DNA of 64,000 bases from Azonexus hydrophilus (GTDB lineage: Bacteria > Pseudomonadota > Gammaproteobacteria > Burkholderiales > Rhodocyclaceae), in contig NZ_CAJHOB010000009.1 of assembly GCF_905120355.1 (NCBI RefSeq), forward strand, positions 1-64,000, given 5' to 3'. Positions 1-64,000 of the stretch are shown one piece after another. The position numbers and the translations under genes are program-made. Numbering within the stretch: position 1 is the first letter of the stretch; the number at the start of each line of letters is the position of its first letter. The notes below the pieces were generated by a model. That model saw only the letters and a list, made by a program, of their open reading frames with translations. It searched no databases and was not told the DNA's origin.

Positions 1-141
1 TGGGTGCGTTTGCTGCACGATGCGCTCTTTTTCATGGAAAAGTTTACATCCGCAGGATTATGCTGTTTTGATTATCCAATGTCCATGACATCAACACGAA
101 GCATCGCAATGCAGGTTGCGCTGGCGGTTATTTGTGCAGGC
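1..141. other. Left-edge sequence without a supported gene
   Basis: I see no credible coding region here. A plus-strand open frame crosses this stretch, but it continues antisense to the small gene at 142-393 and has no recognisable motif. The sequence may be a 3' untranslated region or the upstream region of something outside the window. Confidence 0.4.
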
Positions 142-393
142 TCACGCCTTCTTCGCTGGCCGCCCGGTCTTGATTCGTTCGACACCGGCCATTGCCGCCT
201 GCAATGCCGCATCGTCGAGCGTTGCCAGTTGCGCCAGGCCGGCGCGCAGCAGTTCGCTTTTTTTGACGGTTTCCCCAAGCTCCAGCAGACGCTGCTTGAG
301 TTGGGCGATCTGCGCGTACTCCGCCTCCGGCATCGCGTAGCTGTCACGGATCAGCTTGATTTTTCTGGGTTTGGCAGACTTGCTATGGGGCAT
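142..393 (-). CDS. Small basic hypothetical protein, 83 aa
   Basis: The start chosen is the ATG at 393, opening MPHSKSAKPRKIKLIRDSY; a longer upstream frame lacks such a natural opening. The protein is lysine- and arginine-rich at both ends, and its middle looks like a continuous amphipathic helix (about residues 25-70) with heptad-like leucines. The ending GRPAKKA resembles small nucleic-acid-associated proteins. No family is recognised with certainty. It is divergent from rpiA, with about 100 bases between them that could hold both promoters. A DNA- or RNA-binding role is only a guess from composition. Confidence 0.6.
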   Translation of the reverse strand: MPHSKSAKPRKIKLIRDSYAMPEAEYAQIAQLKQRLLELGETVKKSELLRAGLAQLATLDDAALQAAMAGVERIKTGRPAKKA

Positions 394-497
394 GGCGACG
401 GTCGTCCGGTGGGAGGGTGTGAGTGTAGCAATTTTGCTCAGGCTGCGCCGCCGCGGCAAAAGCGTAAAATGGCGCTCCCTCCACCGTAGAAAACACC

Positions 498-1169
498 ATG
501 ACACAGGATGAACTGAAAGCCGCCGTTGCCCAGGCAGCCATCGAATACGTACTGGCCGAGGTGCCGCAGGGGGCACTGATCGGCGTCGGCACCGGCTCTA
601 CCGCCAATTATTTTATCGACGCCCTGGCCGCGCACAAAGACCGCTACCGCGGCGCTGTCGCCAGTTCTGAAGCCACCCGCCAACGTCTGGAACAACACGG
701 CATCGCTGTTTTTGACCTGAACGAGGTCAGCGAGCTGCCGGTTTACGTAGACGGCGCCGACGAGATCGACGCCGGTCTGCACATGATCAAGGGCGGCGGC
801 GGCGCGCTGACACGGGAAAAAATCGTCGCGGCCGTTGCCCGGACGTTCGTCTGCATTGCCGATGCCTCGAAGCAGGTCGAGGTCATGGGCCGTTTCCCTC
901 TGCCGGTGGAAGTCATTCCCATGGCGCGCGAATACGTGGCGCGGGAATTGAGCCAGCTTGGCGGCAAACCGGTACTGCGCGCCGGCTTCATCACCGACAA
1001 CGGCAACCAGATTCTTGATGTACACGGCCTGCAGATCACTGCGCCGAAGGCGCTGGAAGAGCGCATCAACCAGATCGTCGGCGTCGTCACCAATGGCCTG
1101 TTTGCGCTACGCCCGGCCGACGTGCTGCTGCTGGGAACGCCTCAGGGCGTGCAACGTTTCCCGGGGTAA
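498..1169 (+). CDS. rpiA: Ribose-5-phosphate isomerase A
   Basis: It interconverts ribose-5-phosphate and ribulose-5-phosphate in the non-oxidative pentose phosphate pathway, in the cytoplasm. The 223-residue length is normal for RpiA. Family signatures are intact: the phosphate-binding GTGSTA at about 31-36, DGADEID at about 85-91, and [11 protein letters not shown] at about 98-108 containing the catalytic glutamate. It is a single-gene unit, convergent with yggX downstream. No specific regulation is visible. Confidence 0.97.
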
Positions 1170-1220
1170 GCCCCAGGAATGTTCCCTGGGCCGTGACCGG
1201 CACGTCCCAGGGAGCGGCGC

Positions 1221-1493
1221 TCAGGCCGAAGGCGGAACGTAGCCCTGCACCTGATCGGCGCCATCGCCGAAAAAGTGTTTTTCCAGCTGTTCGGCCAGGT
1301 ATTTACGGTGGCGGGCATCCACCAGATTGAGACGGTTCTCGTTGATGATCATCGTCTGCAGGCGCACCCACTGGTCCCAAGCTTCCTTCGACACATTCTC
1401 GAAAATGCGCTGGCCCAGCGCGCCCGGATACGGCGGGCGGGCCATGCCTTCTGCCTCGCGGCCCAGTTTGATGCAATTAACCATACGGGTCAT
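1221..1493 (-). CDS. yggX: Probable Fe(2+)-trafficking protein YggX
   Basis: YggX is a small cytosolic protein linked to iron trafficking and protection of Fe-S clusters from oxidation. The 90-residue length fits the family. The N-terminal VNCIKLG with the conserved cysteine, the [11 protein letters not shown] segment, and the [18 protein letters not shown] helix are characteristic. A GAGGAG-type ribosome site precedes the ATG. It lies directly downstream of the CinA-like gene on the same strand with a 30-base gap, so co-transcription is likely. Confidence 0.95.
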
Positions 1494-1523
1494 GGTGTCG
1501 TACTCCTCGAAAAAATGGGGAAA

Positions 1524-2309
1524 TTATAGGGAATCGCTGCCGGCCTGATCGCGCCAGCGCCAGGTAATGCCGCGTTGTTCGATTTCACGGCGGATGTCGA
1601 CCATGGCTTGCTCCACTTGTTCCGGCGCACCTTCCACCCCCAGTTCCAGATGCCGCCGCTCCTGGCCTTGCAGCGAAGGCAGGGAGAACAGGCGCAGGTC
1701 GGGATACTCGGCAACGATGCGCTCCATCAGGCCAAGCAGGGCACTTTCGTAGGCATTCGGCCCGGTGAGCAGGAAAGCTTTTTCAATGCGCGCCTGCTGC
1801 GGCCGGAATTCGGCACGGTAGAAGGTGTCCAGCGCCCATTCGATCATCGGGTGCGCCATCTGCGGAAAGCCGGGCGTGAAGTAATGCTCGCGCACCATGA
1901 AACCGGGAATGCGGTTGAACGGATTGGGCAGGATGTCGCAGCCTTCGGGAAAAGTCACCAGCAACTTGCGCTCGGGGGTGATTTCGTCGCTGGAAAAACG
2001 CACCTTCAGTTCCTCGAAGCCCGCCGGATGCAGGGCCAGGCGCACGCCCAGCGCTTCGGCCACGGCCTGGCGGGTCTGATCGTCCGGCGTGTTGCCGATG
2101 CCCCCGCAGGAGAACACCACGTCACCCGCCGCCATGCTGCGCTTGAAGGTTGCCGCCAGGCGCGCCCGGTCGTCCCCCAGATAGTCCACCCAGGACAGGC
2201 GCAATCCGCGCGCTGCCAGCAGTTCGGCAACTTTCGCAAAGTGTTTGTCCTGGCGCTTGCCGGACAGGATTTCGTCGCCAATGATGACGGCGCCAAAAGT
2301 TCGGCTCAT
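1524..2309 (-). CDS. CinA-like molybdopterin-binding domain protein
   Basis: The 261-residue protein consists of a MoaB/CinA N-terminal type domain: it opens with FGAVIIGDEILSGKRQDKH and carries SCGGIGNTPDDQT at about 87-99. It lacks the C-terminal nicotinamide-nucleotide amidase domain of full CinA, so deamidase activity is not expected. Stand-alone proteins of this kind are widely annotated as competence/damage-inducible protein A, and related domains hydrolyse ADP-ribose or CoA-type pyrophosphates. The real substrate cannot be read from the sequence. It is divergent from aceK across a 143-base gap. Confidence 0.85.
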   Translation of the reverse strand: MSRTFGAVIIGDEILSGKRQDKHFAKVAELLAARGLRLSWVDYLGDDRARLAATFKRSMAAGDVVFSCGGIGNTPDDQTRQAVAEALGVRLALHPAGFEELKVRFSSDEITPERKLLVTFPEGCDILPNPFNRIPGFMVREHYFTPGFPQMAHPMIEWALDTFYRAEFRPQQARIEKAFLLTGPNAYESALLGLMERIVAEYPDLRLFSLPSLQGQERRHLELGVEGAPEQVEQAMVDIRREIEQRGITWRWRDQAGSDSL

Positions 2310-2452
2310 CGTTGATTCACCTGTGCTCGATTGGGAAAAGCGGGAAGGTCAGCGCACCTGCCCGACGGGTGGCGAAGCATAGCAAGAAAGCCGCTGCCGT
2401 GACGCCACAGCCCCGTTTCACCGCTAGAATCTCCCGCCAAGGGGGAGCGCAC

Positions 2453-4234
2453 ATGAAAATCTCTGTCGGCCTGTATGGCGCCACGGCGCACCAGATCGCG
2501 CTGGTACTGATTCAGGGCTTCAACCGCCACTACCGGCTGTTCCGCGAAACCTGCAGCGCTGCCAAGCGGCGTTTCGAACACGGCGACTGGCCGGGCGTCC
2601 ATCGTGCGGTGAAAGAGCGCATCCGCTTTTACGACGACCGGGTGTACGAATGCATTGAGCGCTTGCGTAACGAATTCGCCATCGACACGCTCGATGACGC
2701 CACCTGGCAACAGGTGAAGCTCCTGTTCATCGGCCTCCTGCTCAATCACAAGCAACCAGAGCTGGCCGAGACCTTTTTTAATTCGGTCACCACGAAAATC
2801 CTGCGGCGGGAGTATTTTCACAACGATTTCATGTTCGTGCGCCCGGCGATTTCCACCGAAAATCTCGAGGGCGACGAAGGCACGACCTACCGCAGTTATT
2901 ACGTCGATGCCCGCGGACTGCGCGGCACCTTGCGTCAGGTGGTCGAGGACTTCCACTGGCGGCGCCCCTTTGCTGATCTGGAGCGCGATGTGCAATGCGT
3001 GCACCGGGCCATTACCGAACACCTGCACGGCATGCCGGCGCGTGAAGTGAATTTCCAGATCCAGGTCCTGGCCAGCGCCTTCTACCGCAACAAGGCCGCT
3101 TACATCATCGGCAAGGCGATCAATGGCGCCCAGGAATACCCTTTTGCCATCGCCGTCCTGCACGATGCCGACGGCAAGCTCTTTCTCGACACGGTATTGC
3201 TCGATGCCTGGCGCATCGGTCTGCTGTTTTCTCTGTCACGCGCCTATTTCATGGTCGACATGGAGGTACCGTCGAGCTACGTCCAGTTCCTGCGCACCAT
3301 CCTGCCCAACAAACCGCGCTCCGAGCTGTACATCATGCTGGGCCTGGGCAAGCAGGGCAAAACCATGTTCTTCCGCGACCTGATCTACCACCTGCACCAT
3401 TCGCAGGACACATTCATCATGGCGCCGGGCATCCGCGGCCTGGTCATGCTGGTATTCACCCTGCCCTCCTACCCTTACGTGTTCAAGATCATCCGCGACG
3501 TCTTCGGCCACGGCAAGGAAACCGACCGCGCGACGGTGCAGAAGAAATTTCTCATGGTCAAGCAGGTTGACCGCGTCGGACGCATGGCCGACACACTGGA
3601 GTTTTCCAACGCCCTATTCCCCCTGCACCGCTTCGATCCGGAAGTACTCGCCGAATTGCAGCGTCTGGCGCCATCGCAGATCGAAATCGACGGCGATCAG
3701 CTGATCATCCGTCATCTCTACATCGAGCGACGCATGGAGCCGCTCAACATTCATCTCGAACGCATGGAGAAAGCCGCCGACGAAGCAGGAATGACGCACG
3801 CCATCCGCGAATACGGCAATGCCATCCGCGAGCTGGCGCTGGCCAACATTTTCCCGGGCGACATGCTGTGGAAGAACTTTGGCGTCACCCGCTACGGCCG
3901 CGTGGTGTTCTACGACTACGACGAAATCGAGTACATGACCGCCATGAATTTCCGCAAGATTCCGCCTGCCCCCGATTTCGAAACCGAAATGTCCGGCGAA
4001 GTGTGGTACCCGGTGGCGCCACGCGATGTCTTTCCGGAAGAATTCGCCACCTTCCTGCTGGGCTCGCCGCAGATCCGCAAAATCTTCCTGCGTCACCATA
4101 AAGATTTGCTGACCCCTATTTTCTGGCAAAGCGCGCAGGAAAAAATTCGCGCCGGCCAGCTGGAAGATTTTTTCCCCTACCCGGAAACCTTACGTTTCAA
4201 TCAGTACAGCGCAGATAGCAAAAAACCAGCATAA
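2453..4234 (+). CDS. aceK: Isocitrate dehydrogenase kinase/phosphatase
   Basis: AceK phosphorylates and dephosphorylates isocitrate dehydrogenase, switching carbon between the TCA cycle and the glyoxylate bypass. I chose the ATG at 2453, preceded by GGGGGAG, giving 593 aa (the E. coli protein is 578); the open frame extends 47 codons further upstream without family similarity. The ATP-binding region is visible around LGLGKQGKTMFFRDL (about residues 300-315) and the following PGIRGLVMLVFTLPSYPYVFKII segment, with the NIFPGDMLWKNFGVTRYG motif further on. It stands alone here, not in an aceBAK operon, so its glyoxylate partners must lie elsewhere if present. Confidence 0.97.
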   Translation: MKISVGLYGATAHQIALVLIQGFNRHYRLFRETCSAAKRRFEHGDWPGVHRAVKERIRFYDDRVYECIERLRNEFAIDTLDDATWQQVKLLFIGLLLNHKQPELAETFFNSVTTKILRREYFHNDFMFVRPAISTENLEGDEGTTYRSYYVDARGLRGTLRQVVEDFHWRRPFADLERDVQCVHRAITEHLHGMPAREVNFQIQVLASAFYRNKAAYIIGKAINGAQEYPFAIAVLHDADGKLFLDTVLLDAWRIGLLFSLSRAYFMVDMEVPSSYVQFLRTILPNKPRSELYIMLGLGKQGKTMFFRDLIYHLHHSQDTFIMAPGIRGLVMLVFTLPSYPYVFKIIRDVFGHGKETDRATVQKKFLMVKQVDRVGRMADTLEFSNALFPLHRFDPEVLAELQRLAPSQIEIDGDQLIIRHLYIERRMEPLNIHLERMEKAADEAGMTHAIREYGNAIRELALANIFPGDMLWKNFGVTRYGRVVFYDYDEIEYMTAMNFRKIPPAPDFETEMSGEVWYPVAPRDVFPEEFATFLLGSPQIRKIFLRHHKDLLTPIFWQSAQEKIRAGQLEDFFPYPETLRFNQYSADSKKPA

Positions 4235-4260
4235 ACAAGGCACTTCTTGCTGCGACGCAA

Positions 4261-4276
4261 CAATAACGAATTATTG
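4261..4276. repeat. Inverted repeat in the pnt upstream region
   Basis: CAATAACGAATTATTG forms two perfect 6-base arms around a 4-base spacer, about 140 bases before pntAA and just after aceK. No T run follows, so it is not an obvious intrinsic terminator. It could be an operator or a weak 3' hairpin for aceK. Confidence 0.35.
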
Positions 4277-4416
4277 CGGCACAGATTGATAAATGATCGT
4301 TTAACCTTTTACTTAAAAATCCTGAACAAAATTTTCCCAGCTCTCCTTTATCGTTAGCAGCCTTTTGCCTGCCGGCAAGAAGTCACAGCAAAAAACGCAA
4401 CGAAGGAGAACTACTG

Positions 4417-5544
4417 ATGCCGCTCACCCTGGTGGCTGCTCGGGAAACGGCAGACGGCGAACGCCGTACGCCGCTGGTGCCCGAAACTGCCAAAAAATTC
4501 GCCGCTCTCGGCGCCAAGCTCCGGCTGGAAAGCAATGCCAGCCTGGAAAGCCATTTCCTCGACAGCGATTATGCCGACACCGAGATCAAGGCCAGTCTGG
4601 CGGAAACCTATGCCGGCGCCGATGTCATCCTGCGCGTCACGCCGCCCAGCGACGAAGAAATCGCCGCCTTGCCGGATGGCTCCGTCCTGATCGGCCTGTT
4701 AAAACCCTATTCTTCCAAAGAGCGTCTGGCTGCGCTGAACGCCAAGAAAATCACTGCCTTCGCCCTGGAACTCCTGCCGCGCATCTCGCGCGCCCAGAGC
4801 ATGGATGCGCTGTCTTCCCAGGGCGCCTGCTCCGGCTACCAGTGCGGCCTGATCGCCGCTGCCCGCTGCACCAAGTTCTTTCCCATGCTGACCACCGCCG
4901 CCGGTACCGTGCGTCCGGCCCGCGCCCTGGTCATCGGTGCCGGCGTCGCCGGCCTGCAGGCGATTGCCACCTGCAAGCGCCTGGGGGCCATGGTCGAAGC
5001 CTATGATGTGCGCGCTGCAGCCAAGGAGCAGATCGAATCGCTCGGCGCCAAGTTCGTCGATACCGGCGTTTCGGCCGAAGGCAGCGGCGGCTATGCCCGC
5101 GAACTGTCCGCCGAGGAAAAAGCACAGCAGGCTGAAAAGCTGACCAAGGCGATTGCCGCCGCCGATGTGGTGATCACCACCGCTTCCATTCCCGGCCGGC
5201 GTGCGCCCATCATCGTCACCAAAACCATGGTCGAACGCATGAAGTACGGTGCCATCATCGTCGATCTGGCCGCGGAAACCGGCGGCAACTGCGAACTGAC
5301 CCAACCCGGTGAGCATGTGGTGTACGACGACGTGCATATCCACGGCCCGCTCAACCTGCCCTCGCGCATGCCGACGCACGCTTCCGAGCTGTACGCCAAG
5401 AATCTCTACAACTTCCTGTCGCCCTTCATCAAGGACGGCGCACTCAACATTGACTGGGAAGACGAAGTCGTCGCCGGCACCCTGCTGTGCAAGGACGGTG
5501 CCACCGTTCACCCGCGCGTCAAAGAACTCCTGGGAGAAGTCTGA
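4417..5544 (+). CDS. pntAA: NAD(P) transhydrogenase alpha subunit, part 1
   Basis: This is the soluble NAD(H)-binding component (domain I) of the membrane transhydrogenase that uses the proton gradient to reduce NADP+ with NADH. The 375-residue length matches the split alpha-1 subunit of the Rhodospirillum type. Visible features are the RRTPLVPETAKKF start, the Rossmann motif VIGAGVAGLQAIA (about 172-184), RAAAKEQIESLGAKF, and LAAETGGNCELT. AAGGAG precedes the ATG. Its stop overlaps the start of pntAB by one base, indicating tight coupling in the three-gene operon. Confidence 0.96.
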   Translation: MPLTLVAARETADGERRTPLVPETAKKFAALGAKLRLESNASLESHFLDSDYADTEIKASLAETYAGADVILRVTPPSDEEIAALPDGSVLIGLLKPYSSKERLAALNAKKITAFALELLPRISRAQSMDALSSQGACSGYQCGLIAAARCTKFFPMLTTAAGTVRPARALVIGAGVAGLQAIATCKRLGAMVEAYDVRAAAKEQIESLGAKFVDTGVSAEGSGGYARELSAEEKAQQAEKLTKAIAAADVVITTASIPGRRAPIIVTKTMVERMKYGAIIVDLAAETGGNCELTQPGEHVVYDDVHIHGPLNLPSRMPTHASELYAKNLYNFLSPFIKDGALNIDWEDEVVAGTLLCKDGATVHPRVKELLGEV

Positions 5545-5825
5545 TGGACGGCCTGCTCGCACTCTACATCTTCATGCTCGCCGCCTTCACCGGCTACGAG
5601 ATCATCGCCAAGGTGCCGGTCATCCTGCACACGCCGCTGATGTCCGGTTCCAACTTCATCCACGGCGTCGTCGTGGTGGGCGCCATGATCGTGCTTGGCC
5701 AGGCTGACACGCCGCTGCAGCAGGCCATCGGCTTTTTTGCCGTGGCGCTGGGCGCCGCCAATGCCGCCGGCGGCTACGTGGTGACCGAACGCATGCTTGC
5801 CATGTTCAAGAAGAAGGAAGACTAA
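5544..5825 (+). CDS. pntAB: NAD(P) transhydrogenase alpha subunit, part 2
   Basis: This 93-residue membrane protein supplies the alpha-side transmembrane helices (part of domain II) of the proton channel. It opens MDGLLALYIFMLAAFTGYE and shows three hydrophobic segments, with KVPVILHTPLMSGSNFIHG between the first and second, a conserved family stretch. The ATG overlaps the pntAA stop codon (TGATG). E. coli has this part fused into one PntA; the three-gene form is common in other bacteria. Confidence 0.94.
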   Translation: MDGLLALYIFMLAAFTGYEIIAKVPVILHTPLMSGSNFIHGVVVVGAMIVLGQADTPLQQAIGFFAVALGAANAAGGYVVTERMLAMFKKKED

Positions 5826-5827
5826 AC

Positions 5828-7198
<1,371 letters not shown>

Positions 7199-7220
7199 TT
7201 CAGGCAAACCGCCCACAAAA

Positions 7221-7253
7221 AACCCCGGCACCGCAACGGCGCCGGGGTTTTTT
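7221..7253 (+). terminator. Rho-independent terminator after pntB
   Basis: The stem CCCCGGC (7223-7229) pairs with GCCGGGG (7241-7247), with an inner CCG-CAA-CGG extension and a run of six T after it. A preceding A run could let it work on both strands, serving the minus-strand gene ending at 7277 too. Confidence 0.9.
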
Positions 7254-7276
7254 CATTGCGGCCAGACGCAGCTGCG

Positions 7277-7621
7277 CTACACCCTGCTGCGCCAGCCGAG
7301 CAGGGTGTAGATCAGGATAGTCGTTCCCGCCAGCCCCAGACCAAAGACCAGGGCGATCAGAAACCAGTCCGCCGGCCCACCCGCATCCGTAAAGCCGGAA
7401 GAAGAGACCTTGGCCATCAGCACCAGCGCCAGACAGCCCCCCGCAACACCGACAAACTCGGCCCGCACCAGACGCCGCGAGTCAATCCTGCGCTCCTTGA
7501 GCAGCAGAGCAAAAAACGCCGCCGTACCTGCCAGGATGACGACGAGCATCAGCCACAACAAGGGAGCGCCGAGCATTTCCTGGAACACAGCCCAGAACAC
7601 CAGGGGATCAAGTTCTTTCAT
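7277..7621 (-). CDS. Small integral membrane protein, 114 aa
   Basis: The protein has three or four predicted hydrophobic helices: about 18-40 (LLWLMLVVILAGTAAFFALL), 50-70 (EFVGVAGGCLALVLMA), and 85-108 (FLIALVFGLGLAGTTILIYTLLG), with a charged KERRIDSRR loop. It begins 18 bases after the SQR-like gene on the same strand, so it is probably co-transcribed and may act with it at the membrane. It resembles small uncharacterised membrane proteins found near flavocytochrome c genes, but I cannot name the family securely. Confidence 0.75.
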   Translation of the reverse strand: MKELDPLVFWAVFQEMLGAPLLWLMLVVILAGTAAFFALLLKERRIDSRRLVRAEFVGVAGGCLALVLMAKVSSSGFTDAGGPADWFLIALVFGLGLAGTTILIYTLLGWRSRV

Positions 7622-7639
7622 TGTCGTTTCCTCCAGAAA

Positions 7640-8986
7640 TCAGGCACGGCCATGCAACATGCTGATATAGGTCGGTTTCAGGGCCATGGTTTTCATCACC
7701 CAGCTGATCCACAGCTCTTCCAGCGGCGCGATGATGCCGGGGAAGGAAGGCACCAGATTGTCCTTGTAATCGAATTCAATCAGCATCGCCTGACCCAGAC
7801 GGGTAATCAGCGGGCATGAGGTATAGCCGCCGTAATGGGCCTGCGATTCACGCCCTTCGATCTGCGCCACCAGATGATCGACCGCCACCGGCACCTGCCA
7901 TTTGACGCTGGCCGCCGTCTTGCCCTTGGGTACACCGGCCACGTCGCCAACGGCAAAGACATTGTCGAATCGCTTGTGGCGTAGCGTGTGCTTATCCACC
8001 TCGATCCAGCCGTCGGCGGCCCAGTTGCCTTCCTGCCAGGGCAGCGGGCTGTTGCGCACGGCATCGGCGGCACGCATGGGCGGAATGACGTTGATGAAGT
8101 CATATTGCAATTCGACCGGCCCTTCTGCTGTCTTGAAGGTGGCAATTTTCTTGCCCAGATCAATCGCCGCCAGCGTGCGCTCGTAGTTCATCCTGATATC
8201 GCGCTCTTCGAACAACATACGCACTTTTTCATGCACGATGGGCACACTGAACAGCACCTTGTTGTTGGCGTTGTAAATGATCTCTGCCTTACCCCGATTA
8301 CCGCGCCGGCGCAGATGGTCATCGGTAAGGAAAGTGTATTTAAGCGGCGCACCGGCACATTTCATTTCCGTGCCTGGGCGCAGGAAAACACCGACGCCGC
8401 CGCTATCGGCAAATTTCGACATCGCCTGCCAGGTTGCCGCAGCCTTCTCCGGGCTATGGTAAATGCTGCCCAGGCCATTGTTGCCGATCTGCTCGACGTC
8501 CATCCCTTCGATCGCTGCGTAATCCAGGCGCAGTCCGGTAGCAACAATCAGGTAATCATAAGGAACAGGTTTGCCAGTTGCCGTAACGACCTTCCTGCCT
8601 TCCGGGTCGATTTCGGCGACGGCCTCTTCGATCAACTCGACCCCGGACGGTACGTAATCCCGCGTTGAAGACACCACATAGGAGGCTGGCTTGATGCCCC
8701 CCGCCACCAGGGTGAACCCCGGCTGGTAGAAATGCGCCTTGCGCGCATCGACCAGCGTAATCTGCGCCCCTTCCAGCCGTTGCGCCAGCTGCGCTGCGGC
8801 GGTCAGACCGGCCGCACCGGCACCGGCAATGACAATGCGGGCCGCCGTTTTCACTTTGGTGGCCGCGCTGGCGCTGTCCGGCAACAGCAGCAGGGTGCCC
8901 GCCCCCGCTGCGCCCAGTTTCAGAAACGAACGCCGGTCCAGCCTGCCGGACCTGCTTGGATCAATGACAATTGGCTCCTTGGACAT
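7640..8986 (-). CDS. Tat-exported sulfide:quinone oxidoreductase-like flavoprotein
   Basis: The 448-residue protein has a twin-arginine signal (RRSFLKLGAAGAG, arginines at 18-19), so it is expected to fold with FAD and be exported. The FAD-binding GAGAAG is at about 55-60. Cysteines at about 210 (MKCAGAPLK) and 391 (GYTSCPLIT) match the redox cysteines of mitochondrial-type SQR, where CAGAP and TSCPL flank the active site. SQR oxidises sulfide and passes electrons to quinone. The Tat signal is unusual for that subgroup, so polysulfide or another sulfur donor is possible. It is divergent from fccA-fccB. Confidence 0.82.
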   Translation of the reverse strand: MSKEPIVIDPSRSGRLDRRSFLKLGAAGAGTLLLLPDSASAATKVKTAARIVIAGAGAAGLTAAAQLAQRLEGAQITLVDARKAHFYQPGFTLVAGGIKPASYVVSSTRDYVPSGVELIEEAVAEIDPEGRKVVTATGKPVPYDYLIVATGLRLDYAAIEGMDVEQIGNNGLGSIYHSPEKAAATWQAMSKFADSGGVGVFLRPGTEMKCAGAPLKYTFLTDDHLRRRGNRGKAEIIYNANNKVLFSVPIVHEKVRMLFEERDIRMNYERTLAAIDLGKKIATFKTAEGPVELQYDFINVIPPMRAADAVRNSPLPWQEGNWAADGWIEVDKHTLRHKRFDNVFAVGDVAGVPKGKTAASVKWQVPVAVDHLVAQIEGRESQAHYGGYTSCPLITRLGQAMLIEFDYKDNLVPSFPGIIAPLEELWISWVMKTMALKPTYISMLHGRA

Positions 8987-9046
8987 GATGACTCCTTCCT
9001 CGTAGTGTGATTGTTATCGCCCTGCAGCCCAAAATTAGCATAGGTT

Positions 9047-9092
9047 AATTTTTTAATCATCCCATCCTTGATAGGCCGATCAATTTTTTAAT
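9047..9092. promoter_or_regulatory. Candidate shared operator between SQR-like and fcc genes
   Basis: The divergent gap contains two identical 11-base copies of AATTTTTTAAT (9047-9057 and 9082-9092) and between them the near-palindrome TTGATAGGCCGATCAA (9068-9083). It lies between two divergently transcribed sulfide-oxidation genes, so a common regulator is plausible. No regulator gene is adjacent, and the arrangement does not match the FNR spacing of four bases. Confidence 0.4.
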
Positions 9093-9185
9093 GCTCCCGG
9101 CACGCTGGAAGCGCCCCGCCTTCCCCTAAAATCGCCCGTTTTCAGCTTTTTCCGTTTGCAACTGATTGTTCGAGGAAAACTTCCG

Positions 9186-9488
9186 ATGAAAGCACTTCCC
9201 GCCGCCGCTCTGCTCGCCTTGCTGGCGACCACCGCCGCCCAGGCTGCCGATCCCAATCTGGGGCGCAATCTTGCCGCCACCTGCGCCAACTGCCACGGCA
9301 CCAACGGCAAAGCCGTCGCCGGCTCGGGCATGGGTTCCCTGGCCGGAGAGAACAAGGCCAACATGCTGCAAAAACTCACCGATTTCCGTAACGGCGACCG
9401 TCCCTCGACGATCATGCAGCAGATCGCCAAGGGCTACAGCGAGGCACAACTGACGCTGATCGCAGACTATTTCGCCGCGCAAAAATAA
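9186..9488 (+). CDS. fccA: Monoheme c-type cytochrome, FCSD heme subunit
   Basis: The 100-residue preprotein has a Sec signal peptide (about 1-20, ending AAQA) and a single heme site CANCH at 33-37, with a candidate axial methionine at about 49. The ATG at 9186 is preceded by GAGGAAAA. Flavocytochrome c sulfide dehydrogenase consists of this heme subunit plus the flavoprotein encoded 10 bases downstream; it oxidises sulfide in the periplasm and feeds electrons to cytochrome c. The monoheme size resembles the Chlorobium type, not the diheme Allochromatium type. Confidence 0.88.
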   Translation: MKALPAAALLALLATTAAQAADPNLGRNLAATCANCHGTNGKAVAGSGMGSLAGENKANMLQKLTDFRNGDRPSTIMQQIAKGYSEAQLTLIADYFAAQK

Positions 9489-9498
9489 GGGGAAAAAC

Positions 9499-10776
9499 AT
9501 GCTGCATATTCAACGACGCAATTTCCTCAAGGCCGGCGCCAGCGCCGGTGCCCTGGCCGCTCTTTACGGCTGCAGCAGCGGCCACAAGGCCAGCGGCCAT
9601 GTGGTCGTGGTCGGTGGCGGCTACGGTGGTGCCACGGCGGCCAAATACCTGCGCCTGTGGAGCCAGGGCCGGGTGCAGGTAACGCTGATCGAGCGCCAGC
9701 CGCACTTCATTTCCTGCCCAATTTCCAATCTGGTGCTGCACGGCAGCAAGACCATGGCAGACATCACCGTCAGCTATGACAATCTGAAAAACCACTGGGG
9801 CGTCCGCGTCATCCAGGGCGAGGTCGTCGCGCTCGATGCCGGCGCCCGCACGCTGCGCCTTGCCGACGGCAGCAGCATCGGTTACGACCGGGTGATCCTC
9901 TCGCCGGGCATCGACTTCATGTACAAACAAATCCCCGGCCTGAACAATGCTGCCGCGCAGGAAAAAATCCCCCATGCCTGGAAAGCCGGCCCGCAAACAG
10001 TGGCCTTGCGCCGCCAGCTGGAAGCCATGCCCGATGGCGGTGTCTTTGCCCTGAGCATTCCGAAAGCGCCTTACCGTTGCCCTCCCGGCCCCTACGAACG
10101 CGCCTGTCTGGTCGCGGATTACTTCAAAACGCACAAGCCAAAATCGAAAGTCGTCATCCTGGATGCCAACGAAGACGTGCAATCGAAAAAGGGACTGTTC
10201 GTCAAAGCCTGGAACGACCTGTACAAGAATCATCTGGAATACCGGCCAAACAGCGAAGTGCGCGACGTTGATGCCGCCAGCAACACAGCGATCCTTGAGT
10301 TCGACACTTTCAAGGCTGATGTGCTCAACATCATCCCGCCGCAGCGCGCCGGCGACATCGCCCGCAATGCCGGCCTGAAACTGGTCAACACCCGCTGGGT
10401 GGACATCAACTGGCTGTCCATGGAATCGACCAGCACCCCTGGCGTGCATGTCATCGGCGACGCCATCTTCCCGGCCCCGACCATGCCGAAATCCGGACAC
10501 ATGGCAAACCAGCACGGCAAGCTGGCGGTGGCAGCCATCCTCAACCTGCTGGCGGGCGATCCGCCGAACCCGGAGCCGGTGGTCATGAACACCTGCTACA
10601 GCTTTGTCGATGGCAGCCAGGCGGTGCACGTCGCCTCGGTTCACCAGTACGATGCTGCCACCAAACTGGTGCAGCCAGTCAAAGGCGCCGGCGGTCTCTC
10701 TGCCGCCCGCAACGAAGTCGAGGGCAAGGCCGCGCTGGCCTGGGCCAAGAATATCTGGGCCGACATGCTGGTGTAA
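9499..10776 (+). CDS. fccB: Flavocytochrome c sulfide dehydrogenase, flavoprotein subunit
   Basis: The 425-residue protein starts with a Tat signal (QRRNFLKAGASAGAL); ALYGC at about 21-25 could also be a lipobox. The FAD motif GGGYGG is at about 39-44. The redox cysteines are visible as FISCPISN (about 73) and PYRCPPGPYE (about 194), both family hallmarks. It forms the catalytic partner of FccA for sulfide oxidation to sulfur in the periplasm. A strong terminator follows. FccA-FccB together with the divergent SQR-like gene and cytochrome c4 make a compact sulfide-oxidation island. Confidence 0.93.
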   Translation: MLHIQRRNFLKAGASAGALAALYGCSSGHKASGHVVVVGGGYGGATAAKYLRLWSQGRVQVTLIERQPHFISCPISNLVLHGSKTMADITVSYDNLKNHWGVRVIQGEVVALDAGARTLRLADGSSIGYDRVILSPGIDFMYKQIPGLNNAAAQEKIPHAWKAGPQTVALRRQLEAMPDGGVFALSIPKAPYRCPPGPYERACLVADYFKTHKPKSKVVILDANEDVQSKKGLFVKAWNDLYKNHLEYRPNSEVRDVDAASNTAILEFDTFKADVLNIIPPQRAGDIARNAGLKLVNTRWVDINWLSMESTSTPGVHVIGDAIFPAPTMPKSGHMANQHGKLAVAAILNLLAGDPPNPEPVVMNTCYSFVDGSQAVHVASVHQYDAATKLVQPVKGAGGLSAARNEVEGKAALAWAKNIWADMLV

Positions 10777-10796
10777 GACACGCTCTCCCTGAACAA

Positions 10797-10826
10797 AAAC
10801 GGCCACCCACGCGGGTGGCCGTTTTG
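10797..10826. terminator. Bidirectional intrinsic terminator between fccB and cytochrome c4
   Basis: CGGCCACCC (10800-10808) pairs with GGGTGGCCG (10813-10821) around a four-base loop. An A run precedes and TTTT follows, so it can end both the fcc transcript and the converging minus-strand transcript. Confidence 0.9.
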
Positions 10827-10844
10827 CTTACCCGACCTGCATAT

Positions 10845-11441
10845 TCAGTCGAGCGAGGCGATATAGGCCGCGACGGCGTGGGCTTCCAGTTCCGTCAGCT
10901 TGGACGCAACGGTATGCATGACTGCGTTGTCGTTGGTGCGCGCACGCGCGTTGAACTGCTGCAGCTGATCTTCGGTGTAACGCGGGTGCTGCCCCGCCAG
11001 GCGCGGCAACTGCGGGGTCCCGTGCCCGTTCTCGCCATGACAGCTGGCACACGCAGGCAGGCCGCTGAACGGATTGCCGCGCAGGAAGATGTATTTACCC
11101 ACGGCCAGCAGTTCGGCATCCCGGATTTGCCGCCCAGGCACCTGCTTCGCCTCGAAATACCGCCCGAGCGCCTGCATCTCGGCAGGACTCAAATTCTCGG
11201 CCTGCGGCTGCATGCTCTCGCTCTTGCGCTTGCCCGATTTGAATTCCGCCAGCTGTTTGCTGATGTATTCCGAGTGCTGCCCCGCCAGACGCGGGAATAC
11301 CGCACTGACCGCCTCGCCCTTCATGCCATGGCACAGCGAGCAACGCTCGGATACGATGGCCTCTGCCCGGGCCAGATCACCGGCTTGCACTGGCAAGGAT
11401 AGCGCTGCGAACAAGGCAGCCGTGGCAATACATCTGTTCAT
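10845..11441 (-). CDS. Diheme cytochrome c4
   Basis: The 198-residue preprotein has a signal peptide ending VQA at about residue 20 and two class I cytochrome domains with heme motifs CSLCH (34-38) and CASCH (131-135). Each is followed by a PRLAGQHxxY motif typical of cytochrome c4. I chose the ATG at 11441 because GGGGAA lies just upstream; an in-frame start seven codons earlier exists. It is a periplasmic electron carrier, often donating to terminal oxidases, and could accept electrons from the neighbouring FCSD. Confidence 0.92.
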   Translation of the reverse strand: MNRCIATAALFAALSLPVQAGDLARAEAIVSERCSLCHGMKGEAVSAVFPRLAGQHSEYISKQLAEFKSGKRKSESMQPQAENLSPAEMQALGRYFEAKQVPGRQIRDAELLAVGKYIFLRGNPFSGLPACASCHGENGHGTPQLPRLAGQHPRYTEDQLQQFNARARTNDNAVMHTVASKLTELEAHAVAAYIASLD

Positions 11442-11504
11442 GATTTCCCCACTTTCACGCATCAGAACTGCTGTTTCGGATCGTAACCCCGGGCGGCAAG
11501 CGAC

Positions 11505-11954
11505 TCAGCCTTGTCCGGTGCTGCCAAAGCCTCCCTCACCCCGGTCGCTGCTGGCAAATTCATCGACCACATTGAAGCCGACCTGCAGCACCGGCACCAC
11601 CACCAGCTGCGCAATGCGGTCCAGCGGCTGGATGGTGAAAGGCGCGCTGCTGCGATTCCAGACCGAGACCATCAGCTGCCCCTGGTAATCGCTATCGATC
11701 AAGCCGACCAGATTGCCAAGCACAATGCCGTGTTTATGCCCCAGACCCGATCGCGGCAGGATCATGGCCGCCAGGCCCGGGTCATTCAGATGAATGGCCA
11801 GCCCCGCGGGCAGCAACTGGGTCTGCCCCGGCTGCAGCTCAAGCGGCGCCGCCAGGCAGGCGCGCAGATCAAGACCGGCGGAACCCGGGGTGGCGTAGTG
11901 CGGCGGGCTGTCCTTGAGACGGGCATCAAGGATTTTCACGTCGATCGTGGTCAT
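11505..11954 (-). CDS. dut: Deoxyuridine 5'-triphosphate nucleotidohydrolase
   Basis: It hydrolyses dUTP to dUMP and pyrophosphate, keeping uracil out of DNA and feeding dTMP synthesis. The 149-residue length and all five trimeric dUTPase motifs are present: GSAGLDLRA near 24, [11 protein letters not shown] near 67-77, [11 protein letters not shown] near 84-94, RIAQLVV near 113, and the C-terminal GEGGFGSTG. Its ATG overlaps the coaBC stop (ATGA), the usual coupled order. Confidence 0.97.
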
Positions 11955-13144
11955 GCAATTTCTCCAGTCAGTCTTGCGATGTGTTCAATCAGCTGGCGCG
12001 CCAGCACTTCCTTGCTCGCCGGCGGCAGCGGATGTGTTCCCTGGTCGTCGAACAGGACCAGACGGTTGTCGCTCCCGCCAAAGCCGTCCTGCATGAGGTT
12101 GCCGGCGATCAGGGGAATTTTCTTCTTCAGGCGTTTTTTCTGCGCATATGCTTCGAGGTTCTGACTTTCGGCCGCAAAACCGACACAGAACGGCCCCCCC
12201 GGCAAAGCCGCGACCTCCGCCAGAATATCCGGGTTCTCGATCAGCTCGATGGCCGGCACGCCGCCTTCGTCCTTCTTCAATTTATGCGCTGCTGGCCGGG
12301 CCACACGGTAATCGGCCACAGCGGCGACCGCAATGAAAATGTCGCTCGCTGCGGCGCGCGCCATCACGGCCGCATGCATGTCCAGCGCGCTCTGCACTGC
12401 AACCCGCTCGACACCGACCGGCGCGTCCAGCGCCACCGGACCGGATACCAGCGTCACTGCCGCTCCCGCTCGCCGTGCCGCAGCAGCCACCGCGTAGCCC
12501 ATGCGCCCGGACGACAGATTGGTAATGCCGCGCACGGCATCGATGGCTTCAAAGGTGGGGCCGGCCGTCAGCAATACCCGTCGCCCAGCCAGTGTTTTCG
12601 GCGCAAAGAAATCCATCACGCCGGCAAGCAGTTCCGCTGGTTCCAGCATCCGCCCCGGGCCCACCTCGCCACACGCCTGGGCGCCGCTGGCCGGCCCCAG
12701 CACACCCACCCCATCCGCCACCAGTTGCGCCACATTGCGCTGGGTAGCCGGGTTTTCCCACATCTGGCGATTCATGGCCGGTGCCACCAGCAGCGGACAA
12801 TCGCGCGCCAGCACCATGGTTGCCAGCAAATCATCGGCCATGCCGGCACTAATGCGCGCCAGAAAATCAGCGGACGCCGGTGCCACCAGCAGCAGGTCGG
12901 CCTGCCGCGACAGATCAATGTGCGCCATGGCATTCGGCATGCGCGCATCCCACTGATCGAGATAAACCGGTCGCCCGGAAAGTGCCTGGAAAGTCGTCGG
13001 CGTGACGAAATGCGTTGCCCCTTCGCTCATCGCCACCTGCACTTCAGCCCCCTCCCGAACCAGCAGGCGTACCAATTCTGCCGCCTTGTAGGCAGCTATA
13101 CCACCGGTGACACCGAGCACGAGGCGCTTGCCTTTTAATTCCAT
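11951..13144 (-). CDS. coaBC: Bifunctional phosphopantothenoylcysteine decarboxylase / synthase
   Basis: CoaBC makes 4'-phosphopantetheine in coenzyme A synthesis: the C-terminal CoaB domain couples cysteine to phosphopantothenate with CTP, and the N-terminal flavin CoaC domain decarboxylates the product. Visible are [11 protein letters not shown] near the N-terminus, [12 protein letters not shown], the PAMN motif ([13 protein letters not shown]), and the CoaB-specific [24 protein letters not shown] chose the ATG at 13144 with AGGA at good spacing; an ATG two codons upstream is also possible. It is divergent from radC and overlaps dut by four bases. Confidence 0.96.
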
Positions 13145-13194
13145 TGTCATTTCCTGTAAGATCGGACGCCTCACATTCTACTGGAGTCGGCAGC

Positions 13195-13875
13195 ATGTCC
13201 ATCAGCGATTGGCCCACCCAGGAACGTCCACGTGAACGCCTCATCGCTTTTGGCGAAAGCGCGCTCTCGGACGCCGAATTGCTCGCCATCTACCTACGCG
13301 TCGGCACCCGCGGCAAAAGTGCCGTCGATCTGGCCCGCGACCTCCTCAGCCGGCACGATGGCAAGCTGGGCCGGCTGGCCAGCAGTTCGCTGCAGGAACT
13401 CGCCACCACACCCGGTATCGGCATGGCCAAGGCGGCACAACTGAAAGCCAGTTTCGAACTCAGCCGGCGCGCCCTGACCGAGGAAATGCATGTACGCGAC
13501 AACCTCGCTTCGCCGGAAAACGTACGGAACTGGCTGCGCCTGCGCCTCGCCTACCTGCCACAGGAATGTTTCATCGCGCTCTGGCTGGACGCGCAGAACC
13601 GCCTGATCCTGAGCGAAACCCTGTTCACCGGCACCCTGACCCAGACGTCCGTCTACCCACGTGAAGTGGTCAAGACAGCGCTGCAACGCAATGCCGCTGC
13701 CGTCATCCTGGCACACAACCATCCCTCCGGCCTGGCCGAACCCTCGCACGCCGACCAGATGCTGACCACCAGCCTGCGCCAGGCCCTGGCCATGGTCGAC
13801 GTCAAACTGCTTGACCACTTCATCGTCGCCGGCACGGCAAGACCACTTTCCTTTGCCGAGCGGGGTCTGCTGTAA
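13195..13875 (+). CDS. radC: RadC family JAB1/MPN metalloprotein
   Basis: The 226-residue protein has a helix-hairpin-helix-like N-terminal domain ([22 protein letters not shown] near 80-102) and a C-terminal JAMM metal site with [14 protein letters not shown] near 176-189. Despite the name, a direct DNA repair role is not established for RadC. The ATG at 13195 was chosen over an upstream start lacking similarity. The gene is followed by the rpmBG promoter. Confidence 0.95.
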
Positions 13876-13921
13876 AAACGACAGCGCGTAAAATCCATTG
13901 CGCAAAAAACATCGCAGCAGC

Positions 13922-13950
13922 TTGATTTTGCTTGCCTCAGCAGTTAGAAT
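13922..13950 (+). promoter_or_regulatory. Sigma-70-type promoter of rpmBG
   Basis: TTGATT (13922-13927) and TAGAAT (13945-13950) are separated by 17 bases, a near-consensus sigma-70 promoter placed about 38 bases before the rpmB start codon. A TGGAGC ribosome site lies between. Confidence 0.7.
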
Positions 13951-13987
13951 CTTCGGTTTCTTCTAGCCAAATTACTGGAGCACCATC

Positions 13988-14221
13988 ATGGCGCGAGTCT
14001 GCCAAGTCACGGGCAAAGGCCCGATGGTTGGGAACAAGGTTTCCCATGCCAACAACAAAACGAAGCGCCGCTTCCTGCCGAACCTGCAGAACCGTCGTTT
14101 CTGGGTTGAGAGCGAAAACCGCTTTGTCAGCCTGCGCGTTTCCAACGCTGGCCTGCGTTTGATCGACAAGAACGGCATCGATGCCGTCCTCGTTGACCTG
14201 CGTGCCCGCGGCGAAATCTAA
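13988..14221 (+). CDS. rpmB: 50S ribosomal protein L28
   Basis: L28 is a structural protein of the large ribosomal subunit. The 77-residue protein opens [20 protein letters not shown], carries [18 protein letters not shown], and has the usual length. It is followed 17 bases later by rpmG, the standard pair in proteobacteria. No zinc-binding CXXC pair is present, so this is the zinc-independent form. Confidence 0.99.
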
Positions 14222-14238
14222 ACAAAAGGAACTGAATC

Positions 14239-14409
14239 ATGGCTAGCAAAGGCGGTCGCGAAAAAATCAAACTGGAATCCACGGCTGGAACCGGTCACTT
14301 CTATACCACCTCCAAAAACAAGCGCACGACGCCGGAAAAACTGGAGTTCATGAAGTACGATCCGAAAGCCCGCAAGCACGTGGCCTACAAGGAAGTCAAG
14401 CTGAAGTAA
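14239..14409 (+). CDS. rpmG: 50S ribosomal protein L33
   Basis: This 56-residue basic protein opens [20 protein letters not shown], contains [16 protein letters not shown], and ends [14 protein letters not shown], all typical of proteobacterial L33 lacking the zinc-binding cysteines. AAAGGA lies at suitable spacing before the ATG. It is co-transcribed with rpmB and followed by a clear terminator. Confidence 0.98.
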
Positions 14410-14426
14410 GCAGTCACTTCAACATA

Positions 14427-14455
14427 AAAAACCCGCTTTACAGCGGGTTTTTTAT
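14427..14455 (+). terminator. Intrinsic terminator after rpmG
   Basis: ACCCGCT (14431-14437) pairs with AGCGGGT (14442-14448) around a short loop, flanked by A and T runs, so it may also stop dsbB transcription from the other strand. Confidence 0.9.
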
Positions 14456-14512
14456 TGTCTTTTCCATGCTTCGCAACGGATACGGACCAGGGCAAACACG
14501 TTGCAGCAGCGG

Positions 14513-15022
14513 TCACCCCTTGCTGCGAAACAGGAGTACCACCCAGAACAGCACACCCGCAAAAAGCAGCACCGACCAATTGGCCATCGACAGCCCGATG
14601 AACTCCCATTCACGACTGGCACAGAAACCGGTCGCAAGAAACAGTTTCGGCCAAGCCATACCCAGCCAATCCACCAGCCGCTCCACCGCATCCGGCTCAC
14701 TCATGCCACAACCTGCCAGCGTATCGGGGTACAGCTGTAGCCAGCTCTGGTACAGGGCGATGCCCGCACCTGCGCTAGCCAGGAGCATGATCGCTGCACA
14801 CCAGAACTGACGCAGCAACGGCCAGACAAAACCCAGTAGCGCCAGACCGCCGATCAGCAAATACAAAAGGCGCTGAAAAATGCAGTACGGACAAGGCGAC
14901 AGCGAGAGCATTTGCTGCAACACCATCCCGGCCGCAGCCACACCAAAGACACCGAGCGCCAATGCCGAAAACCAGGCCCGCACCGGGAAAGCCGCAACGA
15001 TCCGCGCGCACAGACGCACCAT
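14513..15022 (-). CDS. dsbB: Disulfide bond formation protein B
   Basis: DsbB reoxidises DsbA and passes electrons to ubiquinone in the inner membrane. The 169-residue protein has four transmembrane helices and both cysteine pairs: CPYC at 44-47 and Cys105/Cys134 in the second periplasmic loop, close to the E. coli pattern. The start at 15022 follows a strong GGAGGAGG-like ribosome site; the longer open frame upstream lacks family similarity. No dsbA is adjacent. Confidence 0.95.
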   Translation of the reverse strand: MVRLCARIVAAFPVRAWFSALALGVFGVAAAGMVLQQMLSLSPCPYCIFQRLLYLLIGGLALLGFVWPLLRQFWCAAIMLLASAGAGIALYQSWLQLYPDTLAGCGMSEPDAVERLVDWLGMAWPKLFLATGFCASREWEFIGLSMANWSVLLFAGVLFWVVLLFRSKG

Positions 15023-15180
15023 AACCTCCTCCTTCCAGAACACAGTTGTCACAAATGACGTAAGCGCTTGCACAAAGCGCCGCAACGGCGGCAGAATGTC
15101 ACAGAAAAAACGACAAGACCAACCTGCGCGAGAGAGACAAGAGCTTGAGCCCTCCACACACACACCGCAACTCTGCCAGC

Positions 15181-17235
15181 ATGCTCCAGCTCCTGGCAAG
15201 TTGCAGCCAGCTACGGCAACAAGCCTGCGACGAAAAACTCTTCCTGCAACGACACTGCGAACTCCTGGTCGAACAAGGTGAATTTGCATACGCTGCGGTC
15301 CAGCTGCACAACACACAGCCGCCCGGAACCTTCTTCTGCCACGGACAGGAAACGGACACCCAGCCTGCGCTGCAGCTGCCCTTTCCTTCCGCCAGTGGTC
15401 ACTTGGGAGAACTCCGGGTCATCAGCACCAGCCAGCCGTTTACCGATGACGAAACCCTGGCCCTCAACATCATCGCCCAGGATATTGGCGAAACGCTATG
15501 TGAAATGCGTTACAAGGCCAGCAACGAACTGCTGCAGTCCAGCATGCGCCAGCTTTCGCGTGCACTGGAATCGAGCCACAACGGCGTGATGATCACCTCA
15601 TCAACGCAGCTCGATCACCCCATCGTCTACGTCAACCCCGCCTTCGAACGCATCACCGGCTATCGCCCGGAAGATGTCATCGGCCAGAGCGGGCGCTTTT
15701 TGGTGCGCGATGACCTCAATCAGCGGGGCCTGGGTACCATCCGCGAAGCCTTGCGCAACCGCCGCGAAGCACACGCCATCCTGCGCAATTACCGCAAGGA
15801 CGGTTCCCTGTTCTGGAATGAGCTGTACATCGCCCCGGTCCGCGATGAAAGCGGCGAGATGACGACGCACTTCGTCAGCATTCTCAACGACGTCAGCGAG
15901 CGCATCAGTTACGAGCAGCAACTCGAATTTCATGCCAATCACGACAGCCTGACCGGACTGGCCAACCGTAACCTGCTCAACGACCGCATCAACCAGGCCC
16001 TGGCCCAGGCGCGGGCGGATAATCTGATGGTCGGGGTGCTGCTGCTCGACCTGGACCGTTTCAAGCTGGTCAACGACGGCTTTGGTCATTCGCCGGCCAA
16101 TGAATTGCTCAAATCCGTCGCACACCGCCTCAATCAGAGCGTGCGCGATACCGATACTGTCGCCCGTCTGGGCGGCGACGAATTCGTGGTGGTCGTCAGT
16201 CGCCTGCAGACAGCTGACGACCTGTCGCTGGTCGCCGGCAAGATCTTGCGCGCCCTGAACCAGCCCTTCATCATGGAAGGTAAGGAAATTTTCGTCACCG
16301 CCTCGGTTGGCGCCGCACTGTATCCGCGCGATGGCGACCACGGCGAGGCCTTGCTACGCAACGCCGACGTCGCGATGTACCGCGTCAAGGAGCATGGACG
16401 CAACAACTATCGCTTCTACACGCCGGAAATGACGCACATGGCGATTGATCGCCTCGACATGGAGGGCAACCTGCGCCGAGCGCTGGAGCGCGATGAATTG
16501 CTGGTCTATTACCAGCCGCTGGTCTCCCTGGGCAGCGGTGAAATCGTCGGCGCCGAAGCGCTGGCGCGCTGGAATCATCCGCGCATCGGCATGATCCAGC
16601 CCGGCGAATTCATCCCCCTGGCTGAAGATACCGGCCTCATCATTCCCCTGGGCCAGCTGCTCTTGCGTCAAGCCTGTCGCGACCTCGCTGGCTGGCAGGC
16701 GGAAGGGTTGCCGCCATTGAAAATCGCCATCAATCTTTCCGCCCGCCAGTTCCGCCAGGATGATCTGCTCAGTTCGATTCGCAGCATCCTCGACAGCACG
16801 CAGATCGACGGTAGCAGCCTGACGTTCGAACTGACGGAAAGCATGGTCATGCACGATGTCGAAAACACCCTCGTCACCCTGCGCGAGTTGAAGCAACTGG
16901 GCGCAACCATTGCCCTCGACGATTTCGGCACGGGCTATTCCAGCCTCTCCTACCTGAAGCGTTTCCCCATCGACACCCTGAAAATCGATCGCAGTTTCGT
17001 GCGCGACATCCACCAGGATCAAGACGATGCCGCCATCGCCCATGCCGTCATCGCCATGGCACACAAGCTGGGCATCAAGGTCATCGCCGAAGGGGGCGAA
17101 TGCCTGGAACAGCTTGATCTGCTGCGCGAATTCTCCTGTAACCACATACAGGGCTATTACTTCAGCCGCCCTGTCCCCGCCGCCGAATTCACCTTGCTGC
17201 TCAAGCAAGGACGCAAACTGACGGATCTGGCATGA
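15181..17235 (+). CDS. PAS-GGDEF-EAL cyclic-di-GMP signalling protein
   Basis: Domains in order: a weak GAF-like N-terminal region (about 1-120), a PAS/PAC domain with VYVNPAFERITGYRPEDVIGQ (about 150-260), a GGDEF domain with intact GGDEF at about 331-335, and an EAL domain with EAL at about 459-461 plus DDFGTGYSSLSYLK. Both catalytic signatures are complete, so it may make and degrade c-di-GMP, with GTP possibly stimulating the EAL domain. There is no transmembrane segment, so it is cytosolic. The start is uncertain: ATG at 15181 is used, but an in-frame TTG at 15145 is preceded by GAGAGAGA. Confidence 0.93.
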   Translation: MLQLLASCSQLRQQACDEKLFLQRHCELLVEQGEFAYAAVQLHNTQPPGTFFCHGQETDTQPALQLPFPSASGHLGELRVISTSQPFTDDETLALNIIAQDIGETLCEMRYKASNELLQSSMRQLSRALESSHNGVMITSSTQLDHPIVYVNPAFERITGYRPEDVIGQSGRFLVRDDLNQRGLGTIREALRNRREAHAILRNYRKDGSLFWNELYIAPVRDESGEMTTHFVSILNDVSERISYEQQLEFHANHDSLTGLANRNLLNDRINQALAQARADNLMVGVLLLDLDRFKLVNDGFGHSPANELLKSVAHRLNQSVRDTDTVARLGGDEFVVVVSRLQTADDLSLVAGKILRALNQPFIMEGKEIFVTASVGAALYPRDGDHGEALLRNADVAMYRVKEHGRNNYRFYTPEMTHMAIDRLDMEGNLRRALERDELLVYYQPLVSLGSGEIVGAEALARWNHPRIGMIQPGEFIPLAEDTGLIIPLGQLLLRQACRDLAGWQAEGLPPLKIAINLSARQFRQDDLLSSIRSILDSTQIDGSSLTFELTESMVMHDVENTLVTLRELKQLGATIALDDFGTGYSSLSYLKRFPIDTLKIDRSFVRDIHQDQDDAAIAHAVIAMAHKLGIKVIAEGGECLEQLDLLREFSCNHIQGYYFSRPVPAAEFTLLLKQGRKLTDLA

Positions 17236-17456
17236 AACACAAACTGGCCTACGACATTATTGGGCGCGAAGAACTCGCCAGCCATCTCGAACGGCAAACT
17301 GTCGTTGCCGCCGAAGCAGAGGGCGGCCTGCACGTCTATCGTTGCCTGGACACGCAAGGGGAGTCTCTGAGCATCGCCCTGGACAACGGACAGGGCATCA
17401 TCGTCCGTCTGAATCGCCCCTCTCCCCCGCTGGACCGGCGACGCATCGCCCGCTAA
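17232..17456 (+). CDS. Hypothetical protein, 74 aa, coupled to the c-di-GMP gene
   Basis: Its ATG overlaps the stop of the PAS-GGDEF-EAL gene (ATGA), and the response regulator starts nine bases after it ends, so it sits inside a four-gene operon. The sequence is charged, without signal peptide or membrane segment, and contains a predicted beta-rich centre (GGLHVYRCLDTQGESLSIAL). No family is recognised. The tight coupling supports it being real. Confidence 0.65.
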   Translation: MKHKLAYDIIGREELASHLERQTVVAAEAEGGLHVYRCLDTQGESLSIALDNGQGIIVRLNRPSPPLDRRRIAR

Positions 17457-17465
17457 ACTGGCACG

Positions 17466-18167
17466 ATGATGACACGCATACTCCTAGTCGAAGACGACGA
17501 ACGCCTGGCCGGACTCACCGCTGAATATCTCAGCCGCAACGATCTACACGTCAGCATCGAGCCGCGCGGCGACACCGCCGAAGCCCGCATTCTCGCCGAA
17601 CAGCCCGATCTGGTGATTCTCGACGTGATGTTGCCGGGCAAGGATGGTTTCGAAGTCTGCCGCGCCGTACGCCAGCAGTACCGTGGCGTGATCCTGATGC
17701 TCACTGCCCGCGATGAAGATTTCGACCAGATTCTGGGACTCGAACTTGGCGCCGATGACTACATCGCCAAACCGGTTCAGCCACGCGTGCTGCTCGCCCG
17801 CATCAAGGCACTGCTACGCCGCCTGCCGGCCCCCAGCGAGCAGGACAACGCCAGCGACCAGCTGATCTTCGGCAACTTCCGCATCAGCCAGAGTACCCGC
17901 ACCGCCAGCCTGGGCAGCCAGAACATTGACCTCACCACCGCCGAATTCGACCTGCTCTGGCTGCTTGCCTCGCATGCCGGCAACGTGCTGTCGCGCGATG
18001 ATCTGCTGCAGGAGCTGCGCGGCATCGGTTTTGACGGTCTGGACCGCTCCATTGATGCGCGCATTTCGCGTCTGCGCAAGAAGCTGAACGACGACCCGGA
18101 AAATCCCACGCGCATAAAAACAGTGCGCGGCAAGGGCTATCTGTTCAGCAAACATGACTGGGACTGA
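17466..18167 (+). CDS. OmpR-family response regulator, RstA-like
   Basis: The 233-residue protein has a receiver domain with the phosphoacceptor Asp53 (LVILDVMLPGKDGFEV), acidic pocket residues EDD near 9-11, and Lys102 (IAKPVQ). It is followed by a winged-helix DNA-binding domain (about 135-230) ending TVRGKGYLFSK. It overlaps the downstream sensor kinase gene by 14 bases, forming a two-component pair. Overall arrangement and sequence resemble RstA; target genes are not evident. Confidence 0.93.
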   Translation: MMTRILLVEDDERLAGLTAEYLSRNDLHVSIEPRGDTAEARILAEQPDLVILDVMLPGKDGFEVCRAVRQQYRGVILMLTARDEDFDQILGLELGADDYIAKPVQPRVLLARIKALLRRLPAPSEQDNASDQLIFGNFRISQSTRTASLGSQNIDLTTAEFDLLWLLASHAGNVLSRDDLLQELRGIGFDGLDRSIDARISRLRKKLNDDPENPTRIKTVRGKGYLFSKHDWD

Positions 18168-19578
18168 GCCGGAACACAGCGCCAGAACCCGCCCCGGACT
18201 GGCCCGCTCTCTTTTCCGCGTCTCGCTGCCGCGCTGGCGCGGCGGACAATACAGCCTGTCCAAGCTGTTCTTCAATTTCTACTTTCTGGCGATGGGCTCC
18301 TTCATCGCCATTGCCATCGTTGCCGACTTCATCATCACCACCGCGCAACAAGGTATCACCGATGACTATTCGCGCCGTTTCATGCGCGGCACCATCACCC
18401 TGATCGAGGATGAGCTCTATCGCCACCCGCGCCGGCAGTGGGCAGAGCAAATTAAGGTCATCGATGAAAAATTCTATTACCGGCTCGGCATCGTCGAGCG
18501 CCGCTCGCTGGACAGCCGCCTGGCCAGCGCCCAGATCGACAAGCTCGACTCCGGCGACATCGCCATCTCGCACGACCGCGACCTCATGTATTACCGCCTC
18601 GGCACCAGCAGCAAGGTACTGGTCATTGGTCCCCTGTCTGCCTCGCGCAAATCGGAAACGCAGGAAGGTCTGCCGCTGGATCTGCGGTTGCGCCTATGGA
18701 CCTGGGGCCTGATCGGCGCCATTTTCGCCGTCGCCCTGTGGTTCTGGGTGCGGCCGGTCTGGCGTGATCTCGAAGCCTTGCGCCAGACCGCCCGCCTGCT
18801 CGGCGATGGCAAATTCGAAGCGCCAGCGCCACAAGTACGCACGCAATTGCTTGCACCGCTGGCCGAAACCCTGCACAGCATGAACGAACGGGTCCTGCAG
18901 CTGCTCGCCACACACCGCGAGCTTTCCTGCGGCATCTCGCACGAATTACGGACGCCGATAGCACGCATGCGCTTCGCCCTGGAAATGCTGCCGGAAACCC
19001 CGCTACTGGAAGAACGTCAGCGGCTTTGGGCGATGATGGAAGCCGATCTGGACGAACTCGACCAGTTGATCGACACCAGCCTGACTTACGCCCGTTTCGA
19101 GCGCGAAATTCCCGAAGCGCATTTTTCCAGCGTGCGCTTTGCTGATTGGCTGGCTGACGAAGTGGAATCGATCCGCCTGCTCGGACGGCAACTCGATATC
19201 GCCGTCGACTGCAGTGCCCTACCAGCCGGTCTGCACGTCGACCTGGACCGCAAAGCCATGCCTTACGCACTGCGCAATCTGCTGCGCAATGCCTTCAAGT
19301 ATGCCCAGCAGAACATCCTGGTCAGCGCCGAACTGGTAGACGAGCAAATCCGCATCCACGTCGACGACGACGGCATCGGCATTCCCGAAGAAGAGCGCGA
19401 ACACGTTTTCTCCGCCTTCTCCCGTCTCGACCGCTCACGCGACCGGGCCACTGGCGGTTACGGCCTTGGCCTGGCCATCGCGCGCCGTGTCATGGAACTG
19501 CACGGCGGCACCGCCTGTGCCGGTAGTGCCGCACTCGGCGGCGCCAGGATCACGCTAAGCTGGCGGGCGCACCAGTAG
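18154..19578 (+). CDS. Sensor histidine kinase, RstB-like
   Basis: The 474-residue protein has a basic cytosolic N-terminus, a transmembrane helix at about 40-62, a periplasmic sensor domain of about 110 residues, and a second helix near 180-200 (LWTWGLIGAIFAVALWFWV). A HAMP-like linker follows, then the H box SHELRTPIARMRF with His263 as the phosphoacceptor, and N, G1 and G2 boxes (LRNLLRNAFKYA, DDDGIGIPEEE, GGYGLGLAIARR). All kinase motifs are intact. It partners the response regulator that it overlaps. Confidence 0.93.
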   Translation: MTGTEPEHSARTRPGLARSLFRVSLPRWRGGQYSLSKLFFNFYFLAMGSFIAIAIVADFIITTAQQGITDDYSRRFMRGTITLIEDELYRHPRRQWAEQIKVIDEKFYYRLGIVERRSLDSRLASAQIDKLDSGDIAISHDRDLMYYRLGTSSKVLVIGPLSASRKSETQEGLPLDLRLRLWTWGLIGAIFAVALWFWVRPVWRDLEALRQTARLLGDGKFEAPAPQVRTQLLAPLAETLHSMNERVLQLLATHRELSCGISHELRTPIARMRFALEMLPETPLLEERQRLWAMMEADLDELDQLIDTSLTYARFEREIPEAHFSSVRFADWLADEVESIRLLGRQLDIAVDCSALPAGLHVDLDRKAMPYALRNLLRNAFKYAQQNILVSAELVDEQIRIHVDDDGIGIPEEEREHVFSAFSRLDRSRDRATGGYGLGLAIARRVMELHGGTACAGSAALGGARITLSWRAHQ

Positions 19579-19595
19579 CCAGTCGGCCCCTGTGC

Positions 19596-19790
19596 TCAAT
19601 CAGCCTCGTCGATCCACGCCTGCTGGATGGCTTCGAGGATTTTCTCGCCACAACGCTCCGGAACATCGTCAAATCCTGGCAGGGCCATGACCCAGTCGCG
19701 CAGATCGACAAAATTGACGCGCAGAGGATCCTTGTCGGCATGTGCTTCGACCAGCTCGATGGCGATGTCGTTGATGTCAGTCCATTTCAT
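19596..19790 (-). CDS. iscX: Fe-S assembly protein IscX
   Basis: IscX is a small acidic protein that binds IscS and iron and modulates cluster assembly. The 64-residue protein has the family hallmarks [17 protein letters not shown] and RVNFVDLRDWVMALPGF. The ATG overlaps the fdx stop codon by four bases, so it is the last gene of the isc operon. Confidence 0.96.
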   Translation of the reverse strand: MKWTDINDIAIELVEAHADKDPLRVNFVDLRDWVMALPGFDDVPERCGEKILEAIQQAWIDEAD

Positions 19791-20128
19791 CGATGTCCCT
19801 CCTTCGCCATATTGATGCTGTATTTCGGAATCTCGACCACCAGCGGGGTGTCGTTGACCACTGCCTGACAGCCCAGGCGGGAATTGGGTTCCAGCCCCCA
19901 GGCCTTGTCCAGCAGATCTTCTTCCGTTTCGCTGGCGTCCTCTAGCGCAGCAAATCCCTCGCGCACGATGACGTGACAGGTGGTGCAGGCACAAGACATT
20001 TCGCAGGCGTGATCGAGTTCGATATCGTGGTCAAGCAGGTTCTGGCAGATCGATTTACCGGGGGTCGCTTCAATGACAGCGCCCTCCGGACAAAGCTCTT
20101 CATGCGGTAAGACGATGATCTGGGTCAT
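19787..20128 (-). CDS. fdx: 2Fe-2S ferredoxin, ISC type
   Basis: This adrenodoxin-like ferredoxin supplies electrons for Fe-S cluster assembly on IscU. In 113 residues it shows the four cluster cysteines in [10 protein letters not shown] (CX5CX2C) and a distal LGCQAVV. It overlaps hscA upstream and iscX downstream by four bases each, so translation is coupled. Confidence 0.97.
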
Positions 20129-22017
20129 GCGTGTTCTCCTGCCGGCTGCGGGTTGCTGAGTTCATCCACCGAGCGCCCGGCGAGCGCCCGCTTCACATTC
20201 TGGTCCATGCGCCGATGGGCGAATTCCTGCGTTTCGTAGCTCAGATCGTCCATTGCCAGATGAATCTGGCGGCGGTTGTCACCGGCCAGGGTCGCCCGCA
20301 GCTTGTCCGCCGCCGCCTGGATTTTCTCGATTTCGGCCGCTGAAAGCAGGTGTGCATCTTCCGCCAGTGCCGCCGCGCAGGCTTCGAGCAGACGCTCGGC
20401 TTCGACCCGCGCTTCGCGCAAGGCGCGCAGCATGGCATCGTCTTTGGCGTGCGCCAGCGAATCCTGCAACATGCCAGCGATTTCGTCATCGGACAGCCCG
20501 TAGGATGGTTTGACCGTAATACTGGCTTCGATTCCCGTCGTCTGTTCGCGTGCCGTCACCGAGAGCAGCCCGTCGGCATCAACCTGGAAGGTCACCCGGA
20601 TGCGGGCCGCACCGGCCACCATCGGCGGAATACCACGCAACTCGAAACGGGCGAGCGAGCGGCAGTCATCAACCAGATCACGCTCGCCCTGGACAACATG
20701 AATGGCCATCGCCGTCTGGCCATCCTTGAAAGTCGTGAATTCTTGCGCCCGCGCCGTGGGAATGGTGGAATTACGGGTAATCACCTTCTCGGTCAGGCCA
20801 CCCATAATTTCCAGGCCCAGCGACAGCGGGATCACGTCAAGCAGCAACCAGTCATCATTGCCAGTCTTGTTACCTGCCAGCAGATTGGCCTGTGTCGCCG
20901 CGCCCAGGGCCACCACCTTGTCCGGGTCGAGATTGGTCAGCGGTTCCTGCCGAAAGAAATCAGCCACGGCCTTCTGTACTTGCGGGATGCGGGTAGCGCC
21001 CCCCACCATCACCACGCCCTGGATTTCGTCCACCCGCAGACCGGCGTCGCGCAGGGCCTTCTTGATCGGTTGCAGGGTCTTGCTCACCAAGTTACGGCTG
21101 ATTTCGGTAAAGGTCGCTGCATCCAGGGTCAGATCGATCATCTCGCCGGTTGCCAGACGCAGCGAAATGGGGGCTTCCGGGTTGTGGGTGAGAAATTCCT
21201 TGGCTTCACGGCAACGCATCATCAGGTGCCGTGAATCTTCCGCCGACAAAGGCTGTGGCCGGACCTGCTCAATGACCCAGCAGTAGATACGGTGATCGAA
21301 ATCATCGCCACCGAGTGCGGTATCGCCCCCCGTGGCCAGCACTTCGAACACGCCCTTGGTCAGGCGCAGGATGGAAATATCGAAGGTGCCACCGCCCAGG
21401 TCGTACACGGCATAAACGCCTTCGGCGCCGTTATCCAGACCATAGGCAATCGCCGCTGCCGTCGGTTCGTTGAGCAGGCGCAGCACGTTGAGGCCCGCCA
21501 GACGGGCCGCATCCTTGGTGGCCTGGCGTTGTGCATCGTCGAAATAGGCCGGCACGGTAATCACCGCCCCCACCAGTTCGCCGCCCAGCGCTGCTTCCGC
21601 ACGGTGCTGCAGGGTTTTCAGGATTTCTGCCGAAACCTCGACCGGACTCTTGACGCCGGCCACTGTCTTCAGGCGCACCATGCCGGGCGCCTCGACAAAA
21701 TCGTAGGGCAGGGTTTCCACATGCGCGATATCGGCCTTGCCTCGCCCCATGAAGCGCTTGACGGAAATGATGGTGTTTTTCGGATCTTCCGCCTGCCGCT
21801 TGCGCACGTCGTAGCCGACCTCGATCCGCCCATCCGGGTGATAACGCACCGCCGAGGGCAACAACGAGCGGCCGTGTTCATCGTTCAGGCACACCGCCAT
21901 GCCGCTCCGCACCGTCGCCACGAGCGAGTTGGTTGTACCGAGATCGATACCGATCGCCCGTTTGTGCTCGTGCGGCGCTGCTGATTCGCCTGGTTCGGCA
22001 ATCTGAAATAAAGCCAT
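20125..22017 (-). CDS. hscA: Fe-S assembly chaperone HscA
   Basis: HscA is an Hsp70 chaperone that, with HscB, drives cluster release from IscU. The 630-residue protein has the DnaK-type ATPase motifs [14 protein letters not shown] near residue 23, [14 protein letters not shown] near 203, and [11 protein letters not shown] near 345, followed by substrate-binding and lid domains. Length is typical. The start lies five bases after the hscB stop, and its end overlaps fdx. Confidence 0.97.
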
Positions 22018-22022
22018 GTGTT

Positions 22023-22550
22023 TTACTCTTCCAGCGCCGCCAGGGCGTCTTCGATTTCCAACAATAATTTTTCCAGGAACATCTGCCGGCGCACGCCATC
22101 GGCCGCCGCGAGATAGTCCGCGTCCTCATCCAGCCAGACGGCGATCTGCTCGTAACGCCCGGCGATATCCGCCTGCAGACGGTGATGCAGATGCTCCAGT
22201 TCGTGGTGATCGCCGGCGCTGCGTGCTTCCTGTACCGCCTCGCGCCATTCCATCTGCTGCATGAGGAAATCCGCCGGCATCGCGGTATTGGTTTCGGCAC
22301 GCAGGTCGACACCCGCCAGTTCGATCAGGTAACCGGCCCGGGCCAGCGGTTTCTTCAGGGTCCGGTAAGCCTCGTTGGCCTGACTTGCCCATTGCATGGA
22401 CAGCCGCCGCTCCGCTTCCGGTGCGCTGGCAAAACGGTCAGGGTGCACGCGTGCCTGCAACTCGCGATAACGGCTGTCAAGCTCCCCGGCAGCCAGCCGA
22501 AAGCGGCGCGGCAGGCCAAGCAGGGCAAAGAAATCAGCGTTTAGATCCAA
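22023..22550 (-). CDS. hscB: Fe-S assembly co-chaperone HscB
   Basis: HscB is the J-domain partner that brings IscU to HscA. In 175 residues it has an N-terminal J domain ([15 protein letters not shown] in RVHPDRF near 36-38) and a C-terminal three-helix bundle that binds IscU. The start codon is TTG at 22550; no closer ATG gives a complete J domain. It lies 9 bases downstream of iscA in the isc operon. Confidence 0.95.
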
Positions 22551-22559
22551 GGGGCACGC

Positions 22560-22883
22560 TCAGACGGTGAACGACTCGCCGCAACCACACTGGTCCTTGA
22601 CGTTCGGGTTGTTGAACTTGAAACCTTCATTCAGCCCCTCGCGCGCGTAGTCGAGCTCCATGCCTTCGAGATAAGGCAGACTCTTGGCATCGACGATGAC
22701 CTTGACCCCGGAATTCTCGAACACCACATCATCGGCATTGATTTCGTCGACGAATTCGAGCTTGTAGGCCATCCCCGAACAGCCACTGGTGCGCACACCC
22801 AGGCGCAGGCCAACGCCCTTGCCCCGCTTTTCGAGAAAATTGGCGACGCGTTGCACCGCCTTGTCGGTCAGGGTCACGGCCAT
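22560..22883 (-). CDS. iscA: Iron-sulfur cluster assembly protein IscA
   Basis: IscA is an A-type carrier that delivers iron or clusters to target apoproteins. The 107-residue protein has the three conserved cysteines in [13 protein letters not shown] and QCGCGESF near the C-terminus. It begins two bases after iscU ends. Confidence 0.97.
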
Positions 22884-22885
22884 GC

Positions 22886-23269
22886 TTACTCTCCGCGTTT
22901 TTTCTTGTAATCGGCCACTGCCGCCTTGATGGCGTCTTCCGCCAGAATCGAACAGTGGATTTTCACCGGCGGCAACGCCAGTTCCTCGGCAATCGCGGTG
23001 TTCTTGATGGAGAGGGCCTCATCTACCGTCTTGCCCTTGACCCATTCGGTCACCAGCGACGACGAGGCAATCGCCGAGCCGCAGCCATAGGTCTTGAACT
23101 TGGCATCTTCGATGACGCCAGCGGGATTGACCTTGATCTGCAGTTTCATCACATCGCCGCAGGCCGGCGCCCCGACCATGCCGGTGCCGACACCTTCATC
23201 CTCCTTGCCGAAGGAGCCCACGTTACGCGGGTTTTCATAGTGATCGATGACTTTGACGCTGTAGCTCAT
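22886..23269 (-). CDS. iscU: Fe-S cluster scaffold protein IscU
   Basis: IscU is the scaffold on which clusters are built. The ligands Cys37, Asp39, Cys63, His105 and Cys106 are visible ([19 protein letters not shown]), as is the LPPVK motif at 99-103 recognised by HscA. The 127-residue length is typical. A 49-base gap separates it from iscS. Confidence 0.98.
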
Positions 23270-23318
23270 GTTATTTCTCCGTTCAATTCAGTTGGGGTGG
23301 TTGGCTGCAGCCTGAAAG

Positions 23319-24530
23319 TCAGTGTGCCGCCCATTGGACGGTGTTCAGATCGATTCCGTCCTTATACATTTCCCAGAGTGGCGAAAGATCGCGCAATTTC
23401 TGGATTTTCGCATGCAGCAGCTGGACCGCATAATCGATTTCGGCTTCGGTGGTATAGCGACCGATGGAAAAGCGGATCGAGCTGTGCGCCAGCTCATCGT
23501 TACGCCCCAGCGCCCGCAGCACGTAGGAGGGTTCCAGGCTGGCCGAGGTACAGGCCGACCCGGAAGATACCGCCAGGTCCTTGACCGCCATCATCAGCGA
23601 CTCACCCTCAACATAGGCAAAGCTGACGTTGAGATTGTGCGGCACACGCGCCTGCAGATCGCCATTGACGAAACTGGCCTCGATTTCCAGCAAGCCTTTG
23701 AGGAAGCGGTCGCGCAGTGCAGTGATGCGCTTAATCTCGCCGTCCATCTCTTCGCGGGCAATGCGGAACGCCTCGCCCATGCCGACGATCTGGTGCGTGG
23801 CCAGCGTCCCCGAGCGGAAGCCCCGTTCATGGCCGCCGCCATGCATCTGCGCCTCCAGCCGGATGCGCGGTTTGCGCCGCACGTACAAGGCACCAATGCC
23901 TTTCGGACCATAGGTCTTGTGGGCGGAAAAACTCATCAGATCAACCTTGAGCTGGCCCAGGTCAATCTCCACTTTGCCCGTTGCCTGCGCAGCGTCGACG
24001 TGAAAAATCACGCCTTTCTCCCGGCAGATGTCGCCCAATTCAGCAATCGGCTGAATCACCCCGATTTCGTTATTGACGAACAGCACCGACGCCAGCACCG
24101 TATCCGGACGGATCGCCGCGCGGAAGGCATCGAGATCGACCAGACCGTTTTCCTGGACATCCAGATACGTCGCTTCGAACCCCTGACGCTCAAGTTCGCG
24201 CACCGTATCGAGTACCGCCTTGTGCTCGGTTTTCAGCGTGATGATGTGCTTGCCCTTGGTACCCGCGTAAAAATTGGCCGCACCCTTGATCGCCAGATTG
24301 TTCGATTCCGTTGCCCCGGAGGTCCACACGATCTCCTTGGGGTCTGCACCGACCAGATCGGCCACCTGGCGACGCGCCGTTTCCACGGCCTCGTCAGCCA
24401 CCCAGCCGAAGCTGTGCGAGCGCGAGGCCGGATTACCGAACAAATCGCACAGGTAGGGAATCATCTTTTCGGCCACACGCGGATCGACCGGTGTGGTTGC
24501 GGAATAGTCGAGGTAGATGGGCAATTTCAT
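23319..24530 (-). CDS. iscS: Cysteine desulfurase IscS
   Basis: This PLP enzyme converts cysteine to alanine and passes the sulfane sulfur to IscU. The PLP lysine is Lys205 ([12 protein letters not shown]) and the catalytic loop cysteine is Cys327 ([17 protein letters not shown]), one residue from the E. coli positions. The 403-residue length fits IscS group I with the long mobile loop. It is the third gene of the operon. Confidence 0.98.
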
Positions 24531-24571
24531 GGTTGATCTCGTCAGGTTGCTCGGTTGTAATCAGCCGGTTG

Positions 24572-25738
24572 TCAGGTCCGGCCCGCTTCGATGGCCGTCA
24601 ATCCCCGCAGGTCGCCGACCGTGGCCTGCAGGGCAGCAATAAATCGTTTCACTTCGCCGGCATCGTTACCGGCCCCAAAACTCAGACGCACCGCACCGCG
24701 TGCAAGTTCCGGCGCAATCCCCATTGCCTGCAGCACGTGCGAGGATTCGGGCTGCGCACTGGAACAGGCAGCGCCGCTAGCGACCGCAAAACCCGCCCGA
24801 TCCAGCTTGCCGACCAGGGTTTCGCCGTCGATACCAGGCAAGGCGAAATAGCAGGTATTACTCAAGCGCGGTGCAGCACTGGAAAAGATGCAGGCCCCCA
24901 GGGCGCGCAACCCCGTCTCCAGCTCCGCACGCAACAGGCCGTTCTGCGCGGTCGCTTCGGCAACACGGGCGGCCGCAAGTTCCGCGGCAACACCAAAACC
25001 GACAATGGCCGGCACATTTTCCGTGCCGGAACGCAGGCCGCGTTCGTGGCCCCCTCCGGCAATCAGCGGGGCCAGTTCGAGACGTTTATCGACCACCAGC
25101 GCTGCTGCCCCTTTCGGGCCATTGATCTTGTGCGCCGATAGCGTCAGCGCCTGCACACCCGCCGCATTCAGGGCACGAAAATCCAGCGGCATTTTGCCCA
25201 GCGCCTGCACCGCATCGCTATGCAGCACCGCCCCGGCAGCGCGCGCAGCCTGAGCCAACTGCGGCAAATCCTGAATGGCGCCGGTTTCATTGTTGGCCAG
25301 CATGATGGACAGCACATCCGGCTGTTCCGCTAACACCGCCGTGTAATCATCCGCCGCGACCAGTCCCTGGGCATCAACGGCAATTTCGCGCAGCTGCCAA
25401 CCCTGGCGCTGCAACTGGCGCGCTGGCTGCAGCACGCAAGGGTGTTCTATCGCCGACACCGCCAGACGTCCCGGTTGACGACAGGCCGCGAGTCCCTTCA
25501 GAAACAGGTTGTTGGCTTCGCTACCGCCACTGGTGAAAATGACTTCACTCGGCTGTGCGTTGACTGCCGCCGCCACCTGCTGACGCGCCAGATCCACTGC
25601 TGCCCGTGCCTGCCGCCCGTATTCATGGCGACTGGACGCGTTGCCGCACAGCCCCTCCAGCCAGGGCAGCATGGCCGCACGCACCGCCGGGTCGAGCGGT
25701 GTGGTCGCGTTGTGGTCGAGGTAGACTGGCGCAAACAT
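24572..25738 (-). CDS. Second cysteine desulfurase, NifS/IscS family
   Basis: This 388-residue PLP enzyme lies between iscR and iscS. The PLP lysine is in LSAHKINGPKG and the catalytic cysteine in SGAACSSAQPESSHVL, so it should be active. It diverges clearly from the adjacent IscS and looks more NifS-like (opening VYLDHNATTPLDP, RHEYGRQARAAVD). The ATG at 25738 is used, but a GTG at 25744 overlaps the iscR stop. It may supply sulfur to another acceptor or back up IscS. The duplication inside an isc operon is uncommon outside a few lineages. Confidence 0.92.
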   Translation of the reverse strand: MFAPVYLDHNATTPLDPAVRAAMLPWLEGLCGNASSRHEYGRQARAAVDLARQQVAAAVNAQPSEVIFTSGGSEANNLFLKGLAACRQPGRLAVSAIEHPCVLQPARQLQRQGWQLREIAVDAQGLVAADDYTAVLAEQPDVLSIMLANNETGAIQDLPQLAQAARAAGAVLHSDAVQALGKMPLDFRALNAAGVQALTLSAHKINGPKGAAALVVDKRLELAPLIAGGGHERGLRSGTENVPAIVGFGVAAELAAARVAEATAQNGLLRAELETGLRALGACIFSSAAPRLSNTCYFALPGIDGETLVGKLDRAGFAVASGAACSSAQPESSHVLQAMGIAPELARGAVRLSFGAGNDAGEVKRFIAALQATVGDLRGLTAIEAGRT

Positions 25739-25740
25739 GC

Positions 25741-26238
25741 TCACAAACCGGCGACGCGCTTGTCGCGCTCGATCCGGCGCGGACTCGGACCCAGTGGGCG
25801 CTGATCGCTGATGGCCACCACGCCGGCAGGCTTGAGTTTCTCCTGATTGACCAGGTCCGCCAGGCTGACCGACCCCAGGTAGTCAAACATCTTGCTGTTG
25901 AGCGTCGTCCACAGATCGTGCGTCATGCACCGCTGTTCACCATGGCAATTCTCCTGCCCGCCACACTGCGTGGCATCGAGATGTTCATCAACCGCACGAA
26001 TGATGTCGGCGACACTGACCATGCTCAACGGCCGGGCGATGCAATAACCGCCACCGGGACCGCGCACCGAATCCACCAGCCGATGCCGGCGCAACTTGCC
26101 GAACAACTGCTCGAGATACGACAACGAAATCTGCTGCCGCTCCGCCACACCTGCCAGCGCCACCGGCCCGGCTTCTCCGCGCAACGCAAGGTCGAGCATG
26201 GCGGTTACGGCGAAACGTCCTTTGGTCGTCAAACGCAT
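25741..26238 (-). CDS. iscR: Fe-S cluster regulator IscR
   Basis: IscR is an Rrf2-family winged-helix regulator that represses the isc operon when it carries a [2Fe-2S] cluster. The 165-residue protein keeps the cluster ligands Cys92, Cys98, Cys104 and His107 (QCGGQENCHGEQRCMTH). The ATG at 26238, opening MRLTTKGRFAVTAML after GGAGAA, is the family start. It heads the isc operon and has candidate binding sites just upstream. Confidence 0.97.
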   Translation of the reverse strand: MRLTTKGRFAVTAMLDLALRGEAGPVALAGVAERQQISLSYLEQLFGKLRRHRLVDSVRGPGGGYCIARPLSMVSVADIIRAVDEHLDATQCGGQENCHGEQRCMTHDLWTTLNSKMFDYLGSVSLADLVNQEKLKPAGVVAISDQRPLGPSPRRIERDKRVAGL

Positions 26239-26254
26239 GTGTGTTCTCCTGCAA

Positions 26255-26308
26255 ATAACCAAGTAACAAGGTCAACTATGGGCTGACATATCACCATTAG
26301 TCAACTAT
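26255..26308 (-). promoter_or_regulatory. Candidate tandem IscR type 1 sites before iscR
   Basis: On the minus strand the half-site ATAGTTGAC occurs twice, at 26308-26300 and 26279-26271, 29 bases apart. The proximal copy is followed after 7 bases by CTTGGTTAT (26263-26255), giving a 25-base element that fits the type 1 IscR pattern well in its first half and at six of nine positions in its second. The distal copy lies in the last codons of cysE. Holo-IscR autorepression is the expected function. Confidence 0.6.
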
Positions 26309-27046
26309 TTTACTCAGGTATTTGGCATCGAAGTCATCGTGTGCCTGCAAGGTTTCCTCGCAGCAGATGCCCTTTTCTGCCAGTTTTTTGATCAATTCAC
26401 TCAACCGGCGATCGGTCTCGCCGGCGTGATCCAGCAGGCCATGAATGGCCTTGGCCAGGGGATCATCCTGATCGCGCGCCACGGCGTAGGCCGAAAAACC
26501 CATTTTTTCCGCCTGCGCTTCCCGCTCACGGCTCTGCGCATCAATGATGCGCGCCGGATTGCCAACAGCCGTCGCTCCCGGCGGCACCGATTTGGTCACC
26601 ACCGCATTCGAGCCGACCTTGGACCGCGCCGCCATGGTGATCGGCCCCAGCACCTTGGCCCCGGCGCCGATGACGACCCCATCCTCCAGTGTCGGATGGC
26701 GCTTGCCCTTGGACCAGGAGGTGCCGCCCAGGGTCACCCCGTGATACAGCGTGACATCGTCGCCGATGACTGCCGTCTCACCGATCACCACGCCCATGCC
26801 GTGGTCGATGAAAAAGCGCCGGCCGATCGTCGCTCCGGGATGAATCTCGATCCCTGTCATGAAGCGCGACACGTGCGCCGTGAACCGCGCCAGCCAGCGC
26901 AGGCGATGCCGCCACAGCCAGTGCGCCAGACGGTGCAGGATGAGCGCATGAATCCCGGGATAACAGGTCAGCACTTCCCAGAACGAACGGGCCGCCGGGT
27001 CGCGGTCAAAAACCGCCCGGATATCCTCGCGCAAATGGCCAAACAT
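26297..27046 (-). CDS. cysE: Serine O-acetyltransferase
   Basis: CysE acetylates serine with acetyl-CoA to give O-acetylserine, the precursor of cysteine. The 249-residue protein has an N-terminal helical domain and the left-handed beta-helix with hexapeptide repeats: [41 protein letters not shown], and [22 protein letters not shown]. The ATG at 27046 was chosen over a start six codons upstream. Its position before iscR couples cysteine supply to the cysteine-consuming ISC genes. Confidence 0.95.
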
Positions 27047-27119
27047 GCAACAATCCCCTAGCAAGAAGAGGTGAATTGTAAAATACTCGACTGTTTCTGT
27101 CAGCTATTGCGCACAAAAT

Positions 27120-29078
27120 TCAGGACACGGACGGGCGACCACGGTATTCAATCGCCATGAGGGTGATGTCGTCGGATTGCGGCGCAGTACCGGCAAAAGC
27201 CTTGATACTGGCGACGGTCCCCTTGACCAGGTCAAAAATCGGTTCGCCCTGCAATTCATTGCACACCGCCAGCAGGCGCTGCTCGTCATACAACTCGTCT
27301 TGCAGGTTCATCGCCTCGGTCACGCCATCGGTGTAGAGCAGCAGGCGATCCCCTGGCGTCAGCCGCATCGTTTCCGCCTGATAAGGGTAATCCTCGACGG
27401 CCCCGATCACCAGCTGGCGGGTCTTGGGGAAATAGTGCGGCGGACCCTGGCGGGGAATCAGCAGCGGCGGGTTGTGTCCGGCATTGGTGTAGACCAGCGC
27501 CCCGTCGCGCAAATCGAGCACGGCGCAAAACACCGTGACAAACATGCTTTGATCGTTATCACGGGCCATCTGGTCATTCACCCGGGACAAGATTTCTGCC
27601 GGACTCAGATCCATTCTGGCGGTTGCCTTGATCAGGGTTTTGGTGACGGCCATGAATAACGAAGCGGGCACGCCCTTGCCGGAGACATCGGCAACGACCA
27701 GACAAAGATGATCATCATCGAGCTGGAAGAAATCGTAGAAATCGCCACCGACTTCCTTGGCCGGTTCGATCACGGCAAAAAGACTGAATTCTTCCCGATG
27801 CGGGAACGGGGGCAGCATTTTGGGCAGGATCGACATCTGAATGTCGTGCGCAATGCTCAGTTCGCCTTCGATACGTTCCTTGGCTGAGGTGGTCGCCACC
27901 AGATCGCGGATGTGTATCTGCAAATCCCGGTTCATTGCCGCGAACGCCCGGCTCAGATCACCCACTTCGTCATGTGCCGTCTGGGCCGGGAGCTGTACGT
28001 CAAAATCACCGTTACGCATGCGCCCGGCGGCAATCGCGAGGCTGTGCAGCGGCCGGGTGATCGAACGGGCAATCAGCACCACCACCAGCACAATCAGCAG
28101 AATGCCCAGCAGGCCAATCGCGGCGACCGTCAGCGTCAACTCGCGGATGCCGGCAAACAGTTCGCGCTCGGGAAAGACAATGGCCAGCGACCAACCCGCC
28201 GCAGGAATCGGACCGTAATAGAGGCGCGCCGGCGCACCGGCAAGGCCGCGATAGGGCACAAAACCGCTCTCGCCACGCAGCATGCGCCGGCCCACCTCGC
28301 GCAAGGCCGTGTCATCAGCGGCTTCCGCCAGACTGAAAATGGACTCGTTCATGACGTGGTCAGTAACGGGATGCGTCACAATCGAGCCGTTGCGTGACAG
28401 GAGAAAGGCATAACCGCTGTCCAGCACCTTGATCGCGCCAATCGTTTGCGCCAGCCAGTCAAGCGAGATATCGGCCGTGACGACGCCCATGAGGCGGCGC
28501 GTTGCCCCACTGCCCGCGTAAAACGGTACGGAATAGGTGGCCATCAGGGTATTGCCACCGCCTTCATCGAAGTAGGGCTCGCTCCAGCCGGCACGCTCCA
28601 GCTCCCGGGGAATCTGGTACCAGTCCTGCACCCGGTAGTCATAGGCGGCTTCAAGCTGGACGGTTTTGATTTCCGCGCCGTCGCGGTACGCATAAGGCGC
28701 GTGCAACCGAGCCGCACCGGCTGACCCCACAGGCTCGAAAGCAATGGTCGTGCCGTAGATTTCCGGATTGTTTTCGAGCGTGCGCTGCAGCATCTGCCGC
28801 ACACTCCGATCACTCGCCGGATCAACGCGCGGATCGTTGATCTGATCCTGCTCCAGTTGCCGCGCCGTGATTTCCACCACCCGTGCCGTGGTGCTCAACG
28901 CGGCTTCGACACGATTGGCCGAGGCCAGCGCAAGGTAATGGGCGCTGTTGGCGACTTCGGTTTCGATCAAGGCCCGCGAACGCAGGTGATTGAAACCGAG
29001 CATGCCGGCAAAAATGACCGAGGTACTCAGGGTTACTGCCAGAATCAGGCGCGCCCCGATCGTTTCAGCGAAGCGCAT
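27120..29078 (-). CDS. Membrane PP2C-type (SpoIIE) phosphatase with Cache sensor and HAMP
   Basis: Order in 652 residues: transmembrane helix at about 10-30, a large periplasmic double-Cache sensor (about 35-305, with WYQIPRELERAGWSEPYFDEGGG), a second helix near 315-335, HAMP, a short coiled coil, and a SpoIIE/RsbU phosphatase domain (about 415-645). Metal ligands are intact: EVGGDFYDFF, VADVSGKGVP, YTDGVTEAM, and QSDDITLMA. By family it should dephosphorylate a phospho-STAS protein, here most likely the product encoded at 30495-30827. It overlaps the upstream binding-protein gene by 14 bases, as the last gene of the operon. Confidence 0.92.
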   Translation of the reverse strand: MRFAETIGARLILAVTLSTSVIFAGMLGFNHLRSRALIETEVANSAHYLALASANRVEAALSTTARVVEITARQLEQDQINDPRVDPASDRSVRQMLQRTLENNPEIYGTTIAFEPVGSAGAARLHAPYAYRDGAEIKTVQLEAAYDYRVQDWYQIPRELERAGWSEPYFDEGGGNTLMATYSVPFYAGSGATRRLMGVVTADISLDWLAQTIGAIKVLDSGYAFLLSRNGSIVTHPVTDHVMNESIFSLAEAADDTALREVGRRMLRGESGFVPYRGLAGAPARLYYGPIPAAGWSLAIVFPERELFAGIRELTLTVAAIGLLGILLIVLVVVLIARSITRPLHSLAIAAGRMRNGDFDVQLPAQTAHDEVGDLSRAFAAMNRDLQIHIRDLVATTSAKERIEGELSIAHDIQMSILPKMLPPFPHREEFSLFAVIEPAKEVGGDFYDFFQLDDDHLCLVVADVSGKGVPASLFMAVTKTLIKATARMDLSPAEILSRVNDQMARDNDQSMFVTVFCAVLDLRDGALVYTNAGHNPPLLIPRQGPPHYFPKTRQLVIGAVEDYPYQAETMRLTPGDRLLLYTDGVTEAMNLQDELYDEQRLLAVCNELQGEPIFDLVKGTVASIKAFAGTAPQSDDITLMAIEYRGRPSVS

Positions 29079-30054
29079 GGTTGCCTTTCACGAAATCATC
29101 GTAATCCAGCGCCGCACGCACCAGGCCGCGCCGACGCAGTTCCTGCACCACCACCTGGTAGTCTTGCCGACTCAACTCTCCTACGCCGCTGCCCTCTGCC
29201 GGACGTATCAACGCCCGCATGCGCGACAGCATCCAGCGTTGATGCATGCGGTTCGCGGGCAGGCGCGCATCCTTGATGATGCGCAGCATGACATCGAGCG
29301 TTTCCTCGGGATGGGCAAACGCATACTCCCAGCCCTCCAGCGAGGCCCGGACAAAGGCGGACACCAGCTGCGGATCGCGGGCCACGGTTGTCTCCAGGGC
29401 GTACAAACCATCTTCCGGGTAATTCGCCCCATGCTCCTTGAGCGGAAACACGGTCAGCTCATCCTCATTCAAGCCGGAGTTGAGAATGCTGTGGTACTCG
29501 TTGTACTCCATCGCCGATACTGCCGCGATACCACCGCGCAGGAACAGGTTGACGGTTGCCGACTGCTGCACCGGCTGCACCTTCAGGCCATGCTGATCGA
29601 ACACACTATGCGGCGGAATATCGAAATCCCCACCCCACAACCCGACCTTTTTCCCCGCCAGATCGGCCAAGGTACGAATTCCTGAATCCTTGCGCGCTAC
29701 CAGCAGCATCGACGACTGTTGCACCACCTGGCCAATATGGACCAGTGGCAGCCCCGCGTCCCGCCGTTGCAGGGCGGTGGTCAGCCACAGGGCGGCGAAA
29801 TCGGCACGACCATCGCGCAGGTATTCGGACGGGTTGCGGCCCGGCCCCCCTTCGATAATGCTCAAATCGATACCGTGCTTGAGATAAATCCCCTTCTCTG
29901 CCGCCATGTAATAACCGGCAAACTGGGCCTGCGGCAGCCAGAGGGGAATGAAGCTCGCCTGTTTGACCGGCTCCGCCGCGCTAGCGGTTAGCGCGAAAAC
30001 AAGGAATAGGCCGCAGCTTAGCCAGCGGAGGATCAGGGAGGGAAAACGGGGCAT
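29065..30054 (-). CDS. NMT1/THI5-like periplasmic substrate-binding protein
   Basis: A 329-residue protein with a Sec signal peptide (ending ALTASAA near 26) and the NMT1/THI5-type fold: FIPLWLPQAQFAGYYMAAEKG, GGPGRNPSEYLRDGRADFA, and a central TVNLFLRGGIAAVSAMEYNE. Relatives bind pyrimidine precursors, nitrate, taurine or aromatic sulfonates for ABC import. Here no matching permease is adjacent; it sits between an RsbW-like ATPase and a Cache-phosphatase gene with which it overlaps. It may therefore present a ligand to the phosphatase's periplasmic sensor instead of to a transporter (inference). Confidence 0.85.
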   Translation of the reverse strand: MPRFPSLILRWLSCGLFLVFALTASAAEPVKQASFIPLWLPQAQFAGYYMAAEKGIYLKHGIDLSIIEGGPGRNPSEYLRDGRADFAALWLTTALQRRDAGLPLVHIGQVVQQSSMLLVARKDSGIRTLADLAGKKVGLWGGDFDIPPHSVFDQHGLKVQPVQQSATVNLFLRGGIAAVSAMEYNEYHSILNSGLNEDELTVFPLKEHGANYPEDGLYALETTVARDPQLVSAFVRASLEGWEYAFAHPEETLDVMLRIIKDARLPANRMHQRWMLSRMRALIRPAEGSGVGELSRQDYQVVVQELRRRGLVRAALDYDDFVKGNHALR

Positions 30055-30061
30055 GGTGATA

Positions 30062-30484
30062 TCAACGATTCAAGGTGAGGCGAACGACGTTACGTCCATC
30101 CTGCCGGAAACAATCCAGCTGATCTGCAATCTGACGAACCAGAAACCAGCCCAGGCCGCCGATTTTACGGTCCTCGATTGCCGCCGCCAGATCAGGTTCG
30201 CCAATCGAATTCATGTCAAAAGCAATACCCTCGTCGATAACTTCGGCCACAAATTGTGCCCCGGCAGCCCGACAGTTCAAGGTCACCGGTCCCGGGCCGG
30301 CAGGATAGGCGTAGTGGCAGATATTGACGAAAATCTCCTCGAACGCCATGGTCAGCATGCCGACACGCTTCGGCGCCAAGCCGAACGCGACGGCGCACGC
30401 GGCGAGATGTTCCTGCAAGGGCTCCAGGTTCACCAACTCCGCTGCCAGCGTCAGCGAATCGAATTCACTCGGCGTAGCGTTCAC
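30062..30484 (-). CDS. RsbW-like ATP-binding protein (serine kinase / anti-sigma type)
   Basis: The 140-residue protein is a stand-alone GHKL ATPase of the HATPase_c_2 type. The N box FEEIFVNICHYAY near 48-60, the G1 box DEGIAFD near 88-94, and the G2 box GGLGWFLVRQ near 115-124 are all intact, so ATP binding and kinase activity are plausible. In partner switching such proteins phosphorylate a STAS antagonist and sequester a target, often a sigma factor. The STAS gene lies 10 bases upstream. No sigma factor is in the operon, so the target may be another protein. Confidence 0.9.
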   Translation of the reverse strand: MNATPSEFDSLTLAAELVNLEPLQEHLAACAVAFGLAPKRVGMLTMAFEEIFVNICHYAYPAGPGPVTLNCRAAGAQFVAEVIDEGIAFDMNSIGEPDLAAAIEDRKIGGLGWFLVRQIADQLDCFRQDGRNVVRLTLNR

Positions 30485-30494
30485 CAGCGAGATC

Positions 30495-30827
30495 TCACAC
30501 CGCCGCCAGCGCCGCTGCCAGCGAGGAGTGGGTGCCGAGGATGGAGCTGAAGCCGGTCATCTCGAAGACCTCGCGCACATTGTCCTGCAGGTTGGCAAAC
30601 ACCACGGCGCCCCCCTTGGGCTTGAGCTGCTTGGCCGTCGACAACAACACGCGCAGCCCGGCGCTGCTGATATAGCTGAGATTGGCGAAATCGACGACCA
30701 GACGCGTCTTGTCTTCAGCAATGAGCTGACTGACGACTTTCTCGTAGTCGCCTGCCGATACGGCATCGAGCTTGCCCGTTACTGAAACGACATGTGCTGT
30801 ACCTGATTCCTGTACCTGAATTTCCAT
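30495..30827 (-). CDS. STAS-domain anti-sigma factor antagonist
   Basis: A 110-residue SpoIIAA/RsbV-type protein. The phosphorylation loop reads SYISSAGLRVLL with Ser54-Ser55 at the expected place, and VVSVTGKLDAVSAGDYEK forms the first strand-helix. The ATG at 30827 follows TGGAG; the longer frame upstream is unsupported. It should be phosphorylated by the adjacent RsbW-like ATPase and dephosphorylated by the SpoIIE phosphatase, completing a partner-switching triad in one operon. Confidence 0.92.
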   Translation of the reverse strand: MEIQVQESGTAHVVSVTGKLDAVSAGDYEKVVSQLIAEDKTRLVVDFANLSYISSAGLRVLLSTAKQLKPKGGAVVFANLQDNVREVFEMTGFSSILGTHSSLAAALAAV

Positions 30828-31055
30828 TTTCACTCCAGACTTTTGTTTGCCAAACCATGACGCATCTGATTCCGGCGCACCGACAGCGCAAAAAAGTGAG
30901 GCCAGAATCAAATCACGCCGTAATCTTCTTGTCCTGCTCAAAATTCACGCATCAGTCCGAGTGTGACCGTACTGTGCACCACTTTCGAACTGACGGCCTC
31001 GACCTGGCTGCCATCAGCAACACTCAACCCACCGCCGATGCGGGGCGCGGACAAA

Positions 31056-31463
31056 CTATTTCGCCGGTGCGACATTGGCCGAACCTTCCGCACCAACATA
31101 CACCGCCAGCAACCTGACCACGCCGCTCCCCTGATTCATGCCGCGATGCGGCACATGCATCGCCTCTACCAGCGCATCACCCTGGCGAAATGTTTTGACG
31201 CCCTCCGAGCCGTAATCGACAGTCAGCTCGCCTTCCAGAATATAGGCGACCAGCGGCACCGGATGCCGGTGAAACGCGGCAACAGCCCCCGGAGCGACCG
31301 TCACCACGGCAACGGTGATCTTGGGCGCACCGCTGGGGTACTGGATAGCCTCGCCGACAATCGTCTTGCCCGTCACCAGCAATTCCTGCACCGGGTAGTA
31401 GTTTGATTCTTGCGCCTGCGCGCCAGTAGCCAGCAGCGCCAACAACAGGATGAATTTTTTCAT
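31056..31463 (-). CDS. Exported cupin-domain protein
   Basis: The 135-residue protein has a signal peptide (MKKFILLLALLATGAQA) and one cupin barrel: PGAVAAFHRHPVPLVAYILEG gives motif 1 with two histidines and a later glutamate position, and GDALVEAMHVPHRG gives motif 2. Small periplasmic cupins bind metals or small ligands; no enzyme activity can be assigned. It starts eight bases after the ABC ATPase gene ends, so it belongs to the same transcript. A 228-base gap separates it from the STAS gene, where I see no other gene. Confidence 0.85.
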   Translation of the reverse strand: MKKFILLLALLATGAQAQESNYYPVQELLVTGKTIVGEAIQYPSGAPKITVAVVTVAPGAVAAFHRHPVPLVAYILEGELTVDYGSEGVKTFRQGDALVEAMHVPHRGMNQGSGVVRLLAVYVGAEGSANVAPAK

Positions 31464-31471
31464 GGGCCTCC

Positions 31472-32563
31472 TCAATCCGCAGCCAGACGAATCGACAAAC
31501 GGTTACCGTCGGCATCGGTGTGGTAGTCGATACTTTCGGCCAGATTGGTAATGATGGTCAGTCCCAGTTCGTCGGGCAGCGCGTCACTGTCCAGCGGGTT
31601 GGGGGCATCGCCCGGAGTGTCGAGGGTAAGCTCAAGCCGCCCGGTTTTCTCGGCATAACCGAGGGTAAGCTCCAGCGCTGCCGCGGCCAGGCGCGGCTGG
31701 TAAATGGCAAGCAGCTCCTCAACCAGCAGCAACAGATGCTGACGCGTCTTTTTCGGCAGAATCTGCTTCTCGCAAAACTGTTCGAGCTCGGCGTTGATGG
31801 CGTAAAGATCGAAGTCCGGACTATCGATACGCAGGCAGACGCTGCGAATACGATGAATGAAGGCGCGGGTTTTCTCGCGCTGCGGCTGATCGAAGATCTG
31901 CGCCGGTGTACCTTGCTCGTAGATAACACCTTCGTCCATGTAGAACACCCGGCTCGAGATGTCGCGCGCAAAATCCATTTCGTGGGTGACCACCAGCATG
32001 GTCAGCCCCTCCTTCGCCAGCCGCCGCATCACGGCCAGCACCTCGCTGACCATGGTTGGGTCGAGCGCCGAGGTCGGTTCATCGAAGAGGATGATTTGCG
32101 GCTCCATCGCCAGGCAACGGGCAATCGCCACGCGCTGTTTCTGCCCCCCCGAAAGTTCGTCGGGGAAGCTGCCGGCTTTTTCGGCCAGTCCGACCAGCTT
32201 GAGCAGTTCGCGCGCCTTGGCTTGCGCCTCGGCTTTGCGGGCGCCCAGCAGCTTAATCGGCCCTAGCGTCAGATTGTCCAGCACCGAAAGGTGGGCGAAA
32301 AGGTTGAAGGACTGGAACACCATGCCCATCTTGCGCCGCATTTTCGGCACGTCGGTGGCGGGGTCAAGCAAGTTGATGCCGTCAATCTCGATCCGGCCAC
32401 CGCTTGGCGGGTCAAGCAGGTTGAGGCAGCGCAGGAAGGTGCTCTTGCCGGTACCGGAAGGGCCGATGATGGAAATCACCTCACCTTTGGCAATATCGAC
32501 CGTGACATCCTTGAGCACGGTCAGCTCGCCATACCGTTTCGCCAAATGCTCGACCTTGATCAT
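31472..32563 (-). CDS. Amino-acid-type ABC transporter ATPase fused to a degenerate RsbW-like domain
   Basis: Residues 1-240 are a GlnQ-type ATPase: Walker [10 protein letters not shown] (34-42), Q loop VFQSFNLF, signature LSGGQKQR (138-144), Walker [13 protein letters not shown], and H loop THEMDF. Residues about 245-363 are an extra domain with a GHKL-like layout: [12 protein letters not shown] near 278-289 aligns with the N box but has isoleucine where the metal-binding asparagine should be, [11 protein letters not shown] replaces the G1 box, and [10 protein letters not shown] resembles G2. This suggests a non-catalytic protein-binding version of the RsbW fold. It overlaps the permease gene by ATGA. 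Confidence 0.9.
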
Positions 32564-34065
32564 GCGCGCCCTGCCTTGCGGCCGTATTTCGGATCGGTCA
32601 CTCGTTCCAGATACTCAAGGAATTGCAGCAATACCCAGGAAATCAGGAAATACAGGAGGGCGATCATCACCAGCGGGAAAAACGCATCGAAGGTGCGGCT
32701 GCGGATGATGTCGCTGGCCTTGGTCAGATCTTGCACGGCAATGTAACCGACGATTGAGGTCATCTTGACCAGGGAGATGAATTCGCCCTTGAACACCGGC
32801 AGGATGCGGTGGATGGTCTGCGGCAGGACGATGTTCACGAAGGTCGACAGTCGGGTAAAACCCAGGGCGATGCCGGCTTCGGTCTGCCCCTTGTCGACGC
32901 CCTGGATGCCGGTACGGAAAATCTCGGCGCTGTAGGCCGCAAAATTCAAGCCGAAAGCGATGACGGCGACCAGCACCGGGTCGATGTTCACCGAAGCGAA
33001 GACGACGTAGAAGATCAGCATCAGCAACACCAGCACCGGGGTACCGCGCAGGATGGCGATGTAGAGGCGGGCCGGCAGGTTGAGCAGGCGTCGCGCCGAC
33101 ATGCGCATGAAACAGATCGCGCCACCAAGCAGCGTACCCAGGAGGGTCGAGAATACGGAAATGATGACCGTGGTCTTCAAGCCGTCCCAGATCAGCAGGT
33201 AACGATCCTCAACGAGGATGTTGCTATGAAAACTGGCTGCAACACCTCGCAACCAGCGTGCAATCGCATTACGCTCGACTGCTGCGGCAGGCTGCGGCGC
33301 CAGCACCAGGGCACTGATATCGTTGCCAAGATAAGGCCTTGAGTAACGGATCAGCTTCTTGCGCTCCTCCGTGACGTTGAAATTGGAAATTGCGAGATCA
33401 ATCTTTTTCGACTGCAGCGCCGGAATCAGTGCTTCAAAGTTGTAGTCCACAATTTCAATGCGCCGGTCGAGACGCTGACCGATCAGATGAATCAGTTCAA
33501 TATCCAGACCCGCCAGCGCGCCATACGCATAAAAAGTAAACGGTTCGTTCTGGCCGCTGGTCCCCACGCGCAGCACACGCCCCTTGCCCACATGATCAAC
33601 CCGGGACATCGGTGGTGGCGTGGTGTAGTGGCTATCGAGCCACTTGGCGCGCAGGCGCTGCAACTCGCCTTCCTGTTCGAGTGCAGTGAGTGCAGCATCA
33701 ATGTCGGCCTGCAGCGCCGCGTTGTCTTTATGCATTGCCACTGCAACATCGAGCCGTGCAACTGCTTGATCGAGGATATGCAATTGCGGGTTTTTCGCTA
33801 CCAGATTGAAGAGCACGCTCTTGTCAAAGACGTACGCATCGACTTTACCGGTAGCCACTGCCAACGCCGCATCCGAAGAAGTATTCAATTCGACAAAGTG
33901 CGCTGCGGGGAAGTACTTGCGTGCGGCGAGATCACCGGCTGAGCCCGTCAACACCGCAATCCGCTTGCCATCCAGATCTTGCAGGCGCGGCGCAGCATCC
34001 TGCGCCCAGCAGACTCCCGCAGCAAGCCACAGGCCCACAGCGATCAGTTGCAGAAACCTGCTCAT
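32560..34065 (-). CDS. Fused ABC solute-binding (permuted) and permease protein
   Basis: A signal peptide (about 1-22) precedes a solute-binding region and a His/Glu/Gln-type permease with about five helices (about 288-495; TAAYSAE-like [21 protein letters not shown] and EAGIALG are the EAA region). The binding region is in unusual order. Residues 28-147 ([15 protein letters not shown], then [17 protein letters not shown]) correspond to the second half of an SBP_bac_3 domain, and residues 162-257 ([15 protein letters not shown], then [14 protein letters not shown]) to its first half. It ends overlapping the ATPase gene by four bases. Confidence 0.88.
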
Positions 34066-34870
34066 CGCCAGCCGACCAGGGCTTTGTTTCCCGCACTAGG
34101 GCAGCAATGCCACCGGTGTAATAAGGTTCGGAGAACAGCACTTTCTGGGCGCGCTCGTCAGTAATGGTGATGCAAGCGGCAATCATATCGACCTTGCCGG
34201 AAATCAGGGCGGGAATCAGCGAGCCAAATTCCATGTTCACCACTTCCAGCGTCTTGCCCTGCTGCTTCGCCACCCGTTTGGCCAACTCGATATCGAAACC
34301 GACCACCTGCTGCGAGCCATCGACAAAAGAGAAAGGTTCAGTGACGGCGGCGGTGCCGAGCTTCAGCACACCCGCTGCTCCCTCCACGGGAATCTCCGGC
34401 ATCGCCGCCGGATTCCCTTTTTTCGGGAACCAGCGTGCCTGCATTTCATCGTAGCCGCCGCCCTGTCTCAGTTCCTTGACGACTGAATCAATCGCCACCT
34501 TGAGCGCACGGTTTTCCGGCGATACGGCAAAACCATAGTTGTCGACGGTGATCATCTCCGGCAACACCTTCAAGCCATCATTCTTGGCAGCAATATTTTT
34601 CAGGATCGGCTCATCGTACGCCACCGCATCGGCCTTGCCTGCCTTGACTGCCAGGGCGGCATCAAGCACCGTATTGAAATACTGGAATTTGGCCTGCGGA
34701 AATTTTGACAGCACCAGCGTGTCAGCCGCTGTGCCGGTGGGCACCGCAAAGGATTTATCTGCCAGCTGCGGCAGGCTGGTGATTTCTGCTTTCTGTGCAC
34801 ACCCTCCCGCCAGAAGCAACACCGACAGCATGAAACAGCCACTCAAAACCCTGGAACGCAGTTTGCCCAT
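33932..34870 (-). pseudogene. Permuted ABC solute-binding lipoprotein, probably frameshifted near its 3' end
   Basis: It starts at ATG 34870 after GGGGGAG, with a lipoprotein signal (LLLAGGC, Cys24). Residues 33-150 match the second half and about 168-260 the first half of an SBP_bac_3 domain, the same permuted order as the next gene. After Arg260 the frame runs 134 bases into the downstream gene and becomes cysteine-rich nonsense. Adding one G to the GGG at 34092-34090 (minus strand) would instead give [11 protein letters not shown] and a stop at 34062, overlapping the next ATG as ATGA. A sequencing indel or a real mutation is possible; the protein is otherwise intact. Confidence 0.75.
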
Positions 34871-34995
34871 CACAGTCTCCCCCTGAAAGACCGGCAGTAT
34901 AATTCGGCTTTTCTAGGTTCGCGCACCCAGGTTCGCGCAAAACTCCCAGATTCGCTCGCAAAATCCCGAATCTGACAACAGGAGACGCACACACC

Positions 34996-35598
34996 TCAAA
35001 GACTGGACACAGCACCCCGGATCAGGCCGACGGCAACGCCCTCAATGGCAAAATCCGCCACTGTCGCATCGACGACGATGGGTTCGAAATCCGGATTTTC
35101 GGCCAGCAGATGGATCACCCCGGCGTTGCGCTGCAAGCGTTTGACGGTCACCTCTTCATCGAGCCGGGCAACCACGATCTGTCCATCGCGTGCCTGGTTG
35201 GTCTTATGCACGGCAAGGAGATCACCCTCGAAGATGCCCGCATCAATCATCGACAAGCCGCGCACCTTGAGCAGAAAATCCGCTCGTGGGCTGAACAAGC
35301 CGGCGTCCAGCGCATACCGCCCCTGCACGTTCTCCACTGCCAGGATCGGCGATCCGGCGGCCACGCTGCCAATCAGCGGCAGGCCGAGCTGTTCGATCAG
35401 ACGGATGCCGCGTGCCGAACCGGGCTCAAGATGAATCGCCCCTTTTTTCGCCAGCGCCTTGAGGTGATCCTCGGCCGCATTGGGCGAGGCAAAGCCGAAG
35501 GCGGTCGCAATCTCCGCCCGCGTCGGCGGCGCGCCCAGCATTTCCAGATTGTTTTTGATGAAATCGAGGATTTCCTGCTGGCGGGCAGTAAGTTTCAT
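34996..35598 (-). CDS. lexA: SOS repressor LexA
   Basis: LexA represses DNA-damage genes and cleaves itself with RecA. The 200-residue protein has the N-terminal winged helix ([24 protein letters not shown]), the cleavage site Ala81-Gly82 (SVAAGSPI), and the catalytic pair Ser116 (GLSMIDAGI) and Lys153 (EVTVKRL). The start at 35598 opens [13 protein letters not shown]; an in-frame start further up would lie inside the SOS box and is rejected. Autoregulation is indicated by the operator 27 bases upstream. Confidence 0.98.
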
Positions 35599-35624
35599 GG
35601 CAAGCTGACTCAGGTGTGATTTGA

Positions 35625-35640
35625 CTGTATTTTTATACAG
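35625..35640. promoter_or_regulatory. SOS box (LexA operator) of lexA
   Basis: CTGTATTTTTATACAG has perfect CTGT and ACAG ends and symmetric TAT/ATA inner arms around TTTT, matching the gamma/betaproteobacterial LexA operator. It lies 27 bases before the lexA ATG, consistent with autorepression. Confidence 0.93.
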
Positions 35641-35697
35641 CAATCCATTTTTGGCAAGCGCAACCGCACGTTACCAGCGCGGCCGCAAGTTACGCAC

Positions 35698-36690
35698 TCA
35701 AGCCTGTTCGTGCGTTAGCCAGCGCAAACTTCCACGCCCCATGCGCATGCAGCCTTGCGGCAGCTGCAATTGCGGATGGCGATCTGCTGCGGCCTCTTGA
35801 ATCTGGCGGCAGAACTCGTCCAGGCGGCGCGTTCCCGGCACCTGCCAACCCAGCGTACGCAAACGCCAGCGCAAAAGATTTTTCAGCCGGGCGCCGGACA
35901 GCGTACGCAAGCCCGTCACACTCGCTGCCGCCTCTCCTTGCGCCACCAACTGCCAATCGCTGGCCGCCAGCTCGTCGAGCAGATCGGCCGCTTCGGCGCA
36001 ATGTGCTGCCGTCTGCGCCAGAATGTGTTCCGTTGCCGGAAAGCGTTCAGCCAATAATGGCAACACCTCCCGACGCAGAAAGTTCCGGCTGAAGCGGCTA
36101 TCGCTGTTGCTCTCATCCTCAACCCAGGTCAGCCCCTGTGCTGTGGCGTAGGTTTCAAGCTCCCGCCGGGACACATCGAGCAAGGGACGCAGCAGGCGCA
36201 AGCCGTACTGGCAACGGTCCGGGCGCATTGCCGCCAGACCTTGCACACCGCTACCACGCAGCAGATTGAACAGCAGTGTTTCCGCCTGATCGCCGCGATG
36301 CTGGGCCAGCAGAAGCGGCGCCCCGGGCGGCAGATGTTGCGCGATGGCGGCATAGCGGGCCTGCCGCGCGGCGGCCTCCAGACCCTCTCCAGCTGAGCTG
36401 ACCTGCACATGCAGCACCTGCAGGGGCACGGCCCACTGCGCGCACAGATCCTGGCAGAACGCAGCCCAGGCATCCGCGTTCGGCGACAGGCCATGATGCA
36501 CATGGACAGCCGCCACGCCTCCCGGCAAACGCAGACGCAGCAACAGATGCAGCAGGCTGACCGAGTCACACCCACCCGACAGGGCAACCTGACACGTCGC
36601 TGTGCCCAGTTGCCGCTCTGCCAGAAAGACAGCCAGCCGTTCTGGCAGTGAGATCGTCAGATCAGGCGGCCTGTTCCTTGAAACGGCCAT
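35698..36690 (-). CDS. tilS: tRNA(Ile)-lysidine synthetase, short form
   Basis: TilS converts the wobble cytidine of the CAU-anticodon tRNA-Ile to lysidine. The PP-loop SGGCDS is at 38-43, followed by [13 protein letters not shown], and the [22 protein letters not shown] motif, all diagnostic. At 330 residues it is about 100 shorter than E. coli TilS (432) and seems to lack the C-terminal TilS_C domain, ending soon after the substrate-binding region. No continuation is visible in the 100 bases before lexA. It overlaps the end of accA by 29 bases. Confidence 0.9.
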
Positions 36691-37627
36691 AGCTCATCAA
36701 CCGCTCATAGCGCTGCGCGAGCAGCGCCTCCACCGGCAGGGCCGTGAGTTGCTTGAGCGCATCCTGCAGCGCTTTCTTCAGGTTTTCCGCCATGGCCAGG
36801 TGGTCGCGTTGCGCGCCACCCAAGGGTTCATGCACCACACGATCGATCAGGCCCAGGCTTTTCAGCCGGGCGGCGGTAATCCCCATGGTTTCTGCCGCCT
36901 CGGGCGCCTTGCTGGCGCTCTTCCACAGGATGGAAGCACAGCCTTCGGGCGAGATCACCGAATAAGTGGAGTACTGCAGCATCTGCACCACGTCGCCGAC
37001 GGCAATCGCCAGCGCACCGCCGGAGCCGCCTTCGCCGATGATGGTGACGATCACCGGCACTTTCAGGCTGGCCATCTCGTAGAGATTGCGCCCGATCGCT
37101 TCCGACTGGCCGCGCTCTTCGGCGCCGATACCAGGATAGGCGCCGGGCGTATCGACGAAGGTCATGATCGGCAGCGAAAATTTTTCCGCCAGCTTCATCA
37201 GGCGCAGAGCCTTGCGGTAACCCTCCGGGCGCGGCATGCCAAAGTTGCGGTAAATCTTTTCCTTGGTATCGCGCCCCTTCTGGTGCCCGATCACCATCAC
37301 CGACTGGCCATTGAACCGCGCCAGACCGCCAACGATGGCATGGTCGTCGGCATAGGCCCGGTCACCGTGCAATTCCTCGAAGTCAGTGAAAATATGCTGC
37401 GCGTAATCCAGCGTATACGGACGCTGCGGATGGCGCGCCACCTGGGCGATCTGCCAGGGAGTCAGCTTGGCGTAGATTTCCTTGGTCAGCTGCGCGCTTT
37501 TCTTCTCCAGGCGCCCGATTTCTTCCGAAATATCGACCGCGGAATCATCCTGCACAAAGCGTAGTTCTTCAATTTTTGCTTCAAGGTCAGCCACCGGCTG
37601 CTCAAAGTCGAGAAAAGTCGTTTTCAT
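36662..37627 (-). CDS. accA: Acetyl-CoA carboxylase carboxyltransferase subunit alpha
   Basis: AccA forms the carboxyltransferase with AccD, making malonyl-CoA for fatty acid synthesis. The 321-residue length is typical. Signatures include an N-terminal helical region ([18 protein letters not shown]), [35 protein letters not shown], and [17 protein letters not shown]. It is the first gene of the accA-tilS pair, divergent from the HDOD gene. Confidence 0.98.
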
Positions 37628-37797
37628 GGACTACTCAAAAAGGAAACTGGCGCGCATTCTACCGCAAAGCCCCGAGTGCATCGCGCCTGCCCGCAAGCGC
37701 GACAAATCATGGCCAAATCGTTACAGCCCGACGCCGCAGCAGCGAATTTGTTAGAATTGCATTGAATTTTCAACAAAAAACAGATCGCCGCCCCTCC

Positions 37798-38910
37798 ATG
37801 AACCCAACTTGCTACAGCTTCATTCACCCCCTGATCGGCACCCAAAACACGGTGGCCGGTTATCTTGTGGAGCACAGTACGGGTGCGGGCGAGCCGCCGC
37901 AACTGCTGATCCCGCCGGAAACGGAATTTACCCTGCGGCAACCCTGGTTCTTGCCGGCCGCGCATTTGCCGGTCGCCGCGGAAAACTTCATCCCGCTATG
38001 GAAAGCTCCGGCCGTAGTCGACAGTACATCGCAGCCACAGGCATTGCTGACCTGCCCGGACACCCGGCTACCAGCCACCGGGGACTGGGCCTATCTCCTG
38101 GTGCCCATGAGTCATGCCCGCACCCTGCCCCCTTTTGCCCTGACCGGTCTGGCCGTACGCAGCCGGGTCATCACCACCGATACACAAAACCATAAAGACC
38201 GCGAATGGGCCATCGCCAACGGTTGCTGCATGACCAGCGGTGAATATTTGCTGACCGTCAATCCCTCGCAACGCGCCCCGGATACCACGCGCCAGAAAAT
38301 GCTGGCCCTGCTCGCGCTGCTGGCCCAGGATGCGAGCACACAGGAACTGAACAACATTCTCCGCCAGGAAACCAAGCTGTCCTATAGCCTGCTGCGTCTG
38401 GTCAATTCAGCCGCCATCGCGCCGCGTACGCCGATCACCAGCTTTTCCCAGGCCATCGATCTCCTCGGCCGGCGGCAACTGGAGCGCTGGGTGCAGCTCC
38501 TGATTTTTGCCAACCCGGAACACAACGGCGGCACCAACCCACTGCTTTACACCGCGGCGCTGCGCGGCCGGTTGATGGAGCTGCTGGTGCCACAACTGAA
38601 ACTGCCGCACGCCCAGGAAGACATGTCGGACAGTGCGTTCATGACCGGCTGCTTCTCGCTGCTGAGTGTGCTGCTGCACATCCCGATGCAGGAAATCGTG
38701 CAGCAACTGCCGCTTGCAGGCTGCATCAAGGATGCGCTCAGCCATCATGGCGGCCGCGCCGGACAACTCCTGCTAGCCCTGGAAGCTGCCGCTCACCGCA
38801 ACCTGAACGAAAGCGCCCGCCTGCTCAGCCTGCTCGACATCAGCCCGGACACCTTCCTCGCGGCACAACTCGACGCCCTGCACTGGGCAGAGCGTATCCC
38901 GACACCGTGA
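37798..38910 (+). CDS. HDOD-domain signalling protein
   Basis: The 370-residue protein has an N-terminal domain without recognised motifs (about 1-165) and a C-terminal HDOD domain (about 165-360): MLALLALLAQDASTQELNNI, LSYSLLRLVNSAAIAPRTPI, and ITSFSQAIDLLGRRQLERWV. The layout is like YuxH/EAL-HDOD proteins, but no EAL signature residues are visible, so the N-terminal part may be a degenerate relative. HDOD proteins act in c-di-GMP and other regulatory pathways; the partner is unknown. The ATG at 37798 is used; the longer frame overlaps accA antisense. Confidence 0.85.
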   Translation: MNPTCYSFIHPLIGTQNTVAGYLVEHSTGAGEPPQLLIPPETEFTLRQPWFLPAAHLPVAAENFIPLWKAPAVVDSTSQPQALLTCPDTRLPATGDWAYLLVPMSHARTLPPFALTGLAVRSRVITTDTQNHKDREWAIANGCCMTSGEYLLTVNPSQRAPDTTRQKMLALLALLAQDASTQELNNILRQETKLSYSLLRLVNSAAIAPRTPITSFSQAIDLLGRRQLERWVQLLIFANPEHNGGTNPLLYTAALRGRLMELLVPQLKLPHAQEDMSDSAFMTGCFSLLSVLLHIPMQEIVQQLPLAGCIKDALSHHGGRAGQLLLALEAAAHRNLNESARLLSLLDISPDTFLAAQLDALHWAERIPTP

Positions 38911-38928
38911 GCAACTTTCCGGAGCGGG

Positions 38929-39564
38929 TTATTTCCGCGTCAGGAAAGGATTGAAGCGGCGCTCCTCACCCAAAGTCGAGGTGGGGCCGTGGCCAGGAAT
39001 GAAGGTCACGTCATCACCCAGTGGCAGCAGCTTGTTCAGGATCGAAGCAATCAGCGTGGCGTGGTCGCCGCGGGGAAAATCAGTGCGGCCGATGGACCCC
39101 TGGAACAGCACGTCACCCACCTGCGCCAACCGGCTGGGCGCATGGTAGAACACCACGTGCCCCGGCGTATGCCCGGGGCAATGCAAGACCTGCAGGCTGA
39201 TTTCACCAAACTGCACCGTATCGCCATCCTGCAGCCAGCGCGTCGGAACAAAGGGTTCGACATCGGGAAAACCGAACATGTGGCTTTGCTGTGCCATGCC
39301 ATCGATCCAGAACGCATCCTCCTTGTGCGGCCCCTCGACCGGCGCGCCCGTACGTGCCGCCAGGGCAGCCACACCGCCGGCATGGTCGATATGACCATGG
39401 GTCACGAGAATCTTGCTCAAGCTGAGGTTCTCCGCCGCCAGGGCTGCGAGGATGCGATCAATGTCACCCCCCGGATCGATCACCGCCGCCTGGCGGCTCG
39501 TCTCGCACCACAGCAGCGTGCAATTTTGTTCAAACGGGGTGACGGGAATGATCTGATAGCGCAT
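38929..39564 (-). CDS. MBL-fold metallo-hydrolase, glyoxalase II-like
   Basis: The 211-residue protein carries the metal motif THGHIDHAGG with His56, His58, Asp60 and His61, the later HCPGHTPGHVVFY, VGDVLFQGSIGRTDFP with the bridging aspartate, and FIPGHGPTSTLG. The overall size and sequence resemble E. coli YcbL/GloC, which hydrolyses S-lactoylglutathione. The ATG at 39564 opens MRYQIIPVTPFEQNC, a typical start for this group. It converges with the HDOD gene. Confidence 0.92.
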   Translation of the reverse strand: MRYQIIPVTPFEQNCTLLWCETSRQAAVIDPGGDIDRILAALAAENLSLSKILVTHGHIDHAGGVAALAARTGAPVEGPHKEDAFWIDGMAQQSHMFGFPDVEPFVPTRWLQDGDTVQFGEISLQVLHCPGHTPGHVVFYHAPSRLAQVGDVLFQGSIGRTDFPRGDHATLIASILNKLLPLGDDVTFIPGHGPTSTLGEERRFNPFLTRK

Positions 39565-39692
39565 GACCTGACTCAATGATCGCAAATGTTGGATTATCGC
39601 ATGCAGTCAGCGCTCAGTCGCCCGCCGCCAGAGCGGAGAAACACAATGGCAAAGTGCGCTGACAACTGCATCGCCGTATTTTGCCAGCACGA

Positions 39693-41624
39693 TCAACTCG
39701 CCGGATTGGCCCGCGTCTCCAGAACTTCCCAGCGCTCGAGCAAAACCATCAGCTCGTCATCAATCGCTGCCAGGCGTTGGGCAGCAGCCTGTGCGGCCTG
39801 GGCATCGCGCTGGTAGAAGGCGGGATCTTCCAGTTGCTGCGTCAACTGCCGCTGTTCCGTTTCCAGGCGGGCAATCTGATCCGGCAAGGCTTCCAGTTCG
39901 CGCGCCTCCTTCCAGCTCAGTTTGTCGCGTGGCTTCTCGCGTTTATTCGCTGGCGGTGACGCAGTGGTCTTTGCTTCGGCCTTCGCTGGCGCTGCGGCCG
40001 CTGTTTCCAGCCGCCGCGCCGCCTGATAAGCCGCCCAGTCGCTGTAACCGCCAACGTATTCGCGCCACTGGCCCTCGCCTTCGCTGGCAATGGTCTGGGT
40101 TACCACATTGTCGAGGAACGTGCGGTCATGGCTGACCAGGAACAGCGTGCCACTGTAATCCTGCAGCAATGACTCGAGCAGTTCCAGGGTATCGATATCG
40201 AGGTCGTTGGTGGGCTCATCAAGCACCAGCACATTGGCCGGTTTGGCGAACAGGCGCGCCAGCAGCAACCGGTTACGCTCGCCGCCGGAAAGCGAACTGA
40301 CCGGCGAACGGGCACGCTCGGGCGCAAACAGGAAATCTTCGAGATAGCCGATGACATGCTTTTTCGCACCGCCGATTTCCACCCAGTCGGAGCCGGGCGA
40401 AATCACATCGGCCAGGGTGGCGTCCGGATCAAGTTGGGTGCGGAACTGGTCGAAATAGGCAATTTCGAGCTTGCTCCCCTGGCGCACCGCGCCGCTATCC
40501 GGCACCAACTCGCCCAGGATGAGGCGCAGCAAGGTGGTCTTGCCGGCACCATTGGGGCCGATCAGGCCGATCTTGTCACCACGCTGGATGCGGGCGGAGA
40601 AATCGCGCACCACCGCACGTGTGCCATACGCCTTGCTGACGTGTTCCAGCTCAGCCACCAGCTTGCCACTGCGATCACCGCTTTCCAATTGCAGGCTGAC
40701 CTGTCCCATGCGCTCGCGGCGCGCCTGACGCTCGGCACGCAGCTTATCCAGGCGCTGCACACGAAACACCGCCCGCGTGCGCCGCGCTTCCACGCCTTTG
40801 CGAATCCAGATCTCTTCCTGCTTGAGCAATTTGTCGGCACGCGCATTGGCCAGTGCTTCTTCGTGCAGCAGCGCTTCCTTGCGCGCCTGATACTGGCTGA
40901 AATTGCCAGGAAAACTCACCAGCTTGCCGCGATCCAGTTCGACGATGCGGGTGCTGACGCGATCCAGGAAACTACGATCATGGGTGATAAACAGCAAGGT
41001 CACACCAGATTCGATCAACAGCGTTTCCAGCCACTCGATGGCGGCGATGTCGAGGTGATTGGTCGGCTCATCGAGCAACAGCACGTGCGGCGTCACCGCC
41101 AGCGCCTGCGCCAGGGCCAGGCGTTTTTTCTGCCCGCCGGACAAACTCCCGACCAGCGCCTCCGGATCCAGCGCAAAACGGGCAATCACCTTTTCCGCCT
41201 GCGCTTCATAGGCCCAGGCGCCACGCGCTTCCAGCTCGTGCTGCAAAGCATCCATCCGCGCCAGCAAGGCCTCGGCATCGCCCCCTTCCGCGAGTTGCTG
41301 CGACACCGCGTGATACTGCGCCAGCAGCGCCGAAGTTTCCCCCATCCCGGAAACCACCGCCTGAAAGACCGTTGCCTGCGAATCAAATGGCGGCTCCTGC
41401 GGCACATAGGCAAGACGCAGGCCCGGCTGCAGCCAGATCTCGCCATCATCCAGCCGCCCCCGCCCACTGCCCGCCGCAATGGCCGCCAGCAGGGAGGATT
41501 TGCCGGTGCCGTTGCGCCCGATCAGGGCAACCCGCTCACCGGCATCCAGTTGCAGCTCGGCATGATCGAGCAGGGGAACATGGCCATAGGCCAGACAGGC
41601 AGCAGTCAGTTTGAGACAGGGCAT
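39693..41624 (-). CDS. uup: ABC-F ATPase Uup
   Basis: Uup belongs to the ABC-F translation-associated ATPases that act on ribosomes. The 643-residue protein has two ATPase domains with Walker A GRNGTGKSS (near 37) and GPNGAGKTT (near 360), signatures LSGGQKKR and LSGGERNR, and DEPTNHLD and DEPTNDLD, separated by a charged linker. The C-terminal lysine/glutamate-rich coiled coil (about 560-643) is typical of Uup. No ribosome site precedes the ATG; instead a terminator-like hairpin and six T end two bases before it. Confidence 0.95.
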   Translation of the reverse strand: MPCLKLTAACLAYGHVPLLDHAELQLDAGERVALIGRNGTGKSSLLAAIAAGSGRGRLDDGEIWLQPGLRLAYVPQEPPFDSQATVFQAVVSGMGETSALLAQYHAVSQQLAEGGDAEALLARMDALQHELEARGAWAYEAQAEKVIARFALDPEALVGSLSGGQKKRLALAQALAVTPHVLLLDEPTNHLDIAAIEWLETLLIESGVTLLFITHDRSFLDRVSTRIVELDRGKLVSFPGNFSQYQARKEALLHEEALANARADKLLKQEEIWIRKGVEARRTRAVFRVQRLDKLRAERQARRERMGQVSLQLESGDRSGKLVAELEHVSKAYGTRAVVRDFSARIQRGDKIGLIGPNGAGKTTLLRLILGELVPDSGAVRQGSKLEIAYFDQFRTQLDPDATLADVISPGSDWVEIGGAKKHVIGYLEDFLFAPERARSPVSSLSGGERNRLLLARLFAKPANVLVLDEPTNDLDIDTLELLESLLQDYSGTLFLVSHDRTFLDNVVTQTIASEGEGQWREYVGGYSDWAAYQAARRLETAAAAPAKAEAKTTASPPANKREKPRDKLSWKEARELEALPDQIARLETEQRQLTQQLEDPAFYQRDAQAAQAAAQRLAAIDDELMVLLERWEVLETRANPAS

Positions 41625-41626
41625 GG

Positions 41627-41657
41627 AAAAAAGCGCCCGAAAGGCTGTTTCGGGCGC
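41627..41657 (-). terminator. Terminator-like hairpin immediately before the uup start codon
   Basis: On the minus strand GCGCCCGAAA (41657-41648) pairs perfectly with TTTCGGGCGC (41642-41633) around five bases, followed by six T ending two bases before the uup ATG. No gene on that strand ends just upstream, so this looks like a leader attenuator or a terminator of a short leader RNA, not an ordinary end of a gene. Confidence 0.75.
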
Positions 41658-41968
41658 GATCCTGTTGAAAGAGGTGGATTGTAATCAGTTCGCCTGCAAC
41701 GCGCTCCTGAAAACACACACCGACAATGCCCACTGACTGCCTACCACGCGTCCTCTCAACGGTTTTTCAAGTCACGAACCAATACCCCCATTGGCGGCAA
41801 TTCAGAGGACAGATTCAGTAAAAACCGATCATATTTCCATGATTCAACAAATCGAACCGAGCAAAAAATAGTAAAATAATCAGCTCAATGCGTTGATGCA
41901 TCGCCCGCAGTAACTCCCGCAGCCCCGGTAATACTGGTTCTTGTGCAGGTTTCACCCATTGATTCATT
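41658..41968. other. Divergent intergenic region between uup and the DEAD-box gene
   Basis: This 311-base stretch has no supported gene. It is more AT-rich than its surroundings around 41800-41890 and contains TAAAAT-like boxes near 41870, so promoters in both directions probably lie here. I could not define a confident -35/-10 pair, and no tRNA fold was recognised. Confidence 0.4.
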
Positions 41969-42051
41969 CCCCGGACGGGCTGCGTCGGGGTCACTTAGAG
42001 GTCGCCCGCACCAGACAAACGCGGGCGAAAGCCACCCGTCACATGGGTGGC
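41969..42051 (+). promoter_or_regulatory. Structured 5' leader of the DEAD-box helicase gene, three tandem hairpins
   Basis: Three GC-rich hairpins follow each other: CCCCG...CGGGG (41969-41990, eight pairs with one bulge), CGCCCGC/GCGGGCG (42003-42009 with 42021-42027), and GCCACCC/GGGTGGC (42031-42037 with 42045-42051). The last ends just before the AAAGGA ribosome site. Such leaders fit cold-shock or helicase-autoregulated control (inference). Confidence 0.6.
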
Positions 42052-42069
42052 GCAGAAAGGAACAGCATC

Positions 42070-43833
42070 ATGACGTCCACCGTGGACAGCTTTGCCGCAC
42101 TCGGCCTGAGCGATTCGCTCCTGAAAACACTTTCAGAAATCGGCTACGAAACCCCTTCCCCCATTCAGGCCCAATGCATCCCGGTGATGCTCGACGGCCA
42201 CGACATCATCGGCATGGCGCAGACCGGCACCGGCAAGACCGCCGCCTTCGCCCTGCCGGTGATGGAACGCATCGACAGCAAGCTGCTCAAGCCGCAGGCA
42301 CTGATCCTCACCCCCACCCGCGAACTGGCCATCCAGGTGGCCGAAGCGCTGCAAAGCTACGCCAAGAACCAGCCCGGATTCCATGTCCTGCCCATCTACG
42401 GTGGCCAGAGCTACACCATTCAGCTGAAACAACTGGCACGCGGTGCGCACGTTATTGTCGGCACCCCAGGCCGGGTCATGGATCACCTCGAGCGCAAGAC
42501 GCTCAACCTGGATCACCTGCAGACCCTGGTGCTCGACGAAGCCGACGAAATGCTGCGCATGGGCTTTATCGACGACGTCGAATGGATTCTCGAACGCACG
42601 CCGGAACAGCACCAGACGGCCCTGTTCTCGGCGACGATGCCAGAGCAGATCCGCCGTGTCGCCCAGAAATACCTGGTCGAACCGAAGGAAATCAAGATCA
42701 AGTCGGCCACCGCCACGGTTGCCGCCATCCGTCAGGTGTACTGGCAGGTCTCCGGACTGCACAAGCTCGACGCGCTGACCCGCATCCTCGAAGTCGAAGA
42801 AGATTTCGATGCCGCCATCATCTTCGTGCGCACCAAGACCGCCACCGTCGAACTCGCCGACAAGCTCAACGCCCGTGGCTACGCAGCCGCCGCGCTGAAC
42901 GGCGACCTCAACCAACAGATGCGCGAACGGGTCATCGAGCAATTGAAATCCGGTGCGCTGGACATCGTCATCGCCACTGACGTCGCCGCCCGCGGCATCG
43001 ACGTACCGCGCGTCAGCCACGTCATCAACTACGACATTCCTTACGACACTGAAGCCTACGTGCACCGCATCGGTCGTACCGGCCGTGCCGGCCGTACCGG
43101 TAACGCCATCCTCTTCGTGGCCCCGCGCGAAGTGCGCATGCTGCGCACCATCGAACGCGCCACGCGGCAGCCGATCGCGCCGCTGACACTCCCCAGCCGG
43201 GCCGATGTCACCAATAAGCGCGTCGCCGATTTCAAGGCCAAAGTCGCCGAAGTCCTTGATGCCGAAGGCCTCGAATTCTTTGCCAACATCGTCTCGCAGT
43301 TGTGCGAAGAGAAAGATGTCAGCGCCGAAGAAGTCGCCGCTGCCCTCGCCAAAATGGCCCAGGAAGGCAAACCCCTCGAAGTGGCCGGCGAAGACCCGGC
43401 GCCCCGCCCCTTCCGTGAAGAACGCAGCGAGCGCCGTCCGGCCAGCTTTGCCGAACGTGAGCGCAAGCCCCGTTCCGACGACCGCCCGGAACGCCCGCGC
43501 CGCGAAGATCGCCCGACACGCCCGGCGCCCGTCGGCGACATGGTGCGCTACCGCATCGACGTTGGCCGTGAGCACGGGGTTGAAGTCCGCGACATCGTCG
43601 GCGCCATCGCCAATGAAGCCGGCCTCGACAGCCGTCACATCGGTCGCATCGGCCTGTATGAAGAATCGAGCACCATCGAGCTACCCGCCGGCATGCCCAA
43701 GGAAGCCGCCAACGCCCTGAAACGTACCCGCGTGCGCGGCGTGCCGATCAACCTGCGCCCGGATACCGGCCGCACTGACAGCCGCCCGGACACCGGCGAA
43801 CGCAAGTTCCGCAAAAAGCCCGGACACGAGTAA
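42070..43833 (+). CDS. deaD: DEAD-box ATP-dependent RNA helicase, CsdA/DeaD-like
   Basis: The 587-residue protein has all core motifs: the Q motif region GYETPSPIQAQ, motif I AQTGTGKT, Ia PTRELAIQ, II DEAD, III SAT, V ATDVAARGIDV, and VI HRIGRTGRAGRTG. A basic linker rich in RPERPRREDRP repeats (about 440-490) leads to a C-terminal DbpA-type RNA-binding domain (about 490-565). DeaD proteins remodel structured RNA in ribosome assembly and cold adaptation. I chose ATG 42070 with AAAGGA upstream; the longer TTG-initiated frame passes through the leader hairpins. Confidence 0.93.
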   Translation: MTSTVDSFAALGLSDSLLKTLSEIGYETPSPIQAQCIPVMLDGHDIIGMAQTGTGKTAAFALPVMERIDSKLLKPQALILTPTRELAIQVAEALQSYAKNQPGFHVLPIYGGQSYTIQLKQLARGAHVIVGTPGRVMDHLERKTLNLDHLQTLVLDEADEMLRMGFIDDVEWILERTPEQHQTALFSATMPEQIRRVAQKYLVEPKEIKIKSATATVAAIRQVYWQVSGLHKLDALTRILEVEEDFDAAIIFVRTKTATVELADKLNARGYAAAALNGDLNQQMRERVIEQLKSGALDIVIATDVAARGIDVPRVSHVINYDIPYDTEAYVHRIGRTGRAGRTGNAILFVAPREVRMLRTIERATRQPIAPLTLPSRADVTNKRVADFKAKVAEVLDAEGLEFFANIVSQLCEEKDVSAEEVAAALAKMAQEGKPLEVAGEDPAPRPFREERSERRPASFAERERKPRSDDRPERPRREDRPTRPAPVGDMVRYRIDVGREHGVEVRDIVGAIANEAGLDSRHIGRIGLYEESSTIELPAGMPKEAANALKRTRVRGVPINLRPDTGRTDSRPDTGERKFRKKPGHE

Positions 43834-43873
43834 GCCAGCCCTTGGCACATCCACGGTGCCGACGATCAGCCTG

Positions 43874-43899
43874 AGACCTGCCCTTGCGGCAGGTCTTTT
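43874..43899 (+). terminator. Intrinsic terminator after the DEAD-box gene
   Basis: AGACCTGCC (43874-43882) pairs with GGCAGGTCT (43888-43896) around CTTGC and is followed by TTT. Confidence 0.85.
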
Positions 43900-43949
43900 G
43901 CCTTCTGGCAGATATGTTTCAGCGCCAGGAAATCCTCTCGCCAAGCGCC

Positions 43950-44675
43950 CTAAAACCGCTGCAAATCAGCAAACACGTGCCGCGATACCAGTTCCTTGCC
44001 AGCCAGGTAGTGATTGAACAGCCGGCGCATCATGCGCTTGGCTTCGCTGCGGCTGGCGGGATCGGATAAATCCTCAGCGGCCAGGTCGCGCAGGGTTTTG
44101 CCACGTAAAGTGCCTTCTTCGGCCTCGGCATGGGGCACGCACACCGCGCCTTGCTCCATGCGATAGCTGTAGAAAGCATCGGCGGCGATGGGCTGGCCGT
44201 CGGCGTCGTGGTCAAGCATCAAGCCGTAGCCCAGTTCCTGCAGCAGATATTTTTCAAAACAGCGCAGATCGATTTCCCGGGCGACACGGTCGGCATGACC
44301 GGCCAGGCGCTGCAGAACGCTGCCGTAGCGGGCAAACAGCACGGGATGGGCATCTTCGCGCGGCAATAGATGCAGCAACAGTTCATTGAGGTAGTAGCCG
44401 CAGAACAAGGCTTCGCCACCCAGCAGCGGCTGCCCCCCCACCCATTCGGCTTTCATCAGGTTGGGTACTTCACCTTTACCTGCCCAGCCCAGCTCCAGCG
44501 GCTGAAAGCCCAGCAACAGCCCACGCACGGCGGCGCGGGGGCGGCGGGCGCCGCGCGCCAGCAGGGCAATGCGGCCAAAATCCCGACTGAATACTTCGAC
44601 GATCAGGCTGGTTTCACGAAAGGGATAGCTGTGCAGCACATAGGCTGGCTGGCCATCAACCTTGCTGCGCTGCAT
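43950..44675 (-). CDS. recO: DNA repair protein RecO
   Basis: RecO loads RecA onto SSB-coated DNA in the RecF pathway. The 241-residue protein has the N-terminal OB-fold signature (AYVLHSYPFRETSLIVEVFSR, then GARRPRAAVRGLL) and a helical C-terminal region (CFEKYLLQELGYGL). It follows era with a 3-base gap in the usual rnc-era-recO order. No pdxJ follows, unlike in many relatives. Confidence 0.95.
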   Translation of the reverse strand: MQRSKVDGQPAYVLHSYPFRETSLIVEVFSRDFGRIALLARGARRPRAAVRGLLLGFQPLELGWAGKGEVPNLMKAEWVGGQPLLGGEALFCGYYLNELLLHLLPREDAHPVLFARYGSVLQRLAGHADRVAREIDLRCFEKYLLQELGYGLMLDHDADGQPIAADAFYSYRMEQGAVCVPHAEAEEGTLRGKTLRDLAAEDLSDPASRSEAKRMMRRLFNHYLAGKELVSRHVFADLQRF

Positions 44676-44678
44676 GGT

Positions 44679-45563
44679 TTACTCGTAGCCCAGACTCTTC
44701 AGCAGGCGTTCGTCGTCGTTCCAGCCCGATTTCACCTTGACCCAGATTTCGAGATAGACCTTGCCGTCGAACAGGCGCTCCATGTCCTGGCGCGCTTCGC
44801 TGGCGATACGTTTCAAGGATTCCCCGCCCTTACCGATCACGATGGCCTTGTGGCCATCGCGGTCAACAACGATGGCGGCATGGATGCGGCGCAGGGCGCC
44901 GTCAATTTCAAATTTTTCGATTTCGACGGCTGTCGCATAGGGCAGTTCGTCGCCAAGCAGGCGGAACACCTTTTCGCGGATGTATTCGGCAGCAAGGAAA
45001 CGCTCCGATTTATCGGTCAGATCATCTTCGGCAAAGAGCAGGCCGCTGTGTGGCAGATGCTTGCGCGCCTCCTTGAGCAGATCGTCGGTCTGCCGGCCTT
45101 TGGCGGCACTCACCGGAATCACCGCAGCGTAGTCGAAGTCAGCCGCCACTTCGGCGAAAAAGGGCAGTAGGCCGGCTTTGTCCTTGACGGCATCGGTTTT
45201 GTTGATCACCAGGATCACCGGCCGGTCTTTCGGCAGCAGGCGCACCACCACCTTGTCCTTGGCATCGTAACGCCCGGCCTCGATGACGAAGAAAACCACG
45301 TCAACGTCATTCAGGGTTTGCGTCACGCTGCGGTTCATCGCCCGGTTCAGGGCATTGGTATGCTTGGTCTGGAAACCCGGGGTGTCGACAAACACGAACT
45401 GCGCATCGGCATCGGTGCGGATGCCGGTCACCCGATGCCGGGTGGTTTGCGCCTTGCGCGAGATGATGCTGATCTTGGCGCCGATCAAATGGTTGAGCAG
45501 CGTGGATTTGCCGACGTTGGGGCGACCGACGATGGCGAGATAACCTGAGCGGATGTCGTTCAT
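44679..45563 (-). CDS. era: GTPase Era
   Basis: Era is an essential GTPase that binds 16S rRNA near its 3' end during 30S maturation. The 294-residue protein has G1 GRPNVGKST (13-21), G3 DTPGF near 59, G4 NKTD near 121, and a C-terminal KH domain (about 200-290, with [12 protein letters not shown]). Its ATG overlaps the rnc stop by four bases. Confidence 0.98.
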
Positions 45564-46228
45564 GCTTCGAGAATGGCAAGGGCCGCCTGGGCAGCGTTTT
45601 GTTCGGCCACCCGGCGGCTGTTGCCGGTACCGGTGGTGCGTAGCGGCGGCTGCTCGATGCTGCAGGCGACGGTGAAGGACTGTTCGTGTGCGGCGCCGCT
45701 GGTTTCCAGCAACTCATAGTGCGGCAGACGCTTCTTGCGCCCTTGCAGGAATTCCTGCAGCCGCGTCTTGGCGTCTTTCTGGAACTGCCCCGGCTTGAGG
45801 TCGGCCAGCAGAGGGGCATACAAGCGCGCGATCACCTGCTGCGCAGCAATGAATCCGGCATCGAGATAGACGGCAGCAAAAACGGCTTCCAGTGCATCGG
45901 CCAGAATGGAAGGACGCATTGCCCCACCACTTTTCAGCTCACCTTCGCCCAGTCGCAGCTGCGTGCCGACATTCAACTCCTGCGCCAGCTGGTGCAAGGT
46001 TTCCTGGCGCACGAGATTGGCCCGCAAACGCGACAAATCACCTTCGGGCAGATCGGGAAAACGCTGAAACAGCAGATCGGCAATCACGCAGTCGAGGATG
46101 CCGTCACCAAGAAACTCCAGCCGCTCGTTGTTGGGCACGCCGTAGCTACGATGCGTCAGCGCCGTGCGCAGGAGGTCCGGTTGGGCAAAGTCATGACCAA
46201 TCTGCCGGGCGAGTGGAGCCATTGCCAT
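45560..46228 (-). CDS. rnc: Ribonuclease III
   Basis: RNase III cuts double-stranded RNA, including rRNA precursors. The signature [13 protein letters not shown] near 34-46 contains the catalytic acidic residues, and [16 protein letters not shown] is also typical. A double-stranded RNA-binding domain follows (about 150-222, [20 protein letters not shown] and [13 protein letters not shown]). The 222-residue length is standard. It overlaps era. Confidence 0.98.
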
Positions 46229-46230
46229 GT

Positions 46231-46584
46231 TTATTCTGCCGTCGAACCCTTGTAGTCGATCACCAGCGAGACATTGGCAAACAGCGGAATGCGCTTCTCG
46301 TAATCAAATCCGATCACCACGGCACCACGCGCGTTTTTGTGCACATCAAGATCCCGGGAAGAAAATTCGACATGGTCAATCTGCATCTGGCGATCGAAGG
46401 CTGCCCGGATTTCCGGTACTGTGGCGTTGCTACCGGCCTTGGCCACCACGTTTTCCGCCGCCTTCTTGATCTTGAAATATTCGAGCGTTGCCGGCACCAC
46501 CTTCATGCCCATAATCGCCCCCAGCACCAGAACCAAGCTCCACATCAAGAGCCCGCTCAACGCTACACCCTGCTGTTTTTTCAT
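46231..46584 (-). CDS. Small membrane protein of the DUF4845 type
   Basis: The 117-residue protein has one transmembrane helix near the N-terminus (about 8-30, ALSGLLMWSLVLVLGAIM) and a C-terminal soluble domain with predicted beta strands (VEFSSRDLDV, GAVVIGFDYEKRIPLFANVSLVID). Proteins of this kind typically lie between lepB and rnc, as here; function is unknown. The ATG at 46584 with AAGGAG upstream is preferred to a TTG two codons earlier. Confidence 0.85.
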   Translation of the reverse strand: MKKQQGVALSGLLMWSLVLVLGAIMGMKVVPATLEYFKIKKAAENVVAKAGSNATVPEIRAAFDRQMQIDHVEFSSRDLDVHKNARGAVVIGFDYEKRIPLFANVSLVIDYKGSTAE

Positions 46585-46595
46585 ATCCAAACTCC

Positions 46596-47384
46596 TTACT
46601 TGAATGCCCCGAAACGGCTGAAGTCGTCGAAATTCAGCCAGATGAAGAAGGCCTTGCCGACAATGTTCGCTTCCGGCACAAAGCCCCAGGCGCGGCTGTC
46701 CTTACTGTTGTCGCGGTTGTCACCCATCATGAAGTAATGCCCGGGTGGCACCGTGCAGATTACGCCGCTGGCATTGTACGTACAGTTTTCCCGGTAAGGA
46801 AAGGGTTCCACCCCCTGAATGAACGCCGGTGCATCGGCATCGCGCAGGATGCGGTGTTCGACCGCACCGAGCTGCTCGGTGAACTGCTCCGAGTAGTACA
46901 AACGCTCACCATGCTGGTAATCCGGCAGCTGCCGGGTTGCCACCGGCGTACCGTTGATGCTCAATTGCTTGTTGATGTAGGCCACGCGATCACCCGGCAA
47001 GCCGACAACCCGTTTGATGTAGTCGAGCGACGGATCGTCCGGGTAGCGAAACACCATCACGTCGCCACGCTGCGGCTCGTTCACATCGATGATCTTGGTA
47101 TTGAGCACCGGCAGGCGAACGCCGTAGGTGTATTTATTGACGAGGATGAAGTCGCCCACCAGCAAGGTCGGGATCATCGAGCCGGACGGAATCTTGAACG
47201 GCTCGAACAGGAAGGAGCGCACGACAAAAACCAGCAGGATGACCGGAAAAAAATCCGCTCCCCAGACCACCCAGAGCGGACTCGGCGCATCGGCAGCGCG
47301 CTGCTTGCGGAATTTGAATACGTCCAGCGCGTACAGGATGCCGGTCACGACCGACAGCACAAATAGAATCAGGGCAAAGTTCAT
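46596..47384 (-). CDS. lepB: Signal peptidase I
   Basis: LepB removes Sec and Tat signal peptides at the outer face of the inner membrane. The 262-residue protein has two N-terminal transmembrane helices and the Ser/Lys dyad: Ser69 in KIPSGSMIPTL and Lys124 in YIKRVVGLPGDR. The box GHYFMMGDNRDNSKDSR is intact. It sits between lepA and the DUF4845-type gene, a standard order. Confidence 0.97.
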   Translation of the reverse strand: MNFALILFVLSVVTGILYALDVFKFRKQRAADAPSPLWVVWGADFFPVILLVFVVRSFLFEPFKIPSGSMIPTLLVGDFILVNKYTYGVRLPVLNTKIIDVNEPQRGDVMVFRYPDDPSLDYIKRVVGLPGDRVAYINKQLSINGTPVATRQLPDYQHGERLYYSEQFTEQLGAVEHRILRDADAPAFIQGVEPFPYRENCTYNASGVICTVPPGHYFMMGDNRDNSKDSRAWGFVPEANIVGKAFFIWLNFDDFSRFGAFK

Positions 47385-47410
47385 GCAGTTTTCCAGGCTT
47401 CAGCGAGGTT

Positions 47411-49201
47411 TCAATTATCGACGCGCAACACGGCGAGGAAGGCTTCCTGCGGAATCTCGATGCTTCCGACCTGCTTCATGCGCTTCTTGCCAGCCTTCTG
47501 CTTCTCCAGCAGTTTGCGTTTACGCGAAATATCACCGCCATAGCACTTGGCCAGCACATCCTTGCGCAGCGCCTTGACGTTCTCGCGGGAAATGATGTGC
47601 GAGCCGATGGCGGCCTGAATGGCAACGTCGTACATCTGACGCGGAATCAGTTCGCGCATCTTGCTGGCCAGTTCGCGACCGCGGTACTGCGCATTGGCGC
47701 GGTGCACGATCAGCGACAAGGCGTCCACCTTTTCGCCGTTGATGAGAATATCGAGCTTGACCACGTCGGCCGGGCGATACTCCTTAAAATCGTAGTCGAG
47801 CGATGCATAACCCCGCGAACAGGATTTCAGTTTGTCGAAGAAATCCATCACCACTTCGGCCATCGGCATTTCATAAATCACTTTGACCTGGCGACCGTGG
47901 TAGTGCATATCCACCTGGTTGCCGCGCTTCTGGTTACACAGGGTGATGACTGCCCCCAGATAATCCTGCGGCACGAAGATGGTGGCCGTGATGATGGGCT
48001 CGCGGATTTCTTCCATCTTCTGCACTTCCGGCAATTTGGCCGGGTTTTCCACCTGCAGCACGCTGCCGTCGCGCATGACCACTTCGTACACAACGGTGGG
48101 CGCGGTGGTGATCAGATCCTGATCGAACTCGCGTTCCAGGCGTTCCTGCACGATTTCCATGTGCAGCAGGCCGAGGAAACCACAGCGGAAGCCAAAACCC
48201 AGAGCCTGCGAAACTTCCGGCTCGTATTGCAGGGAAGCGTCGTTGAGCTTGAGTTTTTCCAGCGCTTCACGCAGCGAATCGTACTGGTTGGCTTCCACCG
48301 GATAGAGACCGGCAAATACCTGCGGCTTGATTTCCTTGAATCCAGGCAGCGCCGTCGTCGCCTTGCGCTCGGCATGGGTAATGGTATCGCCCACCTTGGC
48401 CGCCTTGAGTTCCTTGATCCCGGCGGTGATGAAGCCCACTTCACCGGCCCGCAGGACATCACGCGCCTGCGCTTTCGGGGTGAACACCCCGACTTGCTCG
48501 CACAGCTGATTGGCGCCAGTGGCCATGAAGTGCAGCTTGTCCTTCGGCCGCATTTCGCCATCGACCACGCGCACCAGCATGACCACGCCGACGTAACTAT
48601 CGAACCAGGAATCGATGATCAATGCTTTCAGCGGTCCGTTCGGCTCGCCTTTCGGCGGCGGCACCCTGGCCACCACCATTTCCAGGATGTCCTGCACGCC
48701 GAGACCGGTCTTGGCAGAGGCCAGTACGGCTTCCGAAGCATCGATACCGATCACGTCCTCGATTTCCTGGCGTGCGTTATCCGGATCGGCCGAAGGCAGG
48801 TCGATCTTGTTCAGCACCGGCAGCACCTCAACATCGAGTTCGATGGCGGTGTAGCAGTTGGCCACCGTCTGCGCTTCCACCCCTTGCGAGGCATCGACCA
48901 CCAGCAGCGCGCCTTCACAGGCCGACAGGGAGCGCGACACCTCGTAGGAAAAGTCGACGTGGCCCGGGGTATCGATCAGGTTCAGGTTGTACACCTTGCC
49001 GTCACGCGCCTTGTAGCTCAATGCCGCGGTCTGCGCCTTGATGGTGATGCCGCGCTCACGCTCGATATCCATGGAATCGAGGACTTGCGCCTCCATTTCA
49101 CGATCAGACAAGCCGCCGCAAAAGTGGATGATGCGATCTGCCAGGGTCGATTTACCGTGGTCGATGTGGGCAATGATGGAAAAGTTGCGAATGTGATCCA
49201 C
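47411..49201 (-). CDS. lepA: Elongation factor 4 (LepA)
   Basis: LepA is a ribosome-associated translational GTPase. The 596-residue protein has G1 AHIDHGKST (11-19), G3 DTPGH, G4 NKIDLPSA, and the LepA-specific C-terminal domain ending in the [16 protein letters not shown] helix. The start codon is GTG at 49201 (opening [12 protein letters not shown]). A terminator-like hairpin lies about 15 bases upstream, so lepA must be reached by read-through or have its own control. Confidence 0.98.
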
Positions 49202-49218
49202 GTTCTGAATTGATCCAG

Positions 49219-49241
49219 AAAAAAGGGCGCTGACGGCGCCC
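49219..49241 (-). terminator. Intrinsic terminator-like hairpin between the glutaredoxin gene and lepA
   Basis: On the minus strand GGGCGC (49241-49236) pairs with GCGCCC (49230-49225) around CGTCA-type loop bases and is followed by six T, about 17 bases before the lepA GTG. It would end the rpoE-degP-glutaredoxin transcript or attenuate lepA. Confidence 0.8.
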
Positions 49242-49266
49242 TTAAAAATTCGTAAGGTCGTGGATT

Positions 49267-49512
49267 TTAGCGGATTTCCGCCAAATATTCACGCACTTTG
49301 GCCGTCTCCAGGTGGTAATGGCACAGCTCGTTTTCTCCGTGCAGCAGGACGGGCACCAGTTCGTCGTACTTTGCTTCCAGCGCCGGGTCGGCATCCACGT
49401 CCAGCACCACCAGCCGCGCGCCACTCTCTGCCAGCAACGGCGCCAGGGCTTCCTGCATGTCGTGACAGAGGTGGCAGTAAGTGCGGCTGATCAGGGTCAG
49501 TTCAACGGCCAT
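49267..49512 (-). CDS. Glutaredoxin-like thioredoxin-fold protein
   Basis: This protein of about 81 residues has a thioredoxin fold with the redox motif CHLC near residue 13 ([11 protein letters not shown]), and the cis-proline region [13 protein letters not shown]. It resembles the small glutaredoxin-family (DUF836-type) proteins found after degP in betaproteobacteria. The ATG at 49512 overlaps the degP stop; an ATG four codons earlier is also possible. It probably acts in cytosolic thiol redox reactions, with no known partner. Confidence 0.88.
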
Positions 49513-50965
49513 TACCGTTTCCATTCCCCGCGGCACCGCCACGGATGGTGACGAAAGTCTGCATCTCTCCTCGCCGAATCAGCAGCGTCACATTTGCCGC
49601 CGGATCGACCTGATTCAGCAGGCGATTGAGCTGCTCCGCCGATTTCACTTCGCTGGTGCTGCCCTTGCTGATGACCGCCACGATCACGTCGCCCGTACGC
49701 AAACCGGAACGGGCCGCCGCGCCGCGCAGTTCCTCGATCAGCACACCACCGTCAAGTTCAAGCTCGCGCCGTTGCGCCGCCGTCAAATCACTCACCACCA
49801 GCCCGAGACGGTTGCTGCTGGCAGCGCCCCCCTTGCCGGACAGCGGGCGCGCGGCAACCGTTCCTTCATCGACCATCTGGCCAATCTGGACCGGGATATC
49901 GCGCAACTTGCCCTTGCGCCACACCTGCACGCTGGCGCGACTCCCGGGCTTGGCTGCCGCAACTAGGCGGGGCAGTTCTGCCGAGCTGGTGATGGTCTTG
50001 CCATCGAACTTGAGGATGACGTCACCGGCTTCCAGGCCCGCCTTGTCGGCCGGCCCGCCACGCTCCACCGCATTGACGACGGCACCGGCCTGCTGCGCCA
50101 GACCCAGAGCTTCCGCCAACTCCTTGCTGACTTCCTGAATCACGATGCCCAGGCGGCCACGGCTGACCTTGCCGGTGCTGCGCAGCTGTTGCTGGATGTC
50201 CATCGCCACGTCGATCGGAATGGCGAACGACAAGCCCATGAAGCCACCGCTGCGACTGTAGATCTGCGAATTGATGCCGACCACCTCGCCGTTCATGTTG
50301 AACAGCGGCCCGCCCGAATTACCTGGATTGATGGCCACATCGGTCTGGATGAAGGGGACGTAATTTTCCTGCGGCAACGCCCGGCCCTTGGCCGACACGA
50401 TCCCCGCCGTCACCGAATTCTCGAACCCGAAGGGCGAACCGATGGCGACCACCCATTCCCCCACCTTGAGGCGGGCTGCATCACCCAACCGGACCGTCGG
50501 TAGGCCGGTTGCATCGATCTTCAGTAACGCCACATCGGCCCGCTTGTCGGCACCGATCACCTTGGCACGGAACTCGCGCTTGTCGGTCAGCCGCACTGTC
50601 ACCGTATCGGCGCCATCGACGACATGGGCGTTGGTCAGGAGATAGCCGTCGCTACTGATGATGAAGCCGGAGCCGAGGGATTTTTCCGCGTCGCGCTGAC
50701 CGCCATCGCCTGGATCGCGCGGCATTTGCGGCAGGAATCGGCGGAACAGCTCGAACGCCGGATCGTTTTCGTCAAACGGAAACGGCATGGCCTGCGCGCC
50801 CGTGCGCACCCGCTGCGTCGTCGCGATATTGACCACCGCCGGCCCCTGCTGCTCGACCAGCACAGTGAAGTCGGGCAGGCTGCGGCCTTGCGCCGACACG
50901 GTGAAACTGAGGCCAGTCAGGCCCAGAAATGAAAAAAGAAGCAGCCAACGAGATAAGCGTCGCAT
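49502..50965 (-). CDS. degP: Periplasmic Do-like serine protease/chaperone (DegP/MucD)
   Basis: It degrades or refolds damaged envelope proteins. The 487-residue protein has a signal peptide (ending VSAQG near 26) and a trypsin-like domain with the triad His114 (TNAHVV), Asp144 (RADVALLK), and Ser217 (PGNSGGPL). Two PDZ domains follow (about 280-370 and 395-480). The ATG at 50965 follows AGGAAC. It lies directly downstream of rpoE, the usual stress-operon partner, but without rseA or rseB between them. Confidence 0.95.
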   Translation of the reverse strand: MRRLSRWLLLFSFLGLTGLSFTVSAQGRSLPDFTVLVEQQGPAVVNIATTQRVRTGAQAMPFPFDENDPAFELFRRFLPQMPRDPGDGGQRDAEKSLGSGFIISSDGYLLTNAHVVDGADTVTVRLTDKREFRAKVIGADKRADVALLKIDATGLPTVRLGDAARLKVGEWVVAIGSPFGFENSVTAGIVSAKGRALPQENYVPFIQTDVAINPGNSGGPLFNMNGEVVGINSQIYSRSGGFMGLSFAIPIDVAMDIQQQLRSTGKVSRGRLGIVIQEVSKELAEALGLAQQAGAVVNAVERGGPADKAGLEAGDVILKFDGKTITSSAELPRLVAAAKPGSRASVQVWRKGKLRDIPVQIGQMVDEGTVAARPLSGKGGAASSNRLGLVVSDLTAAQRRELELDGGVLIEELRGAAARSGLRTGDVIVAVISKGSTSEVKSAEQLNRLLNQVDPAANVTLLIRRGEMQTFVTIRGGAAGNGNGNGR

Positions 50966-51082
50966 CACAGTTCCTATCCAGTTCAGGTTGTACAAATTTT
51001 CCAGGCGCCATTGTGCCCTGAGCCACAGGCACTACCGACCCGTTTATGTAAGCAAATTTGGCCGTTTGTGCGTTTTTCAAGC

Positions 51083-51682
51083 CTACCAGCGCTGGTCCGG
51101 CGCGGTATCGAGCAAGGGACGCAAGCGGCCGGCGACGGCTTCGCGGGCGCGGAAGATACGCGAGCGCACGGTGCCGATCGGGCAATCCATGGTGGCCGCA
51201 ATTTCTTCGTACGACAGCCCGTCGATTTCGCGCAACATGATGGCCCGACGCAACTCTTCCGGCAGCGCCGCCATGGCTGCATTCACCGTTTCGCCGATCT
51301 GCTTGGTCATGAGCAGGCTTTCCGGCGTGTTGATGTCGCGCAGCAGGGCGGCATCGTCAAAACCTTCCGCCTCTTCGGCATCGAAGCCGGTACTGGTCGG
51401 CGCGCGCCGACCCTGGGCAACGAGATAATTTTTGGCGGTATTGATGCCGATGCGATACAGCCAGGTGTAAAAGGCGCTGTCTCCGCGAAAACCCGGCAGC
51501 GCCCGGTAGGCCTTAATGAAGGCTTCCTGGGCCACGTCTTCGACTTCTGCCGCGTCACGCACGTAACGCGACAGCAGACGCTCCAGTTTGCGCTGATATT
51601 TGCTGACCAGTTGATCAAACGCCTTCTGATCGCCACCCTGCGCCCGTTCAACCAAGGCCTGGTCGACCTCGCGCTCGCTCAT
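51083..51682 (-). CDS. rpoE: ECF sigma factor RpoE (sigma-E)
   Basis: RpoE directs envelope-stress transcription. The 199-residue protein has region 2 (FDQLVSKYQRKLERLLSRYV, DVAQEAFIKAYRAL) and region 4 (LPEELRRAIMLREIDGLSYE, then GTVRSRIFRARE). It is followed by degP, a usual regulon member. The intervening 117 bases hold no anti-sigma gene, which is unusual because rseA normally follows rpoE. Confidence 0.95.
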   Translation of the reverse strand: MSEREVDQALVERAQGGDQKAFDQLVSKYQRKLERLLSRYVRDAAEVEDVAQEAFIKAYRALPGFRGDSAFYTWLYRIGINTAKNYLVAQGRRAPTSTGFDAEEAEGFDDAALLRDINTPESLLMTKQIGETVNAAMAALPEELRRAIMLREIDGLSYEEIAATMDCPIGTVRSRIFRAREAVAGRLRPLLDTAPDQRW

Positions 51683-51748
51683 TTTTATGTACTCTCCGCA
51701 AAAGCCCGCTGCCCTGTCTGCCGGCGGGTCCGACAGTATAGCCCAGGC

Positions 51749-52324
51749 TCAGCTGCCCCCCTGCCTGACGATCTCCGGCCAGGCCATGCGCAGGTAGTAG
51801 CCCATCGACCACAGGGTCAACAGAGCGGCCAGCCAGATCAGCCACTCGCCGGCCAGCAGCGTGTCGTATCCCGCCAGCGGCGCCGCGTAGAGCAGCAGGG
51901 GAATGGCTGCCATCTGCGCTGCCGTCTTGATTTTCCCCAGCATGGACACAGCCACGTTCCGGGCCGCGCCAATCTTGGCCATCCACTCGCGCAGGGCGGA
52001 GATGGTGATTTCACGACCGATGATAATGGCGGCCACGACGGCATCGGCGCGATCCAGCTGCACCAGCATGATCAGGGCCGCAGCAACCATCAGTTTGTCG
52101 GCCACCGGATCGAGGAAAGCACCAAAGGCGGAAGTCTGGTTGAGTTTACGCGCGAGATAACCATCGGCCCAATCGGTAAATCCAGCCGCCATGAAGATCA
52201 GGGTCGCCGTCAGATTGCGCTCGGCGAGCGTCAGCCACGCATCGGGCAGGTAGTAGACGGCGATGAACAGCGGAATGGCAACGATGCGCAGCCAGGTCAG
52301 CAGGATGGGAAGATTGAGCGGCAT
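51749..52324 (-). CDS. pgsA: CDP-diacylglycerol-glycerol-3-phosphate 3-phosphatidyltransferase
   Basis: PgsA makes phosphatidylglycerol phosphate, committing lipids to phosphatidylglycerol. The 191-residue membrane protein has the CDP-alcohol phosphatidyltransferase signature across DWADGYLARKLNQTSAFGAF and LDPVADK, with all aspartates. About five hydrophobic helices are visible. It begins five bases after uvrC ends, a common pairing in proteobacteria. Confidence 0.96.
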   Translation of the reverse strand: MPLNLPILLTWLRIVAIPLFIAVYYLPDAWLTLAERNLTATLIFMAAGFTDWADGYLARKLNQTSAFGAFLDPVADKLMVAAALIMLVQLDRADAVVAAIIIGREITISALREWMAKIGAARNVAVSMLGKIKTAAQMAAIPLLLYAAPLAGYDTLLAGEWLIWLAALLTLWSMGYYLRMAWPEIVRQGGS

Positions 52325-52329
52325 GGGCG

Positions 52330-54213
52330 TCAGTTTAAGGCGGAATGTATCTTTTCGGCCAGTTCCCGGCTGATGCCGGGAATTTCCGCCAGTTGCTCGA
52401 TGCTGGCCCCCCGTACGCCGGACAAACCGCCAAAGCGGGCGATCAGGGCCTTGCGCCGGGCCGGGCCGATGCCAGGCAGGCTATCCAGCGTCGAGGTTTT
52501 TCGGCTTTTCGCGCGCTGCCCGCGGTGGCCGGTGATGGCGAAGCGGTGGGCTTCGTCGCGCACTTCCTGAATCAGGTGCAGGGCCGGATGGTCGGCTGGC
52601 AGGTTAAGCGGTGCCCGACCGTCTGCCTCGGGAAAGATCAGGCTTTCCAGTCCCGGTTTGCGCGCCTCACCTTTGGCGACCCCGAGCATGTTCAGATGCG
52701 TCAGGCCGAGATCGGCCAGTGCTGCCCAGGCGGCCGCCACCTGACCTTTACCCCCGTCGATCAGGATCAGGTCGGGCGCCTTGCCCTCGCCTCCAGCCAC
52801 ACTGTCGTAGCGGCGCAAAACCGCCTGCCGCATGGCGGCATAGTCATCGCCCGGGGTGATGTCGCGGATGTTGAAGCGCCGGTAATCACGCCGCTGCATC
52901 GCGTTGCCTTCGTACACCACGCAGGAGGCCACCGCACTCTCGCCCTGGGTATGGCTGATGTCAAAGCATTCGATACGCAGCAGCGATTCGTTCATCTGCA
53001 GCACGTCGCGCAAGGCTTCCAGGCGGGCTTCCTGCTGGGCACTCGCCTGATTGCGCGCCAGAATGGCCAGCTCGGCATTTTGCCGCGCCATCTCCACCCA
53101 GGCCTTCTGGTTCAGACTGCGCGCTTCAACCAGCGGCACCGGGCGCCCCGCCTGCTCGGCCAGCGTCGCCAGTGCTTCATCGAGATCCTCACCCGCCGGC
53201 AGGGGCGACACCAGCACCCGCGCCGGGGCAGGGTGCACGGCATAGTGCTGGCGCAGGAAAGCGAGCAGCGCATCGGCCGCCGTGGAATCGCCGGCATTGC
53301 TCGGAAACAGAGGCCGGTCGCCCAGATGCCGACCACCGCGCACCATGGCCAAATTAACGCAGAGCTGGCCGGCGCTGCGCACCGCCACCACCACATCCGC
53401 ATCCTCCCCCTTGTTGCTGGCAACGAACTGCTTTTCCTGCACCTGATGCAAGGACTGGATCTGATCGCGATACTGCGCAGCCTGCTCGAAAGCCAGCTGC
53501 GCCGACGCACTTTCCATCGCCTGCGTCAGCCGCTTGATCACTTCCTGCTGCTTGCCGGACAGGAACATCGCCGCCAGCTGGAGATCGGCCGCATAGCTTT
53601 CGGCGCTCACCAGATCGACACAAGGACCGCTGCAACGCTTGATCTGGTACAGGAGACACGGCCGGGAACGGTTGGCGAACACTGTGTCTTCACAAGTGCG
53701 CAGGCGAAACATCTTCTGCAGCAGTTGAATGCTGTCGCGCACGGCCCAGGCGGAAGGAAAGGGGCCGTAATAATCGGCCTTGCGATCCGGATTGCCGCGA
53801 AAGAAAGCGAGCCGGGGAAATTTGTCGCGCGTCAGCACGATGTAGGGATAGGACTTGTCGTCGCGAAACAGGATGTTGTAGCGCGGCGCCAGCGACTTGA
53901 TCAGATTGTTTTCCAGCAGCAGGGCTTCCGCCTCGGTACGCGTCGCCGTCGTCTCGATATGGGCGATCTGGCTGACCATGTGCGCGATGCGCGGGCTGGG
54001 AAGGTTGCTGCGGAAATAACTCGCCACCCGCTTCTTCAGATTCTTCGCCTTGCCCACGTAAAGCACGGCGCCATCGGCACCCAGCATGCGATACACGCCG
54101 GGTAATTCGGTCAGCGTGGCAAGAAAGGCCCGGGCATCGAACAGCGGAGCCGGGCTATCCGGCCCGGCATCTGGCGCAGCGGGCAATTGCGGGGCAGCAG
54201 CAGATTCAGTCAT
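52330..54213 (-). CDS. uvrC: UvrABC system protein C
   Basis: UvrC makes the two incisions in nucleotide excision repair. The 627-residue protein has the N-terminal GIY-YIG nuclease (GVYRMLGADGAVLYVGKAKN), a cysteine cluster region (SRPCLLYQIKRCSGPC), a UVR helix pair, the RNase H-like endonuclease (IECFDISHTQGESAVAS, LILIDGGKGQ), and C-terminal helix-hairpin-helix motifs (LPGIGPARRKAL, EIPGISRELAEKI). The ATG at 54213 was chosen over a longer frame that overlaps the divergent earP start region. Confidence 0.97.
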   Translation of the reverse strand: MTESAAAPQLPAAPDAGPDSPAPLFDARAFLATLTELPGVYRMLGADGAVLYVGKAKNLKKRVASYFRSNLPSPRIAHMVSQIAHIETTATRTEAEALLLENNLIKSLAPRYNILFRDDKSYPYIVLTRDKFPRLAFFRGNPDRKADYYGPFPSAWAVRDSIQLLQKMFRLRTCEDTVFANRSRPCLLYQIKRCSGPCVDLVSAESYAADLQLAAMFLSGKQQEVIKRLTQAMESASAQLAFEQAAQYRDQIQSLHQVQEKQFVASNKGEDADVVVAVRSAGQLCVNLAMVRGGRHLGDRPLFPSNAGDSTAADALLAFLRQHYAVHPAPARVLVSPLPAGEDLDEALATLAEQAGRPVPLVEARSLNQKAWVEMARQNAELAILARNQASAQQEARLEALRDVLQMNESLLRIECFDISHTQGESAVASCVVYEGNAMQRRDYRRFNIRDITPGDDYAAMRQAVLRRYDSVAGGEGKAPDLILIDGGKGQVAAAWAALADLGLTHLNMLGVAKGEARKPGLESLIFPEADGRAPLNLPADHPALHLIQEVRDEAHRFAITGHRGQRAKSRKTSTLDSLPGIGPARRKALIARFGGLSGVRGASIEQLAEIPGISRELAEKIHSALN

Positions 54214-54238
54214 GGCCGGGATGTTAACATCGCCCCCC

Positions 54239-55351
54239 ATGCAACGCACCCGCCCCCCACTCCAGTCCTGGGACATTTTCTGCCGCGTCATCGACAATTA
54301 TGGCGATGCCGGCGTCTGCTGGCGTCTGGCGCGACAACTGGTGCGCGCCCACGGCAAGAGTGTGCGGCTCTGGATTGACCAACCCACCACCCTGCGCGCG
54401 CTGTGCCCGATGCTCGCGGCAGACGCTGACCGGCAGCAGCAGGAAGGCGTCACCGTCTGCCACTGGCCAGCACAATTTCCGGCAACAACCGCGGCCGATG
54501 TCGTCATCGAAGCCTTCGCCTGCGATCTGCCGCCCCCCTACCTGCAGGCCATGGCGGCACGCAGCACCCCGCCTTGCTGGCTCAATCTTGAATATCTCAG
54601 CGCCGAACCCTGGATTGCCGACTGCCACGGCCTGGCCTCACCGCACCCCAGCCTGCCGCTGACGAAATATTTCTTCTTTCCCGGATTCACGGCCCGTAGT
54701 GGCGGATTGCTGCGCGAAAACACGGCCGCCGCTACCGCTGCCAACAGCACCGGCCAGCCGCCCAGCCTCAACCTGTTCTGCTATGCCAACGCCCCCGTCG
54801 CGGCGCTCCTGAACGCCCTGGGCAACACATCCTGGCAGATCAACGTTTCTCCCGGTCAGCCACGGCAGGCGCTTGGCTCACATTTCGGTGGCGACGGCCC
54901 CTGGCAGCACAGCCACCACCACATCAACGCCCTGCCCTTCCTCGCCCCGGACGCCTACGATGCATTGCTGCGCCAAGGTACGGTCAATATCGTGCGCGGC
55001 GAAGATTCCTTTGTCCGCGCCCAGCTCGCCGGCCGGCCCTTCCTGTGGCACATTTACCCGCAGGCAGACAACGCCCATCTGGATAAACTCAACGCCTTCC
55101 TCGATCTCTACACCGCCGACCTGACCGCCGAGCTGGCACATATCGTGCGCGCCATCTTCCTCGCCTGGAATACGCCTGTTACCGCCGCCCACCTCGCCGC
55201 CTGCTGGCACGACTTCCACGCCGCCCTGCCAGCGCTCGCTGCACACGCCCGCTGCTGGCAAGCGCACTGCCAGCAGCTGCCGGAACTAAGCGCTGCGCTG
55301 GTCGATTTTTGCCAAAGACTGCCCTCTGGCCACCCCGGCCTCACGGCCTAA
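54239..55351 (+). CDS. earP: EF-P arginine rhamnosyltransferase EarP
   Basis: EarP transfers rhamnose from dTDP-rhamnose to an arginine of elongation factor P, which then relieves polyproline stalling. The 370-residue protein has the typical start WDIFCRVIDNYGDAGVCWRLARQL with the catalytic-site aspartate, and the later PFLAPDAYDALL and NIVRGEDSFVRAQLAGRPFLWHIY region. In many genomes efp follows directly; here the next gene is unrelated and on the other strand. The longer frame upstream of 54239 overlaps uvrC antisense and is rejected. Confidence 0.95.
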   Translation: MQRTRPPLQSWDIFCRVIDNYGDAGVCWRLARQLVRAHGKSVRLWIDQPTTLRALCPMLAADADRQQQEGVTVCHWPAQFPATTAADVVIEAFACDLPPPYLQAMAARSTPPCWLNLEYLSAEPWIADCHGLASPHPSLPLTKYFFFPGFTARSGGLLRENTAAATAANSTGQPPSLNLFCYANAPVAALLNALGNTSWQINVSPGQPRQALGSHFGGDGPWQHSHHHINALPFLAPDAYDALLRQGTVNIVRGEDSFVRAQLAGRPFLWHIYPQADNAHLDKLNAFLDLYTADLTAELAHIVRAIFLAWNTPVTAAHLAACWHDFHAALPALAAHARCWQAHCQQLPELSAALVDFCQRLPSGHPGLTA

Positions 55352-55453
55352 CTGGCTCCCGGCCCGGTCGCGACAGAAGCCGCCGGATGCCGGGCGCCGT
55401 AATCGTACAGGCGGAGGGTTGGCCTTCCATTCAGCATCGGCCACGGCTGACCC

Positions 55454-55933
55454 TCAGTGGGGAATCGGCTGAAAACCGGCATCGTCAAAATACTTGCTGT
55501 AATTGTCGAGCGCACCGATCACCGCGACCGCCCCATCCATGCGCTTGCCCTGTTTGACCTTGCCGCCCATCTGTTCGGCACCGGCCAGCAACTCGGCGAC
55601 CACGATGTGCAGCTGCGCATCCGCCGCCGGCGGCAGTTTGCAGTTGGCAACGATCTCACCGACCGCGCCTTCCACCTGTTTCGCCAACCCATCGTAGCCC
55701 TTGGCCGACATCTTGTTCGCGTGAATGGCATGCAGCGAGGCAGCCATCGACTGGCGGATCTGCCCCATCGCCGCCCGCAGCGGGGCGTCGGTCTGCCATT
55801 TCTTGCCGGCATTCAGCTGCAAGCTGGCGGGCGCCGTACCGTGATGGTGCTCGTGGGCATCGGTAGCAGCCAGGGCGGGGCCGGCGGCGGCCAGGGAAAG
55901 CACGGTCAGGGCAACGAAGGTATAGGGTTTCAT
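55454..55933 (-). CDS. Exported hypothetical protein, DnrO-like
   Basis: The 159-residue protein has a signal peptide (ending GPALAATDA near 24), a histidine-rich HEHHHG just after it that could bind metal, and a helical body containing GKKWQTDAPLRAAMGQIR and ANCKLPPAADAQLHIVVAELL. It resembles periplasmic proteins annotated as DnrO-like, whose function is not established. It lies convergent with earP and downstream of a sigma/anti-sigma cassette on the same strand. Confidence 0.8.
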   Translation of the reverse strand: MKPYTFVALTVLSLAAAGPALAATDAHEHHHGTAPASLQLNAGKKWQTDAPLRAAMGQIRQSMAASLHAIHANKMSAKGYDGLAKQVEGAVGEIVANCKLPPAADAQLHIVVAELLAGAEQMGGKVKQGKRMDGAVAVIGALDNYSKYFDDAGFQPIPH

Positions 55934-56032
55934 GCGGGGTAATCTCCTGATGGATCAAGCGTTGAAATTGATGCGTAGCGACAACAGCGCCGCTTGCCCC
56001 ACTTCAACGTTTCTCACCGCCAGATGTTCCCG

Positions 56033-56476
56033 TCAGTCGCGATGCAGGCGCTCGACACCCGAGGGGCCGGCCGGTTGCGCCAGCAGCAAGGCAGCCAGCC
56101 GGTCGCGTTGCGCCGCATCGAGCAGAGCCCTTTCCTTGAGCAGCTGCTCGATCACCCGTTGCTGCTGCACATCCTGCAGCCTGGCGATGGCAAGCCGCTC
56201 GGCATCGATGCGGGCAGGATCGGGAACCTCGGCAAAGATGGCTTCGATCAGCCGGACACGATGGGTTTCGATTGCCTGCGTCCCTGCCGCGAGCTGGGCC
56301 AGGAAATCCTGTTCCGTTGCATGCCACTGCTGCGTCTGCGCAGGGCTCAGGCCGAGATAGTCAGGCAGCCCCGGAAAACTGTCAGCCATCAGCCCGCGGT
56401 AAGCAGCCGCCCCGAGCACGCCGGCGTTAATGAGCAGGGAAAAAATCAGCGCCATGCGCAACAGTTGAGGTTTCAT
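56033..56476 (-). CDS. Periplasmic sensor-like protein, heavy-metal-sensor/CpxP-like
   Basis: The 147-residue protein has one N-terminal membrane segment (about 8-26, ALIFSLLINAGVLGAAAY) and a long helical periplasmic region (LGLSPAQTQQWHATEQDFLAQL, ARLQDVQQQRVIEQLLKERALL). This resembles ZraP/CpxP-type proteins often paired with an ECF sigma factor. It overlaps the upstream anti-sigma gene by ATGA, completing a three-gene sigma cassette. The signal it responds to is unknown. Confidence 0.8.
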   Translation of the reverse strand: MKPQLLRMALIFSLLINAGVLGAAAYRGLMADSFPGLPDYLGLSPAQTQQWHATEQDFLAQLAAGTQAIETHRVRLIEAIFAEVPDPARIDAERLAIARLQDVQQQRVIEQLLKERALLDAAQRDRLAALLLAQPAGPSGVERLHRD

Positions 56477-56955
56477 CGGATCACTCCCGTGAGGTTGGCG
56501 TGTCGGGTGTAGCAGCTATCCACACCAAGGCAGAGACTGCCTGGCGGCAGTGGGTCAAAAACCTGCATGGCGGCCACGCCGGGGAGCGCCGCCCCCGTGC
56601 CAAACAAGGCGGCGCCAAGAGCAAGCCCGAGCGCAACGGAGGCGGTGGCACCGATCCCGACCGGCAGCAGAGCACGCCATCCCGCCCAGAAGGTCGGCCG
56701 GGATGGCGAAACAATCGGCGGCAAGCGACCCAGAATGACGCCGGTCAGATCCACCTCCGGCGCCACCGACGGCAAGCGGCCAAGATCGGCAGCGAGATCG
56801 GCAAATGCCGACAGGCGGTCGGCACAGCGCGGACACACGCTCAGGTGCGCCGCAAGCTGCTGGCGGGCCGGCGCCGCAAGCTCAGCGTCAAGATAGGCGG
56901 ACAGCTCATCGTCCGTCACATGGGGGGCAATAGGGGGGGGATGTAAATCACTCAT
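56473..56955 (-). CDS. Zinc-finger anti-sigma factor
   Basis: The 160-residue protein has an anti-sigma zinc-binding domain: HLSVCPRC gives HX3CX2C near 40-48 with helices around it. One transmembrane helix follows near 105-130 (LLPVGIGATASVALGLALGAAL), then a short periplasmic tail. Such proteins hold an ECF sigma factor inactive at the membrane. Its ATG lies inside the end of the sigma gene (8-base overlap), and the next gene overlaps by four bases. Confidence 0.9.
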   Translation of the reverse strand: MSDLHPPPIAPHVTDDELSAYLDAELAAPARQQLAAHLSVCPRCADRLSAFADLAADLGRLPSVAPEVDLTGVILGRLPPIVSPSRPTFWAGWRALLPVGIGATASVALGLALGAALFGTGAALPGVAAMQVFDPLPPGSLCLGVDSCYTRHANLTGVIR

Positions 56956-57595
56956 CGCGATGCTCTCCGGTGTAGTCACGGTAATGCAGAAGGGCGGCGG
57001 CGCGCGCGCGGGCCAGGCGGGACTTGACGGTGCCTTCGTTGATGCCGAGTGTCACCGCCAGTTCGGCATAACTCATGTCTTCCAACTCGCGCAGCAACAG
57101 GATCTCGCGCTGCTCGGCCGGCAGCGCTGCCAAAGCGCGCTCGAGCAGGCGCAGGCGCTGCCGGTCGGCATACTGCTGTTCCGGCGATGGTGCGGAATCG
57201 CCCGGCTCGTCAGCGGGGTTTCCGGCATCGTAGGAAACGAAATCAATGCGCTGCTGCCGCCGCAGTACGTCGAAGGCGGCGTTGCGCCCGATCTGGAACA
57301 ACCAGGTACTGAAGCGAGCCGCTGGTTGCCAGTCCGGCAAAGCACTCCACGCCTTGAGGAAGGTATCCTGCGTCAGATCCATTGCCACCTCCCGACGGCC
57401 AAGCAGGCGCAGGAGAAAGTTGAACAAGCGTGCCTGGTGGCGCCGGACCAGACTGGCGAACGCCTGCCGGTCGCCGCCACGGGCCGCCAGCGCCAGGGCA
57501 CGATCCCTCGCCGCGTCATCACTCTTAGCGTCCATCACCCTGCTGTCCTGGCCTGTACGCCATGCCTGCTCCCTCGTGCCATCGCCAGTATTCAT
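56948..57595 (-). CDS. ECF-type RNA polymerase sigma factor
   Basis: The protein has sigma region 2 (FASLVRRHQARLFNFLLRLL, then DLTQDTFLKAWSAL) and region 4 (LPAEQREILLLRELEDMSYA, then EGTVKSRLARAR), separated by a variable linker. It overlaps the zinc-finger anti-sigma gene by eight bases. The start is uncertain: the ATG at 57595 gives 215 aa and the ATG at 57535 gives 195 aa; neither has a strong ribosome site. It is the second ECF factor in the window after RpoE. Confidence 0.92.
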   Translation of the reverse strand: MNTGDGTREQAWRTGQDSRVMDAKSDDAARDRALALAARGGDRQAFASLVRRHQARLFNFLLRLLGRREVAMDLTQDTFLKAWSALPDWQPAARFSTWLFQIGRNAAFDVLRRQQRIDFVSYDAGNPADEPGDSAPSPEQQYADRQRLRLLERALAALPAEQREILLLRELEDMSYAELAVTLGINEGTVKSRLARARAAALLHYRDYTGEHRDE

Positions 57596-57686
57596 CTTCT
57601 GTCAGCGCTGAAACGCATCACGAGCGCAAAAGTTCCAACGCTCTGCCCACAATCTATCTGCTGGAACAACCGCAGGCGCTCATGCA

Positions 57687-59195
57687 TCAAGCTCCCGGCA
57701 CCGAAGGGGTCGGGAGGGCACGATTGGGATCGTGTGCATTCACATAGGCCAGCAGTTGCTCGCTGATGGCCGCATGCACATGGATGTTGGCGTAGTCGAT
57801 GGCAGGGTCGATCAGATAATGCATGAGCAGCCGATCCTTGCCATCGGCGGCGGGGGCGATGCCGGTGAAGAAAAAGCCCATCGCTTCCAGGGCCGGCAGC
57901 TGGCGGGCGGTTTCCGCTTGCCACAGCGGCAGGACCAATTCCACCACGGCAAGATGCTGTCGGCGCAGCTGGATCAATTGATGCTGCAGGGCCTGAACGC
58001 AGTCATTGCCCCAGACCTGCACTTCGAGAATGGCCAGATCGAGGCCGCTGGAGGCACTCATGGAGAGTTCGGTGCGGCCAGTGAGCGGTCGGGCCGGAGG
58101 AATTTCGGGGCAGAGTATCGTGCGCCCCATGTTGGCGTAGAGCGCCAGAATCATCTCCCGGTGATGCGGCGGAAGGTAGAGCGTTTGCTCGCGGATGGGT
58201 GCGATGGGGCGTTGCGCCAGAATGCAGCTTTCGCGCTGCAGCAGTCGCTCGGCAATGCGGCGGAATTGCACGCTGGCCGGCGCATGCGCCGGCAGCAGGG
58301 CACAGTCACTGAAACCCAGGGCATGGCAAAACTGCTGGGTGTAGGTGTGCGCTGTAACCGCCTTGGTGTAGACCATCGCCAAGCCTTGCTGCTGGGCCAA
58401 TTGCAAGAGGAACTCCCCCAACTTGCGGGCAACCCCCTGGCCCCGGTATTCAGGCCGCGTCACCACAATCGCCAGCTCGGCACCGCCCTCCTGGTCATAC
58501 ACCAATGCCGCATGACCCGCGATCTTGCCGCTGGCGGTGGTAGCCACTGCCGAGCTGATTTCACCGCTGGCATTGAGCGCAACGACCCGCTCCGGGTAAT
58601 AAATGTGTTCGTAAGGGTAGGAGTAGCCGTAGGCCTCATAGACACAGCGGGCAATCTCGATGGCTTCGTCTGCGCGCATCGGGCGTACCGCCTGAATTGC
58701 TTCTCCCACGAGAGGAAGGCTCGGGGCAGGCGGGGCGGCATAGTCGCCGATCAACTGCTGCTGGCGGTGCTTGATCAGGCAGGTTTCCTTGCCGTCCTTG
58801 CCCAGGTTGCGGAACACCACCTGATCGAATACCTGTTTCATCAGGAAGGTGCCCAGCCCTCGTTCCAGAGGCGCATCCAGCACATGTTCCGGCTGAAACT
58901 CCGGAAGCTGCTCCGGATCGAAGGGCATGCCCTGGTCGCGGATGCAGATTTCCAGGCCCAGGGCGGTGGGGCGGCAGATGACCTGAAAACTGTTGAGTTC
59001 GTCCGAGGCAAAAGCGTGCTGGACGACATTCGCCGTCGCTTCTTCGACCCCCAGCTCGATGGCGTCCTGTTCTTCGCCGTTGAAACCGAGTTGCGCCGCC
59101 ACGCTGCGTACGTGAGCACAAGCCAGCGCTGGCGCGCTGGCCTCGTTGGTCAGGGTCAGGCAGCTGTAACCCGAAATCAGGGGTTCAACTGCCAT
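57687..59195 (-). CDS. RsbW-like ATPase fused to a GNAT acetyltransferase
   Basis: Residues about 15-150 are a GHKL ATPase with N box ELGVEEATANVVQHAF, G1 RDQGMPFDP, and G2 ERGLGTFLMKQV intact. Residues about 165-310 are a GNAT domain (AIQAVRPMRADEAIEIARC; acetyl-CoA loop RPEYRGQGVARKL). A further region of about 190 residues follows with predicted alpha/beta structure (ILEVQVWGNDCVQALQHQLI) and may be a second, degenerate GNAT-like fold. It overlaps the PaaK-like gene by 11 bases, so it is the last gene of the lux-like operon. The combination suggests nucleotide-controlled acetylation or partner binding (inference). Confidence 0.85.
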   Translation of the reverse strand: MAVEPLISGYSCLTLTNEASAPALACAHVRSVAAQLGFNGEEQDAIELGVEEATANVVQHAFASDELNSFQVICRPTALGLEICIRDQGMPFDPEQLPEFQPEHVLDAPLERGLGTFLMKQVFDQVVFRNLGKDGKETCLIKHRQQQLIGDYAAPPAPSLPLVGEAIQAVRPMRADEAIEIARCVYEAYGYSYPYEHIYYPERVVALNASGEISSAVATTASGKIAGHAALVYDQEGGAELAIVVTRPEYRGQGVARKLGEFLLQLAQQQGLAMVYTKAVTAHTYTQQFCHALGFSDCALLPAHAPASVQFRRIAERLLQRESCILAQRPIAPIREQTLYLPPHHREMILALYANMGRTILCPEIPPARPLTGRTELSMSASSGLDLAILEVQVWGNDCVQALQHQLIQLRRQHLAVVELVLPLWQAETARQLPALEAMGFFFTGIAPAADGKDRLLMHYLIDPAIDYANIHVHAAISEQLLAYVNAHDPNRALPTPSVPGA

Positions 59196-60453
59196 GGCGC
59201 TGATCGAGGACGCGTTTCAGTTTGCCGGTGCGCGGATTGATGACCAGGGCGCTGGCGTCCACCCACTCCACCTGCAGCGGATGTACCAGTTGCTGCTGCA
59301 GCAGGTCGGCGTACATGGGCCGACAAGCATAAATGGCGGATTTCACCCGTTCCGCCGCCTGCGCCAGAGCTTCCGGCGTCGCATGCGCGACAATGCGCAG
59401 CGTCATCTGATCCCTCTTGTCGTGATGGGTCACGAGCATCTGGAAATTAGCAATCGCCAGCTCCTTGTGGAAAGGTTCCAGCACATGCAGGACGTCTTCC
59501 ACATACAGGGTCATGGGGCCGACTCGAGCCCCTTCCTCGGAACGACCGAGCAGCTTGAGTTTACGATCCGGGGTGCCGGCCGGTTCGAGCCAGACCGCCC
59601 GGTCACCGGCGGGATAACGGATGATGGGCATCAGCAGGCGGGTCAGATTGGTCACCACAACCTTGCCTGGCCGGCCCATCTCTTCGATCACCTGGCCCGT
59701 TTCCTCATCGAGAATTTCGAGGTGGGTATAGCGATCGAAGGCCCGGTGCTCATCCGGGCCGCAGCTGAGATCGGCGTACCCGAGCAGACCGGCATCGACA
59801 CTGGCGTAGCCGACGGAAGCGGCGCGCGCATTGGGGAAGGCCTGGCGCAGGGTATCGCGCTGATCGGGGTAAAGGGATTCGCCACCAAACAAAATACGTT
59901 TCAGGCTGGGCAGGGTTTGCCCCTCACTACGCAGGTATTCGGCCAGATTGACCAGGGTGGTCGGCACGCCCGCCAGCACATCGATATCGAAATCGCTGAT
60001 GGTGTGGGCAATCATCGGAAAATCCGCCCGCCCGGACAAGGGAAACTGCACACAGTTGGCGCGCGCGTGATCGAGCGACTTCATGACAAAAACGAAGGAA
60101 GAATACAGCTCACCGGCATAGAAAATATTGGCAACGCGCTCGCCATCCTTGAGTCCACCTGCTTCGAGGGCTTCGCCGAACGCCTCGGTGAAGCTTTGCC
60201 ACTCCGTCTTTCTGAATGCCGAAAATTTGGGGTCACCGGTCGTACCGCCGCTCTTGAACACGATCCCGTCCTGCAATGGGCCGGTCAGGAGACGGTTATT
60301 GCGCACCGTATTGGCTTCCCAATAGGGTTTCTGTTCAACCACGGGCAGGTCGGCGAGCTGGAAATCCGCAGGCAGATTGGCATAGAGCTCACGATAAAAA
60401 GGTGACAGGCTGCGGGCAACCGCAACCAGAGTGGGCAAGGGGTAGATGTTCAT
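59185..60453 (-). CDS. Phenylacetate-CoA ligase-like adenylating enzyme
   Basis: The 422-residue protein belongs to the PaaK/LuxE-like branch of adenylate-forming enzymes. The P-loop FKSGGTTGDPKFSAF (SGGTTGDPK at 68-76), GYASVDAGLLGYAD near 216, and the C-terminal hinge region LKLLGRSEEGARVG are visible, ending in the GKLKRVLD motif with the usual catalytic lysine. The substrate could be an aryl or fatty acid. Its start overlaps the LuxC-LuxE fusion gene by four bases, so it works in the same pathway. Confidence 0.85.
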   Translation of the reverse strand: MNIYPLPTLVAVARSLSPFYRELYANLPADFQLADLPVVEQKPYWEANTVRNNRLLTGPLQDGIVFKSGGTTGDPKFSAFRKTEWQSFTEAFGEALEAGGLKDGERVANIFYAGELYSSFVFVMKSLDHARANCVQFPLSGRADFPMIAHTISDFDIDVLAGVPTTLVNLAEYLRSEGQTLPSLKRILFGGESLYPDQRDTLRQAFPNARAASVGYASVDAGLLGYADLSCGPDEHRAFDRYTHLEILDEETGQVIEEMGRPGKVVVTNLTRLLMPIIRYPAGDRAVWLEPAGTPDRKLKLLGRSEEGARVGPMTLYVEDVLHVLEPFHKELAIANFQMLVTHHDKRDQMTLRIVAHATPEALAQAAERVKSAIYACRPMYADLLQQQLVHPLQVEWVDASALVINPRTGKLKRVLDQRHGS

Positions 60454-62960
60454 GCTGGGCTCCGCAGGTCGACGATGTGTTTGAGTTTGCCGGTGCTCGG
60501 GGTGGTGGCGAACTCGCTCAGGGAAATGAGGGTCACTTCCAGGTCAGTGAATTTCACTTCATTGACGAACTGGCGCAGGTCCGGGTAATGATCGAGCAGC
60601 AATTGCCGCACGCTTGCCGGGGCCAGGCCGCTTTCTGCCTCCAGCAGCACCCGGATCTGATCGTTCCGGCCGGCGTGGCTGAGCTGAAGTTGCACGGCGC
60701 CGGCGTAGCCGGCATGGTCGGTGAGCACGCGGCAGAAGGTCTGGTAATTGAAGAAATTGGGAGCGCGGAACAGATCGCCGGTGCGGCCCAGCAGTTCAAA
60801 GCGGGGCGACTGGCGGCTGCAGGGGCAGGGTTCGGTGACCCAGCGGCCCATGTCGCCGATCTCGTAACGCGCCACCTTCTGGCCGCGCCGGGCCAGGGAG
60901 GTGAAGATCAGCCGTCCTGCTTCCCCCGGAGCGACGGGGCGATCCTCTTCCTGATCAACGATCTCCAGATACTGGGTCTGACTGAGGACGTGGTAGACAT
61001 TGCCGACGCAGTGCGGACACTGGTAGCCGAGCGGACCGGCATCGTTGCTGCCATAGGCGCCGGCACGAATCAGCTTGACACCGAATTCCTCGGTCAGGCG
61101 CTGGCGCAGCTGGGCATTCATATGTTCGCCGCCATAGAAAATCTTCTTCACGCCCTTATAGGCACGCAGCACGTCGGCTTGCTGGGTGAACAGGTTGTTG
61201 AGGTAGAAAGGCATGCCGAGCAGGGTGTTGACCCGCTGACTGACGATGGTGTGCGCCACTTCTTCCAGATCGTCGATGCCCCCCATGGGGAACTGGGGGG
61301 CGCCCAGGTGTTCGACGATGCTCCAGAAACTGATGAAGCTACCGTACAGGTGGCCGGAGAAATACAGATTCATGACCCGGTCCTGAAGCGGGTCCAGGCC
61401 GGCGGCGTAAAGCCCGTCGGCAGCGGCGCGCATCTGGGTGCGGTAGTCGTCCCAGGAGTAGACGGACAGTTTCGGCGCTCCCGAACTGCCACCGCTCTTG
61501 AAAAAGAGCTGGGCATGTTGGGGATCGTGGGGCAGGGCCATGAAGCCCTCCTTGGTCAGGATGGGCGTACCGGCCTCGACCGGGGAAGTCGGGGTCTGCA
61601 ATTCGTCGAAGCTGGAAATCCCCCGCGCCGCCTTGGGCAGTTCAAAGCTGACACGGCGGCAGTAACGCTGCAGGGCATAGACGCCATCGTGGGGACCGCC
61701 TACATAGCCGCCCAGTTGTTCGCCGACACGAGTGACCCGGCTGACGCCGGCTGACACCAGATGTGAAGCGATCTGGGCAAAGCGTCCCAGATCGCAAGCC
61801 AGGCCCGCCGTCTGCAACCAGGGCCGCATCGGCCGCAGGGTGCGGGTCAGGGCTGGTAGCGGCAGGGGCTTGATCCAGAGGGTGCGGAACAAGGGGGAGG
61901 CGCGCAGCACCGGTTCGTCTTCGGCCAGCACCCGCCAGCTGTGGTCCGGTGCGTCAATGACCCGGGTGCGGCCGGAAAAAGCGGCTTCGACCCGAGCCAC
62001 TTCATTCACCGAGGTAATTTCCGCCCGCTCCTGGGGGCCGGGTTCGAGGACCGGGAAAGTGGCGGAAACCCGGGCCAGCACCTGGGCGAATTTTTCCGCC
62101 AGCGCAAACAGGGTATCCCGTTCCGTGGTTTCCACATAGAGGCACTGGGGGCTGGAACAGGCTTGCTGTTCGATCAGGCAGACCTCCCGGGCGACGGCTT
62201 CCAGGGCGGCGTCATCTGCCAGCTTTTCGGCGGCCAGGTAGGCGAAGGAAATCTTGTGGCCCCAGTCCACCACCCGGCAGCCGCCGGGGGCCATCTCGCG
62301 CACAGCGGCAATTGCAGCTTCGCCTCCCCAGGCGGCAATACCGTCGGCGCAGGCAAAGAGTTGGCGCAGTTTGTCCGACTCCCGGGAGGAAATCCGGGCG
62401 GCGTAGATGAAGGGGGCCAGTTCGCCGCTGGGGTCGTGATCCACCAGAGCCTTCAACAACAACTGCGGGAACAGGGTGGCGTCGCTGCTGGTTTTCAGGA
62501 AGTTGATGTTGCCCGCCAGTAGCCCTTCAATGACGGACAGGGGTGCGACCGAAGACACATTGCCGGGGGCGATGTGCACCAGAAAACCGAGGGGCGCCCA
62601 GGCCTCAAAACGCTCATCCTCGTAGGTAATGCGGCGCGGGGTGAACGGGGCGGTGCTGCCCAGTTCGCGCTCCAGCTTGTATTCCAGCGGTTGGCGCTGG
62701 AGAAAGCCAGCCACCGAGTCAACCACAGCCAGAGCGTCAGCGTGACGGGCTTCCGGCGCGGCAAGCAAGGCGTCGAGCAAACGCTGGCGCAGCCCCCCCT
62801 CCTGCTGCAGGCTCTGGCCCAGGGCCTGCGCCGCCTGGAGCAGGGCCCTCAGGGGCGGTGGACGATCCAGGTCGGCGGCCAGCTGGGTGGCTAGTTGCGG
62901 CAGATGGCTTGCCAGTTCTTCGTCATCCAGCCATTGGCCGCGCCACAGATGGGGCTTCAT
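60450..62960 (-). CDS. LuxC-type acyl reductase fused to a LuxE/PaaK-type ligase
   Basis: Residues about 60-430 are a LuxC-type acyl-CoA reductase with the catalytic Cys268 in EQQACSSPQ, where LuxC forms an acyl thioester. Residues about 440-836 are an adenylating domain with SGGSSGAPK (489-497), YGGEHMNAQLRQRL, and AGAYGSNDAGPLGYQCPHC, plus a second cysteine cluster EPCPCSRQSPR. A substrate acid could thus be activated and reduced to an aldehyde by one polypeptide. The ATG at 62960 was chosen over a longer frame that overlaps the upstream luxE-like gene; overlap with it is ATGA. Confidence 0.88.
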   Translation of the reverse strand: MKPHLWRGQWLDDEELASHLPQLATQLAADLDRPPPLRALLQAAQALGQSLQQEGGLRQRLLDALLAAPEARHADALAVVDSVAGFLQRQPLEYKLERELGSTAPFTPRRITYEDERFEAWAPLGFLVHIAPGNVSSVAPLSVIEGLLAGNINFLKTSSDATLFPQLLLKALVDHDPSGELAPFIYAARISSRESDKLRQLFACADGIAAWGGEAAIAAVREMAPGGCRVVDWGHKISFAYLAAEKLADDAALEAVAREVCLIEQQACSSPQCLYVETTERDTLFALAEKFAQVLARVSATFPVLEPGPQERAEITSVNEVARVEAAFSGRTRVIDAPDHSWRVLAEDEPVLRASPLFRTLWIKPLPLPALTRTLRPMRPWLQTAGLACDLGRFAQIASHLVSAGVSRVTRVGEQLGGYVGGPHDGVYALQRYCRRVSFELPKAARGISSFDELQTPTSPVEAGTPILTKEGFMALPHDPQHAQLFFKSGGSSGAPKLSVYSWDDYRTQMRAAADGLYAAGLDPLQDRVMNLYFSGHLYGSFISFWSIVEHLGAPQFPMGGIDDLEEVAHTIVSQRVNTLLGMPFYLNNLFTQQADVLRAYKGVKKIFYGGEHMNAQLRQRLTEEFGVKLIRAGAYGSNDAGPLGYQCPHCVGNVYHVLSQTQYLEIVDQEEDRPVAPGEAGRLIFTSLARRGQKVARYEIGDMGRWVTEPCPCSRQSPRFELLGRTGDLFRAPNFFNYQTFCRVLTDHAGYAGAVQLQLSHAGRNDQIRVLLEAESGLAPASVRQLLLDHYPDLRQFVNEVKFTDLEVTLISLSEFATTPSTGKLKHIVDLRSPA

Positions 62961-64000
62961 GCTGCTCTCCCTTTCAATAATTCCGCTGCGGCAATGGCGC
63001 AGCTTTTGTTTTTGGATACCCCGGCGCGGCCCAGGGGGACGAAGAAAGGCGTGTTCAGGCCACAACTGCAGGCGCTGCCCGGATGCCAGGCCGCCAGATC
63101 GCCCATCAGGACGCTGTGTACGGGCACCGAGGTGACGTAGGGCGTGACGAAGTTGAGGAAGCCGGGAACACCGGGAGGATTGGCTTCCAGGGTCTTCACA
63201 TCACGAATGAAAATGCGCGACCAGACCGGGACGTGGAAATTGTGGGCGGCACACTCCGCGTAGGGCACGCTGTGCTCCACCGAGCCATAACCGTCGCGGA
63301 TGCGCTGATCGGGAATGCCGAGCTGGCGGTGGATGGCGCCATAGAGTTCGGATTTGGGAATGGCCTTGTCGGCCTGGCCTTTCCAGCCGCCTCCGAAAAA
63401 CACCAGGGAGTCGGGATGCAGCTTGAGCGGCGGCAATTCGAGCGCCTGCATGCGCTGCAAGGCAGCATGCAGGAAGGCGGGGAACCCGAAGATACGCACC
63501 GGCAGCCCGGATTCGGCATACTCCTGCAGGGTACGCAGGGTGCCATAGACATCAAATTCGTGACTCCCCTGGCCGGTACGGCGCAAGGCGTAGTTGAGCT
63601 GATGGATGGGGGCAAAGCTGCAGAGGAAATTGGCGGTGTAGGAGGTACCGACCTTCCAGTTGGTTTCCGGTTCGTAATTGAAGAGCAGGTAATTGACGGG
63701 GTGTTGCGGCGTGTTCCAGCCGTAGTAGTCAAAAATATTGCGCACCATCCGTTGCCCGGCGCCGATCGACCAGGCATCGAAGAAAATCTGCGACTTCTGG
63801 CCGGTGGTGCCGGAGGAGGTCAGGTGCAGGGTGATGGATTCACGGGGAACGGAGAGGATTTCGTGGGTCTTGAAAAAATTGGCATGGATCAGAGGCAAGG
63901 CCACACAGTCGCCGGCCGTCTGCAACTGCTGGCAGGAAAAGCCCCGTTCTTCCAGCAGACGGGCGTAGAAAGGAGAACGCGCCTGATGCCAAGCGACGAT
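62957..64000 (-). CDS. LuxE-like acyl-protein synthetase, 5' end outside window
   Basis: The frame is open to the right edge, so the N-terminus is missing; 347 residues are visible. They include ARSPFYARLLEERG, the LTSSGTTGQKSQIFFD P-loop, DGYGSVEHSVPYAEC, and a late CSCGLNTPFFVPLGRAG with paired cysteines, all features of LuxE-type synthetases that activate a fatty acid with ATP. A TTG at 63925 is not needed as a start because coding continues upstream. It overlaps the LuxC-LuxE fusion by ATGA. Confidence 0.88.
   Translation of the reverse strand: MVAWHQARSPFYARLLEERGFSCQQLQTAGDCVALPLIHANFFKTHEILSVPRESITLHLTSSGTTGQKSQIFFDAWSIGAGQRMVRNIFDYYGWNTPQHPVNYLLFNYEPETNWKVGTSYTANFLCSFAPIHQLNYALRRTGQGSHEFDVYGTLRTLQEYAESGLPVRIFGFPAFLHAALQRMQALELPPLKLHPDSLVFFGGGWKGQADKAIPKSELYGAIHRQLGIPDQRIRDGYGSVEHSVPYAECAAHNFHVPVWSRIFIRDVKTLEANPPGVPGFLNFVTPYVTSVPVHSVLMGDLAAWHPGSACSCGLNTPFFVPLGRAGVSKNKSCAIAAAELLKGRAA

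Follow-up and report, generated by a model that had tools for sequence, protein, structure and literature searches.

We found that an ABC importer ATPase encoded in the window (the whole stretch of 64,000 nucleotides of Azonexus hydrophilus DNA that was analyzed) ends in a C-terminal tail that, as modeled, is a GHKL fold of the RsbW/SpoIIAB type. Judged by its aligned residues, this tail is a pseudokinase, lacking those on which ATP binding and catalysis depend. Genes for a STAS protein, a free RsbW-type kinase, and a SpoIIE-type phosphatase lie nearby on the same strand, and the observed arrangement suggests, without proving, that a phosphorylation switch controls the importer. The more specific reading is that a partner switch has an ABC importer as its output and that STAS, when unphosphorylated, docks onto the dead kinase tail; we regard it as evenly poised between right and wrong.

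The ATPase and the fold of its tail

The ATPase gene (31472-32563, minus strand; the original prediction had given no strand) is a real ORF of 363 amino acids with an ATG start. Its first 235 residues (31859..32563, minus strand) form an intact nucleotide-binding domain: Pfam ABC_tran matches the protein over residues 17-165 (E = 1.3e-35), and in 75 aligned members the residues of Walker A, the signature, Walker B, and the H-loop do not vary, in agreement with the intact amino-acid ABC ATPase originally read there. No named NCBIfam equivalog scores above its cut-off; the best models for residues 1-235 are the ectoine (EhuA, 298.9 bits against a cut-off of 345.4) and glutamine (GlnQ) importer ATPases, both under cut-off. 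An SBP_bac_3 binding protein and a matching permease are encoded alongside, and the ATPase is of the polar-amino-acid ABC importer type.

The tail, some 125 residues C-terminal to the ABC ATPase domain, was modeled over residues 233-363 (31475..31867, minus strand). HATPase_c_2 (PF13581) matches residues 253-359 (E = 2.5e-5) with a whole-protein score of 24.7 bits, under the cut-off of 27.4; searched alone, the tail reaches 28.4 bits, just over it. The same model is matched (E up to 0.01) by 45 of 79 family tails, these being the window and 78 of the 80 other loci described below (L077, where the frame is broken, and L052, a near-copy of L049, were left out). Profile-profile comparison of the tails with 14 free RsbW proteins gave a match at 97.9% (E = 4.6e-13). 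An AlphaFold2 model of the tail built from a 79-sequence input (pLDDT 91.5, pTM 0.85; for the full-length ATPase, 91.6 and 0.75) has the element order beta-alpha-alpha-beta-beta-alpha-beta-beta. Every one of the top 18 Foldseek matches of this model is an RsbW, SpoIIAB, or UsfX chain (best E = 6.3e-6); the entries of 14 of these chains also contain their STAS antagonists, and those of the other four a sigma factor. VIA-align ranks UsfX first (Z = 13.6), followed by RsbW and SpoIIAB (12.6), the RsbW domain of Rv1364c (12.0), and SiaB (11.9); a Leptospira regulator (10.9) stands further down, and histidine kinases come next at 7.1 or less. Neither phmmer with the tail nor the tail profile found any RsbW among PDB sequences, so that the relation to RsbW must be distant, and the tail alone matched no NCBIfam model at E up to 0.001.

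The RsbW-like layout proposed earlier for the C-terminal part is thus upheld by the profile comparison, the AlphaFold model, Foldseek, and VIA-align, and the fold comparison with HATPase_c_2 proteins (RsbW, SpoIIAB) suggested at the time led, by structure prediction, to RsbW-type kinases (Z = 11.9-13.6). A NIL or CBS-like domain, named then as the outcome that would count against it, is not among the Pfam matches of the 79 tails at E up to 0.01; one member has a stray match to a complement CUB model, and otherwise no other ligand domain was matched. We rejected a different fold on these grounds and because the structural matches are to RsbW types, an exclusion that on the structural side covers the families represented among the VIA-align rows.

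Loss of kinase residues

The N-box of the tail (residues 282-287; 31703..31720, minus strand) is degenerate in the alignments: It retains Glu-Glu and has Ile in place of Asn at residue 287. This substitution and an altered G1 box had both been noticed in the original prediction, and both hold up on alignment. Across the family, the N-box Asn is found in none of the 79 tails (Ile in 34, Leu in 32, Met in five, Val and Glu in three each, Arg and Ala in one each). The G1 Asp is likewise found in 0/79, with Ser at that position in 49; the preceding column has Glu in 56 tails and Asp in eight. In the profile alignment of the tails with free RsbW there is a gap of about 11 residues at the ATP lid, and the G2 Gly-Gly is replaced. 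None of these motif residues (N-box Asn, G1 Asp, and G2 Gly-Gly) varies in the 14 free RsbW proteins, 12 of which come from tail loci, or in the eight members of a second free-RsbW set that has one row in common with the first. With the N-box Asn and the G1 Asp gone from every tail, the predicted loss of ATP hydrolysis is borne out at the level of residues, and an active kinase was rejected.

Not all of the nucleotide site has gone, since the G1 Gly and the Asn that follows it are each retained in 70 of 79 tails. These would be expected if the tail had an allosteric site for a small ligand, possibly a nucleotide, and the tail sits where importer ATPases usually carry C-terminal regulatory domains, such as those of MetN and OpuA. 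However, the Asn, the Asp, and the lid for Mg-ATP are missing at the aligned positions, and apart from the CUB match the Pfam search of the 79 tails (E up to 0.01) gave no NIL, CBS, or other ligand domain; we consider this explanation very improbable.

The second Glu of the N-box, residue 283 of the ATPase, is retained in 76 of 79 tails. In crystal structures of RsbV-RsbW, RsbW Glu49 touches RsbV Ser56, the residue that is phosphorylated (excerpts of PMC7340262); the register from tail to Glu49 is indirect, running from tail to free RsbW to PDB chain. By this comparison, ATP handling seems to have been lost from the tail and a contact to the STAS serine retained, and the Glu may have been kept because of that contact. 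The strictest residues of the tail are Asp20, Phe31, and Glu73 (79/79 each). They are common to loci with and without STAS and so speak for another duty, for example packing or dimerization. Columns that are tighter in STAS-linked tails include Gly102 (23/25 vs. 30/54) and Leu103 (23/25 vs. 24/54) of the G2 face, but the stronger constraint on the G2/alpha3 face in STAS-linked tails is not significant when relatedness is controlled (four usable pairs, median P = 1).

Gene neighborhood in the window

All genes of the neighborhood lie on the minus strand, in the order binding protein, binding domain/permease, ATPase, cupin, then after about 230 bp STAS, RsbW, NMT1, and SpoIIE. Upstream of the ATPase are a separate binding protein (33932..34873), whose ORF has 134 nt in common with the permease gene, and a permease with a fused binding domain (32560..34065); by their half-domain matches, both binding domains are circularly permuted. 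Downstream, the cupin gene (31056..31475; PF07883, E = 2e-13) stands between the ATPase and STAS genes and shares its first 4 nt with the end of the former; a related cupin lies near one other locus (L095). The STAS gene that had been proposed as a partner is indeed there (30495-30827; PF01740, E = 1e-20), and its linkage to the ATPase recurs in other lineages. It encodes a protein of the anti-sigma antagonist type with the conserved serine, Ser-Ser being invariant in 28 of 28 aligned STAS proteins. It is followed by a free RsbW-type kinase (30062..30484; PF13581, E = 1.2e-23) whose motifs are intact on alignment, an NMT1-type periplasmic binding protein (29065..30054; PF09084, E = 1.5e-42), and a sensor phosphatase of dCache-HAMP-SpoIIE architecture (27120..29078; PF07228, E = 2.8e-54, with PF02743 and PF00672).

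A second RsbW-STAS-SpoIIE cluster is present on the same contig at about 64.2-67.2 kb, just past the window (4188-7220 of L011), and its RsbW ranks second among the matches of the tail profile within this genome. The genome has nine STAS and five SpoIIE genes in total.

Circularly permuted binding domains

Residues 156-247 of the permease-fused domain correspond to positions 3-95 of the amino-acid binding protein 6svf and residues 26-143 to positions 110-227, so the two halves of the domain run C then N. Among 109 ORFs of at least 180 amino acids with half-domains (C, N) or permease, we counted 30 CN, 15 CN-permease, 21 (CN)2-permease, 12 (CN)3-permease, six (CN)4-permease, one CNCN, 19 permease alone, three N alone, and two N-permease; the order starts with C in every ORF that has both halves. 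Permuted domains thus occur both in the window and in related loci (L019-L098), as chains of one to four ahead of the permease. In GlnPQ-type importers, too, amino-acid binding domains stand in tandem on the permease, to which they are fused; here, in contrast, the halves are circularly permuted and the ATPase bears the tail. The only comparable natural permuted binding protein that we found in the open-licence literature is TpMglB-2, a precedent from another binding-protein class (excerpts of PMC4990184).

Binding-domain chains of up to four would suit sensing, and the flow of information might then be the reverse of the one we propose: The importer would be the sensor, and the tail would hold or free STAS according to the transport state, the freed STAS or RsbW acting elsewhere in the cell. 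Importers do act as sensors in Pst-PhoU and BceAB, and the same gene linkage would be expected. Such a reading is nevertheless unlikely in our view, the cassette having already its own sensor phosphatase and NMT1 protein.

Distribution of the tail

One scan of genome contigs, with a four-row tail alignment as query, gave 88 tail relatives, of which 80 were kept; it required one of two short patterns, and the numbers are therefore no census. In 79 of these 80 other loci the tail lies about 100 residues past the ABC signature, in the same frame and at similar spacing (the frame is broken in L077), so we rejected a chance fusion or an assembly error. By their record titles, 31 loci belong to Pseudomonadota, 21 to Chlorobiota, eight to Thermodesulfobacteriota, five to Bacillota, and four to Bacteroidota, with eight more spread over six other phyla (11 phyla overall) and three unassigned. 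Some titles are doubtful; many of the records come from MAGs, and several names seem mistaken. Three environmental MAGs whose titles name Klebsiella pneumoniae, Planktophila, and Janthinobacterium (L087, L091, and L092) carry a tail-ATPase operon; L091 is nearly identical on the tree to a proteobacterium MAG (L090), which makes such titles look unreliable.

The closest relative of the window ATPase, at 88%, is from Rhodocyclus purpureus. In that locus (L019) two divergent tail-ATPase operons adjoin, and the partner cassette lies several kilobases downstream on the opposite strand; in a Pelotomaculum MAG (L093) two ATPase-plus-tail ORFs stand in tandem. The tail was found in none of 24 other searched genomes of the window's genus, several of them incomplete. 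Class-wide, 4 of 274 genomes have a tail match, one of these being an ORF of 165 amino acids, too short for an ATPase. The spread is patchy and resembles that of a system that is transferred or frequently lost. No relative was found on viral contigs, and none on plasmids with the tail alone as query; the whole-ATPase query found a Selenomonas plasmid copy that carries the tail. A Sinorhizobium locus (H4/L003), full-length in tblastn, was rejected as a tail bearer, its ATPase ending before the tail.

The tree comprises 75 rows (L028, L052, L073, L077, L092, and L094 were left out). L021/L059 and L079/L081 are pairs that each come from one record set, and we took L078 and L080 to be the same contigs as G239 and G057.

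Linkage to partner-switching genes

STAS is the next gene downstream of the ATPase, on the same strand and at a gap of -28 to 90 bp, in 19 of the 80 loci. Anywhere in the stretch examined, STAS is present in 25 loci, RsbW in 19, SpoIIE in 20, NMT1 in 14, and all four in 10. The arrangement varies: In two MAGs, one of Chlorobium (L022) and one of Geobacteraceae (L039), the order is NMT1, SpoIIE, binding/permease, ATPase, STAS, RsbW, and in six loci (L035, L036, L040, L041, L045, and L059) a convergent RsbW-like gene lies behind STAS. The tail-ATPase occurs together with partner genes also in records titled Methylobacter tundripaludum OWC-G53F, M. marinus A45, and Rhodocyclus purpureus DSM 168.

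For comparison, retrieval with the ATPase domain only gave 48 loci, two of which bear the tail. None of the other 46, which represent only the best ATPase matches for which loci were obtained, has STAS, RsbW, or SpoIIE within an equally long stretch (P = 1.3e-4 against the 19 of 80 with STAS, Fisher's test, uncorrected for kinship). On the tree of 75 proteins the STAS-adjacency label changes at least 10 times, five of these changes being forced by supported branches; the adjacent group on the tree takes in the window, with its cupin between, and L029, with one gene between, neither of which is in the count of 19.

Linkage is not a rule: Among the 54 loci that extend 3 kb or more to each side, 37 have none of the four partner genes. 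Two genomes without linked STAS, searched as a whole, have eight STAS and six SpoIIE genes (G057) and four and eight (G239), so unlinked partners may be available in them. Conversely, the cassette has a life of its own. The NMT1 protein is matched at E up to 1e-40 in 3 of 274 genomes of the class: the window's own; G146, in which a STAS-NMT1-SpoIIE cassette (7644-10897 of L102) has no ATPase or tail nearby; and G230, in which the match adjoins a different ABC ATPase gene, without STAS or SpoIIE.

Both the loci without partners and the solitary cassette would follow readily if the tail were a structural or dimerization domain only, with no STAS binding, and the cassette an independent module that travels along. 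The invariant residues common to loci with and without STAS point the same way, as does the dimerization of RsbW through alpha1 and beta1 (excerpts of PMC7340262). Against this, STAS adjacency recurs on the tree and is absent from the 46 tail-less controls, and the Glu that in RsbW touches the STAS serine is retained in 76 of 79 tails. We think a purely structural tail fairly unlikely.

Discussion

In the partner-switch reading that we prefer, the NMT1 protein and the dCache sensor would set the SpoIIE phosphatase by a periplasmic ligand, RsbW would phosphorylate STAS at its conserved serine, and the phosphatase would reverse this. Unphosphorylated STAS, we infer, docks on the tail through the same face with which RsbV meets RsbW, and would be freed by phosphorylation. 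The two tails of the ATPase dimer could form a platform, and STAS occupancy would either favor or block closure of the ATPase dimer; the action of unphosphorylated EIIA-Glc on MalK is a model for such an effect. RsbW dimers meet via alpha1/beta1 with one STAS per side (excerpts of PMC7340262), and since domains of this type dimerize in that way, the two tails could assemble likewise.

This reading draws on the RsbW-fold tail, its pseudokinase residues, the kept Glu, the STAS linkage, the recurrent adjacency, and the invariant STAS serines. Weighing against it are the 37 of 54 loci without partners, the importer-free cassette, the cupin and some 230 bp that precede the window STAS, the nonsignificant test of the G2 face, the strictest residues being common to STAS-less loci, and the failure of the PDB sequence searches to find RsbW. 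The general proposal is that partner switching gates ABC importers through an ATPase-fused pseudokinase dock for STAS, and that the system occurs here and there across many phyla, with circularly permuted binding domains feeding it; to this we attach slightly less than even confidence.

Several known systems share parts of this arrangement. Importers regulated via the C-terminal domain of the ATPase include MalK with EIIA-Glc, MetN, and OpuA; those domains have other folds, and what regulates them is a PTS protein or a small ligand. The SpoIIE/RsbU, RsbV/SpoIIAA, and RsbW/SpoIIAB switches of Bacillus subtilis have, as here, a phosphatase, a serine-bearing STAS protein, and an RsbW kinase with intact motifs, and the tail has the fold of that kinase; the difference is the extra RsbW-type domain, a pseudokinase to judge from its residues, on an ABC ATPase. 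SiaABCD of Pseudomonas aeruginosa likewise has a phosphatase, a kinase, and a switch protein, and its output is not a sigma factor (abstract of PMC8457831). With Z = 11.9, the structure of SiaB is among the matches of the tail, and the window phosphatase matches the SiaA model weakly (95 of 700 bits). In SiaABCD, however, the output is a diguanylate cyclase stalk and there is no importer with an RsbW-like domain.

In MlaFB of Escherichia coli, the STAS protein MlaB works with the ABC ATPase MlaF, as may be the case here; unlike the docking we propose, MlaB binds the ATPase domain proper, and the C terminus of MlaF is an extension of about 25 residues with no RsbW domain (excerpts of PMC7367683). 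In the same excerpts, the authors report no other PDB entry with both STAS and ABC domains, leave open whether MlaB is phosphorylated in cells, and describe the post-translational regulation of ABC transporters as poorly understood (PMC7367683). We found no description of an RsbW-type domain on an importer ATPase in the open-licence literature. Partner switching is already known for sigma factors and a diguanylate cyclase, and the new element would be an importer as its output.

Since the genes for the kinase, the phosphatase, the STAS protein, and the ATPase with its candidate dock lie together, here and in records titled as named strains, the idea is directly testable. If it is true, transporters would be added to the known outputs of partner switching, and a defined job could be assigned to a pseudokinase domain.
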